IMG/VR virus record: IMGVR_UViG_3300045996_002476
Span: 1-47,869 of that record
Length of the DNA stretch: 47,869 bases
From: a virus
Reading direction: 5' to 3' (one strand)
Part shown: piece by piece, positions 1-47,869 of the stretch
Numbering within the stretch: position 1 is the stretch's first letter
Layout: each line of letters begins with the position of its first letter
The notes under the pieces: model-generated
Database searches by the model: none
Told to the model about the DNA's origin: nothing
The model's input: only the letters and a program-made list of their open reading frames with translations
Made by a program: the position numbers and the translations under genes

Positions 1-105
1 TGAACAGCACCGACGCCGACACGAACCGCGGCGTGCGCCCGTCCTCGAGCAGCTGCCAACAGCCCGTGGCGGCCAGACGCGTCTTCCCCGGGCCCGGCCG
101 CCCAT
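1..105. repeat. Terminal direct repeat, left copy
   Basis: These 105 bases are identical to the last 105 bases of the window. Both copies lie inside the helicase-loader gene, and joining them keeps its frame open, so this is best read as the overlap of a circular assembly rather than a physical genome end. Confidence 0.97.
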
Positions 106-457
106 AGAGGAAGAGACTCCCTCCATCCTTCACCCAGGCACGCACCGCCGCTATCACCTCGCGGCGGCCACCCTCCTGCAGCATGTCGTCCCACGACAAC
201 GCCTGCAGGCCCTTCGGCAGCAGCGACCGCTCCACACGGCGGCGCATGTCCGCCTGGCGCAGCTTGCGGGCGTGGGCGAGCTCCTGCGCCCGCTCAGCGT
301 CCTCACAGGCCGTGCAGCGGCGCAACCGCGCCATCTTGAGCACCAGCTCGCGGGCGCGCTCACCGATCCCGTCCTGCCGCTCAGGCGGCAGCTCGTCCGG
401 CAGCTCAGTGCGGACGGGGCCGCCGCACTTCGGGCACTCGTGCGTTTCGACAGTCAC
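1..457 (-). CDS. DnaC/IstB-like helicase loader, N-terminal part (cut by window edge)
   Basis: AAA+ ATPase that probably loads the host replicative helicase at the phage origin. The start is a GTG at 455-457 that overlaps the TGA of the upstream gene (GTGA). The N-terminus carries a zinc-ribbon-like CPKC/CTAC pair (about residues 8-11 and 50-53). A Walker A motif, YGRPGPGKT, follows at about residues 117-125. The gene runs off the left edge and continues at the right edge as 47472-47869; closing the circle gives 249 residues, normal for the family. The zinc ribbon ahead of an ATPase is common in Gram-positive phage DnaC-like loaders. IstB-type transposition helpers share the fold, but no transposase is nearby. 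Confidence 0.9.
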   Translation of the reverse strand, partial: MTVETHECPKCGGPVRTELPDELPPERQDGIGERARELVLKMARLRRCTACEDAERAQELAHARKLRQADMRRRVERSLLPKGLQALSWDDMLQEGGRREVIAAVRAWVKDGGSLFLYGRPGPGKTRLAATGCWQLLEDGRTPRFVSASVLF

Positions 458-789
458 TCGTCTGCTTGACGGTTGTACTCGCGCGCCGCGTCGAGCGACC
501 GCGACGTCTCATGCGCCTGCTTCTCTGCGTGCTCGCGCAGCTGGGCGACGTGGCCGGCGCGGAAGTCGACGAGCAGCTGCAGGAAGTCCTGCCAGCCCTG
601 GTTCGGGTCGAGCTGGTCGAGGTTGGCGACCATCGCCTCGAACTCGTGCAACTGCTCGACGGTCATGACTAGCCGCGAGAAGCCGTGGATGATGGCGCCG
701 TTGGGACCGCGGCCCGACAGGTCTGCGGTGATCGCCTTCGAGTCAGCGTGGGCCACCGGGAAGATGATCGAGAGGTTCAGCTGCGGCAT
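454..789 (-). CDS. Hypothetical protein, 111 aa
   Basis: I do not recognise the family. The start is the ATG at 787-789, preceded by AGGAG at good spacing; an in-frame start further upstream would run through the neighbouring gene. The N-terminal half contains beta-like stretches and the C-terminal third is a charged helix rich in Ala, Glu, Arg and His. It sits between the 97-residue gene and the helicase loader, with a one-base gap and a GTGA overlap respectively, so it is translationally coupled to replication genes and may assist them. Confidence 0.8.
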   Translation of the reverse strand: MPQLNLSIIFPVAHADSKAITADLSGRGPNGAIIHGFSRLVMTVEQLHEFEAMVANLDQLDPNQGWQDFLQLLVDFRAGHVAQLREHAEKQAHETSRSLDAAREYNRQADE

Positions 790-790
790 G

Positions 791-1084
791 TCAGCTCCTG
801 TTCTTGGGGCGGTGGTACGGCGCCAGGCGTTCCGCCTCCTGTGCTCGCTTCGAGAGGTGGGCGCGATCGCGCCGCTCATGCTCGAGGAACGTCCTCAGCG
901 TGCGCGGCCCGTTCTTCGCCGTCGGGGTCTCCTGCATGTACGCGGCACAGCGCGCCGCGACCTCGAGGACATCAACATCCCCGAAGTCAGCGACGCACTG
1001 CGCCACAAGACGAGGGTCCCAATGGACGCCGGGCACGCGCTCCACAAGTAGAGCGCGCACCTCGATGCCCGACGGGAGCGTCAC
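791..1084 (-). CDS. Hypothetical protein, 97 aa, possible replication accessory
   Basis: Starts at a GTG overlapping the ParB-like gene's TGA (GTGA, four bases). The protein is mostly helical: a middle segment with VLEVAARCAAYMQ is followed by PRTLRTFLEHE and an Arg/Glu-rich tail. That arrangement recalls the C-terminal helical part of phage replication-initiation or DnaD-like proteins, but the resemblance is too weak to name it. It lies between the ParB-like protein and the helicase-loader pair in one minus-strand transcription unit, which supports a replication role by context only. Confidence 0.75.
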   Translation of the reverse strand: MTLPSGIEVRALLVERVPGVHWDPRLVAQCVADFGDVDVLEVAARCAAYMQETPTAKNGPRTLRTFLEHERRDRAHLSKRAQEAERLAPYHRPKNRS

Positions 1085-2769
1085 TCGGCCTCGGCCACCT
1101 CATCGGCGGCCGGGTCCGCGTCCTCCTCGCCCGAGCCGGACGTTTCGCCCTCCAGGCCCTCATCGGGCGAGTCGGGGTCCGGGTCCGGCTCGTAGCCACC
1201 GAAGCCCACGCCGGCGAGCTGGCGTGCGCGTTCGACGGCCTGCTCGAACAGACTCTTCGGCAGCGCCTTCTTGAGCAGCTTCTCGAGCTCGCTCTCGATG
1301 ACCTCCTTCGAGTCCGAAGTCGCCTGGTAGCCCGACGTCACGACCCCCTGGCCGCGGCGGTTCGACATCGCCACGCAGCGGTGGTCGGCGTACTCGGCCG
1401 CGAGCAGGACGATGAACAGCCGCGCGAAGATCTCGTCGGTCTTGCGCGCCCCGTTCATCCAGTCGTCGAGCAGCGTCTGCAGCTCGTTCGACTCGACGTA
1501 GCGGGTGACCTTCTTCGACTCCGGGTCCTTCCCGTTCGGGTGGATGTACCGGAGCCCGCGGGCCGCGAAGTCCGTCCCGTGCTCGACGAGCACCAGGCGG
1601 GACAGCAGCCGCGCCAGCGGCGCCGTGATCTCGATCGACGGGAGCCGGCCGATCATCGCGATCCCGAGCGCCTCGTTGAACGACTCGGCGTCCTGGCGCT
1701 CCTGAATCTCGGCCTTGTAGCGCTCCTTGCGGATGCGGGTCTTCTCGTCGTCATCGACGACAGCCTCGCCTTCGGCGTTGACCACGACCCGCGAGCTCGA
1801 GCCGCCGGTGTCGCGCCAGGGCTCGTCCTTGTCCCGCTCTGCGAGGCGCTCCTCCCGCTCCTTGAGCAGCCGGACGAGATAGTCCCCGGCGACCTGGCAG
1901 CAGGCGTCCCAGCCGATGATCAGCTTGCCGTCGACGAGCTGCACCGTCGCCGAGATGGAGTCGGCGTCCTTGACGACCTCGTCCGAGACGCGGACATAGG
2001 TCGGCCCGTACGCGTTCTCCGACAGGGTGGTGCGCGCGTCGTGGGCCTCCTCGGTCAGCAGGAACGCCGCCGCGTCGTACTGTGACCCCTCCGCCATCAG
2101 CGGAAACAGCTTCGACACCTGGAACGGCGCCAGCCGCTTGCACGGCTCCTTGCCGAAGTCCTTGCGGACCTCCTCCGACTGGCCGGCCAGGTACTTCGCG
2201 ATCTCCCCGGCGACGTCGGGCGACGCCGCGGCGATCGTGACGAGCGCCTTGCGGCCCTTGTCGTTCAGCTCCGCGGCCGCGTCGATCGCGTCCTCCGGCA
2301 GCACAAGCAGCTGCATCCGGCGGGTGACACGACCCTGCGGCAACCCGACCGCCGTGGCGATCCGCTGCGCGTTCCAGCCGTGCTCCTCCTTCAGCCGCCC
2401 GTACGCCTTGACCTCATCCGCGATGGAGAGATCCTCCCTCTGGATGTTCTCGACGAGCGCGTCGACGGTGCGCTCACCGGCGTCCGCGGCACGCCCATTG
2501 GTCACGATGCACGGGACGAGCTCCAGCGAGCCCTGGCAGGCGCGCAGGCGGCGCTCGCCGGTGACGAGCACGTAGCCGTCGTACGGCTCGTCCTCGAGCG
2601 GCAGACGGACGGTCAGCGGCTGCAGCAGCCCGCGCTCGCGGATCGAGGCGGCGAGCTCCTCGATCGCCTTCACCTCGAACTGCGTGCGCGGGTTGAAGTC
2701 CGTTTCGACCTTGATCTGGTCGATCGGCACGAGCTGAACATCAGGCAGTGTTGATTCGGTCATCGGCAA
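1081..2769 (-). CDS. ParB/Spo0J-like nuclease-domain protein, 562 aa
   Basis: The N-terminus is a classic ParB/sulfiredoxin-fold domain: FNPRTQFEVKAIEELAASI at about residues 26-44, then VTGERRLRAC at about 68-77. A helix-turn-helix segment follows, with GWNAQRIATAVGLPQGRVTRR at about residues 130-150. The middle is a long novel region. The last 40 residues are very acidic (Asp, Glu, Pro). At 562 residues it is about twice a chromosomal ParB. No ParA is present anywhere in the circle, so a plain partition role is doubtful; DNA binding, transcription control or nuclease activity are alternatives. The start ATG is preceded by GAAAGG sitting in a small GGA/TCC hairpin. It is first in the minus-strand replication operon. 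Confidence 0.85.
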   Translation of the reverse strand: MPMTESTLPDVQLVPIDQIKVETDFNPRTQFEVKAIEELAASIRERGLLQPLTVRLPLEDEPYDGYVLVTGERRLRACQGSLELVPCIVTNGRAADAGERTVDALVENIQREDLSIADEVKAYGRLKEEHGWNAQRIATAVGLPQGRVTRRMQLLVLPEDAIDAAAELNDKGRKALVTIAAASPDVAGEIAKYLAGQSEEVRKDFGKEPCKRLAPFQVSKLFPLMAEGSQYDAAAFLLTEEAHDARTTLSENAYGPTYVRVSDEVVKDADSISATVQLVDGKLIIGWDACCQVAGDYLVRLLKEREERLAERDKDEPWRDTGGSSSRVVVNAEGEAVVDDDEKTRIRKERYKAEIQERQDAESFNEALGIAMIGRLPSIEITAPLARLLSRLVLVEHGTDFAARGLRYIHPNGKDPESKKVTRYVESNELQTLLDDWMNGARKTDEIFARLFIVLLAAEYADHRCVAMSNRRGQGVVTSGYQATSDSKEVIESELEKLLKKALPKSLFEQAVERARQLAGVGFGGYEPDPDPDSPDEGLEGETSGSGEEDADPAADEVAEAE

Positions 2770-2780
2770 GGAACCTTTCT

Positions 2781-2797
2781 CCGTCCCCCAGGGACGG
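2781..2797. promoter_or_regulatory. Hairpin in the divergent ParB-like/HTH intergenic gap
   Basis: A perfect 7-bp inverted repeat (CCGTCCC, three-base loop, GGGACGG) fills most of the 40-base gap between two divergently transcribed genes. It could be an operator for either neighbour or a leader hairpin. Promoter elements are not clear. Confidence 0.5.
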
Positions 2798-2809
2798 GAC
2801 CATTGGCTG

Positions 2810-3460
2810 ATGGCGGACAGCCACCCAGCACCACTTACAGCTATACCGGCAGAAGAGATTGAGGCGCGACTCCCCGGCTACAACGACCACGTAGGCCGGC
2901 CGATGAAGTACCCGCCAGAGGTAGTCGAGGCGGCGCTCTACGAGGTCGCCGCTCATGGCAACAACGTCGCGCGCGCCTGCGAGACGCTCAAGGACCGAGG
3001 TGTCACGCAGAGCTACCCGAAGGACTGCGGACGTGCGATCCCGCGAGCGGTGGTAGCGGACTGGGTTCGCAAGCGGTTCCGCAACCGCTACCACGAGATC
3101 GTCTCCAGCTCGACGCGCCAGCTCGAGGAGGTCGTCGCCCAGAAAGGGATCGAGACAGCGATCCAGATCGGCGAGGCGGAGCAGGAGGCCCTGCGCCAAA
3201 CCCTCGCCGGTCTGCCTGACGCGACTGCCGTCGAGGCTTCGCAGATCCTGCGCAACCTGACCCAATCGAAGGCGCAGCAGATCGACAAGGCACACGCCGT
3301 GCGCGCGTTCGGCGTCGCGGAGCAGGCCAGCCATTCGCTCAAGGAGCTCGTGACAGGGCTGAAGTCGCTCGGGCTGATCGTCGACAACGACGAGGACGTT
3401 CATGACGCCGAGGTCATCGAGGACGACGGCGAGACGGCCGGGCTCCCCGCCGGGGAGTGA
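2810..3460 (+). CDS. Helix-turn-helix DNA-binding protein, candidate small terminase
   Basis: A 216-residue protein transcribed alone on the plus strand amid minus-strand genes. After a short N-terminus, GRPMKYPPEVVEAAL leads into GNNVARACETL at about residues 46-56, a typical HTH pattern of phage small terminases and related regulators. ADWVRKRFRNRY (about 83-94) could be the end of the recognition domain. The rest is long amphipathic helices suited to oligomerisation, with an acidic tail. The reading as TerS is an inference from this architecture; it lies about 11 kb from TerL, which is unusual. A sequence-specific regulator is the alternative. The ATG is preceded by AGGGACGGGA. Its 3' end overlaps a convergent gene by 61 bases. 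Confidence 0.7.
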   Translation: MADSHPAPLTAIPAEEIEARLPGYNDHVGRPMKYPPEVVEAALYEVAAHGNNVARACETLKDRGVTQSYPKDCGRAIPRAVVADWVRKRFRNRYHEIVSSSTRQLEEVVAQKGIETAIQIGEAEQEALRQTLAGLPDATAVEASQILRNLTQSKAQQIDKAHAVRAFGVAEQASHSLKELVTGLKSLGLIVDNDEDVHDAEVIEDDGETAGLPAGE

Positions 3461-3633
3461 TCGACGATCGCGTCCACCGGCAGCGTGCGTAGCGCCCCGG
3501 TCGAGAGCAGCTTGACCGCCACCTGGCGTTCGTAGACGAGGTCGATGTCGAGCACCGCGGCGAGCCTGACCACTTCTCCGCCCAAATGGACGCGAACTTG
3601 GTCGCCTGGGCGGACGTCATCCAGGTGGAGCAT
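3400..3633 (-). CDS. Hypothetical protein, 77 aa
   Basis: Begins at an ATG sharing bases with the upstream stop (TGATG), so it is coupled to the 79-residue gene. The first 55 residues look like a small beta-barrel: MLHLDDVRPGDQVRVHLGG, then strands up to LRTLPVDAIV. The last 20 residues are Ser/Pro/Ala-rich and are encoded antisense to the end of the convergent HTH gene, so that tail may simply be readthrough of a missing stop. Confidence 0.7.
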   Translation of the reverse strand: MLHLDDVRPGDQVRVHLGGEVVRLAAVLDIDLVYERQVAVKLLSTGALRTLPVDAIVDHSPAGSPAVSPSSSMTSAS

Positions 3634-3872
3634 CAGAACGGTGGCGGCTCGAAGTGCGCGCGAACGACGCCCTCGAGGTTGGCGATCGCGCGGCTGGTGA
3701 CGTGGCGATCGCAGATGTGGACGAGCAGCGAGTCGGGCGTGTGATGCTGGACCGTGACCCAGCCGAGCATGCCGCCCGTCTTGGGCCGGTAGCTCTCGTC
3801 GCAGTCGATCTTGGATACGCACCCGGGAACGTCACAGGCAATCCAGTGCTCGACGTGGCTGTCGAAAGCCAT
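3633..3872 (-). CDS. Small putative zinc-binding protein, 79 aa
   Basis: Contains Cys13 and Cys18 (CDVPGC), a further Cys at about residue 24, and CDRH near residue 54, a set that could coordinate zinc in the style of small phage proteins that recognise a C-x4-C and C-x2-H pair. An AAGGAG lies 7 bases before the ATG, flanked by a weak AGC/GCT pairing. First gene of a two-gene unit ending at 3400. Function unknown. Confidence 0.75.
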   Translation of the reverse strand: MAFDSHVEHWIACDVPGCVSKIDCDESYRPKTGGMLGWVTVQHHTPDSLLVHICDRHVTSRAIANLEGVVRAHFEPPPF

Positions 3873-4149
3873 TGGTCAGCTCCTTGCTCGAGGAAGGGGG
3901 AAACGCCCGGCCAGACCGCGGGAAGGCGGGGGAGATTGGCCGGGCGCCCCGGGCGTCATGGCGCCCAGGATTGAAGAGTTAGCGAGCGTCGGCAAGGACA
4001 CCGCGATCGTGACACGCCGGGCAGCCATTGGTCAACCGCTGGCGAGCGAAAAGTTTGGCATCACGCGATAGACGCGTGACTCGATGCTGTTGGCAGGGCA
4101 GGCGGGCAGCCCCGGGGGGAGCTGCCCGCCCTGCCGTTCCCCAGGACGT
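3873..4149. other. Non-coding spacer with two hairpins
   Basis: This 277-base gap separates the SSB gene from the 79-residue gene. It holds a 10-bp inverted repeat (3904-3913 with 3937-3946) whose loop is purine-rich. It also has a second copy of GCCATTGGTCA (4024-4034), which matches the start region of the downstream gene (3869-3879). A 50-codon minus-strand reading frame beginning at that second copy has no ribosome-binding site and I do not call it. TTGACC on the minus strand at 4029-4034 could be a -35 box, but no good -10 follows. Confidence 0.5.
4101..4130 (-). terminator. Terminator-like hairpin after ssb
   Basis: A perfect 10-bp G+C stem (4101-4110 with 4121-4130) with a 10-base loop sits about 20 bases beyond the SSB stop codon. 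No T-run follows, so termination would be of the U-tract-poor type common in high-GC actinobacteria. Confidence 0.55.
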
Positions 4150-4767
4150 CTAGAAGGGGATGTCCTCCTCGGTGCCACCCGGGGCACCGTCGGGCGCCGC
4201 GGCGGCCGCGACCGGCACGCCCTCGGCGGCCGGCTGCTCGCCGGGCGGGTCCGCGGGCACCATCGCGGGCTGCGCGGGCTCGGCCTGCGCCTGCTGCGCG
4301 GTGGGCGCGTCGGCGGGCTCGACCGAGGCGTCGCCCTGCGCGCTCGTCGCCTGCTGGCGGGCGAACGCGGGGTCGAAGCCCCAGATGCACTCCCGGGCGA
4401 TGATCTCGACCGTGGAGCGCGTGATCGGCTGCCCGAGCGCCTTCGCGGCCGGGGACGTGCGGTCCTCGTACGAGCGCTGGCGCAGCCGGCCCGTGACGAT
4501 GACCTCGCGGCCCTGGTTGAGGTGCTGAACCGCGTCCTCGGCCATCTTCCCGAAGAGGACGACGTTGATGCGGTTCGTCTGCTGGACGCCCTGCACGATC
4601 TCGCTGTTGTAGACCGCGAGCGTCGTGACGGGGGTCGCCTCCGGCCCCGAGCCAGCGTGACGCAGCTCGGGCTTGACGGCCAGGTTCCCCTGGATCGTGA
4701 CGGAGTTCGCCTGCTTGCGCGGGCGACGGACCTGCTGGTTGCCGTTTCCGGCCTGTGCGGTTGCCAT
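4150..4767 (-). CDS. ssb: Single-stranded DNA-binding protein
   Basis: Binds and protects ssDNA during replication and recombination. The OB-fold runs from about residue 20 to 140: an N-terminal strand SVTIQGNLAVKPELR, then INVVLFGKMAEDAVQHLNQG and VIVTGRLRQRSYEDR, the usual SSB core order. A long Ala/Pro/Gln/Glu-rich linker follows, and the chain ends in EEDIPF, the acidic tip that recruits SSB partners. At 205 residues it is within the bacterial/phage range. The start is the ATG at 4765-4767. Its AAAGGAGA lies in a CCA/TGG loop, so the ribosome site may be structured. It ends an operon and is followed by a hairpin. Confidence 0.95.
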   Translation of the reverse strand: MATAQAGNGNQQVRRPRKQANSVTIQGNLAVKPELRHAGSGPEATPVTTLAVYNSEIVQGVQQTNRINVVLFGKMAEDAVQHLNQGREVIVTGRLRQRSYEDRTSPAAKALGQPITRSTVEIIARECIWGFDPAFARQQATSAQGDASVEPADAPTAQQAQAEPAQPAMVPADPPGEQPAAEGVPVAAAAAPDGAPGGTEEDIPF

Positions 4768-4836
4768 GAAGGCACCATCTCCTTTGGCCGCCACGCATCG
4801 AATCTGTGGCAGCAATCGTTGTTGGGAGGTACGTAG

Positions 4837-4866
4837 CCCTCCCCTCCGAAAGGAAAAAGGGGAGGG
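4837..4866. promoter_or_regulatory. Hairpin in the ssb leader
   Basis: A perfect 9-bp inverted repeat (CCCTCCCCT with AGGGGAGGG) whose loop contains a smaller CC-GAAA-GG pairing, about 70 bases ahead of the SSB start. It may end transcription from the upstream small genes or regulate SSB synthesis. It resembles the dispersed GGGAG/CTCCC palindromes seen elsewhere in this genome. Confidence 0.5.
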
Positions 4867-4908
4867 CGAAGCCCGATCCCAAATCTTCCGTTCTTGGCAG
4901 AACTGCAG

Positions 4909-4974
4909 CTAGAGGGACAGGAAGAACAGCGCCGGCCACAACAGCCCAGCGCACGCATGCAACATGCTCACCAT
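4909..4974 (-). CDS. Possible 21-residue hydrophobic peptide
   Basis: A very short frame reads MVSMLHACAGLLWPALFFLS and one more Leu, essentially a single membrane-spanning segment. Its ATG overlaps the preceding stop as ATGGTGA, the same overlap used by the gene before it, and GGAG lies 8 bases upstream inside that gene. The coupling and hydrophobicity favour a real micro-protein, but a 22-codon frame can arise by chance. Confidence 0.35.
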   Translation of the reverse strand: MVSMLHACAGLLWPALFFLSL

Positions 4975-5189
4975 GGCGACGTCTCCGTGAGCCGTGCGAG
5001 CGCCCTGGTGCGAGCCTGCGTCCAGCAGTCACACCCGAGGGGCTTCTCGCGATCCAAGGGGAGAGCGCCATGTCGGCACTCGTTCTCGGTGTCGGTCAGG
5101 TCGGTCAGCGCCTGGACGTCACGCGGAGACTTGCGCTGAGGGTCCGGTTCGGGCTTGACCGAGGTGATGCTGTCGAGGCGGCTCACCAT
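4968..5189 (-). CDS. Hypothetical protein, 73 aa
   Basis: Starts at an ATG that overlaps the previous stop (ATGGTGA). The sequence is polar, with Cys in ECRHG and CDCW (about residues 38-53), a possible metal-binding cluster together with His. No family recognised. It belongs to the minus-strand unit that begins near 8.6 kb and ends with SSB. Confidence 0.65.
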   Translation of the reverse strand: MVSRLDSITSVKPEPDPQRKSPRDVQALTDLTDTENECRHGALPLDREKPLGCDCWTQARTRALARLTETSPW

Positions 5190-5449
5190 CGTCTCATCGC
5201 CCCCTCGACCTCGTGCGAGCACTCCATGAACTGTGCCACAGCGTCCTCGTCGAGGTGCAGCTCACCGCCATCCGTCTCGTCGACGACGAGCATGCCGCCG
5301 CCGCCGAGACGGAACGTCTCGCAATCCTCCTCGTCCCTGTGGGCGAGGAGGCACCAGACGGTCATGCCGTCGATCTGCGCCTCGGTGAACATCGAGGCGC
5401 GGGCCGCCCGCGGGATGCGGACGGCCCCGATGTCGTCGAGCCTGGGCAT
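5183..5449 (-). CDS. Hypothetical protein, 88 aa
   Basis: Coupled to the 563-residue gene through TGATG. The start at 5447-5449 gives MPRLDDIGAVRIPRAARASM. A mid-section with FRLGGGGMLVVDE looks like a beta-hairpin, and the C-terminus is acidic (LDEDAVAQFMECSHEVE). Function unknown; it is conserved in operon position between a large Cys/His protein and SSB. Confidence 0.75.
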   Translation of the reverse strand: MPRLDDIGAVRIPRAARASMFTEAQIDGMTVWCLLAHRDEEDCETFRLGGGGMLVVDETDGGELHLDEDAVAQFMECSHEVEGAMRRW

Positions 5450-7140
5450 CAGGCGGCCACCCCCTGGTGGTCGATGATGTCCGTCTCGGCGAGCGTGTCG
5501 TACGCCGCGAGCTCGTGCGCGCTCGGCTCGCCATCCCATGCCCAGGCATGGTGATGCGAAGCCTGGACGGCTTCGTCATGCGCGAGCGTTGAAGCGCGCT
5601 GCCGCGCCCGGACACGCATCGTGTCGACACGCATGCGGATCCGGTAGCGCACCCGGTCAGGGAGCATGAACGCCTCCCAAAGGGAGGGGATGTCCTCCCT
5701 CGGGTCGCAGGAGCGCAGCTCCAACGGCGACATGACGTCGGCGAGCTCCTCGCAGAGCCGCCGCGCCTGGTCGGCGTCCGCCGTGTCCGCGTTGTCGAGC
5801 CAATGCGTCGGCTCGTACGAACGCAGCAGCTCGAGCCGCTCCCGCAACCGCGGGAGCAGCATCGCCAACGCGGGCCGCTCCAACGCCACCGGATCCCTGT
5901 CCGGCTGGCGGTGCAGCTCACGCTCGACGATCTCGGCCATGCCCGAGACGTCGAAGCGCTCCTCCGTGGTCGACACGAACGGGGCGACCAGCTCGTCGAA
6001 GCGGAACCGCGCGGCGACGACATCCGAGTCCATCAGGACGTCGGCGACACCACCCTCAAGGTGGTTGAAGCCCCGGAAGCTGTCGCCAAAGATCCGCTGC
6101 GCCCGCACACGAGCGTCCTGCTCCATGTGCCGGGTGACGTGGATCTCCGCCTCCGTCACGTCCTCGACGTAGACGGCGGCGGACTCCCCGAACGACGAGC
6201 GTGCCGCTCGGTGTTCGTCCGCCTGGGCGTTGAAGCGCATCCCGACCAGGGAATAGCCGTCACCGCCCTGCGCCTCGTCCTCGAGCTGCTGCATGTGCAG
6301 CTCCAGCGCCGCGATCGCGTCCGCGATAGCGAGCTCGTCCGTGGACGAGAGCAAGCTACGCGCATGCTCGACGTCGGGGACGAAGGCAGGCAGCCGCGGC
6401 GGGCTGCCATCGACCCTGCGCTTCGGGCGAGGGCCGAGCGGCACCTTGTGGGCGCAGCCCTGGGCCAGGACGTCACGGACGAGGGGCAGCTGCTCCTCGA
6501 CAGTGACCCGGCCTTCGCGTACCTCCATGCGGAGGGCAGCGACCGCGTCGTTGACCGCTTGCTCGCAGAGCGGGCAGTCACGCTGGTAGCGGCGGACCTG
6601 GGACGGCTCGCGTAGCCCGTCGCCGGTCTGCAGCTCAGGGCGCGGCCGCCGAAAGTGTCGGCAGACGCGCTCCTCGCGCTTCTCCAGCTTGAGCTGCGCC
6701 TTGTCGAGCTCGGCGACGGCCCAGCCGGCGTCGGCGCCCTGCAGCTCAAGATCGCGGATCGCATCGTGATACGTCCCGATCGCGTCCTCGATCTCCTGCC
6801 GCTTCTCCTGCTCCGCAGGCCAGCAGCTGTCGCACCACCCGGGGTGCGACTCCCGGTGCAGCTCGCACCGCGCCGGGATCGGCTGTCTGAGCAGCCGCGT
6901 CAGGTGCGCCACCAGCCAGCGACAGCGGGCGTGGAGCGCCTCGAAGTCGGCGTTCGAGCCCTTCGGGTCGGCGACACGGTCGCCGGCCAGGCTGTCGAAC
7001 GCCTGCCAGGCCCGCCGAAGGCGTTGCCGCCTCACGGCGACGCAGCCCTGGCAGCCGTCATGCAGCGCGAGCCCGCGCTGCTTGATCCACTCGGGCATCC
7101 GCCCGAGGTCCATCGTGTACGCGTCAGCGACACGTCCCAT
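5449..7140 (-). CDS. Large Cys/His-rich protein of unknown function, 563 aa
   Basis: The start is the ATG at 7138-7140, immediately after a start-associated hairpin (7145-7161). The N-terminal 210 residues hold several metal-ligand-like pairs: CQGC near residue 29, a Cys/His cluster with CDSC near 100, CRHF near 158 and CPLC near 187. These could form two or more zinc sites. The remainder is predicted mostly helical, rich in Glu, Arg and Leu, with no recognisable catalytic motif. It is the largest gene of the SSB operon and lies directly downstream of a SLOG-domain gene. A nucleic-acid-binding or scaffolding role is a guess. I do not recognise the family. Confidence 0.8.
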   Translation of the reverse strand: MGRVADAYTMDLGRMPEWIKQRGLALHDGCQGCVAVRRQRLRRAWQAFDSLAGDRVADPKGSNADFEALHARCRWLVAHLTRLLRQPIPARCELHRESHPGWCDSCWPAEQEKRQEIEDAIGTYHDAIRDLELQGADAGWAVAELDKAQLKLEKREERVCRHFRRPRPELQTGDGLREPSQVRRYQRDCPLCEQAVNDAVAALRMEVREGRVTVEEQLPLVRDVLAQGCAHKVPLGPRPKRRVDGSPPRLPAFVPDVEHARSLLSSTDELAIADAIAALELHMQQLEDEAQGGDGYSLVGMRFNAQADEHRAARSSFGESAAVYVEDVTEAEIHVTRHMEQDARVRAQRIFGDSFRGFNHLEGGVADVLMDSDVVAARFRFDELVAPFVSTTEERFDVSGMAEIVERELHRQPDRDPVALERPALAMLLPRLRERLELLRSYEPTHWLDNADTADADQARRLCEELADVMSPLELRSCDPREDIPSLWEAFMLPDRVRYRIRMRVDTMRVRARQRASTLAHDEAVQASHHHAWAWDGEPSAHELAAYDTLAETDIIDHQGVAA

Positions 7141-7144
7141 AGTT

Positions 7145-7161
7145 CCGGATCTCCCTTCCGG
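7145..7161 (-). promoter_or_regulatory. Start-associated hairpin with the Shine-Dalgarno in its loop (copy 1)
   Basis: On the minus strand GGAAGGGAGATCC (7147-7159) is enclosed by CCGGA/TCCGG arms and lies 6 bases before the ATG of the 563-residue gene. The ribosome-binding AGGGAGA is the loop. The same core recurs with different, compensating arms at 7757-7773 and 8151-8171. Confidence 0.75.
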
Positions 7162-7179
7162 TAGGTAGTTGAGAGCGAA

Positions 7180-7210
7180 GTGCCCGCCCTCGAAGAGGGA
7201 AGGCGGGCAC
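7180..7210 (-). terminator. Hairpin between SLOG gene and 563-residue gene
   Basis: A perfect 9-bp inverted repeat (GTGCCCGCC, 7180-7188, with GGCGGGCAC, 7202-7210) with further pairing possible in the loop. It lies 10 bases after the SLOG gene stop, so it could attenuate transcription into the next gene. No T-run is present. Confidence 0.5.
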
Positions 7211-7219
7211 GCAGCTCCG

Positions 7220-7756
7220 TCAGACAGCCAGCGGGAAAGGCACGAAAGCTTCGAGCCTGCCCGCAACGACGGGATCGAAGACGTTGAGCCACTCGATCCC
7301 GTACGCCTCAGCGATCCGCTGAGCCATGCCGGTCCCGCCGCGGGCGATGCCCGTCGCTTCGACAGGCGCCCAGGCGAGCGCAAAGCGCGCCGGGTCGTCG
7401 AGTTGCGGGCCGAGCATGATGTGCACGTTCCTTGCGTGCAAGGCACGTGCGCCGCGGCTGCAGCGATCCCAGGCGGGATGCAAGCGGGCCGCGATGTCGT
7501 AGGCGTCCGACCAGGGGCGTTCAGCGACGTAGCTGTCGGCCATGAACGGACGGTCGTCGTTGTAGCCAGGCCACGGCAGGTAGACCTCATGGCGTGAGCC
7601 ACGGGCGCCACCCTCGAACGACTGGTCGGCGCCTTCGGCATGGCCTGTGCGAAGCATCCAGCCGCGGCGAGCGAGCTTGTCAGCAAGCTCGACGAGCCAA
7701 GGCAGGATGTGATCGGGCGTCGAGCGTGAACCGACACCGGCGTAGCAGCGAGACAT
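7220..7756 (-). CDS. SLOG-superfamily (DprA/LOG-like) nucleotide-binding protein
   Basis: 178 residues. The N-terminus, YAGVGSRSTPDHILPWLVEL, followed by LRTGHAEGADQSFEGGA, matches the Rossmann-like SLOG pattern of DprA-, LOG- and TIR-linked families. In that pattern GVGSR and the GxAxGAD loop contact a nucleotide or nucleotide-derived ligand. Phage members are widespread and of mostly unknown role; suggestions include ssDNA or nucleotide-signal binding. GTGMAQRIAEAYGIEWLNV near the C-terminus fits the last alpha/beta unit. The start ATG at 7754-7756 follows a second copy of the start-associated hairpin. A nucleotide-messenger sensor or hydrolase linked to anti-defence is possible but not shown. 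Confidence 0.8.
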   Translation of the reverse strand: MSRCYAGVGSRSTPDHILPWLVELADKLARRGWMLRTGHAEGADQSFEGGARGSRHEVYLPWPGYNDDRPFMADSYVAERPWSDAYDIAARLHPAWDRCSRGARALHARNVHIMLGPQLDDPARFALAWAPVEATGIARGGTGMAQRIAEAYGIEWLNVFDPVVAGRLEAFVPFPLAV

Positions 7757-7773
7757 GCGGATCTCCCTTCCGC
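7757..7773 (-). promoter_or_regulatory. Start-associated hairpin (copy 2)
   Basis: GGAAGGGAGATCC (7759-7771, minus strand) flanked by GCGGA/TCCGC arms, two bases before the SLOG gene ATG. The arms differ from copy 1 but still pair. It also covers the last bases of the upstream 38-codon gene. Confidence 0.75.
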
Positions 7774-7889
7774 TAGGGGTTGGCAAAGAACGCGAAGGCG
7801 AGCGCCAACACGTACAGCACCGTCAGCACCAAGCCCAGCCCGGCGCACACGACGCCGGCGAACTTGAGCGACTCCCACAGCCAGCGCAT
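7773..7889 (-). CDS. Small membrane protein, 38 aa
   Basis: Reads from an ATG that overlaps the previous stop (TGATG) to a TAG at 7773. The sequence starts MRWLWESLKFAGVVCAGLGL and continues as one hydrophobic helix of about 25 residues ending in FFANP. Coupled translation and a clean membrane segment support it. Role unknown; a small membrane effector is possible. Confidence 0.6.
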   Translation of the reverse strand: MRWLWESLKFAGVVCAGLGLVLTVLYVLALAFAFFANP

Positions 7890-8152
7890 CAGTTGTCCCG
7901 CCGGCCGAAGTCGCCTTCGGCGATCAGGCCAGCGATGCAACGCAGCGCCAGCAGCGGCTGCGAGGACCGAAGGCCGCAGCGCACCATCGCGCCCTGCAGC
8001 TTCACGTTCGCGTGGAGGCGAGCCTCCGTCGAGAGCGTGAAGTCAAACGAACGCTCATAGCCACGGCTCTCGATGGCGTCCTCGACGACATCGAAGCCGT
8101 ACAGCCCGTGAGGGTGATACGGATCGGCGTACTTGCGAAGCGGTGATTCCAT
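7889..8152 (-). CDS. Hypothetical protein, 87 aa
   Basis: The start ATG at 8150-8152 follows the third start-associated hairpin. The protein is soluble-looking, with FDFTLSTEARLHANVKLQG as a probable strand-helix unit and a basic C-terminus. Family not recognised. It is coupled downstream to the 38-residue membrane protein. Confidence 0.75.
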   Translation of the reverse strand: MESPLRKYADPYHPHGLYGFDVVEDAIESRGYERSFDFTLSTEARLHANVKLQGAMVRCGLRSSQPLLALRCIAGLIAEGDFGRRDN

Positions 8153-8171
8153 CAGGATCTCCCTTCCTGAT
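8151..8171 (-). promoter_or_regulatory. Start-associated hairpin (copy 3)
   Basis: GGAAGGGAGATCC (8155-8167, minus strand) with extended ATCAGGA/TCCTGAT arms. The right arm includes part of the ATG, so opening the hairpin would free both the ribosome-binding site and the start codon. Confidence 0.75.
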
Positions 8172-8210
8172 CGTCGGCCCAAGGCCGGATGGACTTGAAC
8201 GGCGACAGCC

Positions 8211-8615
8211 CTAGAACGGGATGTCGTCCGGGTCGTGCTGCATCGCCGGCACGCGAGGCGGGTAGCCCCAACCGGTGGCGGTGCCGTCGAAGATGTCCGC
8301 GGCGTCGTCCTCGTACTGGGACGGCTCAGCGGTCGCGGCGTACCGCTCGCTGTGATCGTCCCAACGACCCCAGTCCGCGGCATCGTCGGCGCGCTCCTGC
8401 TCCGGCGAATAGAAGTGCACGCTGTTCGGGCAGATGTGGTAGCAGCCCGACCCGATCGGGCTGCCCCCACAGATGCTGCAGTCCGGGATCTGCTTGAAGA
8501 CGACAAGCCGGATCCCCATGTAGGCGCCGCACCAACCAGGCGCGGCGACGTCGAGCTCGTGCACCTCGTAGCACGAGACGTTGGTGAGAAGGCCAGGCAG
8601 CTGCATGTCGAGCAT
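8211..8615 (-). CDS. Cys-rich protein ending in an SSB-like acidic tip, 134 aa
   Basis: The start at 8613-8615 has AAAGGAG 7 bases upstream. The middle holds CSICGG and CYHICP (about residues 46-64), a likely zinc ribbon. The C-terminal third is disordered and acidic and ends DPDDIPF, almost the tip of bacterial SSB, whereas the body is not an OB-fold. Such a tip could let it bind SSB partners (for example host RecO, PriA or exonuclease I) in competition with SSB. It is the first gene of the minus-strand unit that ends with the phage's own SSB, downstream of a long leader region. Function otherwise unknown. Confidence 0.8.
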   Translation of the reverse strand: MLDMQLPGLLTNVSCYEVHELDVAAPGWCGAYMGIRLVVFKQIPDCSICGGSPIGSGCYHICPNSVHFYSPEQERADDAADWGRWDDHSERYAATAEPSQYEDDAADIFDGTATGWGYPPRVPAMQHDPDDIPF

Positions 8616-9109
8616 CGAGATGCTCCTTTCCGACGCCTTACCGGCATCGCTGAGGGAGACAGCACGAACAGCCGTACTCCCTAGAGGACAAGGGAAGGCC
8701 CGAAGGCCACAGAGCCCACACCGCGAAAGCGGTCATATGCAGGGCGAAAGCAGCAGCAGACCGGAGAAGAGAGCGAACCCGAAGGGAGAAGCTCACTCCA
8801 TCGGCCGTCTGCGCCATCGCACGCACGCGCGCTTGCGCGCACAAGGCCCATCAGGCCGCAGCATCCACCGGTGTTTCGGGAAGGCTGGGCCTGACCACGC
8901 CACCAACTCATGCAGCAGCAGGGCAGCAGGCGCTACGACACGGCCAAAGGAGCCAGCCACTGTTCGGCCAACACTGACTTTGAGATCTGCGCTCCCTGCC
9001 CTGATGCGGCATGAGACGATGGGCGGGTCAGTCCCAGCCACCAGCCACCAGGTAACTCGCCCCTCGTCTTTGTGCTCCCCTCCCCGGCTGCACGCTCTGC
9101 CCGGGCGTA

Positions 9110-9139
9110 GCGTCCTCTCTCACGAATGTGAGAGGACGC
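9110..9139. other. Strong hairpin in the non-coding region
   Basis: GCGTCCTCTCTCAC (9110-9123), loop GAAT, then GTGAGAGGACGC (9128-9139): 12 pairs with a two-base bulge. Terminator, origin element or part of a structured RNA are all possible. Confidence 0.6.
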
Positions 9140-9309
9140 GAAGCGAAAGAGAACAGATGCCAGTACCACGGCCCCAAGGCCCCCGCCAACCGAGAGAGCG
9201 ACGCGAGCCCGGCAGTCACCTAGGGGGAGGGGAGTACCCAACCCTTAAGTTCGCAGCCAACACACCGTCACCCTATTCCGGTGAGCATTTTCTCCTCTCG
9301 CGGGAAGGA

Positions 9310-9322
9310 AGGATTCAATCCT
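9310..9322. promoter_or_regulatory. Operator-like palindrome
   Basis: AGGATT-C-AATCCT, perfect 6-bp half-sites around one base, extended imperfectly by GGA/TCC on each side. It is A+T-richer than its surroundings and lies in the gap after the 88-residue gene, so it may bind a dimeric regulator. Confidence 0.4.
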
Positions 9323-9357
9323 CCTGGTGGGCGGTGGCCGTCTGCCGTCTGGGGGGT

Positions 9358-9624
9358 CTAGGGCGCCTTGGGGAGAGCCCTCACGGGATGCGCGGCGGCC
9401 CAGCGGCGGTAGGCGGTCTGGCGGAACGGCCGCTGAAAGGCGGCGAGGGTGGGCGGCACCCGGAATCTGCCGTTGATGTCGGGGGTGCCGGTGAACCGGG
9501 CGAGCGGCTGGGCCATCTCGACGACGGCTTGCAGCTGTTGGTCGTAGCCGAGGCGTGGCGGCCAGTCCCATTCGGCGGGCTCCTGCGTCTCGCGGCGGAT
9601 GGCGTCGAGCGTCGAGAGGTTCAT
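9358..9624 (-). CDS. Hypothetical protein, 88 aa
   Basis: Starts with an ATG overlapping the previous stop (ATGA). A Trp/Pro-rich first third (EPAEWDWPPRLGYDQQLQ) is followed by a basic segment with FRVPPTLAAFQRPFRQTAYR. Last gene of the 14.0-9.4 kb minus-strand operon. Family not recognised. Confidence 0.7.
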   Translation of the reverse strand: MNLSTLDAIRRETQEPAEWDWPPRLGYDQQLQAVVEMAQPLARFTGTPDINGRFRVPPTLAAFQRPFRQTAYRRWAAAHPVRALPKAP

Positions 9625-10046
9625 CGGGCGAGGTCGCCGGCGCGTTGGATCAGCAGGCAGATGCGGCGGTGTCGGCGTGGGCGTTCCCGGTAGCGGTAGC
9701 CGCCCCAGACCCAGCCGTCGACAGGGCGGGTGCCGGTTGCGCAGAGCTGGTACGCCTCGGCGAACTGTTCGTGCGGCGAGTTGGGGGAGGTTCGCCAGGG
9801 GCGGCTGTCTTCGGTCAGGCGGCGGAACGCGTCGCGTTGCGGGTCGTGCATGGCCTGGTAGTCGAACTGGTGGCCGAGCTCGTGCAGGAGCGTCGAGGTG
9901 TCGCCCCACTCGGGGTCGAGGTAGATCGGGCCGCCGGGCCAGGTGCAGGAGGTGCCTTCGGGGGACGGGCAGCGCTCGTGCAGGATCGGCGGGATGGCGG
10001 GCGGCAGGGCGATGGCGACTGCGGCTATGGCGGCGGCGGCGATCAT
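9621..10046 (-). CDS. Secreted or membrane-anchored HELGH putative metalloprotease, 141 aa
   Basis: The first 20 residues (MIAAAAIAAVAIALPPAIPP) form a signal peptide or anchor. CPSPEGTSCTW could hold a disulfide. LLHELGHQFDY at about residues 53-63 is a zincin HExxH site. The Glu of PHEQFAEAYQ near residue 94 could be the third ligand, and PIYLDPEWGD ahead of the site matches the strand found in minimal zincins. It is short but complete. The target is unknown; a cell-surface or secreted host protein is plausible. Coupled on both sides by four-base overlaps. Confidence 0.75.
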   Translation of the reverse strand: MIAAAAIAAVAIALPPAIPPILHERCPSPEGTSCTWPGGPIYLDPEWGDTSTLLHELGHQFDYQAMHDPQRDAFRRLTEDSRPWRTSPNSPHEQFAEAYQLCATGTRPVDGWVWGGYRYRERPRRHRRICLLIQRAGDLAR

Positions 10047-10252
10047 GGCCAGGGGGCTCCCGGTGTCAGGTGGACGATATGCCAGCGGCTACGGCCGCAG
10101 GCGCGGCAGGCGGGTGGATCGCCGTCGCCGTCGAACGCGGGGACGACGATCGGCTTCCCGTTCTTGTCCGTCGCGCGCTTCCAGGGGGCGACGTAGAAGT
10201 GCGGGGTTCCTTTCGCCCGTGCGGCGTAGCGGCCCTGGTTGAGCTGGGTCAT
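10043..10252 (-). CDS. Small putative zinc-finger protein, 69 aa
   Basis: The N-terminal half resembles a small strand-rich module (TPHFYVAPWKR). The C-terminal CRACGRSRWHIVHL has a CxxC plus two His residues that may bind zinc. ATG start; an in-frame stop lies just upstream, and a 48-base gap separates it from the preceding gene. Function unknown. Confidence 0.7.
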   Translation of the reverse strand: MTQLNQGRYAARAKGTPHFYVAPWKRATDKNGKPIVVPAFDGDGDPPACRACGRSRWHIVHLTPGAPWP

Positions 10253-10300
10253 CGGCTCTCAGGCGGTCGAGGGCTTGCCGGATCAGGATGTGCCGGTGGA

Positions 10301-10516
10301 TCATGCGCGGACGATGTCCTTCGGCGTCGCGTAGAAGGCGTGGCCGCGCGGGCAGCGGAAGTCCATCACGTCGGCCTCGTGGCGGACGGGGCAGAGTGCG
10401 CCGCACGGCTCGTTGATCAGGCCGTTGCAGGGGCCCATGGTGATGCGCTGCCCGAACGGCGTGACGGATTCGGGGACCAGCCACGCCTCTTTGCAGACGA
10501 CGTGGTCGCCGGTCAC
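10301..10516 (-). CDS. Hypothetical Cys-rich protein, 71 aa
   Basis: GTG start overlapping the upstream TGA (GTGA), with GAGGAG a little further upstream; a GTG nine bases earlier is the alternative start. Cysteines occur as CKEAW, GPCNG, PCGALC and RCPRGH, suggesting one or two metal sites. Family not recognised. Confidence 0.7.
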   Translation of the reverse strand: MTGDHVVCKEAWLVPESVTPFGQRITMGPCNGLINEPCGALCPVRHEADVMDFRCPRGHAFYATPKDIVRA

Positions 10517-10911
10517 TGTCGCCACAGCTCCTCGAGGTGAGGGTCGGAGATCTCCCAGAGGTGGAGGGTGCCGGGCTTCGGGTTCGGGCGGATCACGAAC
10601 ATGACCCCTGGGCGGATGCGCGTGGCGATGCGGTGCGCCTCTTCGACGGTGGCGGTCCTGCGTCTGCCTTCGATGGACAGGTGCCAGCGGTCGTCCGTTG
10701 GCTGCGGGTCCTCGGCTTTGGCGTCGCGGACGTCGAAGATGCGTTCGCGGGACAGCAGCGCGACGAACTGGCCGCGCTCTACCCGTTCGTCGGACAGGTC
10801 GATTTCGAACACCTCGGCGTCGACCGCCTGTACCTCGACCTTGTCGCTGTCCAGGTGCTTGAGCGCGAACGCGCCTTCGACGGTGCGCACACCGTGGTTG
10901 CGGACCTCCAT
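10513..10911 (-). CDS. Hypothetical protein, 132 aa
   Basis: Starts at an ATG placed after the recurring CTGGAGGT-C-TGATG cassette, so the end of the upstream gene supplies its ribosome-binding site. The sequence alternates predicted strands (KVEVQAVDAEVFEIDL, RWHLSIEGRRRTATVE) with one helix (EEAHRIATRI) and ends in a Trp-containing helix. Looks like a compact alpha/beta protein; family unknown. Confidence 0.75.
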   Translation of the reverse strand: MEVRNHGVRTVEGAFALKHLDSDKVEVQAVDAEVFEIDLSDERVERGQFVALLSRERIFDVRDAKAEDPQPTDDRWHLSIEGRRRTATVEEAHRIATRIRPGVMFVIRPNPKPGTLHLWEISDPHLEELWRQ

Positions 10912-11177
10912 CAGACCTCCAGGGTCGTCTGGCCAGGCAGGTTGTCCTGCCAGCCGGGGATGAGTTGCTCCGGCCCGAGGCCGTTGCGACGGTCGATCGA
11001 CTCTGCCGCCAGAATCCGGTCGGCGTGCAGCTCGGGCGCCTCGTGGCCGGACGGGCGGCGGCACTTGCGGCCGGCCGGGGCGAAGCACGTCGGGCACGGC
11101 TGCGACTTCGGGCAGGTCGTGCCCTTCACGGCCATCCCGGAACAGTGCAGGCAGCGGACTAGAGGATGATCAGGCAC
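10911..11177 (-). CDS. Small zinc-ribbon protein, 88 aa
   Basis: Carries RCLHCSG, then CPTCFAPAGRKCRRPSG followed by a His, the pattern of a zinc-binding module that recurs in actinobacterial phages (CxxC ... GxxC ... H). The GTG start at 11177 keeps the first CxxC; an ATG at 11135 would drop it. The last residues, TTLEV, are encoded by the ribosome-binding site of the next gene. Likely a nucleic-acid-binding accessory. Confidence 0.75.
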   Translation of the reverse strand: MPDHPLVRCLHCSGMAVKGTTCPKSQPCPTCFAPAGRKCRRPSGHEAPELHADRILAAESIDRRNGLGPEQLIPGWQDNLPGQTTLEV

Positions 11178-11353
11178 AGCAGCGCTCCCGTCGCCGCGGC
11201 GAGCCCACCGGCGACGAGGGCTTGCACACGGGTTTCGTTGCGGTAGTCCGGCTCGCCGATGGCGAGGTCCCAGACGGTCAGCGCCGCGATCGACGTGAAC
11301 AACGCGAAGTCGATCGCCAGCACAGCCGTCGCGACGACCTGCGCGACGCTCAT
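11159..11353 (-). CDS. Two-helix membrane protein, 64 aa
   Basis: ATGA overlap with the upstream gene. Two hydrophobic stretches (about residues 5-27 and 46-64) are separated by a polar loop (GEPDYRNETR). It is located in an accessory operon away from the lysis genes, so a membrane-acting accessory role fits better than holin, but topology alone cannot exclude a holin-like pore. Confidence 0.75.
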   Translation of the reverse strand: MSVAQVVATAVLAIDFALFTSIAALTVWDLAIGEPDYRNETRVQALVAGGLAAATGALLCLIIL

Positions 11354-12174
11354 GGCCCGTCGCTGGTGGCGGCCTCCACCGCGGCGACGAAGTCTGCGGC
11401 CCGCCCGTCGCCCCCGGCGGCCTTCGCCTGCAGCTGCCCGAACGCCCCCGGCACGTCGTACTGGCCGGCGTCCTCGAACGCGTCGAAGTCGCCGTTCATG
11501 ACGGCGATCAGCTGCTCTGTCTGCAGCTGCTCGATCGGGACGTACGTCGGGTCCTCGTCGCCTACCTCGGGGGTCCGCGGATCGGTTTTGTCGACGATGT
11601 CGATGTCGCCGACGGGGCCTTCGGGGTCGCCCGTCTGGACGGTGGCCTCGGGGTCGTCGGCGTTTTCGGCGTCGGGGCGCTGCTCGACGGCCTGGGCTTC
11701 GAGCTCGTCGATGTTGTCGGGGATCAGCCCGGCGGCTGCCAGCTCGGACAGCGTCTGCTCGAGCGCGGCCTGATACTGGATCCGCACCGCCTGGCGGCGC
11801 AATGCTGGCGCGACCTGCTCTACGAGCTCGAGGTCCGGGGTGAACGTCAACGGCGAACCCTGCTCGCCGCCGTCCGCGGGCTTCAGGTCCCGGCCGACGA
11901 CGTCGTAGGTCTGCTCGAAGACGTCCGCGGCGACCGGGTACGCGAAACCGTTGACGTCGAGCGCGATCCAGCCCTGCCAGCCCGCGTCAACCTGCAGAGT
12001 GTCCTCGCGGGTGATACAGGCGAAGGGGCCGGACACCGGGCCGTAGAACTTCGTGCGGCCCTTCTTGACCGCCTCGACGGGCTCACCCGGCGGCAGGTTC
12101 CCCGCCGTGTACGTCGGCGGCAGGTTTTGCCCCTCCGGCGTGTCCCCCGGCTGAATCAGCCTCTCCTCGGTCAT
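11350..12174 (-). CDS. Hypothetical acidic protein, 274 aa
   Basis: GAGGAGGGG precedes the ATG. The N-terminal third includes CITREDTLQVDAGWQGWIALD and GFAYPVAADVFEQTYDVV, resembling the small 'G-W ... YP ... D-F-E-x-TY' module seen in many phage proteins of unknown role. The middle is a helical segment, and from about residue 165 the chain is low-complexity acidic. Its first 92 bases overlap the previous gene in another frame. Confidence 0.75.
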   Translation of the reverse strand: MTEERLIQPGDTPEGQNLPPTYTAGNLPPGEPVEAVKKGRTKFYGPVSGPFACITREDTLQVDAGWQGWIALDVNGFAYPVAADVFEQTYDVVGRDLKPADGGEQGSPLTFTPDLELVEQVAPALRRQAVRIQYQAALEQTLSELAAAGLIPDNIDELEAQAVEQRPDAENADDPEATVQTGDPEGPVGDIDIVDKTDPRTPEVGDEDPTYVPIEQLQTEQLIAVMNGDFDAFEDAGQYDVPGAFGQLQAKAAGGDGRAADFVAAVEAATSDGP

Positions 12175-12448
12175 CCTGCCCCTCCTCGTGTTCGGGTGTG
12201 ATGTCGTCGACGAACGCCAGGTACTCCGTCATCGCGTCGACGAACTCGTTATGCGCGGCGATGAAGCCCATGTCTTCGGCGACATCGGACCACAGTTTGC
12301 CCTCGAGCGACCCGAGGGCGGCCGCGACCGGCAGCGCCGCGGCGACGACGTCTTCTAGGAGGTCATGCAGCGACGGCGGCGTCTCCGGGGTCGGGAACCC
12401 CGCCGCGTCCTGCTGCTGGCTCTGAGTCGTCGGGTCCTGGTCGGACAT
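12083..12448 (-). CDS. Hypothetical protein, 121 aa
   Basis: The core (LHDLLEDVVAAALPVAAALG to YLAFVDDITPEHEE) looks like a real helical domain. The N-terminal 28 residues overlap the end of the ardC-type gene and the C-terminal 30 overlap the start of the next gene, and both flanks are low-complexity. Ribosome-binding site weak (GAGG, 12 bases). Function unknown. Confidence 0.65.
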   Translation of the reverse strand: MSDQDPTTQSQQQDAAGFPTPETPPSLHDLLEDVVAAALPVAAALGSLEGKLWSDVAEDMGFIAAHNEFVDAMTEYLAFVDDITPEHEEGQDDRGEADSAGGHAGGAKPAADVHGGEPAAG

Positions 12449-13319
12449 GGGCGAGCGCGTCCTCGATTGCCTGCGTGACGTCGAGCACCCTGCCAGCCAC
12501 CGCGGACAGAGCCTTGCCGGGGTCCTCGATGTCTTTCGTCCAGTGCGCAACGTAGTACGCCGACGTGTCCGTCGTGTCGATGCCGAGGCTGTCGCAGACC
12601 ATGAACGCCGACGACTCCGCGACCAGCTCCCCGATCGCGTAGTCCGTCACCTTGCCGGGCAGATGCCGGTCGACGTGGTGCGCGAGCTCGTGCACGAGCA
12701 CTTCGACGCGCTGCGCGCCGCCGATGCCGGCGGCGATCCAGATCAGCTGCTTGCCCGGATCGTAGACACCCTTCGCTCCGGGCGGGGCTTCGGGCGGCAT
12801 CATGCCGATGACGTCTTCTACGCCGAGGTCGCAGGCCGCCTTGGCGAGGTCGGCGAACAGGTCGGGGTCGCTGTCGGCGTCCAGCTCGGGCCAGCGGCCG
12901 GGCGCCTCGAGCGGCTGCGCCTTCCCCTCGATCGGCTCCGTCTGGGAGATGTCGAACACCGCCGCCCCACGGAACCGCATCCTGATTTCCTCGCCGTTTT
13001 GCTTCGCCTCGGCGAGCTGCTTCTTCGACGGCTTGCACGGCGCGAGAATGTAGATCGCGGTGCCCTTCCCGCTCGCCACCTGATAGCCCAGCCGCTGCCA
13101 CTGCCGGTAGCCCGCGACGCGGGTGCAGTGCTCGGCCGTCGGCGCGAGGGTGCCGTCAGGCAGCCGCCGGTGCGGCTGCTGCGTCGCTATCAGGATCTGA
13201 TTCCTGAAGCTGTAGGTGTGGAACGCCCGGCGGGTCTTCAACCAGCGCTGCCACTCGCCGCTCGAACTCAGCGAGAGCACCGCTTGATTGAGCGTGTCGA
13301 GCACGTTCGATTTCTGCAT
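12363..13319 (-). CDS. ardC: ArdC-type antirestriction protein with metallopeptidase domain
   Basis: 318 residues. The N-terminal ssDNA-binding ArdC domain is clear: WLKTRRAFHTYSFRNQILI at about residues 25-43, then YRQWQRLGYQVASGKGTAIY near 71-90 and GAAVFDISQTEP near 118. The C-terminal domain has VLVHELAHHVDRH near 211 and ELVAESSAF near 231, the HExxH zincin site and its third ligand. ArdC proteins protect incoming DNA from restriction enzymes, and some virion-associated ones enter with the DNA. GGAGGAG lies two bases before the ATG, so initiation is independent even though the first 164 bases overlap the upstream gene. Length is typical. Confidence 0.9.
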   Translation of the reverse strand: MQKSNVLDTLNQAVLSLSSSGEWQRWLKTRRAFHTYSFRNQILIATQQPHRRLPDGTLAPTAEHCTRVAGYRQWQRLGYQVASGKGTAIYILAPCKPSKKQLAEAKQNGEEIRMRFRGAAVFDISQTEPIEGKAQPLEAPGRWPELDADSDPDLFADLAKAACDLGVEDVIGMMPPEAPPGAKGVYDPGKQLIWIAAGIGGAQRVEVLVHELAHHVDRHLPGKVTDYAIGELVAESSAFMVCDSLGIDTTDTSAYYVAHWTKDIEDPGKALSAVAGRVLDVTQAIEDALAHVRPGPDDSEPAAGRGGVPDPGDAAVAA

Positions 13320-14034
13320 GGCTCCTCCGTCCCGTCCTGCCTTGCGGGAGCAGCAGCGCCGCGCGCCGCGCCCCGATGTACGCCACCATCGACCGCTCCG
13401 AGTGGAAGCGGAAGCGCTCCCACGACATCTCGCAGAACCACGACACCGGCACCGCGTGCGCGACCGACAGTCCGACGATCAGCCGGACGTCGTCGTCGGT
13501 GATCAACGTCGCCTTCGTCACGGTGCGCGTCTGGCCCGCGCCGCGGCGCTCCAGCCCGAGCCGCGCCCAGCCGGTGCGGATCCGCTCCGCCACGGACGCC
13601 GCCGACGCGGCGCCGAGGTCCTCCCAGAGCCGCTTGCCGAGCTGCCCGATCGTGACGGACTCGTCCGCCATGTATTCGGCATGCAGCATCTCCAGCAGGG
13701 TGTCGTCGAGCTCGAGGCCGCCCTCACGGAACGGCAGCTTCATCCGTCGCCAGGCCGCGGCGATCGCCTTGGCGCACTCGTGCTCGTGCTCGTAGCCGGC
13801 GAGCTGCCAGACCTCGCCCGCGATCTTGGTGAGCGGGTACGCCTCACTGGCATGCAGGCCGTGCAGTTGGATCAGGTCGTCGTAGCCGACGCGGCAGCCG
13901 TCGGCTGTCTCACGGGGCGGTAGCTCCGTGACGACGCTGTTGCACCACACGCAGCGCAGCTCGAGGTCGCGCCAGCGCGCCAGCGCGGCTTGGCCGCAAT
14001 CGGGGCAGTAGCCGCAGCAGTCTTCTATCGCCAT
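13156..14034 (-). CDS. Zinc-ribbon protein of unknown function, 292 aa
   Basis: Starts MAIEDCCGYCPDCGQ with a second pair RCVWCN near residue 29, a four-Cys ribbon. Two helical blocks follow, each with a 'Tx-I-(A/G)-x-x-W/L' flavour (TKIAGEVWQLAGYE and TIGQLGKRLWEDLGAAS), perhaps a duplicated DNA-binding unit. AAGGAGGAG gives a strong start. The last 55 residues are encoded over the start of ardC in another frame and are low-complexity near the end, so the C-terminus may have grown by stop loss. Confidence 0.75.
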   Translation of the reverse strand: MAIEDCCGYCPDCGQAALARWRDLELRCVWCNSVVTELPPRETADGCRVGYDDLIQLHGLHASEAYPLTKIAGEVWQLAGYEHEHECAKAIAAAWRRMKLPFREGGLELDDTLLEMLHAEYMADESVTIGQLGKRLWEDLGAASAASVAERIRTGWARLGLERRGAGQTRTVTKATLITDDDVRLIVGLSVAHAVPVSWFCEMSWERFRFHSERSMVAYIGARRAALLLPQGRTGRRSHAEIERARHAQSSGALAEFERRVAALVEDPPGVPHLQLQESDPDSDAAAAPAAA

Positions 14035-14046
14035 CGCTCCTCCTTG

Positions 14047-14068
14047 GGAGGGAGAGATGTCTCCCTCC
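14047..14068. repeat. GGAGGGAGA/TCTCCCTCC palindrome
   Basis: Perfect 9-bp inverted repeat with a 4-base loop, just upstream of the 292-residue gene. Member of the dispersed GGGAG/CTCCC palindrome family. Confidence 0.8.
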
Positions 14069-14090
14069 GTGTCCCTTCTGGGGCTTGCAT

Positions 14091-14149
14091 CCACGGAGCG
14101 GCAGCAGCGGCCCCGGCAGGGGTGGAAAGTCTCCGCTGCCGCTCCGTGG
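14091..14149. repeat. 15-bp perfect inverted repeat with 29-base centre
   Basis: CCACGGAGCGGCAGC (14091-14105) pairs exactly with 14135-14149. The centre contains a smaller CCCC/GGGG hairpin, giving a nested structure. It lies between the stop of the 118-residue gene and the start of the next minus-strand gene; terminator or protein-binding site are both possible. Confidence 0.75.
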
Positions 14150-14175
14150 GCGCAGGTCCCCCGGGACCCACCCTT

Positions 14176-14532
14176 CTACGTCACAAGCCCCATCGCCCGC
14201 AGCTTCGCCAACGCCTCGATCGCGAGCGACTCCAGCCGGCCGATGTGGTCGACCGAGTCGGAGAACACGTAGCCGCGGTCGCAAGCAAAGATCGTGATCC
14301 GCACCACCTGGTCGCCGACCGACGGGGCGATCTTGCCCTTCGCGCCGGGCAGGTGCAGGTCCAGCTCGAAGCCGGAGTCCTCACAGATGTTGGCGAGCTC
14401 GTCATAGTCCTGCGAACGGCGGTGGCCGCGTTCCGTCGCGACCCGGCGGAGGCTGGTGCGCCCCGGCGGCGGCCCTCCCTGCGGGATCCCGGGCTTGGTG
14501 TCCGCCATCGCCAGAGGATGGCCTGAGCCCAT
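14176..14532 (-). CDS. Hypothetical protein, 118 aa
   Basis: The ordered part is the C-terminal 75 residues: YDELANICEDSGFELDLHLP then VVRITIFACDRGYVFSD and a final helix LESLAIEALAKLRAMG, an alpha/beta fold I cannot name. The N-terminus is basic and Pro/Gly-rich. The start at 14532 has AGAGGGG upstream at long spacing; the ATG at 14508 is equally possible. First gene of the minus-strand unit, divergent from terL. Confidence 0.65.
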   Translation of the reverse strand: MGSGHPLAMADTKPGIPQGGPPPGRTSLRRVATERGHRRSQDYDELANICEDSGFELDLHLPGAKGKIAPSVGDQVVRITIFACDRGYVFSDSVDHIGRLESLAIEALAKLRAMGLVT

Positions 14533-14611
14533 GACGGAACCGGCCCCTCTAACGGGCTGACCGTCGCGGCAGGCGCCGGACGCTCGGGCGAGGCGGGCGA
14601 ATGTAGGATCA

Positions 14612-14643
14612 CCGGCGGACAGGTCCTCGGCAAGGACCGCCGG
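14612..14643. promoter_or_regulatory. Two-part hairpin ahead of terL
   Basis: CCGGC and GGTCC pair with GGACC and GCCGG across a 7-base loop with a small bulge. It lies in the only gap between the divergent minus operon and the late plus-strand genes, where the late promoter or a packaging site would be expected. Confidence 0.45.
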
Positions 14644-14650
14644 CGCCGTC

Positions 14651-16258
14651 GTGGGCGCACCCTTCCGTCCGCGGCGGCGCCCAAGCTTCCGGGCCCGCAT
14701 CGCAATTCCTCCCGCCCTCGTGAAAGGCCGCCCCTCGAGGCGGCCTTTCACATTGAGGTTCACGCCCAACATCGAGAAGCGGCTCGCCGAGCTCTCCCCC
14801 GGGGAGCGGCTGAAGGCGCAGGAGCTGCTGCAGGGCTACCAGAAGCTGCGGGCGCAGAACCCGGTGCTGTTCTACGTGCCGACGGGGCCGCAGACCGAGC
14901 TGCACGAGTCCGAGGCGAAGATCCGGGCGTTCATGGGCGGCAACCGCGCCGGCAAGACCACCGGCGGGCTCGTCGACGACCTCATCCAGGCGGCCCCCAG
15001 GGAGCTGCTGCCGGACCACCTGGTGCCGTACAAGCGCTGGGAGTGCCCGTTCTACTGCCGCATCATCGTGCCGGACTTCAAGCTGGCGCTACACCAGGTC
15101 GTCATCCAGAAGCTGCGTGACTGGACGCCGAAGGAAATGCTGCGAAACGGCCTGTTCGACGCCTCCTACGACAAGGGTCACGAGTGCCTGCGTTTCGAGT
15201 GCGGATGCCGCTTTGACTTCATGTCGTTCGAGCAGGACGTCGACAAGTTCGGCGGCGCGGCGCTCCACCGATGCCATTACGACGAGGAGCCGCCAGAGGA
15301 CATCCGGGAGGAGTGTCAGATGCGACTCATCGACTTCGACGGCGATGAGCTGTTCACGATGACGCCGCTGCAAGGCATGTCGTGGATGTTCGACGCGATC
15401 TTCGAGGCCGCCAAGTCGGACCCGGACATCGACGTCGTGCTGTCCGACATGGACGACAATCCCCACCTTGCCGAGGGCGGCAAGAAGCGCGCGCTCAAGG
15501 GCTTGTCCGAAGAGAAAGTCCAGGCCCGCAAGAAGGGCGTGATGGTGCACTTCGAGGGCATGGTGTACCCGCGCTTCGAGGAGGCGAAGGTCCTGCCCCC
15601 CGACCGCCGGCTTGTGGGGAGCCTGGAGGTAGTCGTGGGGATCGACCCGGGCGTCCGAGAAGCGGGCGTCGTCTTCGTTGGCTTCGATCGCGATAACGCA
15701 GCGATCGTGTTCGACGAGCTCGAGATTCATGACGCGGAGACCTCCGTCATCTGCGACCGGATCCGCAAGAAGCTGAAGGAGTGGGACCTCGACGAACGCA
15801 AGGTGCAGTTCGTGATCGACCCGGCCGCCAGGCAGCGGACGCTGACGACCGCGGTGTCAGTCGAGACGTCGTACCACATGAACGGCATCTATCCCGCGCA
15901 CGGCCAGAACGACCGTGAGGGCGGTATCGAGATCATCGAGGACCGCATCGCCCAGAACTTCCTGCAGGTGTCGACGATGTGCAACGGGCTGCTGTGGGAA
16001 GCCGCCCGCTACAGGCGGAAGTTCCACGAGGAGTCCGGCAAATGGGACGTCGTCAAGCGGCACGACCACAAGCTGGACGCGCTCCGGTACGCGATCTGCC
16101 ACCGCCCCTGGGAGGTGACGGGCCAGCTGTCCGCCGGAGAAGAATCGGCGCAGCGCCGCCAGGAACGCCGCGACTCGTGGAAGACGAACCCGGACCATGC
16201 GTTCCCGCCCCAGGCCACCAACCGCCGGCGGCCCAGGGCGAGCGCGCACGCGATCTAG
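14651..16258 (+). CDS. terL: Terminase large subunit
   Basis: ATP-driven DNA packaging motor and nuclease. Walker A is GGNRAGKTT at about residues 95-103, Walker B with catalytic acids is YDEEPP near 211, and the RNase H-like nuclease begins at VVGIDPG near 329 with later acidic residues (FVIDPAA near 393 and HDHKLDALRY near 472). Length (535) is typical. The start is uncertain: GTG at 14651 is given, but the first 34 residues are basic and unlike the family, GTG 14720 lies in a hairpin, and TTG 14753 just after that hairpin would give LRFTPNIEKRLAEL. First gene of the plus-strand late region. Confidence 0.93.
   Translation: MGAPFRPRRRPSFRARIAIPPALVKGRPSRRPFTLRFTPNIEKRLAELSPGERLKAQELLQGYQKLRAQNPVLFYVPTGPQTELHESEAKIRAFMGGNRAGKTTGGLVDDLIQAAPRELLPDHLVPYKRWECPFYCRIIVPDFKLALHQVVIQKLRDWTPKEMLRNGLFDASYDKGHECLRFECGCRFDFMSFEQDVDKFGGAALHRCHYDEEPPEDIREECQMRLIDFDGDELFTMTPLQGMSWMFDAIFEAAKSDPDIDVVLSDMDDNPHLAEGGKKRALKGLSEEKVQARKKGVMVHFEGMVYPRFEEAKVLPPDRRLVGSLEVVVGIDPGVREAGVVFVGFDRDNAAIVFDELEIHDAETSVICDRIRKKLKEWDLDERKVQFVIDPAARQRTLTTAVSVETSYHMNGIYPAHGQNDREGGIEIIEDRIAQNFLQVSTMCNGLLWEAARYRRKFHEESGKWDVVKRHDHKLDALRYAICHRPWEVTGQLSAGEESAQRRQERRDSWKTNPDHAFPPQATNRRRPRASAHAI
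14720..14751. other. Very strong hairpin at the 5' end of terL
   Basis: A perfect 13-bp inverted repeat (GTGAAAGGCCGCC with GGCGGCCTTTCAC) with a 6-base loop. Inside the longest terL frame but possibly upstream of the true start. It looks like a terminator or an mRNA stabiliser/processing site. Confidence 0.75.
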
Positions 16259-16617
16259 ACGGGGGCGCCGTCCGGCCGCTGCATGTCGGCGGCCTGGCGC
16301 TGCGCCGCGTCGACCTGATTGTCGGTCGCACGCGCCAGCGCGGCGTTCGCCCAGAACATCGCTTCCTCGAGCTTGGTGAGAGCGAGGGACTTCTCCCTCC
16401 CGTCCGGCAGCACCTCCACCAGCTGGCGGGCGGCGTCGCCGGTGATCTGCCTCACGGTGCCGTGGGCGGCCTGCTTCTCCTCGGTGCTCGCCCGGTGGAA
16501 GGCGAAGCGGTGATCGACCTCGAGGCGTTCGCGATCGCGGGCTGTCATCAACTTCCCGCGATTTCCGGCGTTGCGCTCCTGCGCGGGCGACGGCCGGGAC
16601 GTGGTCTGGGGCGGCAA
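16255..16617 (-). CDS. Acb2/Tad1-hairpin-domain protein, candidate anti-CBASS sponge
   Basis: 120 residues. The core HRFAFHRASTEEKQAAHGTV leads to VLPDGREKSLALTKLEEAMF and WANAALARA, the hallmark helical hairpin of Acb2/Tad1-type proteins. Characterised Acb2 proteins assemble as hexamers and sequester cyclic oligonucleotides made by CBASS; Tad1 relatives bind the Thoeris messenger. The ligand of this one is not known. The N-terminal 23 residues are a polar extension. A TTG start at 16617 is chosen because GAAGGGAG lies 6 bases upstream; the ATG at 16548 would give the bare domain but has a crowded ribosome site. It is transcribed against the surrounding structural genes and overlaps the terL stop by four bases, as expected for a moron gene. 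Confidence 0.8.
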   Translation of the reverse strand: MPPQTTSRPSPAQERNAGNRGKLMTARDRERLEVDHRFAFHRASTEEKQAAHGTVRQITGDAARQLVEVLPDGREKSLALTKLEEAMFWANAALARATDNQVDAAQRQAADMQRPDGAPV

Positions 16618-16703
16618 GGCGAGCTCCCTTCGTAGCTGTATCCGTCCGCTGGGCAGCGTACAAGACCATCCAGAGAGCTCGCCGCGATCGACCAGGAGAC
16701 GAC

Positions 16704-17033
16704 ATGGCCCACACCGTCAGTCAGCGCGGCCGAGACAGCAGAGGCACCATCCACGAGTGCCGCGCCACCATCACCTTCTCCGGCACCTACGCCGACGAGG
16801 GCGAGACGCTCGTGCCGGGCGACTACGGCTTCGCTGAGATCCACGACGTGATCGTGCACGGCCTGGCGATGGCTTCCGACGAGGAGACGGCGATCCCCGT
16901 CTCGTGGGACCGCACGTCCGGCAAGCTGATCGCGTTCGAGGGCTCCGCCGCGGGCACCGCCCTGACGGAGAAGACGGCGGCCGAGGCGTACCCGACCGGC
17001 TGCTACGTCGACGTCACGGTCCTCGGCCGGTAG
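16704..17033 (+). CDS. Small structural protein candidate, 109 aa
   Basis: CAGGAG precedes the ATG. The protein is strand-rich: a TITFSGTYADEGETLVPGDYG segment, then HDVIVHGLAMASDEETAIPV and a C-terminal YVDVTVLG. It resembles small head-decoration or neck proteins in size and position, between terL and the portal, but I cannot name a family. Confidence 0.75.
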   Translation: MAHTVSQRGRDSRGTIHECRATITFSGTYADEGETLVPGDYGFAEIHDVIVHGLAMASDEETAIPVSWDRTSGKLIAFEGSAAGTALTEKTAAEAYPTGCYVDVTVLGR

Positions 17034-17035
17034 CG

Positions 17036-17410
17036 ATGCAGCTCGTCGAGGACGGCCAGTTCTACCCCGGCTGCTGCGTACTCGGCGGCGGCCACAAGGA
17101 CCTGGTCGACTTCCAGCGCGCGATGCCGCTCCACAACGAGGGCGCGCGCATGTACGTCGCGCAGCAGTTCATCGCCGACGCCGCCCGGCTGATGGGCTGG
17201 AAATCCCCCGAGCAGGTCAAGGTCATGCGCGAGGACCTCGAAGATCTGCGCGCCCGCGTCCGCGAGCTGCAGATGACCGAGATCGAGCTCGCCGAGCTGC
17301 GCCGCTCCGTCCGCGCAACCCTCGACGCCGGCGCGACCGTCGACCAGCGCACAGGCGAACTCAAGCCGCGCCTCGCACGCGGACAAAAGCGAAGCGAGGT
17401 AAAGGTCTGA
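17036..17410 (+). CDS. Coiled-coil hypothetical protein, 124 aa
   Basis: ATG directly after the previous stop. An N-terminal segment (LVEDGQFYPGCCVLGGGHKD) is followed by a long charged helix with heptad-like Leu spacing (about residues 60-100) and a basic tail. The AAAGGTCTGATGG junction couples it to the next gene. Likely virion-associated by context. Confidence 0.75.
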   Translation: MQLVEDGQFYPGCCVLGGGHKDLVDFQRAMPLHNEGARMYVAQQFIADAARLMGWKSPEQVKVMREDLEDLRARVRELQMTEIELAELRRSVRATLDAGATVDQRTGELKPRLARGQKRSEVKV

Positions 17411-17736
17411 TGGCAACCTACGGCGCCAAGGACGTACAGGTCCTCAACATCAACGCCGACGCCGACGGCGACAACGCGGTCCTCACGCCGCCGACCGACC
17501 GGCCGAACGCGATTCTCGTCGTCACCGGCTACATGCTCTCGATCAGCGCCGCCGGGACGATCATCTTGAGGTCGACCGACAACACGGTCCAGTACCTCGA
17601 GGTGAAGGACCCCGGCGCCAGCTACGCGGGCAGCTTCGACGCCCCCGCGATCAAGACCCCGCCCGGCAAGGGGCTCGAGGTCGTCAACCCGGCCGGGGTC
17701 GACGCGAACGGCCACATCGCCTACTTCTGGGAGTAG
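17410..17736 (+). CDS. Small structural protein candidate, 108 aa
   Basis: Beta-rich throughout (VLNINADADGDNAVLTPP, AILVVTGYMLSISAAG, TIILRSTDNTVQYLEV, then GKGLEVVNPAGVDANGHIAY). This alternating pattern with Gly turns is typical of decoration proteins or small fibre modules. The ATG overlaps the upstream TGA. Confidence 0.75.
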   Translation: MATYGAKDVQVLNINADADGDNAVLTPPTDRPNAILVVTGYMLSISAAGTIILRSTDNTVQYLEVKDPGASYAGSFDAPAIKTPPGKGLEVVNPAGVDANGHIAYFWE

Positions 17737-17739
17737 CGG

Positions 17740-18045
17740 GTGTTCGCCCGGATCAAGCGCGCGAAGCAGCGGCGGTTCCGCACCGTCGAGTTCGTGCCCG
17801 TCCGGCGCGCGTTCACGCCGCAGGTGGAAGTGACGTTCAACAAGGACGTCGCCGGCTGGGTCAACCAGGCCGAGGGGAAGCGCTACAGCTTCTCGGCCGG
17901 CCGGACCTACATGGTCGACGAGGACACCGCCGTCAACTTCATCGTGAAGGGCTATGCACGCGGCGAGCTCCCCCGCCCCGTCTCTGACGACGAGGCAGCC
18001 GAAATCCGATCGGTCATGACCACAGTGGGGGTGCCAGGTGGCTAA
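17740..18045 (+). CDS. Hypothetical protein, 101 aa
   Basis: GTG start three bases after the previous stop. Very basic first 25 residues, then VEVTFNKDVAGWVNQAEGKR and a small domain ending in a helix (DEDTAVNFIVKGYA). Similar short proteins sit in head-gene clusters of many phages; role unknown. Confidence 0.7.
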   Translation: MFARIKRAKQRRFRTVEFVPVRRAFTPQVEVTFNKDVAGWVNQAEGKRYSFSAGRTYMVDEDTAVNFIVKGYARGELPRPVSDDEAAEIRSVMTTVGVPGG

Positions 18046-18454
18046 CGGCTTCTACCAGCACGGGATCAAGAACTTCGCGCTCGGCAACATCGCCTGGAAG
18101 GCGTCCGGCGGCTCGAACATCCGCTGCGCGCTCGTCGACACCGCCGACTACTCCGTCGACCTGGCGGCCCACGACTTCCTCGACGACATCGCCTCCGGCG
18201 CCAGGGAGGAGACGTCGGGGAACATGACGCTGATCGACGCCGCCGTCGACGGCGTCCTCGACGCCAACGACGTCGCGCTCGTCGGCACTGCCGGCGACCA
18301 ATGCGAGGGCATCGCGCTGTGGCGGTTTGTCACCAACGACGCCGACAGCCTCCCGATCCTGTGGTGGGACTCCGTCACCGGCATGCCCGTCACGCTGGGC
18401 GGCGACGTGACGATCGCCTGGGACAACGGCGCGAACAAAATCGGCAAGATCTAG
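18038..18454 (+). CDS. Small structural protein candidate, 138 aa
   Basis: GTG start inside the end of the previous gene, with GGGGGTG upstream. The pattern GIKNFALGNIAWKASGGSNI then IRCALVDTADYSVDLAAHDF, and a strand-rich C-terminus (ILWWDSVTGMPVTLGGDVTI), is close to small phage head proteins that begin 'Y-x-x-G-x-x-x-F-x-x-G-x-I-x-W'. Probably a decoration or minor head protein. Confidence 0.75.
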   Translation: MANGFYQHGIKNFALGNIAWKASGGSNIRCALVDTADYSVDLAAHDFLDDIASGAREETSGNMTLIDAAVDGVLDANDVALVGTAGDQCEGIALWRFVTNDADSLPILWWDSVTGMPVTLGGDVTIAWDNGANKIGKI

Positions 18455-18466
18455 GCCCGGCCCCGG

Positions 18467-19714
18467 ATGGCCGTCGCATTCTGGGGCGGAGGCGCGCTAC
18501 TCGGCTCCACAGGGGCCGACATCTCGCCCGGCGTCTCCGCGAACGCGGTCGGGCAAGTCACGTTCCTGCAGGCGTGCGCCCGCTCAAACGCCGTAACGCT
18601 GGCGACGCCCGCCGGGTGGAACCTGATCGCGGGCCCGATCGACACGGGCACGACGTGGCGCACCTACTGGTTCTGGCGGGCCTACCAGCCCGGCGACCCG
18701 GCGACGGTCCTGTGCGACTGGTCCGGCACCACCGGCCACAAGTACGGCCGCACCTGGACGTTCACCGGCTGTGACACCTCGAACCCGATCGCAGCGTCGG
18801 CCAGGACGGCGGGCACGGCCGACCCGGGCGTCGCAACGGGCGTCACGACCACCGCGGCGAGCCAGTACGTCGCGAGCATGGGCATGTCAGCAGACAACGT
18901 GGCGACAGCCGTGACCACCACGGCGACCGACCCGGCGTCGCTGCCGCAGGACTTCTACACAACCATCGCGACCGGGGCTGACTGCGGCGGGTGGCTCGCG
19001 CATGGCACGCGTGCGACCGCCGGCGCGACCGGCAACGTCAGCCACGACTTCAACGGGGCGCCGCTGGCATGGAGCATCCTGATCGCGGCGCTCAAGGAGG
19101 CGGCGGCCGTCACGACCGTGTCGCCGGCGTCCATCACGCACACGCGGGGCACGTCGACGCCGACCGTCAGCCCGCAGGTTCGGCCAGCCGGGCAGACGCA
19201 CACCCGCGCCGTCGGCACACCGACCGTGTCGACGACCGTCGCGCCCGCCGGGGTCGCGCACACCAGGGCAGTCGGCTCCCCGGCCGTGCAGGTCGGCAGC
19301 ACCGTGTCGCCCGCCTCCGTCGTCCACACCCGCGGCAGCTCGACACCGACCGTCAACGCCAGCGTCGCGGGCGCCTCCGTCGTACATGCGAGAGGGACCG
19401 GCACTCCCTCAATCCACCCCAAGCTCGCCCCGGCGTCCGTGTCGCACACCCGCGGGCAGGGCGCCGTAACCGTGACCGCCGGGGCGAACGTGGCGCCCGC
19501 CTCCGTCGTCCACACCAGGGCGATCGGCAGTCCGGCTGTCAACGTGACGATCAGCCCGACGTCCGGGTTGCACAGTCGCGCGATCGGCACACCGACCGTG
19601 TCGCCGAAGGTCTACCCGGCCGGGATCGTCCACGGCCGCGAGGTCGGCACACCCAGCCTGCCCGGCTTCGAGCCGGAGCCCGGCAGCCCGAAACTGATCA
19701 TCCATGTCGGCTAG
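18467..19714 (+). CDS. Repeat-containing adhesin-like structural protein, 415 aa
   Basis: Residues 1-210 look like a jelly-roll/lectin-like module: TPAGWNLIAGPIDTGTTWRT, YWFWRAYQPGDPATV, then a long strand-rich part ending in AWSILIAALKE. Residues 218-401 are nine tandem units of about 20 residues with consensus V-x-PAS-V-x-HTR-x-x-G-TPTV. The chain ends with a short IIHVG strand. The modular head plus a rod-like repeat suggests a virion surface fibre or decoration that binds carbohydrate. It sits among small head proteins rather than with the tail genes. Copy number of the repeats may vary among relatives. Confidence 0.8.
   Translation: MAVAFWGGGALLGSTGADISPGVSANAVGQVTFLQACARSNAVTLATPAGWNLIAGPIDTGTTWRTYWFWRAYQPGDPATVLCDWSGTTGHKYGRTWTFTGCDTSNPIAASARTAGTADPGVATGVTTTAASQYVASMGMSADNVATAVTTTATDPASLPQDFYTTIATGADCGGWLAHGTRATAGATGNVSHDFNGAPLAWSILIAALKEAAAVTTVSPASITHTRGTSTPTVSPQVRPAGQTHTRAVGTPTVSTTVAPAGVAHTRAVGSPAVQVGSTVSPASVVHTRGSSTPTVNASVAGASVVHARGTGTPSIHPKLAPASVSHTRGQGAVTVTAGANVAPASVVHTRAIGSPAVNVTISPTSGLHSRAIGTPTVSPKVYPAGIVHGREVGTPSLPGFEPEPGSPKLIIHVG
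19118..19669 (+). repeat. Nine imperfect tandem repeats within the adhesin-like gene
   Basis: Units of 60-66 bases encode PAS-x-x-HTR-x-x-G-x-PTV. HTR or its variants (HAR, HSR, HGR) occur in all nine, while the linkers vary in length (two units are two residues longer). Divergence between units shows the array is old rather than a recent slip. Confidence 0.85.
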
Positions 19715-19743
19715 CCGTCCGCGCACCAGCGCAAGATTCGGGC

Positions 19744-20058
19744 ATGTCAACGCCGCTGCTCGTCGCCCTCGGACTGGTGATTCTGCTGCTGTTCGGCGGC
19801 CTTGCGGTCGCCGCGCTGCTGATCTTCCGCGACGTCGTCGGCCGCCAGGCGCAGGCCCACAGCGCCCAGATCGAGAGCGTCCTCGACGCCAACCGCGAGC
19901 TCGCGCACAAGGTGTCCGCCCCCGAACAGGCGTCGATCGACCACCTCTTCGAGAAGGAACGCCAGCGCCGCGAACAGCAGAGTGCCGAGAAGAAACGCAT
20001 CGAGGTCGCCAAGGCGATCGACCGGGAGCTGCAGGCCCGCGGGGTCGAGCTGCAGTGA
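19744..20058 (+). CDS. Single-span membrane protein with coiled coil, 104 aa
   Basis: The N-terminus (PLLVALGLVILLLFGGLAVA and ALLIF) is one membrane helix. The rest (about residues 33-104) is a charged, Gln/Glu/Arg-rich coiled coil. That is the build of spanin-like or holin-accessory proteins and also of small injected membrane proteins. It lies between a head fibre gene and the HNH gene, away from the endolysin. No good ribosome site precedes the ATG. Confidence 0.7.
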   Translation: MSTPLLVALGLVILLLFGGLAVAALLIFRDVVGRQAQAHSAQIESVLDANRELAHKVSAPEQASIDHLFEKERQRREQQSAEKKRIEVAKAIDRELQARGVELQ

Positions 20059-20408
20059 CCGTCGTCGCATCGGGGCTGGTGCAGCGCACCCGCGCCGACC
20101 GGCGCGTGATCACGCGGGGCTACAGCCGTAACCGGCAGGACTACGACGCCCGCCGTCGCGCCGCCGAGAAGACCCGGATGGACAAGGCGTTCTGGGCGAT
20201 CGTCAAGCGCGACCCGTGCGCCTACTGCGGCGCCCCCGCCGAGCTCACGGCGACCGGCGTCAACGACGTCGACCACATCGAGAACCTCGACAGCGGCGGC
20301 CAGGACGGCTGGGAGAACTACACCGGCGCCTGCCCCCCGTGCAACCGCGGCGTCAAGAAGGACCGTGACGTGCTGACCACCCTGCTCGCGCTCACGGAGG
20401 ACCGATGA
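20055..20408 (+). CDS. HNH endonuclease
   Basis: 117 residues from the GTG overlapping the previous TGA. A basic N-terminal helix is followed by CAYCG, DVDHIENLDSGG, ENYTGACPPCNRGV: two CxxC zinc knuckles bracketing the DH...N catalytic signature. In many tailed phages an HNH protein near TerL and portal assists specific terminase cutting; homing is the alternative, but the intact flanking gene order favours packaging. Its stop overlaps the portal ATG (ATGA). Confidence 0.9.
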   Translation: MTVVASGLVQRTRADRRVITRGYSRNRQDYDARRRAAEKTRMDKAFWAIVKRDPCAYCGAPAELTATGVNDVDHIENLDSGGQDGWENYTGACPPCNRGVKKDRDVLTTLLALTEDR

Positions 20409-22462
20409 GCAAAGAAGCGACGATGCCGCCAGCCGAAACGCTGGCGAACGGCCGCCACCTCGAGGCGGACAACATGCGCCGGATCAAGACCGCCGACGCC
20501 GCCATGCAGACCTACAAGCCGATCTGGCGGCTCGCGCTCGCGTTCTTCGACCACCACCAGTACGCCGAGATCAACGCGAACACCGCCCGCGTCACCGAGC
20601 TCGAAACCGCCGAGGGCGGCTCCAAGCCACGCTGGCTGCAGCGGCCGATCCGGAACCGCTACACCACCGGCTGCACCCGCGAGTGCGCGCTGCTGTCATC
20701 GAGGGCCCCCGTCTGGGAGGCGACCCCACGCAACGGCGACCCGCGCACCGGGTACGGCGGCCGCGAGGCCGAACAGCTGCTGCTGTACCTGTACGAGGAC
20801 CTCGGCTTCGACACGCTCACCACCGGCCAGCTGATCACCGCCGCGAACGCCGGGGCCGCCTACCTGTGGCCGCACTGGGACCCGGCCGCCGGCGCACTGA
20901 TGGGCGGCGACGATGATGGCCGCGCGATCTACACCGGCGACATCGCGTTCCTGAAGCTGCAGCCCGACGAGGTCATGTGGGAGCCCGGCTACGAGTTCGC
21001 CAAGGCCCCGGTCCACATCGTCAAGCGCGCCTACCCGCCGAGGCAGGTGATGGAGCGCCCCGGCTACATCGGCCCCGCCGAGCTGAAGCCCGACGCCGCC
21101 GGGTCGGACTACGAGCTGGGCAGCCCGCAGTCGCAGGAGAACAAGGAACTCGTGTTCGTCTACGAGTGGCTCGAACGGCCCTGCGCGAAGTACCCCAAGG
21201 GCCGTTGGCTGTCGTGCCTATCGACCGGCGAGCTCGTCCAGGGCGAACGCCCCTACCCCAGGGACCCGCGGCGCTCGCAGAACAAGCCGTGCCTGCACGA
21301 GCTGCCGTGGCTGCGCCGCGACCACCGCCACCGGCCGATGGGCGCGGGGGAGATGGCGATCGACATCCAGCGGACCTACAACCGCACGATCGCCCAGATC
21401 CAGATGTGGAAGAACCTCGTCCTCAACCCGGCGCTGCTGGCGCCGTACGGGTCGCTGCTCGAGGACCCCGAGGGCAGGCCCGGCGAAATCATCGAGTACC
21501 GGCCCGTCGCCGGCCAGACCCCGCAGTGGCGCGAGGTCCCCGAGATCCCGATGTCGCTATTCAAGACTCTCGACCAGTGCCTCAGCGACTTCGAGGAGCT
21601 ATTCGGCTCCTGGGACCTCGGCGACACCGAGTCGGCCCAGCACCTGGCGACCGCGATCGAGCGGGACCAGTCGCGGCGGTCGCTGCAGGCCAAGGAGATC
21701 GCCCGCTGGTACGCCGGGGTCGGCATGCACCTGATCGAGCTGGTGCAGGAGCACTGGACGGAGGCCCGCAGGATCGAGTTCAACGGCCGCTTCGGGATCG
21801 AGACGGTCGACGGGCTCCGCGGCGAGGACATCCCTGCCGTCAAGATCCGGGTGTCCCCCGGCTCGATCGAGGGAAGGTCGCGCGCCGCCCAGAACGCGAT
21901 CGTGTGGCAGCTGCTCGAGGCCGGGCACGTCCCCGTCCACCAGGCGATGGCCGCGATCAACGCCGGGACCGCCCAGAGGCTGATCGACGCGTACGAGCTG
22001 CAGATCGCGAAGCAGTACCGGGAAATCGAGCAGATGATCGCGCTGGCCGACCAGCCGGCCGATGACCTGCCCGACATGGACGAGGCCGCCTACCAGATCG
22101 CCGCCCAGAACGGGCTGCCGATCGACGAGGCCGCCGACGTCGCGATGGAGATGCTGCAGGCGTCGATCCTCGAGCTCGGCCCCCAGATCGGGGACGAGGA
22201 CGACGACGAGATACACGCCGACGTGCTGTCTCAGTGGATGCTGACCGTCGACTTCGAGCGGCAGCCGCAGGTCGTGCAGGGCGTCGCCCGCGCGCACCTG
22301 TCGGCGCACCGCGCCAGGGAGGCGCAGCAGGTCCAGATGGCCACCCAGGCCACCTCCGCGATCGCCGAGCAGACCGGCCAGGAGAATGCCGCCCGGCCTG
22401 GCGGCGAGAAGCCGGAGCCGTCGAAGCCGGGTATGGACAAGCAGAAGGAGGGATTGACGTGA
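20405..22462 (+). CDS. Portal protein
   Basis: 685 residues. Forms the dodecameric ring through which DNA enters and leaves the head. Supporting features are the N-terminal helical wing (WRLALAFFDHHQYAEIN), RPIRNRYTTGCTRE, the aromatic 'AYLWPHWDPAAGALMGG' and 'GDIAFLKLQPDEVMWEPGYE' strands, then IDIQRTYNRTIAQIQMWKN followed by LLAPYG and 'GEIIEYRPV', the stem/crown order of P22-type and related podoviral portals. The C-terminal 130 residues are helical, acidic and Gln-rich, ending in a Pro/Lys tail. Position beside HNH and ahead of scaffold and capsid agrees. Confidence 0.9.
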   Translation: MSKEATMPPAETLANGRHLEADNMRRIKTADAAMQTYKPIWRLALAFFDHHQYAEINANTARVTELETAEGGSKPRWLQRPIRNRYTTGCTRECALLSSRAPVWEATPRNGDPRTGYGGREAEQLLLYLYEDLGFDTLTTGQLITAANAGAAYLWPHWDPAAGALMGGDDDGRAIYTGDIAFLKLQPDEVMWEPGYEFAKAPVHIVKRAYPPRQVMERPGYIGPAELKPDAAGSDYELGSPQSQENKELVFVYEWLERPCAKYPKGRWLSCLSTGELVQGERPYPRDPRRSQNKPCLHELPWLRRDHRHRPMGAGEMAIDIQRTYNRTIAQIQMWKNLVLNPALLAPYGSLLEDPEGRPGEIIEYRPVAGQTPQWREVPEIPMSLFKTLDQCLSDFEELFGSWDLGDTESAQHLATAIERDQSRRSLQAKEIARWYAGVGMHLIELVQEHWTEARRIEFNGRFGIETVDGLRGEDIPAVKIRVSPGSIEGRSRAAQNAIVWQLLEAGHVPVHQAMAAINAGTAQRLIDAYELQIAKQYREIEQMIALADQPADDLPDMDEAAYQIAAQNGLPIDEAADVAMEMLQASILELGPQIGDEDDDEIHADVLSQWMLTVDFERQPQVVQGVARAHLSAHRAREAQQVQMATQATSAIAEQTGQENAARPGGEKPEPSKPGMDKQKEGLT

Positions 22463-22686
22463 TCGGACGCATCCGCAGACGTGTCGCGCTCGAGCTGCAC
22501 CTCCGACGTGTGCGCGCCGAGCGCTACCTGTGGGGGACCGTGATTCCGTACCGCGGGTGGGGGACGACCGTGGTGGGGTACGACCCGGCCGGCGACACGA
22601 TGGTCTTTGTGAAGCAAGAGGCGCGTGGCGTGCTGCGGATAGCCGGGATCGTCCACCCGACCGGCCAGCCGCGCCTACCGGAGTGA
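22459..22686 (+). CDS. Hypothetical protein, 75 aa
   Basis: GTG overlapping the portal stop, with AAGGAGGG 5 bases upstream. A basic N-terminal helix leads to a small beta-sheet (YLWGTVIPYRGWGTTVVGYD, MVFVKQEARGVLRIAGIVH). No family recognised. Confidence 0.7.
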   Translation: MIGRIRRRVALELHLRRVRAERYLWGTVIPYRGWGTTVVGYDPAGDTMVFVKQEARGVLRIAGIVHPTGQPRLPE

Positions 22687-22844
22687 ACGCGCCGCGCTGC
22701 GGCGTCTGCCGCCGCGTCACCTGGACGGCGACGGTGCTGTCGATCGTGCTGGCCGACGGGAAACGCGCGCTGGGCTGGACTTGCCGCGACTGCATCAACC
22801 GGGCTGCGCGGGCCGCCGGGCTTCCCGTCCCCTTCGAGGACTAG
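22683..22844 (+). CDS. Zinc-ribbon micro-protein, 53 aa
   Basis: GTG overlaps the upstream TGA. CGVCRR and CRDCIN form two Cys pairs around a short strand section (TWTATVLSIVLADGKRALGW), a minimal zinc ribbon. Probably binds nucleic acid or a partner protein; too small to assign. Confidence 0.65.
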   Translation: MNAPRCGVCRRVTWTATVLSIVLADGKRALGWTCRDCINRAARAAGLPVPFED

Positions 22845-22858
22845 CGTTTCCAGGCACG

Positions 22859-23074
22859 ATGGAGCCACCGAACCTACGTATCCACGACGCGCCACCGGCA
22901 GGCGGGAGGATCGAAGCGTGCGGCAACTGCACCCACTACGCCTTCGCGGAGGCATACGACCCGGCCAGGGTCCGCGACGTCGGTCAGCGTCAGAAGCAGT
23001 GCACCAAGTACGCGGCCGAGGTCACGCCTTCCCAGGTGTGCGACAGCTACAGCCGGTCGGCGTCACGCTCCTGA
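22859..23074 (+). CDS. Cys-rich small protein, 71 aa
   Basis: CGNCTHY, later QCTKYA and VCDSYSR resemble the short four-Cys domain (CxxC ... C ... C) found in many phage proteins of unknown role. ATG start 15 bases after the previous stop. It converges on a minus-strand gene with a 12-base overlap. Confidence 0.65.
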   Translation: MEPPNLRIHDAPPAGGRIEACGNCTHYAFAEAYDPARVRDVGQRQKQCTKYAAEVTPSQVCDSYSRSASRS

Positions 23075-23257
23075 ACCGGCCGGCTCCCCGGCCGCGCGAC
23101 TAGCGTCGCAGCAACGGTCGGGCGGCTCATGCGATTTGCAGTAGGGGCACGGTTCGAGCGCGAGGACCTTGCGTTCGCGCTCTTGACGCTTGCGGTCGCG
23201 ATCGGCGCGACGGCGGCGGGCGTCAGGGCCGGGCGGTCTCAGGGCCAACTGAACCAC
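23063..23257 (-). CDS. Small basic Cys-containing protein, about 64 aa
   Basis: The clear part is an Arg/Lys/Glu-rich helix (RADRDRKRQERERKV) followed by EPCPYCKSHEPPDRCCDAS, a likely zinc knuckle. The GTG at 23257 is chosen because it keeps the frame just inside the previous gene; no strong ribosome site is seen, so the start is a guess. Confidence 0.5.
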   Translation of the reverse strand: MVQLALRPPGPDARRRRADRDRKRQERERKVLALEPCPYCKSHEPPDRCCDASRAAGEPAGSGA

Positions 23258-23397
23258 CGGCCCGACGGCGACCGCCCCAGGTGGAAGGTCTGGTGATCGG
23301 GCGGCAGCTCGCAGCGCGTGCGTGAACGCGGCCCACGTTTGGCGTCGCAGCGCGGCGGTGGCGGGGGAGCGGGGACGAACTTGAGGCGCTTGGTCAT
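23239..23397 (-). CDS. Small protein, 52 aa
   Basis: ATGA overlap with the upstream stop. It reads MTKRLKFVPAPPPPPRCDAK, then RCELPPDHQTFHLGR and a terminal GRWFSWP. The spacing C...C...H...H followed by a Trp-rich end matches a small zinc-binding module common in actinophages ('C-x-x-P-x-x-H-x-x-x-H-x-G'). Confidence 0.65.
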   Translation of the reverse strand: MTKRLKFVPAPPPPPRCDAKRGPRSRTRCELPPDHQTFHLGRSPSGRWFSWP

Positions 23398-23603
23398 CGG
23401 TCGTGCCAATCGGCGAGCATGTCATCGGGGCCAGCGTTGACCGCCACGTCGAGGTAGCCGAGCGCCTTCTCAAGGTTGCGGGTGCGGCCGATTGATCGGC
23501 GCTCCCAGTTGCGGCCGCTGCCGTTCCCTTCGGTCGAAACCATCAGCGCGCCGTCGCTGCGGCGCTGCTCGATGGTGATCGTGAGGGAGCGAATTCCCTT
23601 CAT
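23394..23603 (-). CDS. Hypothetical protein, 69 aa
   Basis: The ATG at 23601-23603 follows AAAGGCGG. A strand pair (SLTITIEQRRSDGALMVSTE) precedes a helical C-terminus (NLEKALGYLDVAVNAGPDDM). First of three overlapping minus-strand genes inserted in the plus-strand structural region; its promoter must lie in the 79-base gap shared with the scaffold gene. Confidence 0.65.
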   Translation of the reverse strand: MKGIRSLTITIEQRRSDGALMVSTEGNGSGRNWERRSIGRTRNLEKALGYLDVAVNAGPDDMLADWHDR

Positions 23604-23682
23604 CCGTCCGCCTTTCGCTCTACAAGTCGTGATTGCACCCAACACGGCTACCCGCTCGCCCCGGGCCCGACAAAGGAGAAGC

Positions 23683-24582
23683 ATGGAGCTCGAGGCGAGA
23701 CACGACGGGGACACCGTCACCTACAACGGCCGCACGATGCTGCGCGTCCGCGGCGGCGACGGAACCGAGCCACCGGCAGAGCCGGCCTCCCCCGCAGAGC
23801 CTTCCCCCGACCCCCAGGCCCCAGCGCCGGAAGCGTCCACCGATGCCCCAGGCATCGACACGCCGTTCCGGCTCGAGGAGGTGCCAGAGGAGTATCGGCC
23901 ACACGTCGAGCGTTACATCAACGCGACCCGCCCCGCAGTCACCCGCGCGTTCCAGACCGCGGCTGAACAGCGGCAAGCGGCGCAAGAAGCACTCGAACTG
24001 GCTGAGCGCCTCGAATCGCCCGAGACCGCCTACGACGCACTGTCGACGGTCCTCGGCCGGTACGGGCTCGAACTGACGGAGGAAGCCTGGGAACAGGCCC
24101 AATCCGGCGGCGAGTACGAACCGGGCGAGGAGCCAGGTGCCGAGCTGCCCGAAGAGGTCCAGTACCTCATCGAGCGGGAACGGCAGCGGGAGGCCGACGA
24201 AGAGTCGGCCGCCCAGGACGCTGCGCGTCAGGCGATCCGCCAGAGCGTCAACGAGCATCTCACCGGCCTGGCGCAGAAGCGCTACGGCGGCGAGGACGCA
24301 ACGCACGTCGACGTGCCCGAACCGATCCGGAACAGCCTCGCGGCTTTCGCCGCGGTGCTCCCCCCCGGTGAGGACGGGCTCCCGAACATGACAGCGGCGC
24401 AGGAGCAATTCGACGCCGCCGTCGCGCTCGAGGTCGAACGGGTCATCCGGTCGAAGACACCCACCCCGCCGCCGGCGGGAGGGGCTCCGGGCGAGCGCCG
24501 GATGGACGTCAAGGACCCGAAGGACCGCTACGCGATGGCAGACGAGATCGCGTCGCGGCACTTCTCCGGGACGGCGTCCTAA
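23683..24582 (+). CDS. Scaffold-like protein
   Basis: 299 residues directly ahead of the major capsid gene, with AAAGGAG before the ATG. Composition and layout are those of capsid scaffolds: a Pro/Ala/Glu-rich N-terminal linker (about residues 30-58), a long charged helical middle (FQTAAEQRQAAQEALELAER, IERERQREADEESAAQDAAR) and a short C-terminal basic helix likely to contact coat protein (RMDVKDPKDRYAMADEI). No protease motif is visible. Confidence 0.8.
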   Translation: MELEARHDGDTVTYNGRTMLRVRGGDGTEPPAEPASPAEPSPDPQAPAPEASTDAPGIDTPFRLEEVPEEYRPHVERYINATRPAVTRAFQTAAEQRQAAQEALELAERLESPETAYDALSTVLGRYGLELTEEAWEQAQSGGEYEPGEEPGAELPEEVQYLIERERQREADEESAAQDAARQAIRQSVNEHLTGLAQKRYGGEDATHVDVPEPIRNSLAAFAAVLPPGEDGLPNMTAAQEQFDAAVALEVERVIRSKTPTPPPAGGAPGERRMDVKDPKDRYAMADEIASRHFSGTAS

Positions 24583-24615
24583 CCCAACCCACCACTCGAA
24601 GAGGAGAAGCCGCAA

Positions 24616-25866
24616 ATGCCCACGCCAGTCGCGAACCCAGCAGGGATCGCGGCCGTGCAGGACATCCTCAAGGAGGTCTGGGTCGAGGACAACCTCGAAT
24701 CCCAGCTGCTCGAGGACACGGTGCTACTCGACTGGATCGAGGAGGTCACCGAGTACACAGACTCGGACGGCCTCAAGGCATCTGTCCCGCTCTACACCGG
24801 CCGCACGGGCGGCCTTTCGGCGCGTGGTATCGGGAAGAAGCTCGCCCCACCCGACCATCAGCGCGTCGGCAAGGCCACCTACAACTACAAGAACCTCTAT
24901 CTGCAGGTGCAGGTTGAGGGTCCTGTGGTCGCACGCATGGAGACGCAGCGCCAGGCGTGCATCCGTGAAATCGACCTGGAGGTCAACAAGGGCATCGAGT
25001 CCTTCCAGTTCGACCTTCAGCGGCAGCTGCACCGAGACGGGTCCGCCCGCCTCACGCTGGCTGCCCTCCCCGGCAACGCGTCTTCGACGACGCTGACCCT
25101 GGGGGCGTCGAACTACCCCGTCATCGAGCGAGGCTGGCTGTACGAGGGCCAGGTGCTCGACGTCGGGACGCTCGCGAACCCCGTGCTCGACCAGACGGGC
25201 GTTCGGATCACCAACGTCAACGACTCGGTGTCGGCCCCCACGCTGACGCTCGACACGGCGACCGCGGTGACCGCAGCGAGCCACCTGTTCCTCTACGGCA
25301 ACCGTGACGTCACGGACGGCTCGTACGAGGTGTCGGGGCTGCAGACCATCATCGACGACACCGACGTTCTCGGTGGCCTCAACCCCGCCACGGCGGGCCA
25401 GGGCTACTGGAAGGCCGTCGTCGAGGGCAACTCGGGCGTCAACCGCTCGCTGTCGATCCCGCTGATGAACACCCTCCAGCGCAAGATCCGGCAGCGCGGC
25501 GGCAAGACGGACGGGCTGCTCGCGTCCCTCGGTGTGGAGCAGAAGTACTACGAGATGCTCCAGCCGCAGGTCCGCTTCATGGGCGACACCGACCTCTCGG
25601 CCGGCAACGTCCAGGGCCCGACGTACCGCAAGATGGAGTTCCGGGGGGATCCGCACTGCCTCCCGAACCGCGTCTACTTCCTGCTGAAGAAGGCGATCCA
25701 GATGTACTCGGCCGGAAAGGTGGCCTGGCAGAACCAGACCACCGGCGGAGACATCCTCGCCTGGAGGCAGGACTACGACGCGTTCGTCGCCCGCGCTGCG
25801 AAGTACTGCAACGTCGGCACGAACCGCCGCAACACGCTCGGCGTGCTCGAGGACATCTCCGAGTAG
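24616..25866 (+). CDS. Major capsid protein
   Basis: 416 residues with a strong GAGGAGAAG ribosome site. The sequence fits an HK97-fold coat: an N-terminal arm (AVQDILKEVWVEDNLESQL), 'GLKASVPLYTGRTGGLSARG', the long spine helix region with CIREIDLEVNKGIESFQFDL, an inserted strand-rich domain around residues 150-230 and a C-terminal 'LAWRQDYDAFVARAAKYCNV' helix. Position after the scaffold gene, and a strong hairpin after it, match a highly expressed coat gene. No N-terminal maturation cleavage site is evident. Confidence 0.9.
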   Translation: MPTPVANPAGIAAVQDILKEVWVEDNLESQLLEDTVLLDWIEEVTEYTDSDGLKASVPLYTGRTGGLSARGIGKKLAPPDHQRVGKATYNYKNLYLQVQVEGPVVARMETQRQACIREIDLEVNKGIESFQFDLQRQLHRDGSARLTLAALPGNASSTTLTLGASNYPVIERGWLYEGQVLDVGTLANPVLDQTGVRITNVNDSVSAPTLTLDTATAVTAASHLFLYGNRDVTDGSYEVSGLQTIIDDTDVLGGLNPATAGQGYWKAVVEGNSGVNRSLSIPLMNTLQRKIRQRGGKTDGLLASLGVEQKYYEMLQPQVRFMGDTDLSAGNVQGPTYRKMEFRGDPHCLPNRVYFLLKKAIQMYSAGKVAWQNQTTGGDILAWRQDYDAFVARAAKYCNVGTNRRNTLGVLEDISE

Positions 25867-25875
25867 CGCCGTCGG

Positions 25876-25910
25876 CACCGGCCGGGCAGGTGGCTCCCTC
25901 CCGGCCGGTG
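25876..25910 (+). terminator. Hairpin after the major capsid gene
   Basis: Perfect 11-bp stem (CACCGGCCGGG with CCCGGCCGGTG) and a 13-base loop, 10 bases after the capsid stop. It probably attenuates transcription or protects the 3' end of abundant capsid mRNA; there is no U-tract. Confidence 0.7.
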
Positions 25911-25945
25911 TCGCTCGCCACCCACGGAGCCAGAAGAGGACCGTC

Positions 25946-26521
25946 ATGCCGCGCACCGACCACACACTCTGGCTCCCCGAAGGCGTCCACCCGGACGAAG
26001 CCCGCCCCTTGGACTTCACGGACTCGATGCAGGCGCACGTCTTCCGCAACCAGCTGAAGCAGCTCGACACCAACCGGATCGACATGATTCGCACCAAGCC
26101 GGCCTGCAGCTTCGCCGAGGGCGACCGCTACCTGATCGTCTACCGCTCCGAGGACGGGGTCATCTCGTGGTTCCTGATCCAGGACGAGCACGGCCAGTTC
26201 TGCGACCCCGACGTCCGGCATTGGGACCGGCTGATGCGCTACGACCAGGCCCGGTCGAACGGGTCGCTGCTGGAGAAGTTCCGCAAGGAGCGGGCGCTCA
26301 TCGAAGGCGCCGCCCGGGCCGCCCGCGAGGACAAGTCGGAGCGGTTCCGGGAGGAGCTCGGGCACGCGCTGTCGCACCTGTTCGACCCGAAGATCTCCGT
26401 CGGCGGCCGCGCCAAGGACTTGATCGACGGCGCAATCAGCCAGGAGCAGGACAAGCTCGCGGCGGCGCGCGCCGACAGGACGAACACGCTCAAGAAGATG
26501 AACCGAAAGCAGTGGCGGTAG
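25946..26521 (+). CDS. Hypothetical head/neck protein, 191 aa
   Basis: ATG after AGAGGAC. The N-terminal half has strands and aromatics (ADGDRYLIVYRSEDGV-type pattern, ISWFLIQDEHGQF). The C-terminal half is a charged helical region ending in a basic tail (NTLKKMNRKQW). Lies between the capsid and adaptor genes; a head-completion or minor capsid role is inferred from place only. Confidence 0.75.
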   Translation: MPRTDHTLWLPEGVHPDEARPLDFTDSMQAHVFRNQLKQLDTNRIDMIRTKPACSFAEGDRYLIVYRSEDGVISWFLIQDEHGQFCDPDVRHWDRLMRYDQARSNGSLLEKFRKERALIEGAARAAREDKSERFREELGHALSHLFDPKISVGGRAKDLIDGAISQEQDKLAAARADRTNTLKKMNRKQWR

Positions 26522-27148
26522 ATGCTGCGCACCTACGCTGAGCTGCGGCAGGAGACGGCCGACCGGGGCCTCCACCACCTCGGCAACAGCCGCCTCGGGC
26601 TGTTCGTCGAACAGGCCGCCCAGGAGCTGCACACGCTCGAGCTGTGGGACTTCCGCCGCGCCGTCATCGCCGGCGCCGCGCCGCTGGCGATCCCCGCCGG
26701 GGCGCTCGTCAAGCACGTCCGCGAAACGAGCACCAACCGCCGCTATTGGCCGATCAGCGAAAGCCGGGCGCTGAACGAGCGGGAGTCGCAGGGCCAGCCG
26801 GGCAGGGAATACCTGATCGAGGGAGAAACCTCCCTCCGCACCCACCCCGAGGCGGCCACAGAGCTGACCGTCGTCTACTTCACCGTCGCGCCGTGGCAGA
26901 CCGGCGGCGACGAGCCCGGCAGCGACGAGGACGAGCCGCACACCCCGCTCGCGTGGCGAGACATCATCGTCGAGCTGGCCGTCTGCAAGGGCCTCCGCGA
27001 CGACGGCCGCGAGGACGAGGCCGCCGAGCTCGAGAAGCCCGCCCACGAGGGCGGCGTGATCGAGCGCAGACTCGACCAGATGCGCGCCGCGGTGCTCCCC
27101 GACCAGGCGGACGAGCCGAGGTACATCCAGCCGGAGTCGATCTGGTGA
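26522..27148 (+). CDS. Head-tail adaptor candidate, 208 aa
   Basis: Starts immediately after the previous TAG. The N-terminal MLRTYAELRQETADRGLHHL followed by FVEQAAQELHTLELWDFRR and later strands then a helical end (WRDIIVELAVCKGLRDDGRE) is the arrangement of adaptor proteins that sit under the portal in podoviruses (P22 gp4 / T7 gp11 class). This is an architectural match, not a confirmed homology. It is followed, with an overlap, by the nozzle-type gene as in those phages. Confidence 0.7.
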   Translation: MLRTYAELRQETADRGLHHLGNSRLGLFVEQAAQELHTLELWDFRRAVIAGAAPLAIPAGALVKHVRETSTNRRYWPISESRALNERESQGQPGREYLIEGETSLRTHPEAATELTVVYFTVAPWQTGGDEPGSDEDEPHTPLAWRDIIVELAVCKGLRDDGREDEAAELEKPAHEGGVIERRLDQMRAAVLPDQADEPRYIQPESIW

Positions 27149-28725
27149 GCCTCGCCGAGGCGATCGTCGACCACTTCTCGCCCGGGCTACAGCTGAAGGA
27201 ACGGCCCGGGCACCAAGACGGGGCGATCGACCTGTCCGACGTCTGGTTCCCGATCCGCGGCCGCGTCGCCCAGCGCGACGGCTATATCAACATGCTGCAG
27301 GCGCAGGCGGCCGCCGACGTCCACTCGGTGGCCGAGCACCGCACCGCGGGCGGCATCCGGCGGCTGCTCGTCGGGCGCGGCACCGGCGGCCAGGCGTACA
27401 CCACCGGCGGCGCCACCCAGGGCGCCGCGCTCACCGGCCTCACCGACGGCGCCAGGTGGTCCGCCGCCAGGGTCGGCACCCCGGCGCTCGAGCGCACCTA
27501 CATCGCCAACGGCATCGAAGCGCTGCAGGCGTACGACGAGACGTCCGGCTGGTCCGCCCCGGCGCTGACCGGCAACGCCGGGGTCGGCACCGGCAAGCAC
27601 GTCGCCGTGTTCAACCACCGGCTCGTCAACGCCAACTTCACCGGCACCGCCGACGACCGCAACCCGTCCGCCGTCCGGTTCTCCGACGTCGCGAACCCCG
27701 TCGTGTTCGGGGCCAACAACTTCGTCAGGATCGCCCCGGGCGACGGCGAAGGGATCATGGGCCTCGGCGCCTGGCGCGACCTGTTGTTCGCCCCCAAGGA
27801 GACAAAGGTTGCGGTCTTCTACGGCGTCGACGACGACGCCGCGGGCAACCCGGTCTTCCACTTCGAGACGATCGACACCGGCATCGGCATGGCCGGCCAC
27901 GGCGCCTGCTGCGTCGGCCCCGACGGCTTCTACTTCCTCGGCCGCGGCGGCATCTACCGGATGGCCGGCATGGAGCCGCCGGAACGGATCTCCGGGGCGA
28001 TCGACCCGATCTTCGAGGGCAACCTCCCCGTCCACTACGAGCTCGGCGGCGGCGGCGCGTTCAACCACGCCCAGGCCGACAAGGCGCGCATGTGCTGGCA
28101 CGACGACCGGCTGTACGTCGCGCTCGCGTGCGCCGACGGGACAGCCAACAACCGCGTGCTGATGTGGGACCCCGCCCTCGACGTCTGGACGATCTGGCGG
28201 ATCCCCGCCGCCGGGCTGATCTCGTTCCGCCAACAGGACCAGCCGGAGCTGCACACGGCGCTCGCGGGGTCGCTGCGACAGGTCGCCGCCATCCGGCAGG
28301 GCGTCCACACCGACAACGGCGCCGCGATCGGCTCCTACATCCAGACTGCCTACACCCCGATCGCTGACGACGGCACCGTCGTCGCCCGCCAGGTCAAGTG
28401 CGTCGGCGCGGGGCGCATGTTCATCCAGGTCGCCGGGGACTACAAGGTCGCCGGCGGCGGCGCCTACCTCGACCTGTCCGTCGGCGTCGACAGCTGGGGC
28501 GACGGCCTCGGCGTCGACACCTGGGGCGGCGGCGGGGACGCCAGCGACGTCTGGGGGCCCGAGCCTGCGCTGTCCGAGGCGATCGTGCGGCTCGAAACTG
28601 TCAGGGCGACACGCCACTCGCTGCGGATCGCCGCCGGGGAGGCCGGCCAGCCGTGGCTGCTCGACCAAGCCGTGCTCTACCACTACGCCCGCTCAAGGCG
28701 GCGCAAGGAGGTCCCAACAGCATGA
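27145..28725 (+). CDS. Tail nozzle / DNA-stabilisation-type protein, 526 aa
   Basis: GTG overlapping the adaptor stop. Starts 'DHFSPGLQLKERPGHQDGAI' with the typical 'SPG ... Q-DGA' opening of nozzle-type tail proteins, then at least six beta-rich blades: IRRLLVGRGTGGQ, TYIANGIEALQAY, HVAVFNHRLVNANF, WRDLLFAPKETKVAVF, CVGPDGFYFLGRGGIYRM, DDRLYVALACADG. These suggest a beta-propeller plugging the head exit, analogous to P22 gp10 or T7 gp12. The C-terminal part has repeated Gly-Asp-Trp stretches. Confidence 0.75.
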   Translation: MSLAEAIVDHFSPGLQLKERPGHQDGAIDLSDVWFPIRGRVAQRDGYINMLQAQAAADVHSVAEHRTAGGIRRLLVGRGTGGQAYTTGGATQGAALTGLTDGARWSAARVGTPALERTYIANGIEALQAYDETSGWSAPALTGNAGVGTGKHVAVFNHRLVNANFTGTADDRNPSAVRFSDVANPVVFGANNFVRIAPGDGEGIMGLGAWRDLLFAPKETKVAVFYGVDDDAAGNPVFHFETIDTGIGMAGHGACCVGPDGFYFLGRGGIYRMAGMEPPERISGAIDPIFEGNLPVHYELGGGGAFNHAQADKARMCWHDDRLYVALACADGTANNRVLMWDPALDVWTIWRIPAAGLISFRQQDQPELHTALAGSLRQVAAIRQGVHTDNGAAIGSYIQTAYTPIADDGTVVARQVKCVGAGRMFIQVAGDYKVAGGGAYLDLSVGVDSWGDGLGVDTWGGGGDASDVWGPEPALSEAIVRLETVRATRHSLRIAAGEAGQPWLLDQAVLYHYARSRRRKEVPTA

Positions 28726-29522
28726 GCGACGTCGTCTTCCCCAAGACGCTGACCGCCGGGCTGCCCGAAAACATCGGCGACGTCGACGCCAACCTGAAGG
28801 CGCTCCGCGACGTCGTCAACGGGCTGCTCGATGGCGGCAATATCGCCGACGGCACAATCGCCGCCGCCGAGCTCAGCGCCGCCCTCGCGACCCTGCTCGG
28901 CGTCAGCACCGGCGGCGTCACCCGGCGCGGCAAGTTCGCCCAGGCGGCGGAAGGGACCCGCACCAACGTCGCTTATGGGGCGCTGTCGAACGGCCCCGAC
29001 GTCGTCACCGACCTGGTGCTCCCCTCCGACGGGCTGATCCTCGTCGGCTACCGGGCGCTGTGGAAGGAATCGGTCGACGCGTCCGCGCGCGCCGCGATCT
29101 TCCTCGACAGCACCCAGCTCAAGTGCTTCGCCACCAACCACGCGCAGGACGTGCTCGAGGCCGCCGCGATCGAGGGCACCGCGAGCGGCAGCTCCCCGAA
29201 CACCTACGTGCCGCTGCTGTCCTGCGCGATGGGGCTGCTCAGCTTCACCAGCGACACGTCGTTGATCACCGCGCTCAGCGGCACAGGGCGGGCGCTGGCC
29301 GCGGCGTCGATCGCGAACAGCTCGCTGTCGCAGCTGTCCGGCGAGATCCAGAACACCCGCGTGTCGAGCACCACCACGGCGCAGACGCTCAACCACTTCG
29401 GCGGGCTGTGCGCGATCGAGGCGGACGCCGGCACTTACGACATCAGCGTCCAGTACAAGGCGTCGTCGGGGACCGTCACCGCGAAGGACCGCAAGCTCTG
29501 GGCGATGGCGCTGGGGTTCTAG
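28722..29522 (+). CDS. Tail fibre-like protein, 266 aa
   Basis: AAGGAGG precedes the ATG. The first 50 residues (IGDVDANLKALRDVVNGLLD then GTIAAAELSAALATLLGV) are the trimeric helical attachment found at the start of many short tail fibres. The remainder is a jelly-roll-like domain (LVLPSDGLILVGYRALW, RAAIFLDSTQLKC, GTYDISVQYKASSG). Probably a receptor-binding or base fibre. Confidence 0.75.
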   Translation: MSDVVFPKTLTAGLPENIGDVDANLKALRDVVNGLLDGGNIADGTIAAAELSAALATLLGVSTGGVTRRGKFAQAAEGTRTNVAYGALSNGPDVVTDLVLPSDGLILVGYRALWKESVDASARAAIFLDSTQLKCFATNHAQDVLEAAAIEGTASGSSPNTYVPLLSCAMGLLSFTSDTSLITALSGTGRALAAASIANSSLSQLSGEIQNTRVSSTTTAQTLNHFGGLCAIEADAGTYDISVQYKASSGTVTAKDRKLWAMALGF

Positions 29523-29906
29523 GTGAAGCTCCCGAAGTTCGGCGGCGACGTCGGCAGGCTCGCAGGTTTCATCGAGCGCGGTGTGCCCGGGGGCCTCGCG
29601 GCGACGCTTGCGAGCCTTGAGGCGGCGGACGCGGCGCTCGAGTTGCAGCTGGGCGGGTTCATCATCAAGGCCGGGGCGCGGCCGGCCGTCAACTCGGATG
29701 GCGGCGGCTGGGCCAACTTCGCGCTACCGACGGCGTTCCCAACCATGATCGACGCTGTGGTCGCTCAGAACAGTTGGCTCGGCGTCAGCGCCGCCAACTT
29801 CGCCGTCGTGCAGGTCAACCCCGCCGGGCACGCCCAGAACTTCCGGGCGTTTGTCGCCGGTGCCGGGCTCAACGTGTCATGCCAGTACATCGCCCTGGGC
29901 CACTGA
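29523..29906 (+). CDS. Small tail protein candidate, 127 aa
   Basis: GTG start directly after the fibre gene stop. A helical N-terminus precedes a C-terminal strand domain (GGWANFALPTAFPTMIDAVV, FAVVQVNPAGHAQNF), similar to the tip domains of phage fibres. Perhaps a second fibre component or chaperone-like tip. Confidence 0.7.
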   Translation: MKLPKFGGDVGRLAGFIERGVPGGLAATLASLEAADAALELQLGGFIIKAGARPAVNSDGGGWANFALPTAFPTMIDAVVAQNSWLGVSAANFAVVQVNPAGHAQNFRAFVAGAGLNVSCQYIALGH

Positions 29907-29996
29907 TAGCCGCCAATCCGACCGTCAGAGGGAGCATCATTCCTTCACGCTCGCCAGCGACCACCATGAGCCGAAACCCGTCACAGGCGAGCACCG

Positions 29997-30920
29997 ATGG
30001 CCCTTAACGCCCGCGTCCGCCCAAGACGCAACCGGCGCGGCCGCCGCGACCAGCTGCGCCAAGGCTCGACGAACTGGGGGCAACAGGCCCGCAGGCTGCA
30101 GGAGTCGGGCCGTCACCGCGGTCGCGCCTGGCGGCCGATCATCGAAGGGCTCGGCTTCGACCCGCGCAGCTTCACCGGCCCGAAGGGCTCCGAGACGCTG
30201 ACGCTCGGCTCCGAGGGCGGCCGGCTGATCCCGGGTCACGGCACCCTCCGCCCAGGGCAGCCGGGCGGCGGCGGCGCCCCCGGCAACCCGCCCGCTCCGG
30301 CGGAGCCGGCTGGGCAGGAGGCAGGCCCCCCCGACGTCTTCTCCGCCGCCCTGGAACGGATGCGCGCGTCCGGGCTGCAGGGCTACGAGGCCAACCGGCG
30401 CGCGTTTGACGAGGGCATGCAGTCCCTCCACGGCCGGTTCTTCGACCCGGTCAACCAGTACTCCGAGGCCAGCCAGATCGCGCTGGCCGACAAGATCGCG
30501 CGCAAGAAGTCGCTCAACGCCGGGGCGGCGTCCGGGCAGCTGTTCTCCGGGTCGATGATCAACGCCGAGAACCTGATCAGCGACCAGACCGGCCGCGCCA
30601 CGAACGACATGCAGCAGCGTTACCAGGAGATGGTCGCCGACCTCACCCGCGACCGCATGGACCGCGACGCCGATATCCGCTCCCAGCTCGAGGCCGCCGA
30701 GTTCGACTACGCCGGGATGATCGGCGGGGACCCGGAGGGCTACACCGACATCCCGCCCGAGGCGGCTGCCCGCAAGGCCCGCGGGCGGGTGCACCCGACC
30801 AAGACGAAGGATCACGGCAAGGCCGGGCTCAAGAAGGTCGGCAAGAACACCTACAGGGGGCCGAACGGCACCTTCTGGCACCGCACCAAGAACGGCACCT
30901 TCGCGCGAGGAAAGGGCTGA
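29997..30920 (+). CDS. Ejection/internal virion protein candidate, 307 aa
   Basis: The N-terminus is strongly basic (RVRPRRNRRGRRDQLRQG), followed by a Gly/Pro linker and a helical, Ala/Gln-rich domain (about residues 115-245). The end has KKVGKNTYRGPNGTFWHRTK, a short repeated 'NGTFxx(R/K)' strand. The build resembles internal proteins injected with DNA in podoviruses. First of three such genes in a row. ATG follows a 90-base gap after the small tail gene. Confidence 0.7.
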   Translation: MALNARVRPRRNRRGRRDQLRQGSTNWGQQARRLQESGRHRGRAWRPIIEGLGFDPRSFTGPKGSETLTLGSEGGRLIPGHGTLRPGQPGGGGAPGNPPAPAEPAGQEAGPPDVFSAALERMRASGLQGYEANRRAFDEGMQSLHGRFFDPVNQYSEASQIALADKIARKKSLNAGAASGQLFSGSMINAENLISDQTGRATNDMQQRYQEMVADLTRDRMDRDADIRSQLEAAEFDYAGMIGGDPEGYTDIPPEAAARKARGRVHPTKTKDHGKAGLKKVGKNTYRGPNGTFWHRTKNGTFARGKG

Positions 30921-32173
30921 TGGCCCGGTACGGCGACAACGAGCGCGTCGGGTCCGGCGTCGCGAAGCGCACCAGGCGCAGGCTGAAGCGCACCGGCCCC
31001 GTCAAGGGCGTGTCCGCGAAGGGCGGCTTCACCGGCGGGGAGGCCCGCAAGGTCAAGAAGGTCGACAGGCGCGAGCGCGGCGCCGACCAGAAGACCAACC
31101 GGGCGCGCGGCGAACGCGGCACCGGCATCCTCGGCCAGGCGTCCGACATCGCCGACTTCGAGTACGGCCGCGCCGAACACCTGCTGGGCGACGAGATCCG
31201 GCGGGAGCAGGCGCACGGCAAGACGATCGGCCAGGCGTTCGACACCTACCAGCGGCGCATCGGCGAGCTCGCAAAGGCGTCCCAGCAGGCCGCGCAGCAG
31301 GCCGGGCAGCAGTTCGCCGGCGCCGCGGATACCGCCGCCGGGGCGGTCGGCGGCATGAACGAAGCGGCGAATGCCGAGGTCGCGCAGCGCGCCCAGATGC
31401 TGGGGTTCACCGGCGACCAGGCCGTCGGGCACGCACAGTCGCTGCAGCAGCAGGCAGGCGCCTACCAGGCCGGGCAGGCCGGGACGATCGCCAAGGGGAT
31501 CCAGACCGCCGGGCTCGGCGAGACGAACGACCTGCTGCTGCGCGGCGCGATCGGCGAGCGCGAACGGATCGACCAGTACCTCAAGTCCGGCAAGCGCATC
31601 GACGTGATCGAGGGCAAGAAGCGCGACCTGCAGCACGAGAAGTCGAACTTCCGCACCAAGACCGCGCTCGAGCTGCAGCAGCAGGCCCGCGAGGCGTACA
31701 TCGCGATCACCGGGCTGCGGCAGGAGGCGCTGTCGGACAAGGCCGACCGCAGGCTGCAACGCCAGCTCGGGCTGATGGACCTCCGCGGCGAGCTCGCGCG
31801 GATCGAGTCCGACGAGCGCATGAACGCCCAGGACAACGCCACCGACCTCGCCGAGGGCCAGCAGGGCGGCGGCGGGTCAGGCGGCGGCAAGGGCGGCGGG
31901 AAGGGGTCGAAGGGTCTGTCCCCCTCGCAGCGTCGCGAGTGGAAGCAGAAGAAGTCCTACTACCAGGGCGGCGCCGCCCGCATGCGCAAGAACCTGGCGC
32001 GCTATAAGGACAAGGACTCCGCCTGGCACGCCACCGCCCAGGAGCTCGGCGGCCGGATGAACCGCGCCGACCTCGTTGCGATGTGGTGGATCGCCAAGGG
32101 CGGCAAGATCCCGAAGGACGTCCGGCTTTACCTGCAGGGCAAGTTCCCTGGCGGCAAGTCCCCTTGGGGCTAG
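30920..32173 (+). CDS. Ejection/internal virion protein candidate, 417 aa
   Basis: Overlaps the previous TGA by one base. A basic start is followed by long coiled-coil segments rich in Gln and Ala (ELAKASQQAAQQAGQQFAGA; LQQQAGAYQAGQAGTIAKG) and a Gly/Lys linker, then a basic compact end (WHATAQELGGRMNRADLVAM). This matches the middle member of three-protein podoviral ejectosomes (T7 gp14-gp15-gp16 style), inferred from order and composition. Confidence 0.7.
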   Translation: MARYGDNERVGSGVAKRTRRRLKRTGPVKGVSAKGGFTGGEARKVKKVDRRERGADQKTNRARGERGTGILGQASDIADFEYGRAEHLLGDEIRREQAHGKTIGQAFDTYQRRIGELAKASQQAAQQAGQQFAGAADTAAGAVGGMNEAANAEVAQRAQMLGFTGDQAVGHAQSLQQQAGAYQAGQAGTIAKGIQTAGLGETNDLLLRGAIGERERIDQYLKSGKRIDVIEGKKRDLQHEKSNFRTKTALELQQQAREAYIAITGLRQEALSDKADRRLQRQLGLMDLRGELARIESDERMNAQDNATDLAEGQQGGGGSGGGKGGGKGSKGLSPSQRREWKQKKSYYQGGAARMRKNLARYKDKDSAWHATAQELGGRMNRADLVAMWWIAKGGKIPKDVRLYLQGKFPGGKSPWG

Positions 32174-32176
32174 GCG

Positions 32177-35100
32177 ATGAGCTACGGCTCCCGCACCGTC
32201 CCGCGGCGCCGGCGGTCGCGGCCGCGGCGGCAGACGCCATCAGTCCGGCCGCAGACGCAGACCCCGTCGTCGGGTCACCACGGCGGCTCCAGGCGGTCAT
32301 CGCCGCCCGCTACACGGGCGCCGTCGGTCAGGCCACAGACGCAGACGCCCAGCTCGGGCTACAACCGCCAGAACAGCCCGCGTAGGCACACCGAGACGCC
32401 CGCTCAGCGGCGCCGCAGGGTCGCGGGAGCGACCGGCGGCTGGACGCACGGCGTCAACAGCTCCCCGATCGCCCAGAAGATGGAGCGCAAGATCCAGGCG
32501 CTCGCCCGCGGCGGCATCGCCCCGATGCGGAACCTGCACGGCGGCCCCTCCCAGGAACGCGGCCGGGCGGAGCGCACAGAGCGAGCCGAACACAGGATCG
32601 AGCGGGAGCTGCGGCAGGAGCGGCGCAGAGACGCGCGCAACGCCCGCGGCGCAGGGACAGCCGACAGGGACATCCACGGCCGCCAAATCGACGACCGGGG
32701 ACGCCGGGAGCGCCGGCAGGAGCGCCGCAGGCGTGCCGCCAAGGTAGCGGCAGGGAGACGGCCGCTACCAAAGACCTTCCAGACGGACGCGCAGGGCCGC
32801 GACGTTGCGAAGACTGTCGTCGAGCCGCTGCTCGGCAAGCGCAAGGGCAAGCCCAAGGTCCGCACCTTCCGCACGATCACCGACGGGGCCGGCCGCCGCA
32901 TCCCCGCCGTCGAGCAGGCGACCGCGTTCCGCCGCCGCCGCGAACGCGCCCGCGGCGCCACCCGCGACGCCCACACGAAGGCGATCAAGCGGGGTGTCGG
33001 GGAACGCGCCTACCTGCAGGCGAGCCTGAAAGGCAAGTCCGGCGCGGCCGCGCGCGAGCGCGCCCAGGCCCGGGTGGCGAAGAAGGCCGGGATGCGCTAC
33101 GAGCGCAAGCAGCGCCGCCTCGACGAGGAGGCGATCGCCAGGTACGGCACTCACGCCGGGTCCACACGTGTGAAGGGGGCGGAGCGCGCCCACCGCCGAG
33201 AGGAGGAGCGGCGGCGGGCGGCCCAGCCGTTTTTGAAGCGCGTCAAGCAAGACGTCGGCGACATGGTGAAGGGTGCCCCCGCTTCGCTGAAGCAGACCGT
33301 CGAGGCGTACGGGCAGGCCGTCCCCGGCTTCCCCGGCTACCTGAAGGCCAGGGCCGAAGGCGTGTCGCACGCGAAGGCCGCCAGGCGGCACGCGCCGAAG
33401 CTGCACAAGCTGTCCGCCGAGTTCCGGGAGAGCTCCCCGATCGTCAGGGCGGCGAAAGGTGACCTCGAGGGCGCGGCGAGGGCAGCGAAGGGCCGCCCTG
33501 TGGCCGCCGCCCTCGAGGCTGGTGCTGTGCTGTCGGTGGCCGGGCGCCTCACCAACGCCGCCCGCCCCGGGGGGAGCGCAGCGGCCCGCGCACGGTCCGA
33601 CAAGAAGATCCTTACCCCGAAGCGCTCAAAGCCACGCAACGCCCGGCAGGCGCGCGCACGGCTGCGCAGGGAACGCCTGGAGGCGAAGCACCGCGCCCGC
33701 ACGGGCGGCAAGCCCAGGGTCAGGGTCGCCGGGGACAAGCAGCGCCAGTACGCCCGCTCCCCGATCGTCCGCGGCGCACAGAAGGCAGCCGAGGTAGCCC
33801 AGGCGGCCAGAGGGAGGGACCCCTCCCTCATGCGCCCCCGCCAGTCCGACCGGCGTGCGCGCAAGGCGTTCGAGCGCGGCCGCGACTCAGAGCGCGCGGG
33901 CAGCCTCCGGCGTGAGGTCGAACAGGCCCACAAGGTGAAGCGAGCGGTCGGACGGGCTACTCGCGGCGCGGGCAAGGCCGAGCGCGAAGCCCGCGGGCGG
34001 ATGGTGGCCTGGCTGGCGGCGGGCCATGTGCGTCCGGGCACGGTCGCGCAGGACCTGCGGGCCCTCGAGCGCGAATTCACCGAGGAGCTGGGCGCAGGCT
34101 CGGCAGAGGCTCGGGCTGCCGCCCGTCTGGTGAAGAAGGGCGACGCGGCCGCCACGCCAGAGATCCGTAAGGCCGCGGGCGAGCTCGTGTCGATCGGCAA
34201 GGACGTCGAACGGCACCTTGAGGACCTCGGGGTGATCGAACGAGGGGCAGCCGCAGGCCGAGCCGCTCGCCAAGGACCAGTAGCCCGCGGGTCGGCAGTA
34301 CATGTGCGCGCCGGGGACGAGCTCCCCGACTCTCGTGATGTACCACGCTCTGCTCACAGCCATCCGGGGTCACCTCCCAGGCGTCCAAGGGTCACGGTAG
34401 AAGAGGGCCGCCGCCGCCGGCAGCAGGCCCAGGAGACGGACGCTCGCACACGCGACCTGCGGGAGCAGCTCGCCGGCGTCGAGCGCGAACTCGCCGGGAT
34501 CTCGCCGACCCGGCAGCGCGGACGCCGCGAGAAGCTGCCTAGCAGCGTCACACAGGCGCTCAGGGCCCGCGACAGGGTCAGAGAGGCCCACGCGGCAGGA
34601 AAGGCCAGCAAAGAGCAGCTAAAGGCCGCTCAGCGCGCGTACGACGACGCGTACGCGGCAGCGAAGGCCGCGGGCGAGGTCAGGGCCGTCCGCGACCCGA
34701 AGCGCGTACAGGCCGCCACGAAGAAGCGCCTTGACGGCGACCCCGCCGCCGTCGAGCGGGTCAAGTTCCTGCGCACCGAACTGGCGCGGCTGGAGCGGCG
34801 CGGCTACAGCGTCCCCGACGAGCTATACGAGCGCCGCGCCCGGCTCGAACGGCAGGCCAAGTCGACGGACGGCCAGGAGCGCCGCGCCGCCAAGAGCGAG
34901 CTGGTCGAAATCAATCGCGAGATCCGCAGCTACGCCAAGGGCAGCGTCGACGAGGCCAGGATCGCGAAGGTGCGGGAGGAACTCGAGCAGCTCGACACCG
35001 AGACGGCCGGGCTGCTCACCCGCAAGAAGGACCTCGAGATGCGGCTGCAGCACCGCGACCGGCCCGCCCAGGTGCGGGTCACGCGGGAACGCGAGACGGC

Positions 35101-38100
35101 GGCGAAGTCGCGTGGCGAGCGGGAGCGGGCGAAGCACACCGGGTTCGTCGGCGAGAAACAGGACCCGGCCAACGTGATCGGCGTCCGCTTCCGGGCGGAC
35201 GAGTCACCAGAGCGCACCACGCAGCCGGGCCAGCCGGTCAGGCGGCCGGGGTGGACTGGCGAGGACGTCCGCCGTCCAGACCCGAAGCGCGACGCCCTGC
35301 AGGCGACCCTCATGGAGAACCAGCGCGCAGTGGGACAGGCCCGCGTACTGCAGGAGCTGGAGAAGTTCGGCTCCGGGATCACGAGCGGGGACGAGGCACG
35401 CCGCTACGCCGCCGCAGCGAATCAACAGGGCCGTGAATTCGTGGTCACCAACATCTCGCCCCAGCTTGCGGCGCGACTCGCGCAGCGCGAACATCTGACG
35501 GCACAGGACCTCAAGGCCCTGCTGGACGATCCGGGTAGCGACGGCGTCGCGATGGCGCTGCCCAAGACCGTTCTGCATAGCTGGGAGAAGGGTGTCACCG
35601 CCCCCGGCTCGATCGCCTCCGCCGGCCGGGTCGTCACCCGCCAGTTCCTGCGCGCCACGCTGCCGCTGTCAGTCATGTGGCAGGCCGGAAACCTCGTCGA
35701 CTTGACCACCAGGGCCGCGGTCGGCGGCGCCGGGCCGATGTCCAGGCAAGCGTTCCGCGAATGGGAACGCACCATGCGCGAGCTCGACCCGCACAGGGCG
35801 GACCGGATCACCGCGCTCATGCAAGGCCACTTCGGCTCCCGCCGCGGCGTCGTCGCGCAACCGAAGGTCCGGGACATCTTCCAGCGCCGCCGCAACGGCC
35901 TCGAATCAGCACTTCATCAGCTCACCTCTTCCCTCGGTGACAGCTCCATAAGCCGCAAGACGACGGCGGTGCCGAACGCGGCGATCGACGCCGCCTTCAA
36001 CTTCGGCGCCCGCTCAGAAGCGAAGATCGTCGAGGCGATCATGGGCCGCGCCCTGATCGACGGCGCCCGCGAGCTCGGCATGAAGCAGTGGCAGCACGTC
36101 GACCTCGCCAAGCGGATGCTCAAGGACGACTCGCTCGTCGAGGACTTCCAGCGGCGCACGCTCGAGCTGGTCGGCGACTACACCAAGAACCCGGCCGCCC
36201 GCGCCTTTTCGCCGATCGACCCGTTCTGGTCGTGGTTCAAGGCGTCGATGCGCTTCACCGCCTACACCCTCCCTGTCAAGCACCCCGTGAAGGCGGGGCT
36301 GCTCGCCGCGGCGGTCACGATGACCGAGCGCGAACGGCGGCTGATCGGCCTGTCCTACCTGCTTACAGAGCAGGAGCGGAAGGCGCTGCACGTCCCCGAC
36401 CCGCAGGAGGGGTTCCTCGCCGGCGGGCTACAGGTCGGCGACAGGTTCATCCCCACGTCGCCGTTCACCAGCTTCGGCACCCTCGCGCAGCTGCTCCCGG
36501 AGGGCGACCAGAGTGGCCGGGAACAGCTCCTGAACCCAGTAGCCGGGCTGGCCGGGCGGCTCCTCCCGTTCGCCCAGGACGGCATAGGCGTAGCCCTGGG
36601 CAAGCGGGTGGCTGCTGGCCGACTGCTGGGCGGCATGGCGGCGGGCAAGGACACCTCGAGCGTCGGCTACCGCGATCACGACCCGGCAGCGAGCGCGCTC
36701 AAGGCGTTCGGGGAAGCGTTTGTCCCAGGGGCGAAACAGGTCCGTCAATCGCGCGATCCTCGCAACGCCCCCGGACCGCTCGGCAACCCGGCGATCAACC
36801 CGTTCGCGCCCCGCAAGCCCTACGTGCGGGCCAAGGCCAGGGGCGACGGGATCCCCAAGGAGACGAAGCGCGTCAAGCCGTCCGGGGCGATCACGTTCAC
36901 CGACGACAAGGGCCGCAAAACCAAGATCGGCCCTAGGCAGACGCCGCCGAAGTACGACACCCACTACGAGGCGTTCGGCGGCACCCTCCGCGACGAGCTG
37001 CCCGACCAGGTGCCGGTCGACGTCGGCGCGGTCATCAACGGCGGCGGCGCGACCTACGACGCCGGCGTCATCGACCTGTCCGGCGCCGCTGTCGCGGGCG
37101 GCGTGTCCGGCCCCGCCCCCCGGGTGCCGGCCAACACCGACGGCGGCCGCGGCCCCAGCCAGGCGGAACAGGACCTGTTCGAGCGGGCGGCCGACAAGTA
37201 CGGCCTCGACCCCGCGCTGCTGTGGGGCCTCGAGGGCGCCGAGTCCGGCCACACCCAGGGCGCCCTGTCCGGCGCCGGCGCCCAGGGGTGGATGCAGTTC
37301 ATGCCCGGCACCGCCGCCGGGATGGGCGTCAACCCGCACGACCGGCGGTCCGCCGTGTTCGGCGCCGCCCGCTACCTCAGCCAGTACAAGGGCCGCGGCC
37401 TCGAGGGGATGCTGCGCGCCTACAACGCCGGGCCCGCCGGAGTAGACAACCCCGAGAGCCGCCAGCACTACGCCAACACGCTGGCAGGGATGAAGACCTG
37501 GCCGGGCGGCGGCAAACGCGCCCAGGGCGGCCGCCACGCCGACGTGCTCGCCGCAGGGCTGCCAGCGCCCGGCAAGGCGCGCAAGGCGCGCAAGGTGACG
37601 GTCGCTGGCGCCAGCCACCAGGCCGACCGGGTGTCGGTCGCGCTGGCGTTCATGCGCGGCGAGCTCGACGCCGCCAGCTTCGCCGCCGAGATCTCGGCGC
37701 TCGCGGACGAGCCGGACACCACCTACACGATCCCGGGGGACACCACCCGCCGCGGCGGCAAGCCCCAGGTCACCGTCCGCGGCAAGGCGACCAGGCTCGT
37801 CGAGCCCGGCGGCGGCTGGGGCGGCTCCGCGAAGGTCGCCGAGACGTTCGCCGGATGGTCCGGGCTCACGGTCACTTCGAGGAAGCGGCCGTACAACACC
37901 GGCAGCTCCGTGTCCGACCACTTCGTCGGGTCGAGGCAGGCGTACGCGGTCGACCTGGGCGGCTCGGTCGCCCAGATGAACCGGGCGTTCGGGCTGCTCG
38001 CCAAGCGTTTCGGGCGCAGGCTCACATATAACGGGTACACCAATTTCACGATCCGCGCGAAGGGCGGCGCACTATTTCGGGTACAGGTGATCTATGGCCC

Positions 38101-38152
38101 AGCCGTTGACCATGCCGATCACATCCACGTCGGCGTCAAGAGAGTCGGCTGA
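32177..38152 (+). CDS. Giant ejection protein with lytic transglycosylase and M15-type domains, 1991 aa
   Basis: The first 120 residues are Arg/Pro/Ser-rich with a repeated PSVRPQTQTPSSG. A very basic Ala/Arg coiled-coil stretch runs to about residue 1050. A mixed region (about 1100-1500) with possible membrane helices (LPLSVMWQAGNLVDLTTRAA; FTAYTLPVKHPVKAGLLAAA) follows. From about 1666 is an SLT transglycosylase: YGLDPALLWGLEGAESGHTQ, then GAQGWMQFMPGTAAGMGV and MLRAYNAGPAGV. The last 100 residues carry SDHFVGSRQAYAVD and DHADHIHVG, a zinc M15-like peptidase pattern. It probably enters the cell envelope and opens peptidoglycan for DNA passage. Confidence 0.88.
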   Translation: MSYGSRTVPRRRRSRPRRQTPSVRPQTQTPSSGHHGGSRRSSPPATRAPSVRPQTQTPSSGYNRQNSPRRHTETPAQRRRRVAGATGGWTHGVNSSPIAQKMERKIQALARGGIAPMRNLHGGPSQERGRAERTERAEHRIERELRQERRRDARNARGAGTADRDIHGRQIDDRGRRERRQERRRRAAKVAAGRRPLPKTFQTDAQGRDVAKTVVEPLLGKRKGKPKVRTFRTITDGAGRRIPAVEQATAFRRRRERARGATRDAHTKAIKRGVGERAYLQASLKGKSGAAARERAQARVAKKAGMRYERKQRRLDEEAIARYGTHAGSTRVKGAERAHRREEERRRAAQPFLKRVKQDVGDMVKGAPASLKQTVEAYGQAVPGFPGYLKARAEGVSHAKAARRHAPKLHKLSAEFRESSPIVRAAKGDLEGAARAAKGRPVAAALEAGAVLSVAGRLTNAARPGGSAAARARSDKKILTPKRSKPRNARQARARLRRERLEAKHRARTGGKPRVRVAGDKQRQYARSPIVRGAQKAAEVAQAARGRDPSLMRPRQSDRRARKAFERGRDSERAGSLRREVEQAHKVKRAVGRATRGAGKAEREARGRMVAWLAAGHVRPGTVAQDLRALEREFTEELGAGSAEARAAARLVKKGDAAATPEIRKAAGELVSIGKDVERHLEDLGVIERGAAAGRAARQGPVARGSAVHVRAGDELPDSRDVPRSAHSHPGSPPRRPRVTVEEGRRRRQQAQETDARTRDLREQLAGVERELAGISPTRQRGRREKLPSSVTQALRARDRVREAHAAGKASKEQLKAAQRAYDDAYAAAKAAGEVRAVRDPKRVQAATKKRLDGDPAAVERVKFLRTELARLERRGYSVPDELYERRARLERQAKSTDGQERRAAKSELVEINREIRSYAKGSVDEARIAKVREELEQLDTETAGLLTRKKDLEMRLQHRDRPAQVRVTRERETAAKSRGERERAKHTGFVGEKQDPANVIGVRFRADESPERTTQPGQPVRRPGWTGEDVRRPDPKRDALQATLMENQRAVGQARVLQELEKFGSGITSGDEARRYAAAANQQGREFVVTNISPQLAARLAQREHLTAQDLKALLDDPGSDGVAMALPKTVLHSWEKGVTAPGSIASAGRVVTRQFLRATLPLSVMWQAGNLVDLTTRAAVGGAGPMSRQAFREWERTMRELDPHRADRITALMQGHFGSRRGVVAQPKVRDIFQRRRNGLESALHQLTSSLGDSSISRKTTAVPNAAIDAAFNFGARSEAKIVEAIMGRALIDGARELGMKQWQHVDLAKRMLKDDSLVEDFQRRTLELVGDYTKNPAARAFSPIDPFWSWFKASMRFTAYTLPVKHPVKAGLLAAAVTMTERERRLIGLSYLLTEQERKALHVPDPQEGFLAGGLQVGDRFIPTSPFTSFGTLAQLLPEGDQSGREQLLNPVAGLAGRLLPFAQDGIGVALGKRVAAGRLLGGMAAGKDTSSVGYRDHDPAASALKAFGEAFVPGAKQVRQSRDPRNAPGPLGNPAINPFAPRKPYVRAKARGDGIPKETKRVKPSGAITFTDDKGRKTKIGPRQTPPKYDTHYEAFGGTLRDELPDQVPVDVGAVINGGGATYDAGVIDLSGAAVAGGVSGPAPRVPANTDGGRGPSQAEQDLFERAADKYGLDPALLWGLEGAESGHTQGALSGAGAQGWMQFMPGTAAGMGVNPHDRRSAVFGAARYLSQYKGRGLEGMLRAYNAGPAGVDNPESRQHYANTLAGMKTWPGGGKRAQGGRHADVLAAGLPAPGKARKARKVTVAGASHQADRVSVALAFMRGELDAASFAAEISALADEPDTTYTIPGDTTRRGGKPQVTVRGKATRLVEPGGGWGGSAKVAETFAGWSGLTVTSRKRPYNTGSSVSDHFVGSRQAYAVDLGGSVAQMNRAFGLLAKRFGRRLTYNGYTNFTIRAKGGALFRVQVIYGPAVDHADHIHVGVKRVG

Positions 38153-38153
38153 C

Positions 38154-38480
38154 GTGATCGGGAAGATCGGGGCCGGGGTGCTGTACCTGCAGGCGCTGCT
38201 GATCGGCGACGCCCTCGAGGTCGCGCACGGCGTACTCGAATGGGCGGCGCTGATGGGCGGCGCCGGCGCCGGGGTCGTGCTGATGTACCGCCGCGTCTGG
38301 CGGCCGATCTACAAGGTCGCCACGGCTGCCCACGACGCGCTGCCGGTGCTCGAACACCTGCCCGCCCGGCTGGAGGCGATGGACCACGAGCACGCCAAGC
38401 TTGCGAACCGGGTCGTCGACCTTGAGAAGGACGAGGCGGTCTTTCGGCGCTGGCTCGAGCAGCAGGCCGACAGCGGCTAG
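38154..38480 (+). CDS. Holin candidate, 108 aa
   Basis: GTG one base after the previous stop; an ATG at 38094 in the same frame would overlap the ejection gene. Two hydrophobic stretches (VIGKIGAGVLYLQALLIGDA and LMGGAGAGVVLMY) are followed by a charged coiled-coil tail (ARLEAMDHEHAKLANRVVDL). Two spans plus a cytoplasmic coil, about 0.9 kb before the endolysin, suit a holin, though a tail-associated membrane protein is possible. Confidence 0.65.
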   Translation: MIGKIGAGVLYLQALLIGDALEVAHGVLEWAALMGGAGAGVVLMYRRVWRPIYKVATAAHDALPVLEHLPARLEAMDHEHAKLANRVVDLEKDEAVFRRWLEQQADSG

Positions 38481-38683
38481 AACTGCGCCACCTCGCCCGA
38501 CTCGTCCCGCTCGAGCCGGGACAGCGCCACCTCGGACTCACGGTCGATGTGCAGGTAGCGGATCTTCAGCAGCTTGTCGCCCAGGTGGGCGAGGACCTCG
38601 ACGTCCCTGGCACCGAACGCGGCGGCGCCGGGCTGGGCGCGCACACGGACTGTCGCGCCGATCGGCGGGAGCTTAGGCGGCAT
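38477..38683 (-). CDS. Hypothetical protein, 68 aa
   Basis: Beta-rich start (IGATVRVRAQPGAAAFGARD, VEVLAHLGDKLLKIRYLHID) like a small barrel. Last of three minus-strand genes lying between holin candidate and endolysin. It meets the plus-strand holin candidate tail to tail with a four-base overlap. Confidence 0.65.
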   Translation of the reverse strand: MPPKLPPIGATVRVRAQPGAAAFGARDVEVLAHLGDKLLKIRYLHIDRESEVALSRLERDESGEVAQF

Positions 38684-38975
38684 CGGCGAGCTCCTTGTTG
38701 ACTTCGTCGAGCGCCTGGCGGAGCGCCGGGCCGAACTCTGGGCCCTCGCCGCAGCCGTGGTGGTAGTCCTCCGCCTTGCCGGTGTTCGGCGGCCCGGTCC
38801 AGAAATGCAGCTCGCAGTGCCAGACCGACTCGCCGGCCGGGTTGTACGAGTCGAGGTTGAGATACACCTCCGAGCAGGCGCCGAAACGGCCGATCAGCCG
38901 CAGCAGCTCCGCCATCTCGTCCTGGCCGCCGGTCGGCACCATCGGCGACTCGCCGGGCTTCAGCTCGAGCGCCAT
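38673..38975 (-). CDS. Hypothetical protein, 100 aa
   Basis: TAATG junction with the gene before it. The domain MAELLRLIGRFGACSEVYLN to VWHCELHFWTG followed by a His/Gly loop and a helix (FGPALRQALDEVNKEL) looks like a small alpha/beta fold similar to hypothetical phage proteins with a 'W-x-C-x-L' strand. Not assignable. Confidence 0.7.
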   Translation of the reverse strand: MALELKPGESPMVPTGGQDEMAELLRLIGRFGACSEVYLNLDSYNPAGESVWHCELHFWTGPPNTGKAEDYHHGCGEGPEFGPALRQALDEVNKELADAA

Positions 38976-39199
38976 TAGGTCAGCACCGCCCGGAACTCAG
39001 GATTGTCGCCGGTGAGCAACGCGAGGACGATCTCCGCGCCCTCGGTGTCGTAGTCATCGGTCGGCGGGGCATGCCCTTCGAGGATGCGGCGGTACAGCTC
39101 GAGCTCGGTCGTCGCTTCGCTCGCGGCCTGCTGGGCGAGCCGCATCGCGGCGATCGCGGCCAGTGCGTTGACGCCTGCGGGGGCTTGTTCTCGTGGCAT
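38975..39199 (-). CDS. Hypothetical protein, 74 aa
   Basis: ATG with GAAGGGA 7 bases upstream. Entirely helical by composition (ALAAIAAMRLAQQAASEATT, ELELYRRILEG) with an acidic loop. First gene of a three-gene minus-strand unit divergent from the endolysin. Confidence 0.65.
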   Translation of the reverse strand: MPREQAPAGVNALAAIAAMRLAQQAASEATTELELYRRILEGHAPPTDDYDTEGAEIVLALLTGDNPEFRAVLT

Positions 39200-39242
39200 T
39201 GGTGGTCCCTTCGGTCCATTTACAGGTGATTCCATCCGGGCA

Positions 39243-39261
39243 GGGAGGGAAGCTCCCTCCC
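39243..39261. repeat. GGGAGGGA/TCCCTCCC palindrome in the endolysin upstream region
   Basis: Perfect 8-bp inverted repeat with a three-base loop, in the 163-base divergent gap before the endolysin. Possible operator or leader hairpin; one of the dispersed GGGAG/CTCCC family. Confidence 0.75.
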
Positions 39262-39362
39262 TCACAGCTCGCCCGTCGCGCCTAACCCGCCAGAGAGCCT
39301 CGCAAACGTAGGACTCCAAGGCCACCAGGTGCGGCGGGCGTTGCGCGTTCACGGAGGCCAGC

Positions 39363-40778
39363 TTGAGAGCACTCACGATCGCGCTCGCCACCCTCCTGCT
39401 CACCGCCGGGCCCGCTGCGGCGTTCCCGAACGGGCAGGCGCCGCACTCCGCGCTCTCCCCGGTCGCCCAGGGCGGCTGCGTCAAGGCCCCGAGGGCGGCC
39501 GCCAGGGCGTGGAACAACATGCAGCTCCGCGCCGGCCGGATCCTCCCCGCCAACGGCTGCGACTCCGCCTACCGCACCCTCGCACGGCAGGTGTTCTGGC
39601 GCAACTTCTGGTGCGCCCGCGGCAAGTGCGGCAACGCCGCCGTCCCCGGGACGTCCAACCACGGCTCCGACCTGCTCGGGGCGATCGACACCAGCCCCAC
39701 CACGGTCGTCCCCACGATCAACGCGATCGGCGGCCGCTTCGGCTGGTGCAAACGCCCCCAGACCGTCAACGGCGTCAGCTGCTTCTCGGACGCCTCCCAC
39801 GAGCCGTGGCACGTCCGCTACACCCCCGCGATCTTCACCCGCAAACGCAACCCGTGCGTCGTCCGCGAAGGCGACCGCGACGCATGCGTGCGCGGGCTCA
39901 AACGGCGGCTGCGGGCACACGGGTGCAGCCGGGTCAACGCGACGTCGGAAACCTACGGGGCACGAGCTCGGGCGTGCCTGATCCGATTCCAAACGCGCAG
40001 CAGGCTCGCCGGCGACGGCGTCCCCGGCCCCGCCACGTGGAGACAGCTCTACCGCACGCCGCCGCCCGAGAAACCACCCGCTCCACAGCCCAGCGTGCCC
40101 GTCCCCGGGCCGATCCCCGAGCCGCCGCCGAAACCCGTCGCGTCCGCGCCCGCCAAGGGCGTCGACGTTTCCGTACACCAAGGTGACATCCAGTGGGATG
40201 ACGTCAGGCGCGCGGGCTACACCTTCGCGATCGCCAAGGCGTCTGAGGGGCAGGACTTTCGGGACCGCACCTTCACCCCCGCCCGCGTCTGGGCGGTCAA
40301 GCAGGCCGGGATGCGCTTCGGCGCCTACCACTTCCTCAGACCCCGGGCCGGGCGCTCCGGCGCGATCGAGGCGCAATGGTTCGTGCAACAGGCCCGCTCC
40401 GCCGGCGTCGACTGGCGCAAAGGGAAAGACCTCCGCCCGGTTGCCGACATCGAGTCGACCACGCTCAGCGGGCAGGGGACCTGCAACTACCTCAAGCAGT
40501 TTGTCGACGAGATCCGCAGGCTGACCGGCCGCCGCACGCTGATCTACACCTTCCCCGCGTTCGCGAACCAGCACCTCAGGTGCGGCTGGATCGACCGCAG
40601 CCACCGGCTCTGGATCGCCCACTTCGGTGTGACGCGACCTGTGATCCCGTCGCCCTGGACGGCGATCGGCTACTCGATCTGGCAGCACAGCTCCACCGGC
40701 CGCGTCTCCGGGATCGCCGGCGACGTCGACCTGAACATCACCACCACCGCGGCGCTCAGGGCGCTCGCCGCCCGATAG
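39363..40778 (+). CDS. Secreted three-domain endolysin (M15 peptidase, peptidoglycan-binding, GH25)
   Basis: Degrades host peptidoglycan for release. A TTG start is set by GGAGG five bases upstream and begins a signal peptide (RALTIALATLLLTAGPAAA). Residues about 45-155 are a VanY-type M15 domain with TSNHGSD and SHEPWHVRY zinc/catalytic motifs. Residues about 160-232 are a peptidoglycan-binding domain (GLKRRLRAHGCS ... DGVPGPATWRQLY). After a Pro-rich linker, GH25 lysozyme runs from about 264 (KGVDVSVHQGDI) with the catalytic PVADIES and a terminal GDVDLN. Peptide- and glycan-cutting activities in one chain plus Sec export mean a holin would be needed only for timing. Confidence 0.93.
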   Translation: MRALTIALATLLLTAGPAAAFPNGQAPHSALSPVAQGGCVKAPRAAARAWNNMQLRAGRILPANGCDSAYRTLARQVFWRNFWCARGKCGNAAVPGTSNHGSDLLGAIDTSPTTVVPTINAIGGRFGWCKRPQTVNGVSCFSDASHEPWHVRYTPAIFTRKRNPCVVREGDRDACVRGLKRRLRAHGCSRVNATSETYGARARACLIRFQTRSRLAGDGVPGPATWRQLYRTPPPEKPPAPQPSVPVPGPIPEPPPKPVASAPAKGVDVSVHQGDIQWDDVRRAGYTFAIAKASEGQDFRDRTFTPARVWAVKQAGMRFGAYHFLRPRAGRSGAIEAQWFVQQARSAGVDWRKGKDLRPVADIESTTLSGQGTCNYLKQFVDEIRRLTGRRTLIYTFPAFANQHLRCGWIDRSHRLWIAHFGVTRPVIPSPWTAIGYSIWQHSSTGRVSGIAGDVDLNITTTAALRALAAR

Positions 40779-40786
40779 GAGGGCAC

Positions 40787-40936
40787 ATGCAGATCGACCT
40801 GTACTTCCTCGTGATGACGCTCGTGGGGGTCTTCCTCGTCGTGTTCGGCGTCGAGGCCGGTGTCGACGAGATTTGGGGCGGCGGGCTCGCCACCCTCGGC
40901 GTCTCGGCGCCACGCGCGGCGCAGCGCCCGAGCTGA
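40787..40936 (+). CDS. Small membrane protein, 49 aa (possible lysis accessory)
   Basis: AGGAGG lies across the end of the endolysin gene and drives an ATG at 40787. One hydrophobic segment (YFLVMTLVGVFLVVFGVEAG) is followed by a short soluble tail. Co-transcribed with the endolysin and just before the terminator, so a holin or holin regulator is plausible. Confidence 0.65.
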   Translation: MQIDLYFLVMTLVGVFLVVFGVEAGVDEIWGGGLATLGVSAPRAAQRPS

Positions 40937-40967
40937 TCCGTCCGGCGCAGCGCTAAGGATTCACTGC

Positions 40968-41004
40968 TAGTCCCGCGTCGGAGGGCGAGCCCGACGCGGG
41001 GCTA
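40968..41004. terminator. Bidirectional terminator
   Basis: A 14-bp inverted repeat with one G-T pair (40968-40981 with 40991-41004) and a 9-base loop, placed where plus-strand late genes and a minus-strand unit converge. The right arm includes the stop codon of the minus-strand gene. A T-rich run (TTCGTTTGTT) follows on the plus strand. Confidence 0.8.
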
Positions 41005-41202
41005 CTTCGTTTGTTGGGTGACGATGACGGCCGCGGCCGCCGCACCCACGATGGCCTCGATGCCGAGGCGGGCGGCCATCTGCGCAGGGGTAGCGCGATC
41101 GACGTCGAGATCGCCGCTGGCGAGCGGCAAAGGTGGGTCCGACTCGACTCGTATCGCGACGTTGCCAGGGCCGTCGACAAGGGTGACGGTGACAGTGCTC
41201 AC
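41002..41202 (-). CDS. Hypothetical protein, 66 aa
   Basis: GTGA overlap with the winged-helix gene. The first half is strand-like (TVTVTLVDGPGNVAIRVESD), the second a hydrophobic helix (AIVGAAAAAVIVTQQ). Possibly membrane-associated. Last gene of the minus unit. Confidence 0.65.
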   Translation of the reverse strand: MSTVTVTLVDGPGNVAIRVESDPPLPLASGDLDVDRATPAQMAARLGIEAIVGAAAAAVIVTQQTK

Positions 41203-41480
41203 TTGGTCTCCAGCACGGCCAGCACGTCGAGCGCGTCCCGCCCGACCTGGGACAGCCGGTAGAAATGCTCCAGCGCCCCGCGCTTCGGCTCGGTCGTGTC
41301 GAGCACGATCATGTCGAGCTCGGCGAGCTGGCGGACGTGGTAGCTCATGTTCGTAAGCTGCTCTGCGAGTTGCTGTGCGAGCTCGTTGGGAGATCGTGAC
41401 TCGGTCGAGTCGCGGAGCAGCTTAAGAACCTGGCGGCGCAAAGGGTGCGAGAGCGCCTTGGCGATCGCGTCGTGGGTCAT
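41199..41480 (-). CDS. ArsR-like winged-helix transcriptional regulator
   Basis: 93 residues. The pattern AIAKALSHPLRRQVLKLLRD, then SPNELAQQLAEQLTNMSYHV, RQLAELDMI and RGALEHFYRLSQVG is the classic HP-LR ... H ... VSYHL ... wing order of ArsR/helix-turn-helix regulators common in actinobacteria. AGGAGGG lies just ahead of the ATG, which overlaps the RuvC-like stop (ATGA). It likely represses or activates phage or host genes; no metal-binding CxC is visible. Confidence 0.88.
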   Translation of the reverse strand: MTHDAIAKALSHPLRRQVLKLLRDSTESRSPNELAQQLAEQLTNMSYHVRQLAELDMIVLDTTEPKRGALEHFYRLSQVGRDALDVLAVLETK

Positions 41481-41971
41481 GGGTTCCCTCCTAGTTCGAG
41501 TAGACCTGCGGTGGCGATCCCGAACGCGTCCAGGATGTCGCCGGACGGGTGGTCCACACCCTCGGCGCGCGCCCAGGCGTGGATGACCTCTTTCGAGGCG
41601 TTGCCCTTCCCGATCGCCGCCTTCTTCCACGTCCGCGAGTCGATCGACCAGACCGACACGGGATGCTGGTAGAGCGCGGAGAGCGTGCCCCACAACGCGG
41701 CGATGATCACCCCGTAGGCGCCTGTCAGGGTCGGGTTCGGCCTTCCGGCCGGGACCTCGACGTAGACGCACATCGGCGGGCACTGCTTCGCGTGCGGGAT
41801 GATGAATGCCGGGAGCGCTTGCGCGATGTTCCACAGCTTCTCCGCCCGGCTCGTGCCGAGCTGGTGCAAGACGTCGAGCTGGAAGAACTCGCGGCGATCG
41901 CCATCCCGCTCGAGTGCGGCGAACGCGACGTGCTTCGATGACGGGTCGCAGCCCCACACCCAGCTAGCCAT
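41477..41971 (-). CDS. RuvC-like Holliday-junction resolvase
   Basis: 164 residues of RNase H fold: WGCDPSSKHVAFAALERDG with the first catalytic Asp, VYVEVPAG with the Glu, then YGVIIAALWGTL, KKAAIGKGNASKEVI and SGDILDAFGIATAGLL carrying the final acidic cluster. It would resolve recombination intermediates or trim branched DNA before packaging. It matches the ERF/exonuclease system elsewhere in the genome. Confidence 0.88.
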   Translation of the reverse strand: MASWVWGCDPSSKHVAFAALERDGDRREFFQLDVLHQLGTSRAEKLWNIAQALPAFIIPHAKQCPPMCVYVEVPAGRPNPTLTGAYGVIIAALWGTLSALYQHPVSVWSIDSRTWKKAAIGKGNASKEVIHAWARAEGVDHPSGDILDAFGIATAGLLELGGNP

Positions 41972-42158
41972 ACCGGGCGATGTGGCCGAAGGTCACGCCG
42001 CGGTGGCACTTCTGGATGCCGGCGCAATAGTTCGGCGTCGCGCAGCCCCCGCAGACCGAGATCAGCTGGCCGTTACGCAGCTTTTCGGTGCGGACCACCC
42101 ACCCCTGCGGGATCTGAATGTCGTTACGGATCGTCGGCTTCGAGCCATGCCCTTCCAC
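41964..42158 (-). CDS. Cys-rich small protein, 64 aa
   Basis: GAGGAGGG lies 6 bases before a GTG at 42156-42158, deciding the start; an ATG further upstream would run deep into the HNH gene. It contains CGGCATPNYCAGIQKC, a compact Cys cluster probably binding zinc. Overlaps RuvC by 8 bases. Confidence 0.7.
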   Translation of the reverse strand: MEGHGSKPTIRNDIQIPQGWVVRTEKLRNGQLISVCGGCATPNYCAGIQKCHRGVTFGHIARYG

Positions 42159-42489
42159 TGATCGCCCTCCTCGCTTGCCCCACACCCAGCCGCAATTCGG
42201 CGGCGGCGCGTTCATGTTCTTTCAGAACCGGGTAGATGTCGATCTCGAACCGGTGCTGCGCCCCATGGCACCCCGCCGGGTATGGACCGCACAAGAGCAC
42301 CACCAGATCAGGATCGACCCAGCGGACGGCGCCGCGGCGCTCGTCGTACTGGCGCCCGATCGTGTGCGCCAGCTCGAGCGGACGGTCGCTGCGGCCGCAA
42401 AACCGGCACCCAAGGGGTTCCTCACGGCTACGCTTAGCGTTAGCAGCTCGCCAATCCCGTCGGGCCATCGTGCAACCATGCACTGCCAC
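42124..42489 (-). CDS. HNH-type endonuclease, 121 aa
   Basis: CRFCGRSDRPLELAHTIGRQ then VDPDLVVLLCGPYPAGCHGA and QHRFEIDIYPVL: a CxxC knuckle, an AH motif, and a second Cys pair with His match the HNH core. Start at 42489 or, equally likely, the ATG at 42468 (MARRDWRAAN). Second HNH gene of the genome. First of the minus unit that includes RuvC, so a recombination or defence role fits as well as homing. Confidence 0.78.
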   Translation of the reverse strand: MAVHGCTMARRDWRAANAKRSREEPLGCRFCGRSDRPLELAHTIGRQYDERRGAVRWVDPDLVVLLCGPYPAGCHGAQHRFEIDIYPVLKEHERAAAELRLGVGQARRAISGRAWLEADDP

Positions 42490-42521
42490 AACGACGGAAC
42501 CTGTGCGTTCCGGAGGGAGCC

Positions 42522-42755
42522 ATGAGCACCAGCACCATCCCCACCAGCAGAACCGACGAGCGACTCACGGTGGATGAGCGCTACCTCGAGAAGATGGCCG
42601 CGGAGGCGTACGAACAGGTCGCCTACGAGCGCTACAAGGACGAGGGCAGCGCCGACGCGTGGCTCGCGCACCAGGCGGCGGTACAGGTCCGCGGGACGGC
42701 GCACGCGCGCTATCTCGACGCCCTGATCGCCGAACAGGCCGCCCTGCAGCCCTAG
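42522..42755 (+). CDS. Hypothetical protein, 77 aa
   Basis: GGAGGGAG lies just before the ATG. Mostly helical with a repeated 'Y-E-x-x-A-Y-E-R-Y' segment (KMAAEAYEQVAYERYKDEGS). Isolated plus-strand gene between two minus-strand units, divergent from the HNH gene across 32 bases and overlapping the next gene's stop by four. Confidence 0.7.
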   Translation: MSTSTIPTSRTDERLTVDERYLEKMAAEAYEQVAYERYKDEGSADAWLAHQAAVQVRGTAHARYLDALIAEQAALQP

Positions 42756-43132
42756 CTGTAGGGCCAGGTGATCAGACCGAACGGCGCCAGGTACGGCGTC
42801 AACGGCAACAGCGCCCGCGCGTGCTGCGGGGGGCGCTGGCGCACGGCCGGGGGGCTGGCCGCGATCGCCTGGGCGCAGCGCTCGATGAGCTCGGGCGGCG
42901 CGGTCCTCGGCGTCAGGTACGGCCCGACGTCGAGCTGGTAGGAGATCTCGAGGGCGCGTCTGCCGGCGTCGAAACGGTCCGGGCCCTTGAGCGTGCCGAT
43001 CAGCGCGAAGCCGATCAGGTCAAGCAAACGCTCGTCGCAGCAGCCGGGGTCGCTGGCCGCTTCGACGAGCCCGATGTCCCCCGATTTGAGCGTCCGCAGG
43101 ACATTCCGACGGTGCAGCTTGGCCTCTGGCAC
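42752..43132 (-). CDS. Hypothetical protein, 126 aa
   Basis: GTG start with a GGGGGG stretch upstream. The middle (SDPGCCDERLLDLIGFALIG then PDRFDAGRRALEIS) is helical, and the C-terminal 40 residues are Pro-rich. Family not recognised; last gene of the minus-strand recombination unit, downstream of a strong hairpin. Confidence 0.65.
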   Translation of the reverse strand: MPEAKLHRRNVLRTLKSGDIGLVEAASDPGCCDERLLDLIGFALIGTLKGPDRFDAGRRALEISYQLDVGPYLTPRTAPPELIERCAQAIAASPPAVRQRPPQHARALLPLTPYLAPFGLITWPYS

Positions 43133-43150
43133 AACAAACCCCCCGGATTA

Positions 43151-43176
43151 GGTGAGGGAGGGGATTCTCCCTCACC
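43151..43176. repeat. GGTGAGGGAG/CTCCCTCACC palindrome
   Basis: Perfect 10-bp inverted repeat with a 6-base loop covering the end of the 127-residue gene and the gap before the next. On the minus strand it could act as an intra-operon attenuator. Also a member of the dispersed palindrome family. Confidence 0.8.
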
Positions 43177-43555
43177 GATTCTGCTGGCCGGCCCCGGCGC
43201 CGGTCCCGCCTACCTCGCGCTCGAATCTCTTGAGCACACTCTGACACGCGGTCAGCCGCTTGCCCAACAAGTCGGCCTGGGTTTCCAGCGCTTTGCGTTC
43301 AGCGTGCGCCTCCACCCACTCTGAATACTCGTCGGACTTCTCGATCTGCAGTTCGACCCACGCCTTGCGGCGCTCCGCGTTCGCCTGCCAGTCCTCCGGG
43401 ACCTGGTCTGCGAGCGCCATCCGCTGCATCTTCAGGAACTCGCCGTGCTTGATGTCGAGCCGGATCGCGTTCACGATCAGATGCTCGATCTGCATCATCG
43501 AGTCCTCGATCTCGCCGCACCGCTGTACGACAGCGCCGGGGCTGCTTGCGTCCAT
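43172..43555 (-). CDS. Coiled-coil hypothetical protein, 127 aa
   Basis: ATG immediately after the previous stop. Long helices throughout (EIDSMMQIEHLIV-like core; AERRKAWVELQIEKSDEYSE; ALETQADLLGKRLTACQSVL) end in a Gly/Ala/Gln tail. Probably an oligomeric helical protein; function unknown. Within the exonuclease/ERF operon. Confidence 0.7.
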   Translation of the reverse strand: MDASSPGAVVQRCGEIEDSMMQIEHLIVNAIRLDIKHGEFLKMQRMALADQVPEDWQANAERRKAWVELQIEKSDEYSEWVEAHAERKALETQADLLGKRLTACQSVLKRFEREVGGTGAGAGQQNR

Positions 43556-44002
43556 TCAGGATTCCCCCCTCGGGATCCTCGCGAGCTTAGAGTCGATGTA
43601 CGCGACCGGCTCCACAAGGTCGTTATCGGCAGCAAACTTGCGAAGCTCAAGCAGCCGGTCGACGAACCCCGACTGCAGCGTCTCCCGCAGGTCTTTGTGG
43701 CGGTCGAGCTCGTCCTCGGCGGCCGCCAGGGCGACCGTGTCGTCGACGTCGGCGCACGCGTCGATCGACGCGGCCTCCTGCGCGAGCAGCTCGCGCGCCA
43801 GGCCGGTAGCGAAGCGCTGCAGGTCCCGCCACATCGTGCGGAACCGCTCCGCCGCCCAGCGGCGCCTGAGCGCCCCGCAGGTGCACTCCTGGCCGTAGGG
43901 CAGCACCGCCGGGCAGGTCGGGCGGTGCGAGGTGCTCATGTACGGGGCGGTGACCTCGGCGACCTCGAGGCGCTCCCGGTCGGCGGTGATCTGGCCGCTC
44001 AT
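43556..44002 (-). CDS. Hypothetical protein, 148 aa
   Basis: ATGA overlap with the exonuclease stop. N-terminal HRPTCPAVLPYGQECTCGAL has three Cys that may bind metal. The rest is helical with an acidic patch (ACADVDDTVALAAAEDELDR). By position it may assist the exonuclease. Confidence 0.7.
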   Translation of the reverse strand: MSGQITADRERLEVAEVTAPYMSTSHRPTCPAVLPYGQECTCGALRRRWAAERFRTMWRDLQRFATGLARELLAQEAASIDACADVDDTVALAAAEDELDRHKDLRETLQSGFVDRLLELRKFAADNDLVEPVAYIDSKLARIPRGES

Positions 44003-44922
44003 CGCTTCCTGCGCTTCCCGGACTTGTTGCGCCGCTTCGCGATCTCGTCAAGGAACGGCTCGTGCTCCCACCACAGCCGCACCGCGGCAAGCCAGCGGGC
44101 GTCGGGGCACAGGTGCGTCTCGCGCAGGTAGATCCCCGAGTTGTGCAACACCACCGTGCTCGAGCGCACCGCCCGCGGCGCGTCCTTCTGCCACTGGCGC
44201 AGCTCGTTGTACGCCAGCTTGTAGCCGCAGCCCTGCAGGTGGAACTTGTCGTACACCTGGGGGCCCTTCGAACGGGCCGACGTCTTGTAGTCGACGACCT
44301 CGACGCCGGGGGCGTCCGCTTCGTCATCCCAGCACTCGACGCCGGTGTCTATCCGGCCCGCGTAACGATGCTCACGGGACCCCACGATGATCTCGTTGAA
44401 CAGCACTTCGGGGTCCATGTCGACGAACCACTTGGAGAACGCCTGGATGTAGCCGCGCAGCTCCGGGTCGAAGTCCGAGAGACGTGGCGGTGCGCCTGTC
44501 GCGCCCATCGTCTCCAGCGCATGATGGATCGCCGTACCTTCGTCACCGCGCTCCTCCTTGACGTGGTTCACGGTCAGCTTGCCGGCGGTCAACAGCTTCT
44601 CCAGCGTCTCGTCGGCGCCGGAACGGATCGCGTCGGGGTCGAGCGACTGCAGCATCCCGTAGGACAGCTGCCCGGTCGCCATCAGGTCGATCAGGCCGGC
44701 CATCCCGACGCGCATCCCCCACCACGGGCCTGCCTCGAACGGGTCCTGCAGCTTGATGATCTGCGTCACCGACGGGACGAACTGGCCGTCGATCGTGTAG
44801 CGGTGCTTCTCCTCCTCGAACGTCAGAGTCGGGGGCCGCTTCTTCTTCTGCTTCAGGCCCTCCTCGAGGGCGGCGTTCACGGCCGCGGCCTCAGGGCCGA
44901 AGATCTGTTGCGCGTCTCCCAC
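43999..44922 (-). CDS. Cas4/RecB-like PD-(D/E)XK exonuclease
   Basis: 307 residues from a GTG with GAAAGG 7 bases upstream. YAGRIDTGVE carries the catalytic Asp, and VEVVDYKTSARSK the E/D-x-K pair with a following Gln/Tyr helix (YDKFHLQGCGYKLAYNELRQ), the recB-nuclease pattern. HRYTIDGQFVPSVTQIIKLQ at the front is the 'H-x-Y ... PSVT' start seen in this phage exonuclease family. It would resect dsDNA ends for the ERF annealing protein encoded three genes upstream, giving a Red-like recombination pair. No Fe-S Cys cluster is evident. Confidence 0.88.
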   Translation of the reverse strand: MGDAQQIFGPEAAAVNAALEEGLKQKKKRPPTLTFEEEKHRYTIDGQFVPSVTQIIKLQDPFEAGPWWGMRVGMAGLIDLMATGQLSYGMLQSLDPDAIRSGADETLEKLLTAGKLTVNHVKEERGDEGTAIHHALETMGATGAPPRLSDFDPELRGYIQAFSKWFVDMDPEVLFNEIIVGSREHRYAGRIDTGVECWDDEADAPGVEVVDYKTSARSKGPQVYDKFHLQGCGYKLAYNELRQWQKDAPRAVRSSTVVLHNSGIYLRETHLCPDARWLAAVRLWWEHEPFLDEIAKRRNKSGKRRKR

Positions 44923-44988
44923 GAGCGAGCCTTTCTATCCGTGCGGGCGAATACAACTGGGGGGCGTCAATCGGCCAGAGCCAGAGCC

Positions 44989-45031
44989 GACCCGCCGCGA
45001 CCGCCTTAGGGGGCAAGGATCGCGGCGGGTC
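44989..45031 (-). terminator. Terminator-like hairpin between ERF unit and exonuclease
   Basis: Perfect 12-bp stem (GACCCGCCGCGA with TCGCGGCGGGTC) with a 19-base loop that itself pairs CCTT/AAGG. It follows the 95-residue gene by 16 bases, so it probably ends or attenuates the ERF transcript before the exonuclease gene. Confidence 0.7.
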
Positions 45032-45047
45032 GAGCTGCTTCAGAGCC

Positions 45048-45335
45048 TCACTCAGTGGGCTCGGCGTCCCCCTCGGCCACGGGGGTAGACGGCTCGTCGA
45101 GGTTGGTGACGACCTCGCACTTGGCGCGCACGAACAGGATCACACCCTCGCCGGTGAGAGTGCCCTGCGCGACCGGATCTGGCTGCCCAGGGTTGTAGGC
45201 GCGGAACTGCCAGCGCGACGCGCCGGTCGAATCACGGGTCAGCTGCACCCACGAATCATCGTCGTAGGTGAGCAGCGCGTGATCGGCGGCGTTGATGCGC
45301 TCGGCCTTCTCGAGCGCGTACGTCGGGGGTGTCAC
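45048..45335 (-). CDS. Hypothetical protein, 95 aa
   Basis: GTGA overlap. Strand-rich centre: ALLTYDDDSWVQLTRDSTGA, RWQFRAYNPGQPD, VAQGTLTGEGVILFVRAKCE, a small beta-sandwich look, then an acidic tail. Function unknown; in the ERF unit. Confidence 0.7.
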   Translation of the reverse strand: MTPPTYALEKAERINAADHALLTYDDDSWVQLTRDSTGASRWQFRAYNPGQPDPVAQGTLTGEGVILFVRAKCEVVTNLDEPSTPVAEGDAEPTE

Positions 45336-45586
45336 TTGTTGACCTCCTTGAGGGCTTGCAGCAACAGCGCTGTAGCGTCCCAGGAGGGCAGGTCAGACCC
45401 GCCGGCGTCCATCTCGATGTGCGCGACGGCACGGGACTCGGGGCCGACCAGCTCGCCGACAATGACCAGGCGTGTCAGCACCCGCTCAGAGTCCGGGCGC
45501 AGCCCGGATTCCGAGGCGCCCACGACTAGCACCGCTTCGATCTCTCGCAGGAGTGCCTCGCGGGCTTCTGGCGGCACCAACGCCAC
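45332..45586 (-). CDS. Hypothetical protein, 84 aa
   Basis: GTG three bases after the ERF stop; ribosome site weak. Helical start (PPEAREALLREIEAVLVV), then strand-like LVIVGELVGPESRAVAHIE. Possibly an accessory of the recombination module. Confidence 0.65.
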   Translation of the reverse strand: MALVPPEAREALLREIEAVLVVGASESGLRPDSERVLTRLVIVGELVGPESRAVAHIEMDAGGSDLPSWDATALLLQALKEVNK

Positions 45587-45589
45587 TGG

Positions 45590-46351
45590 CTAGCCCGCGT
45601 CGGTCGACAGCTGCGTCGCGTCGGGGGTCCCGGCGAGCTCCGCCTCGAGCCACTTGGCGAACGCGTCGCCCTGCTCCTTGGTCAGGTCCTCGACCTTCTC
45701 CACCCCGTGCGTCTGCAACGAGGCGAAGATCCGCTTCTGGTCGATGTGCCCGGCGTCGACGGCCGCCTTGGCGGTCTCGCGCAGAACCTTGACCTTCTGC
45801 GGCGACAGCTTGTCGTTCGTCTGCTGCCGCTGCCGGCCACCCTTGGGGCGGGAGGCGCCGCCGCCGGTGCCCTTCTGCTCGTGCTCCGCGCTCGAGGTGG
45901 AGTCGGCGTCGTCGACCTTGTCGGTCGGCACCCGAAAGAACTTCTGGTAGGCGTACTTCGACGCCATCGTGAGCGCCTTCGGGGACGCCTTGTCGGCCGA
46001 GTCGATCCCCTCCGCGGGGAAGTAGCCGACGCGCTCCTCGCCCTTGTCGTCACGGACGGTCAGCTTGCAGATGATCAGCGCCGCGTTCCCCTCCTTGACA
46101 TAGGAGTCGGGGAAATCCGGGGCGAGCCCGAAGTTGGTCGACAGGCCGGCTCGGTCGAGCAGCGGGCCGAGCACCGCGAAGATGCCGTGCTCCTGCATCA
46201 CGTCGTACTTGGTGCGGCCGAACTCGACGGTGCCGGTCTTGTCGACGGCGGACACGTTCGCCTGCACCCAGCGGATGCGCTCGTCGATCGTCGCGGCCGC
46301 CTTGGGCGGCTCCGCCCCGTTTTTCGCCTCGGTGGGCTTGGCCTGAGTCAT
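45590..46351 (-). CDS. erf: ERF-family single-strand annealing recombinase
   Basis: 253 residues. The ERF domain spans about residues 20-150: RIRWVQANVSAVDKTGTVEF, YDVMQEHGIFAVLGPLLDRA, LIICKLTVRDDKGEERVGYF and SPKALTMASKYAYQKFFRVP, the usual signature ending in a Lys-rich helix. The C-terminus is a Gly/Arg/Gln linker and a helical cap (KVLRETAKAAVDAGHIDQKR). It anneals complementary ssDNA and partners with the exonuclease and SSB. The start has AGAAGGGA 10 bases upstream in a small CAG/CTG hairpin. Confidence 0.92.
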   Translation of the reverse strand: MTQAKPTEAKNGAEPPKAAATIDERIRWVQANVSAVDKTGTVEFGRTKYDVMQEHGIFAVLGPLLDRAGLSTNFGLAPDFPDSYVKEGNAALIICKLTVRDDKGEERVGYFPAEGIDSADKASPKALTMASKYAYQKFFRVPTDKVDDADSTSSAEHEQKGTGGGASRPKGGRQRQQTNDKLSPQKVKVLRETAKAAVDAGHIDQKRIFASLQTHGVEKVEDLTKEQGDAFAKWLEAELAGTPDATQLSTDAG

Positions 46352-46385
46352 GAGGCATCAGTCCCTTCTCTGGTTGGTGGTGGGC

Positions 46386-46907
46386 TCAGCAGTCTGCGCG
46401 CTCGAACATGACCGGCCACTTGCCGGTCTTGTGGACGACCTTCAGGCCGATCAGGACGCTGTACGCGTCGCCCTCGGTGTCCCAGTAGCGGCGCGTCCCG
46501 ATGACAACTGCGTCCGCCAAATCGGATGAGTTGCTGTGCGTGTCATTCCCGACGCCGACGATTTCCATGGTGGAGTAGCCGGTGTCGTTCGTGTAGGCCA
46601 TCTCGTGCCACGCCCAGCCCTCGAACACGCCGGTCCACCAGGCGACCGGCCCCTGGTTCACATCGCCGGTCGTGGGGGAACCCGGCGCCCAGATGAAGAA
46701 CTGGCCTGGGTACTCGAGGTAGCGCGTCTCGCCGGGCCCGATGACCTCCTGCTCGTCGCAGGACATGACCTCGTACTGGGGCGAGTCGCGGTTGACCGTC
46801 TGCTCGGTCGTCTCGAGCGGTGTCAGCCAGCGTGACGGACGGTGGTCCGCCTGGGCGGCGGCGGGGAACGCGAGGGTGAGGGCGAGGGCTACGGCGAGGC
46901 GCTTCAC
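46386..46907 (-). CDS. Secreted protein of unknown function, 173 aa
   Basis: GTG start (GTGA overlap). A signal peptide (MKRLAVALALTLAFPAAAQA) predicts export after residue 20. The mature part is strand-rich with Trp/Tyr (YPGQFFIWAPGS, VAWWTGVFEGWAWHEMAYTN) and two Cys (MSCDEQ and the terminal C) that may form a disulfide. No known fold recognised. A secreted gene inside a recombination operon suggests a host-surface or superinfection role. Confidence 0.78.
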   Translation of the reverse strand: MKRLAVALALTLAFPAAAQADHRPSRWLTPLETTEQTVNRDSPQYEVMSCDEQEVIGPGETRYLEYPGQFFIWAPGSPTTGDVNQGPVAWWTGVFEGWAWHEMAYTNDTGYSTMEIVGVGNDTHSNSSDLADAVVIGTRRYWDTEGDAYSVLIGLKVVHKTGKWPVMFERADC

Positions 46908-47287
46908 GACGATGCACGTCCTTCCTTGTCGATGCCAGCGGTGAACTCACACTGGCCCCTGTGGTCGTAGAGGTCGATCTGCACGTAGCCCTCTGGGAGA
47001 TCCATCGGGTGGTAGATGAGACCGGCCTGCTCGGCTCCGAAGTCGTTGATCAGCTTGCGGGCTCGGAGCGCCTGCAGGAGCGTGATGCGCTCGTTGGTGG
47101 ACTCGAAGCCCTGCAGATACGGGTCGTAGCCGCCGTTAAGGCGCCACTCGTCGAGCGCCTGGACGCGCTCGGCAAGGTCGGCGCACCAGTCGATCAGCGT
47201 GTCGGTGGACACGCTCTCGCTGCCCATCTCGGCGATGATCTTGGCGGCGAGCTCGCGCTGTTCGGCAAGGTTTGCGTACGGGTCCAT
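46904..47287 (-). CDS. Hypothetical protein, 127 aa
   Basis: The ATG at 47285-47287 follows GGAGGTGTG, the end of the previous gene. Helical N-terminal part (AEQRELAAKIIAEMGSESVS; TLIDWCADLAERVQALDEWR), then LLQALRARKLINDFG and a strand pair (GLIYHPMDLPEGYVQIDLYD). Family unknown. Confidence 0.72.
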   Translation of the reverse strand: MDPYANLAEQRELAAKIIAEMGSESVSTDTLIDWCADLAERVQALDEWRLNGGYDPYLQGFESTNERITLLQALRARKLINDFGAEQAGLIYHPMDLPEGYVQIDLYDHRGQCEFTAGIDKEGRASS

Positions 47288-47472
47288 CACACCTCCAGGC
47301 GTGCTTCGATCGGGGGAGCCTCACGGGTGATCGTCAACTTGGTGACGTTCGCCTTGAGCGCCCGGGTAACGACGTCGGCGAGCTCGAGCTCAGAGCCGAC
47401 CCACCGGATCGAGCCGCACGAGCCGGAGCGGTAGCACGACTCGATGCGGATCATCTTGCGTTCTTCGCGCAT
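47287..47472 (-). CDS. Hypothetical protein, 61 aa
   Basis: ATG right after the loader's GGAGGTGTGATG junction. MREERKMIRIESCYRSGSCG with two Cys, then ELADVVTRALKANVTKLTIT and a terminal ARLEV. Strand-helix-strand build; function unknown. Confidence 0.68.
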   Translation of the reverse strand: MREERKMIRIESCYRSGSCGSIRWVGSELELADVVTRALKANVTKLTITREAPPIEARLEV

Positions 47473-47869
47473 CACACCTCCAGTCGAAGGTCAGGTCCGG
47501 GCATGTTCCATTGCGGCATCGCACCCAGCCGCGACGCGAGCCAGTCCCCGTAGATCGCGCCGAGCTCGTTCGCCTGGTGGTTCGACGTGATGAGGAGGTG
47601 CACTTGGTTCTCGATGCGGTCCTCGATCGCGGACTGGAGCAGCTGGCGGGCCAGGGCGGTCGGCTTCTCCTTGCCGAGGTCGTCGAGGATCAGCGGCCCC
47701 GCTGTCAACAGGATCTCTTCGGCCTGCTCCCGCCACTCGGTGCCATACGAGGCGTTCGCCTTGGTGAACAGCACCGACGCCGACACGAACCGCGGCGTGC
47801 GCCCGTCCTCGAGCAGCTGCCAACAGCCCGTGGCGGCCAGACGCGTCTTCCCCGGGCCCGGCCGCCCAT
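47472..47869 (-). CDS. DnaC/IstB-like helicase loader, C-terminal part (cut by window edge)
   Basis: Continuation of the gene at 1-457. Reads through the second copy of the 105-base repeat, so it again holds the Walker A. Walker B is PLILDDLGKE and sensor-1 is LLITSNHQANELG, followed by the arginine-finger region ASRLGAM. Ends in RLEV, encoded by the ribosome site of the next gene. Confidence 0.9.
   Translation of the reverse strand, partial: GRPGPGKTRLAATGCWQLLEDGRTPRFVSASVLFTKANASYGTEWREQAEEILLTAGPLILDDLGKEKPTALARQLLQSAIEDRIENQVHLLITSNHQANELGAIYGDWLASRLGAMPQWNMPGPDLRLEV
47765..47869. repeat. Terminal direct repeat, right copy
   Basis: Exact copy of bases 1-105. Removing one copy leaves a 47,764-bp circle. 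Confidence 0.97.

What the first reader, a model, noticed from the sequence alone, without database searches (positions are those of the whole stretch)
16255..16617. Acb2/Tad1-like anti-CBASS candidate placed backwards in the late region
The REKSLALTKLEEAMFWANAAL signature is that of cyclic-oligonucleotide sponges. It is carried as a minus-strand moron wedged between terL and the first structural gene, with an N-terminal 23-residue extension and a TTG start. Few members from high-GC Gram-positive phages have a known ligand, so the messenger it binds is an open question.
Basis: partly seen in the sequence, partly recalled or inferred. Interest (0 to 1): 0.75.

Follow-up and report, generated by a model that had tools for sequence, protein, structure and literature searches.

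The report
Actinophage Acb2-type sponge gene, antisense-placed
An uncultured virus of (probably) actinobacteria carries a small gene of a known kind that most likely mops up the chemical alarm signals bacteria make on infection; the gene family is already recognised, and the only odd thing here is that the gene sits alone and backwards right behind a virus packaging gene.

Summary
The ORF is real. It scores 63 bits against Pfam PF24729 Acb2_Tad1_hairpin (cut-off 27, E 2.5e-17), has more than 120 relatives in IMG/VR and 420 phage records with a match, mostly actinophages, and is related to a solved 'Acb2 homolog 43'. It is best read as an Acb2-type cyclic-oligonucleotide sponge. The hexamer-interface alanines of T4 Acb2 are kept. 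Its cyclic-dinucleotide pocket is only partly kept: K23 becomes R56, but R79 and F82 become A92 and A95. The ligand is therefore open; I lean to cyclic trinucleotides.

The claimed 23-residue N-terminal extension is probably not translated: it lacks the codon signal and relatives start near M24. The gene does lie backwards between terL and the next gene, sharing a CTAG stop overlap with terL. A sister phage (terL 63% identical) has the empty site, so the gene is a mobile accessory. Genes of this family recur next to terL (7 of 15 testable records), but in the same orientation. Both neighbours are opposite in only 1 of 58 related loci by crude gene calling. Such genes are already annotated in actinophages. 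Verdict: ordinary new member of a known kind, with unusual placement.

The parts
16255..16548 (-). acb2-type gene, preferred reading: ATG start at 16548, 97 aa, stop TAG
   Evidence: Pfam PF24729 2.5e-17; codon score of core 0.35 against 0.44 for known genes; relatives start at the equivalent place
16549..16617 (-). open-frame extension from TTG (23 codons), probably not translated; preceded by GAAGGGAG
   Evidence: codon score -0.07; only 1.4% of in-frame windows as low; absent in relatives
16330..16497 (-). Acb2/Tad1 hairpin domain
   Evidence: the genome search PF24729 E 6.8e-19; AF2 helical hairpin with short N-terminal helix, mean pLDDT 86-88
16495..16509 (-). RFxFH motif (residues 37-41 of the TTG ORF); aligns near the base-stacking Tyr (Y8 in T4, Y11 in PaMx33)
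   Evidence: R37, F38, H41 invariant in 53 sequences; alignment to T4/PaMx33
16450..16452 (-). R56, at the position of K23 (T4) / K26 (PaMx33)
   Evidence: invariant; alignment; K23 contacts cGAMP in PMC10097602
16390..16401 (-). GREK turn (residues 73-76); R74 aligns with PaMx33 R67 and the Tad1 SRE arginine
   Evidence: R74/E75 invariant; R67 nearly invariant in canonical Acb2; alignments
16345..16383 (-). second hairpin helix, A79 to N91 (ALTKLEEAMFWAN); A79, A86, A90 match T4 hexamer-interface A66, A73, A77
   Evidence: alignment; interface residues from PMC10097602
16255..16258 (.). CTAG palindrome shared by the terL and acb2 stop codons (tail-to-tail overlap)
   Evidence: sequence
16549..16703 (.). 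divergent region between acb2 (ATG 16548) and the next + strand gene, with an inverted repeat 16618-16629 / 16672-16683; presumed promoter region
   Evidence: no consensus sigma-70 promoter found
14651..16258 (+). terminase large subunit, convergent neighbour
   Evidence: Terminase_6N 1.4e-5, phrog_2 1.9e-28
16704..17033 (+). divergent neighbour, 109 aa, unknown function, counterpart directly downstream of terL in sister phage L250
   Evidence: no family match; L250 counterpart

Best explanation
A phage accessory (moron) gene coding for an Acb2-type sponge. The protein folds as a short N-terminal helix plus a helical hairpin and assembles, presumably as a hexamer, through the same small-residue (Ala) faces as T4 Acb2. 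It binds a cyclic-oligonucleotide second messenger made by a host CD-NTase (CBASS) or a related signalling system and holds it away from its effector, so the infected cell does not kill itself. The cyclic-dinucleotide pocket is re-wired relative to T4 Acb2; the conserved GRE turn shared with PaMx33 Acb2 and Tad1 makes a cyclic trinucleotide the likelier main ligand. Being on the opposite strand with its own upstream region, it can be expressed independently of late terL transcription. Shown here: family membership, kept interface residues, partly changed pocket, moron status (empty site), orientation. Inferred: hexamer, ligand, CBASS target, timing.
For: PF24729 63.2 bits, E 2.5e-17. T4 Vs.4 and PaMx33 Acb2 hit the same Pfam model. 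PDB 'Acb2 homolog 43' 9ptq, six chains, E 1e-6, same LPxGREKSxxxTKLEEAMF signature. Tad1 structures hit by the profile at 2e-5. T4 interface A66/A73/A77 match A79/A86/A90, and helix cap T12 matches T45. R56 invariant at the K23/K26 position. AF2 shows short helix plus hairpin and no strands. Accessory behaviour: sister phage L250 has terL, then 70 nt, then the counterpart of the next gene, with no acb2. Family members sit by thyX, clpP, tRNAs, terL or genome ends in other phages.
Against: No binding data. T4 cGAMP contacts R79, F82 and H11 are not kept (A92, A95, S44). Direct profile comparison with canonical Acb2 (A5) is weak (hhalign probability 24%). Foldseek with the monomer does not single out Acb2 (7uq2 at rank 21 and rank 4, E 5.6 and 3.4), so the fold test is inconclusive. 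PADLOC has no match, as expected for a library of defence rather than anti-defence genes. Host and its defences are unknown.
Confidence: 0.75

Rival explanations
1. An Acb2-fold sponge whose main ligand is not a CBASS nucleotide but a Thoeris-type cyclic ADP-ribose or another messenger.
For: The profile matches Tad1 chains (2e-5) better than T4 or PaMx33 Acb2; shared RExxxALTxxEEAxxWxN with Tad1; T4 cyclic-dinucleotide contacts R79 and F82 absent. In Gordonia phage Octobien14 a relative lies about 2.4 kb from a nicotinamide phosphoribosyltransferase gene.
Against: No N-terminal beta domain as in Tad1, and the review places the gcADPR pocket between loops and helices of a two-domain protein (PMC12043709). 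The closest solved relative was named an Acb2 homolog by its depositors.
Confidence: 0.12
2. A packaging or head-module accessory protein rather than an anti-defence protein, because it recurs beside terL.
For: acb2 lies within about 1.1 kb of terL in 7 of 15 records where terL was found, and next to terL or between portal and capsid genes in several distant kin of this phage (L267, L265, L269).
Against: Many members are far from terL (8 of 15), beside thyX, clpP or tRNA genes. The closest terL kin L250-L255 have none within the flanks held. Same Pfam family as proven sponges.
Confidence: 0.06
3. A gene decaying or silenced: a former sponge no longer expressed because it sits antisense in the late region.
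For: Long end branch of the window protein (1.32); no consensus promoter found upstream.
Against: All subfamily-invariant residues are intact, no stop or frameshift, codon signal intact in the core.
Confidence: 0.05
4. Spurious antisense open frame.
For: High-GC genomes give many long antisense frames.
Against: Highly significant family match and codon signal on this strand only.
Confidence: 0.01

Closest known systems
phrog_1454 / PF24729 small proteins of actinophages (for example Mycobacterium phage StellaBean gp101 'cyclic nucleotide sequestering protein'; Microbacterium phage Statler, PMC13348362)
   Same: Same family (StellaBean and other tblastn relatives share the RFxFH - GREK - TKLEEAMFWAN signature), single hairpin domain
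   Different: Those inspected lie among same-strand genes; here a lone reversed gene convergent with terL; longer C-terminal tail (24 aa after the domain). The Statler sequence itself was not compared
Acb2 of T4 (Vs.4) and Pseudomonas phage PaMx33
   Same: PF24729, helical hairpin with N-terminal aromatic/basic residues, Ala interface positions; PaMx33 acb2 is also a minus-strand gene convergent with late genes
   Different: Shorter connection between the hairpin helices; T4 R79/F82/H11 pocket residues replaced; R96 one turn on could substitute (inference)
Tad1 (PDB 7uav and others)
   Same: Hairpin motif RExxxALTxxEEAxxWxN
   Different: Lacks the N-terminal beta-sheet domain
PDB 9ptq 'Acb2 homolog 43'
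   Same: LPxGREKSxxxTKLEEAMF signature, 76 aa, six chains in the entry
   Different: About half identical over the matched 43 residues; no paper found, ligand not known to me

Membership tests
Acb2_Tad1_hairpin (Pfam PF24729) | Score above curated cut-off (27 bits) over the hairpin domain | tested here: met
   63.2 bits, residues 41-96, profile 2-58 of 58
Acb2 (anti-CBASS 2) | Short N-terminal helix plus two long antiparallel helices, no beta domain | tested here: met
   AF2 secondary structure only, two models: H2-6, H15-38, H43-72 for the core, no strands, pLDDT 86
Acb2 (anti-CBASS 2) | Three-dimensional similarity to solved Acb2 by fold search | tested here: inconclusive
   7uq2 among hits but E 3.4-5.6, TM 0.27-0.42
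Acb2 (anti-CBASS 2) | Hexamer-interface small residues (T4 A66, A73, A77) | tested here: met
   A79, A86, A90. A86 and A90 lie in a search pattern, so their invariance among relatives is partly by construction; A79 is independent
Acb2 (anti-CBASS 2) | Cyclic-dinucleotide contacts of T4 (Y8, H11, K23, R79, F82) | tested here: inconclusive
   K23 to R56 kept in kind; Y8 to F40 or H41 (register uncertain by one); H11 to S44, R79 to A92, F82 to A95 changed. PaMx33 also lacks F82
Acb2 (anti-CBASS 2) | Hexamer in solution that binds cyclic di- or trinucleotides and inhibits CBASS | not testable with these tools
   needs protein
Tad1 | N-terminal beta-sheet domain before the hairpin | tested here: not met
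   no strands predicted; only about 17 residues precede the domain from ATG 16548

The most novel reading that the evidence does not exclude
The actinophage GREK/EEAMFWAN branch is a sponge class with its own messenger specificity (trinucleotide-only, or a messenger not yet described in actinobacteria), and its recurrent siting against terL, here as a convergent antisense gene sharing terL's stop codon, couples counter-defence to packaging-gene expression, for instance by antisense control of the terL transcript.
Probability: 0.15. Interest if true: 0.6.

Novelty: new member of a known kind. Interest (0 to 1): 0.3.

Why it matters
It extends the Acb2 sponge family to an uncultured phage lineage with no close cultured kin. 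It also shows by residue mapping that the large actinophage branch keeps the assembly surface but not the T4 dinucleotide pocket, so its ligand cannot be read off from T4. Testing one or two members of this branch would say what messenger many actinophages are evading. Two points were not in the papers I found: the enrichment beside terL, and the repeated appearance in the same head module at different places and orientations.

Tried and rejected
Foldseek of two AF2 monomers against the PDB: no useful hit, as a small helical hairpin is too simple. NCBIfam: no match. PADLOC: none. Papers on Acb2/CTN residues (Cell 2023, Mol Cell 2024, Nature 2024) are not held, so the role of PaMx33 R67 in trinucleotide binding rests on my memory and is not used as evidence. 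The 42-nt-spaced inverted repeat AGRGAGCTCGCC upstream of acb2 is not a phage-wide repeat (30 near matches against 23 expected). tblastn matches reaching into the 23-residue extension (for example Darrell) overlap the end of thyX or clpP and are taken as composition, not homology.

Full report
OBSERVATION. The minus-strand frame 16255-16617 starts with TTG, encodes 120 residues and contains GREKSLALTKLEEAMFWANAALAR. It matches Pfam PF24729 Acb2_Tad1_hairpin at 2.5e-17 with 63 bits against a cut-off of 27, phrog_1454 at 1.4e-25, and the PDB chain 9ptq 'Acb2 homolog 43' at 1e-6. The G+C of its codon positions (0.73/0.50/0.92) is that of the phage's real genes. It is the only such gene in the record, which is an IMG/VR virus record of 47,869 bases.

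START SITE. Sixty relatives from IMG/VR begin 2-17 residues before the conserved RFxFH motif. In the window the ATG at 16548 (residue 24) gives 13. In a codon-usage test the 23 codons between TTG and ATG score -0.07, against 0.44 +/- 0.20 for in-frame windows of this phage's genes (1.4% as low), while the core scores 0.35. The TTG has the better ribosome-binding site (GAAGGGAG, 6 nt), the ATG a weaker one (GGGAAG). I conclude that the extension is probably not translated and that the product is 97 aa. This is not proven.

FAMILY AND RESIDUES. There are 124 IMG/VR relatives and 420 phage records, mostly Mycobacterium, Gordonia, Streptomyces and Paenibacillus phages. In 53 aligned members R37, F38, H41, H52, R56, R74 and E75 are invariant, besides the EEAMFWAN stretch, which served as a search pattern and is therefore invariant partly by construction. 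Aligned with T4 Vs.4 and PaMx33 Acb2, the second helix fits without gaps (TKLxEAxxWA). The T4 hexamer-interface residues A66, A73, A77 fall on A79, A86, A90, and the helix-capping T12 on T45. Of the T4 cGAMP contacts (Y8, H11, K23, R79, F82; PMC10097602), K23 falls on R56, Y8 on F40 or H41 (register uncertain by one), but H11, R79 and F82 fall on S44, A92 and A95. R96, invariant here, is one helical turn beyond R79 and could replace it (inference). R74 in the GRE turn aligns with PaMx33 R67, nearly invariant in canonical Acb2, and with the arginine of Tad1's SRE. A review states that Acb2 and Tad1 share a trinucleotide site at the trimer channel, apart from the dinucleotide site (PMC12043709). 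My lean to a cyclic trinucleotide rests on this and is inference.

STRUCTURE. AF2 gives a short N-terminal helix and a long hairpin with high confidence (mean pLDDT 87.9 full length, 86.4 core) and no strands, so it is Acb2-like and lacks Tad1's beta domain. Foldseek against the PDB is uninformative for such a simple shape (T4 Vs.4 7uq2 at rank 21, E 5.6, and rank 4, E 3.4). Profile comparison with canonical Acb2 is weak on its own (24%); the common Pfam model carries the link.

PLACEMENT. terL (14651-16258 +) and acb2 end in the same palindrome CTAG, a 4-nt tail-to-tail overlap; upstream, acb2 diverges from the gene at 16704. No terminator-like hairpin lies at the junction; one weak candidate lies about 95 nt into terL (16161-16146 -). 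In 58 related loci with both neighbours callable, both neighbours run with acb2 in 48, and in 1 both run against it, by crude gene calling, so the lone reversed layout is unusual. Nearness to terL is not: of 34 records over 25 kb, terL was found in 15 and acb2 lies within about 1.1 kb of it in 7, always on the same strand; some of these may be related phages, so the count overstates independent events. The founding PaMx33 acb2 is itself a minus-strand gene convergent with the late genes.

ORIGIN. The phage has no close cultured kin. Its head proteins are 24-31% identical to Arthrobacter Jasminevirus, Cellulosimicrobium phage DS1, Microbacterium phage Shocker and an uncultured podovirus, and its best bacterial terL match is in a Solirubrobacterales MAG (33%), so an actinobacterial host is likely but not shown. 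A sister contig, L250 (terL 63%, portal 50% identical), has terL, 70 nt, then the counterpart of the 16704 gene (E 5e-4 plus synteny), against 445 nt in the window: an empty site. Distant terL kin carry acb2 genes in the same head module but elsewhere and on the same strand (L267 directly after terL; L265 and L269 between portal and capsid). In a poorly resolved tree the window protein groups with L002, L006, L019, L043 (94/91) and not with those. This points to repeated, independent acquisition.

KNOWN OR NEW. Actinophage members are already annotated as cyclic-nucleotide sequestering proteins (PMC11953737, which says the role in mycobacteriophages is unknown; PMC13348362; StellaBean). This is a new member of a known kind with unusual placement and an open ligand.

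Noticed in passing
IMG/VR loci L003, L011, L020, L024, L044, L055, L067 (also short contigs L016, L072): acb2-hairpin genes recur within about 1.1 kb of terL on the same strand (7 of 15 records with a detectable terL); possible moron hot spot at the start of the late region.
   Followed up: partly
L014:7026-8480 (+): An Acb2/Tad1 hairpin domain (residues 333-389, E 8e-19) embedded in a 485-aa continuous frame between an acidic linker and an RGRPRKDG tail; no counterpart of the whole protein in the phage collection. A possible fused sponge.
   Followed up: partly
window 12363-13319 (-): ArdC N-terminal domain plus zincin-like metallopeptidase: a second candidate counter-defence (anti-restriction) gene of this phage.
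   Followed up: no
window 1081-2769 (-): 562-aa ParB-like protein (ParB_N 1.4e-16).
   Followed up: no
window 43999-46351 (-): PD-(D/E)XK nuclease (43999-44922) and ERF recombinase (45590-46351): a recombination module.
   Followed up: no
L169 (Gordonia phage Octobien14) 55548-58257 of NC_060134: An acb2 relative about 2.4 kb from a nicotinamide phosphoribosyltransferase gene and next to a tRNA cluster; possible counter-defence neighbourhood against NAD-depleting or NAD-derived signals.
   Followed up: no
phage records KT361654, NC_028837, MG727698 and other Paenibacillus larvae phages: Acb2-hairpin relatives are annotated as 'phosphomannomutase', probably a misannotation.
   Followed up: no
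window 16618-16629 and 16672-16683: Inverted repeat AGRGAGCTCGCC in the divergent region upstream of acb2, not repeated elsewhere above chance; possible operator.
   Followed up: partly
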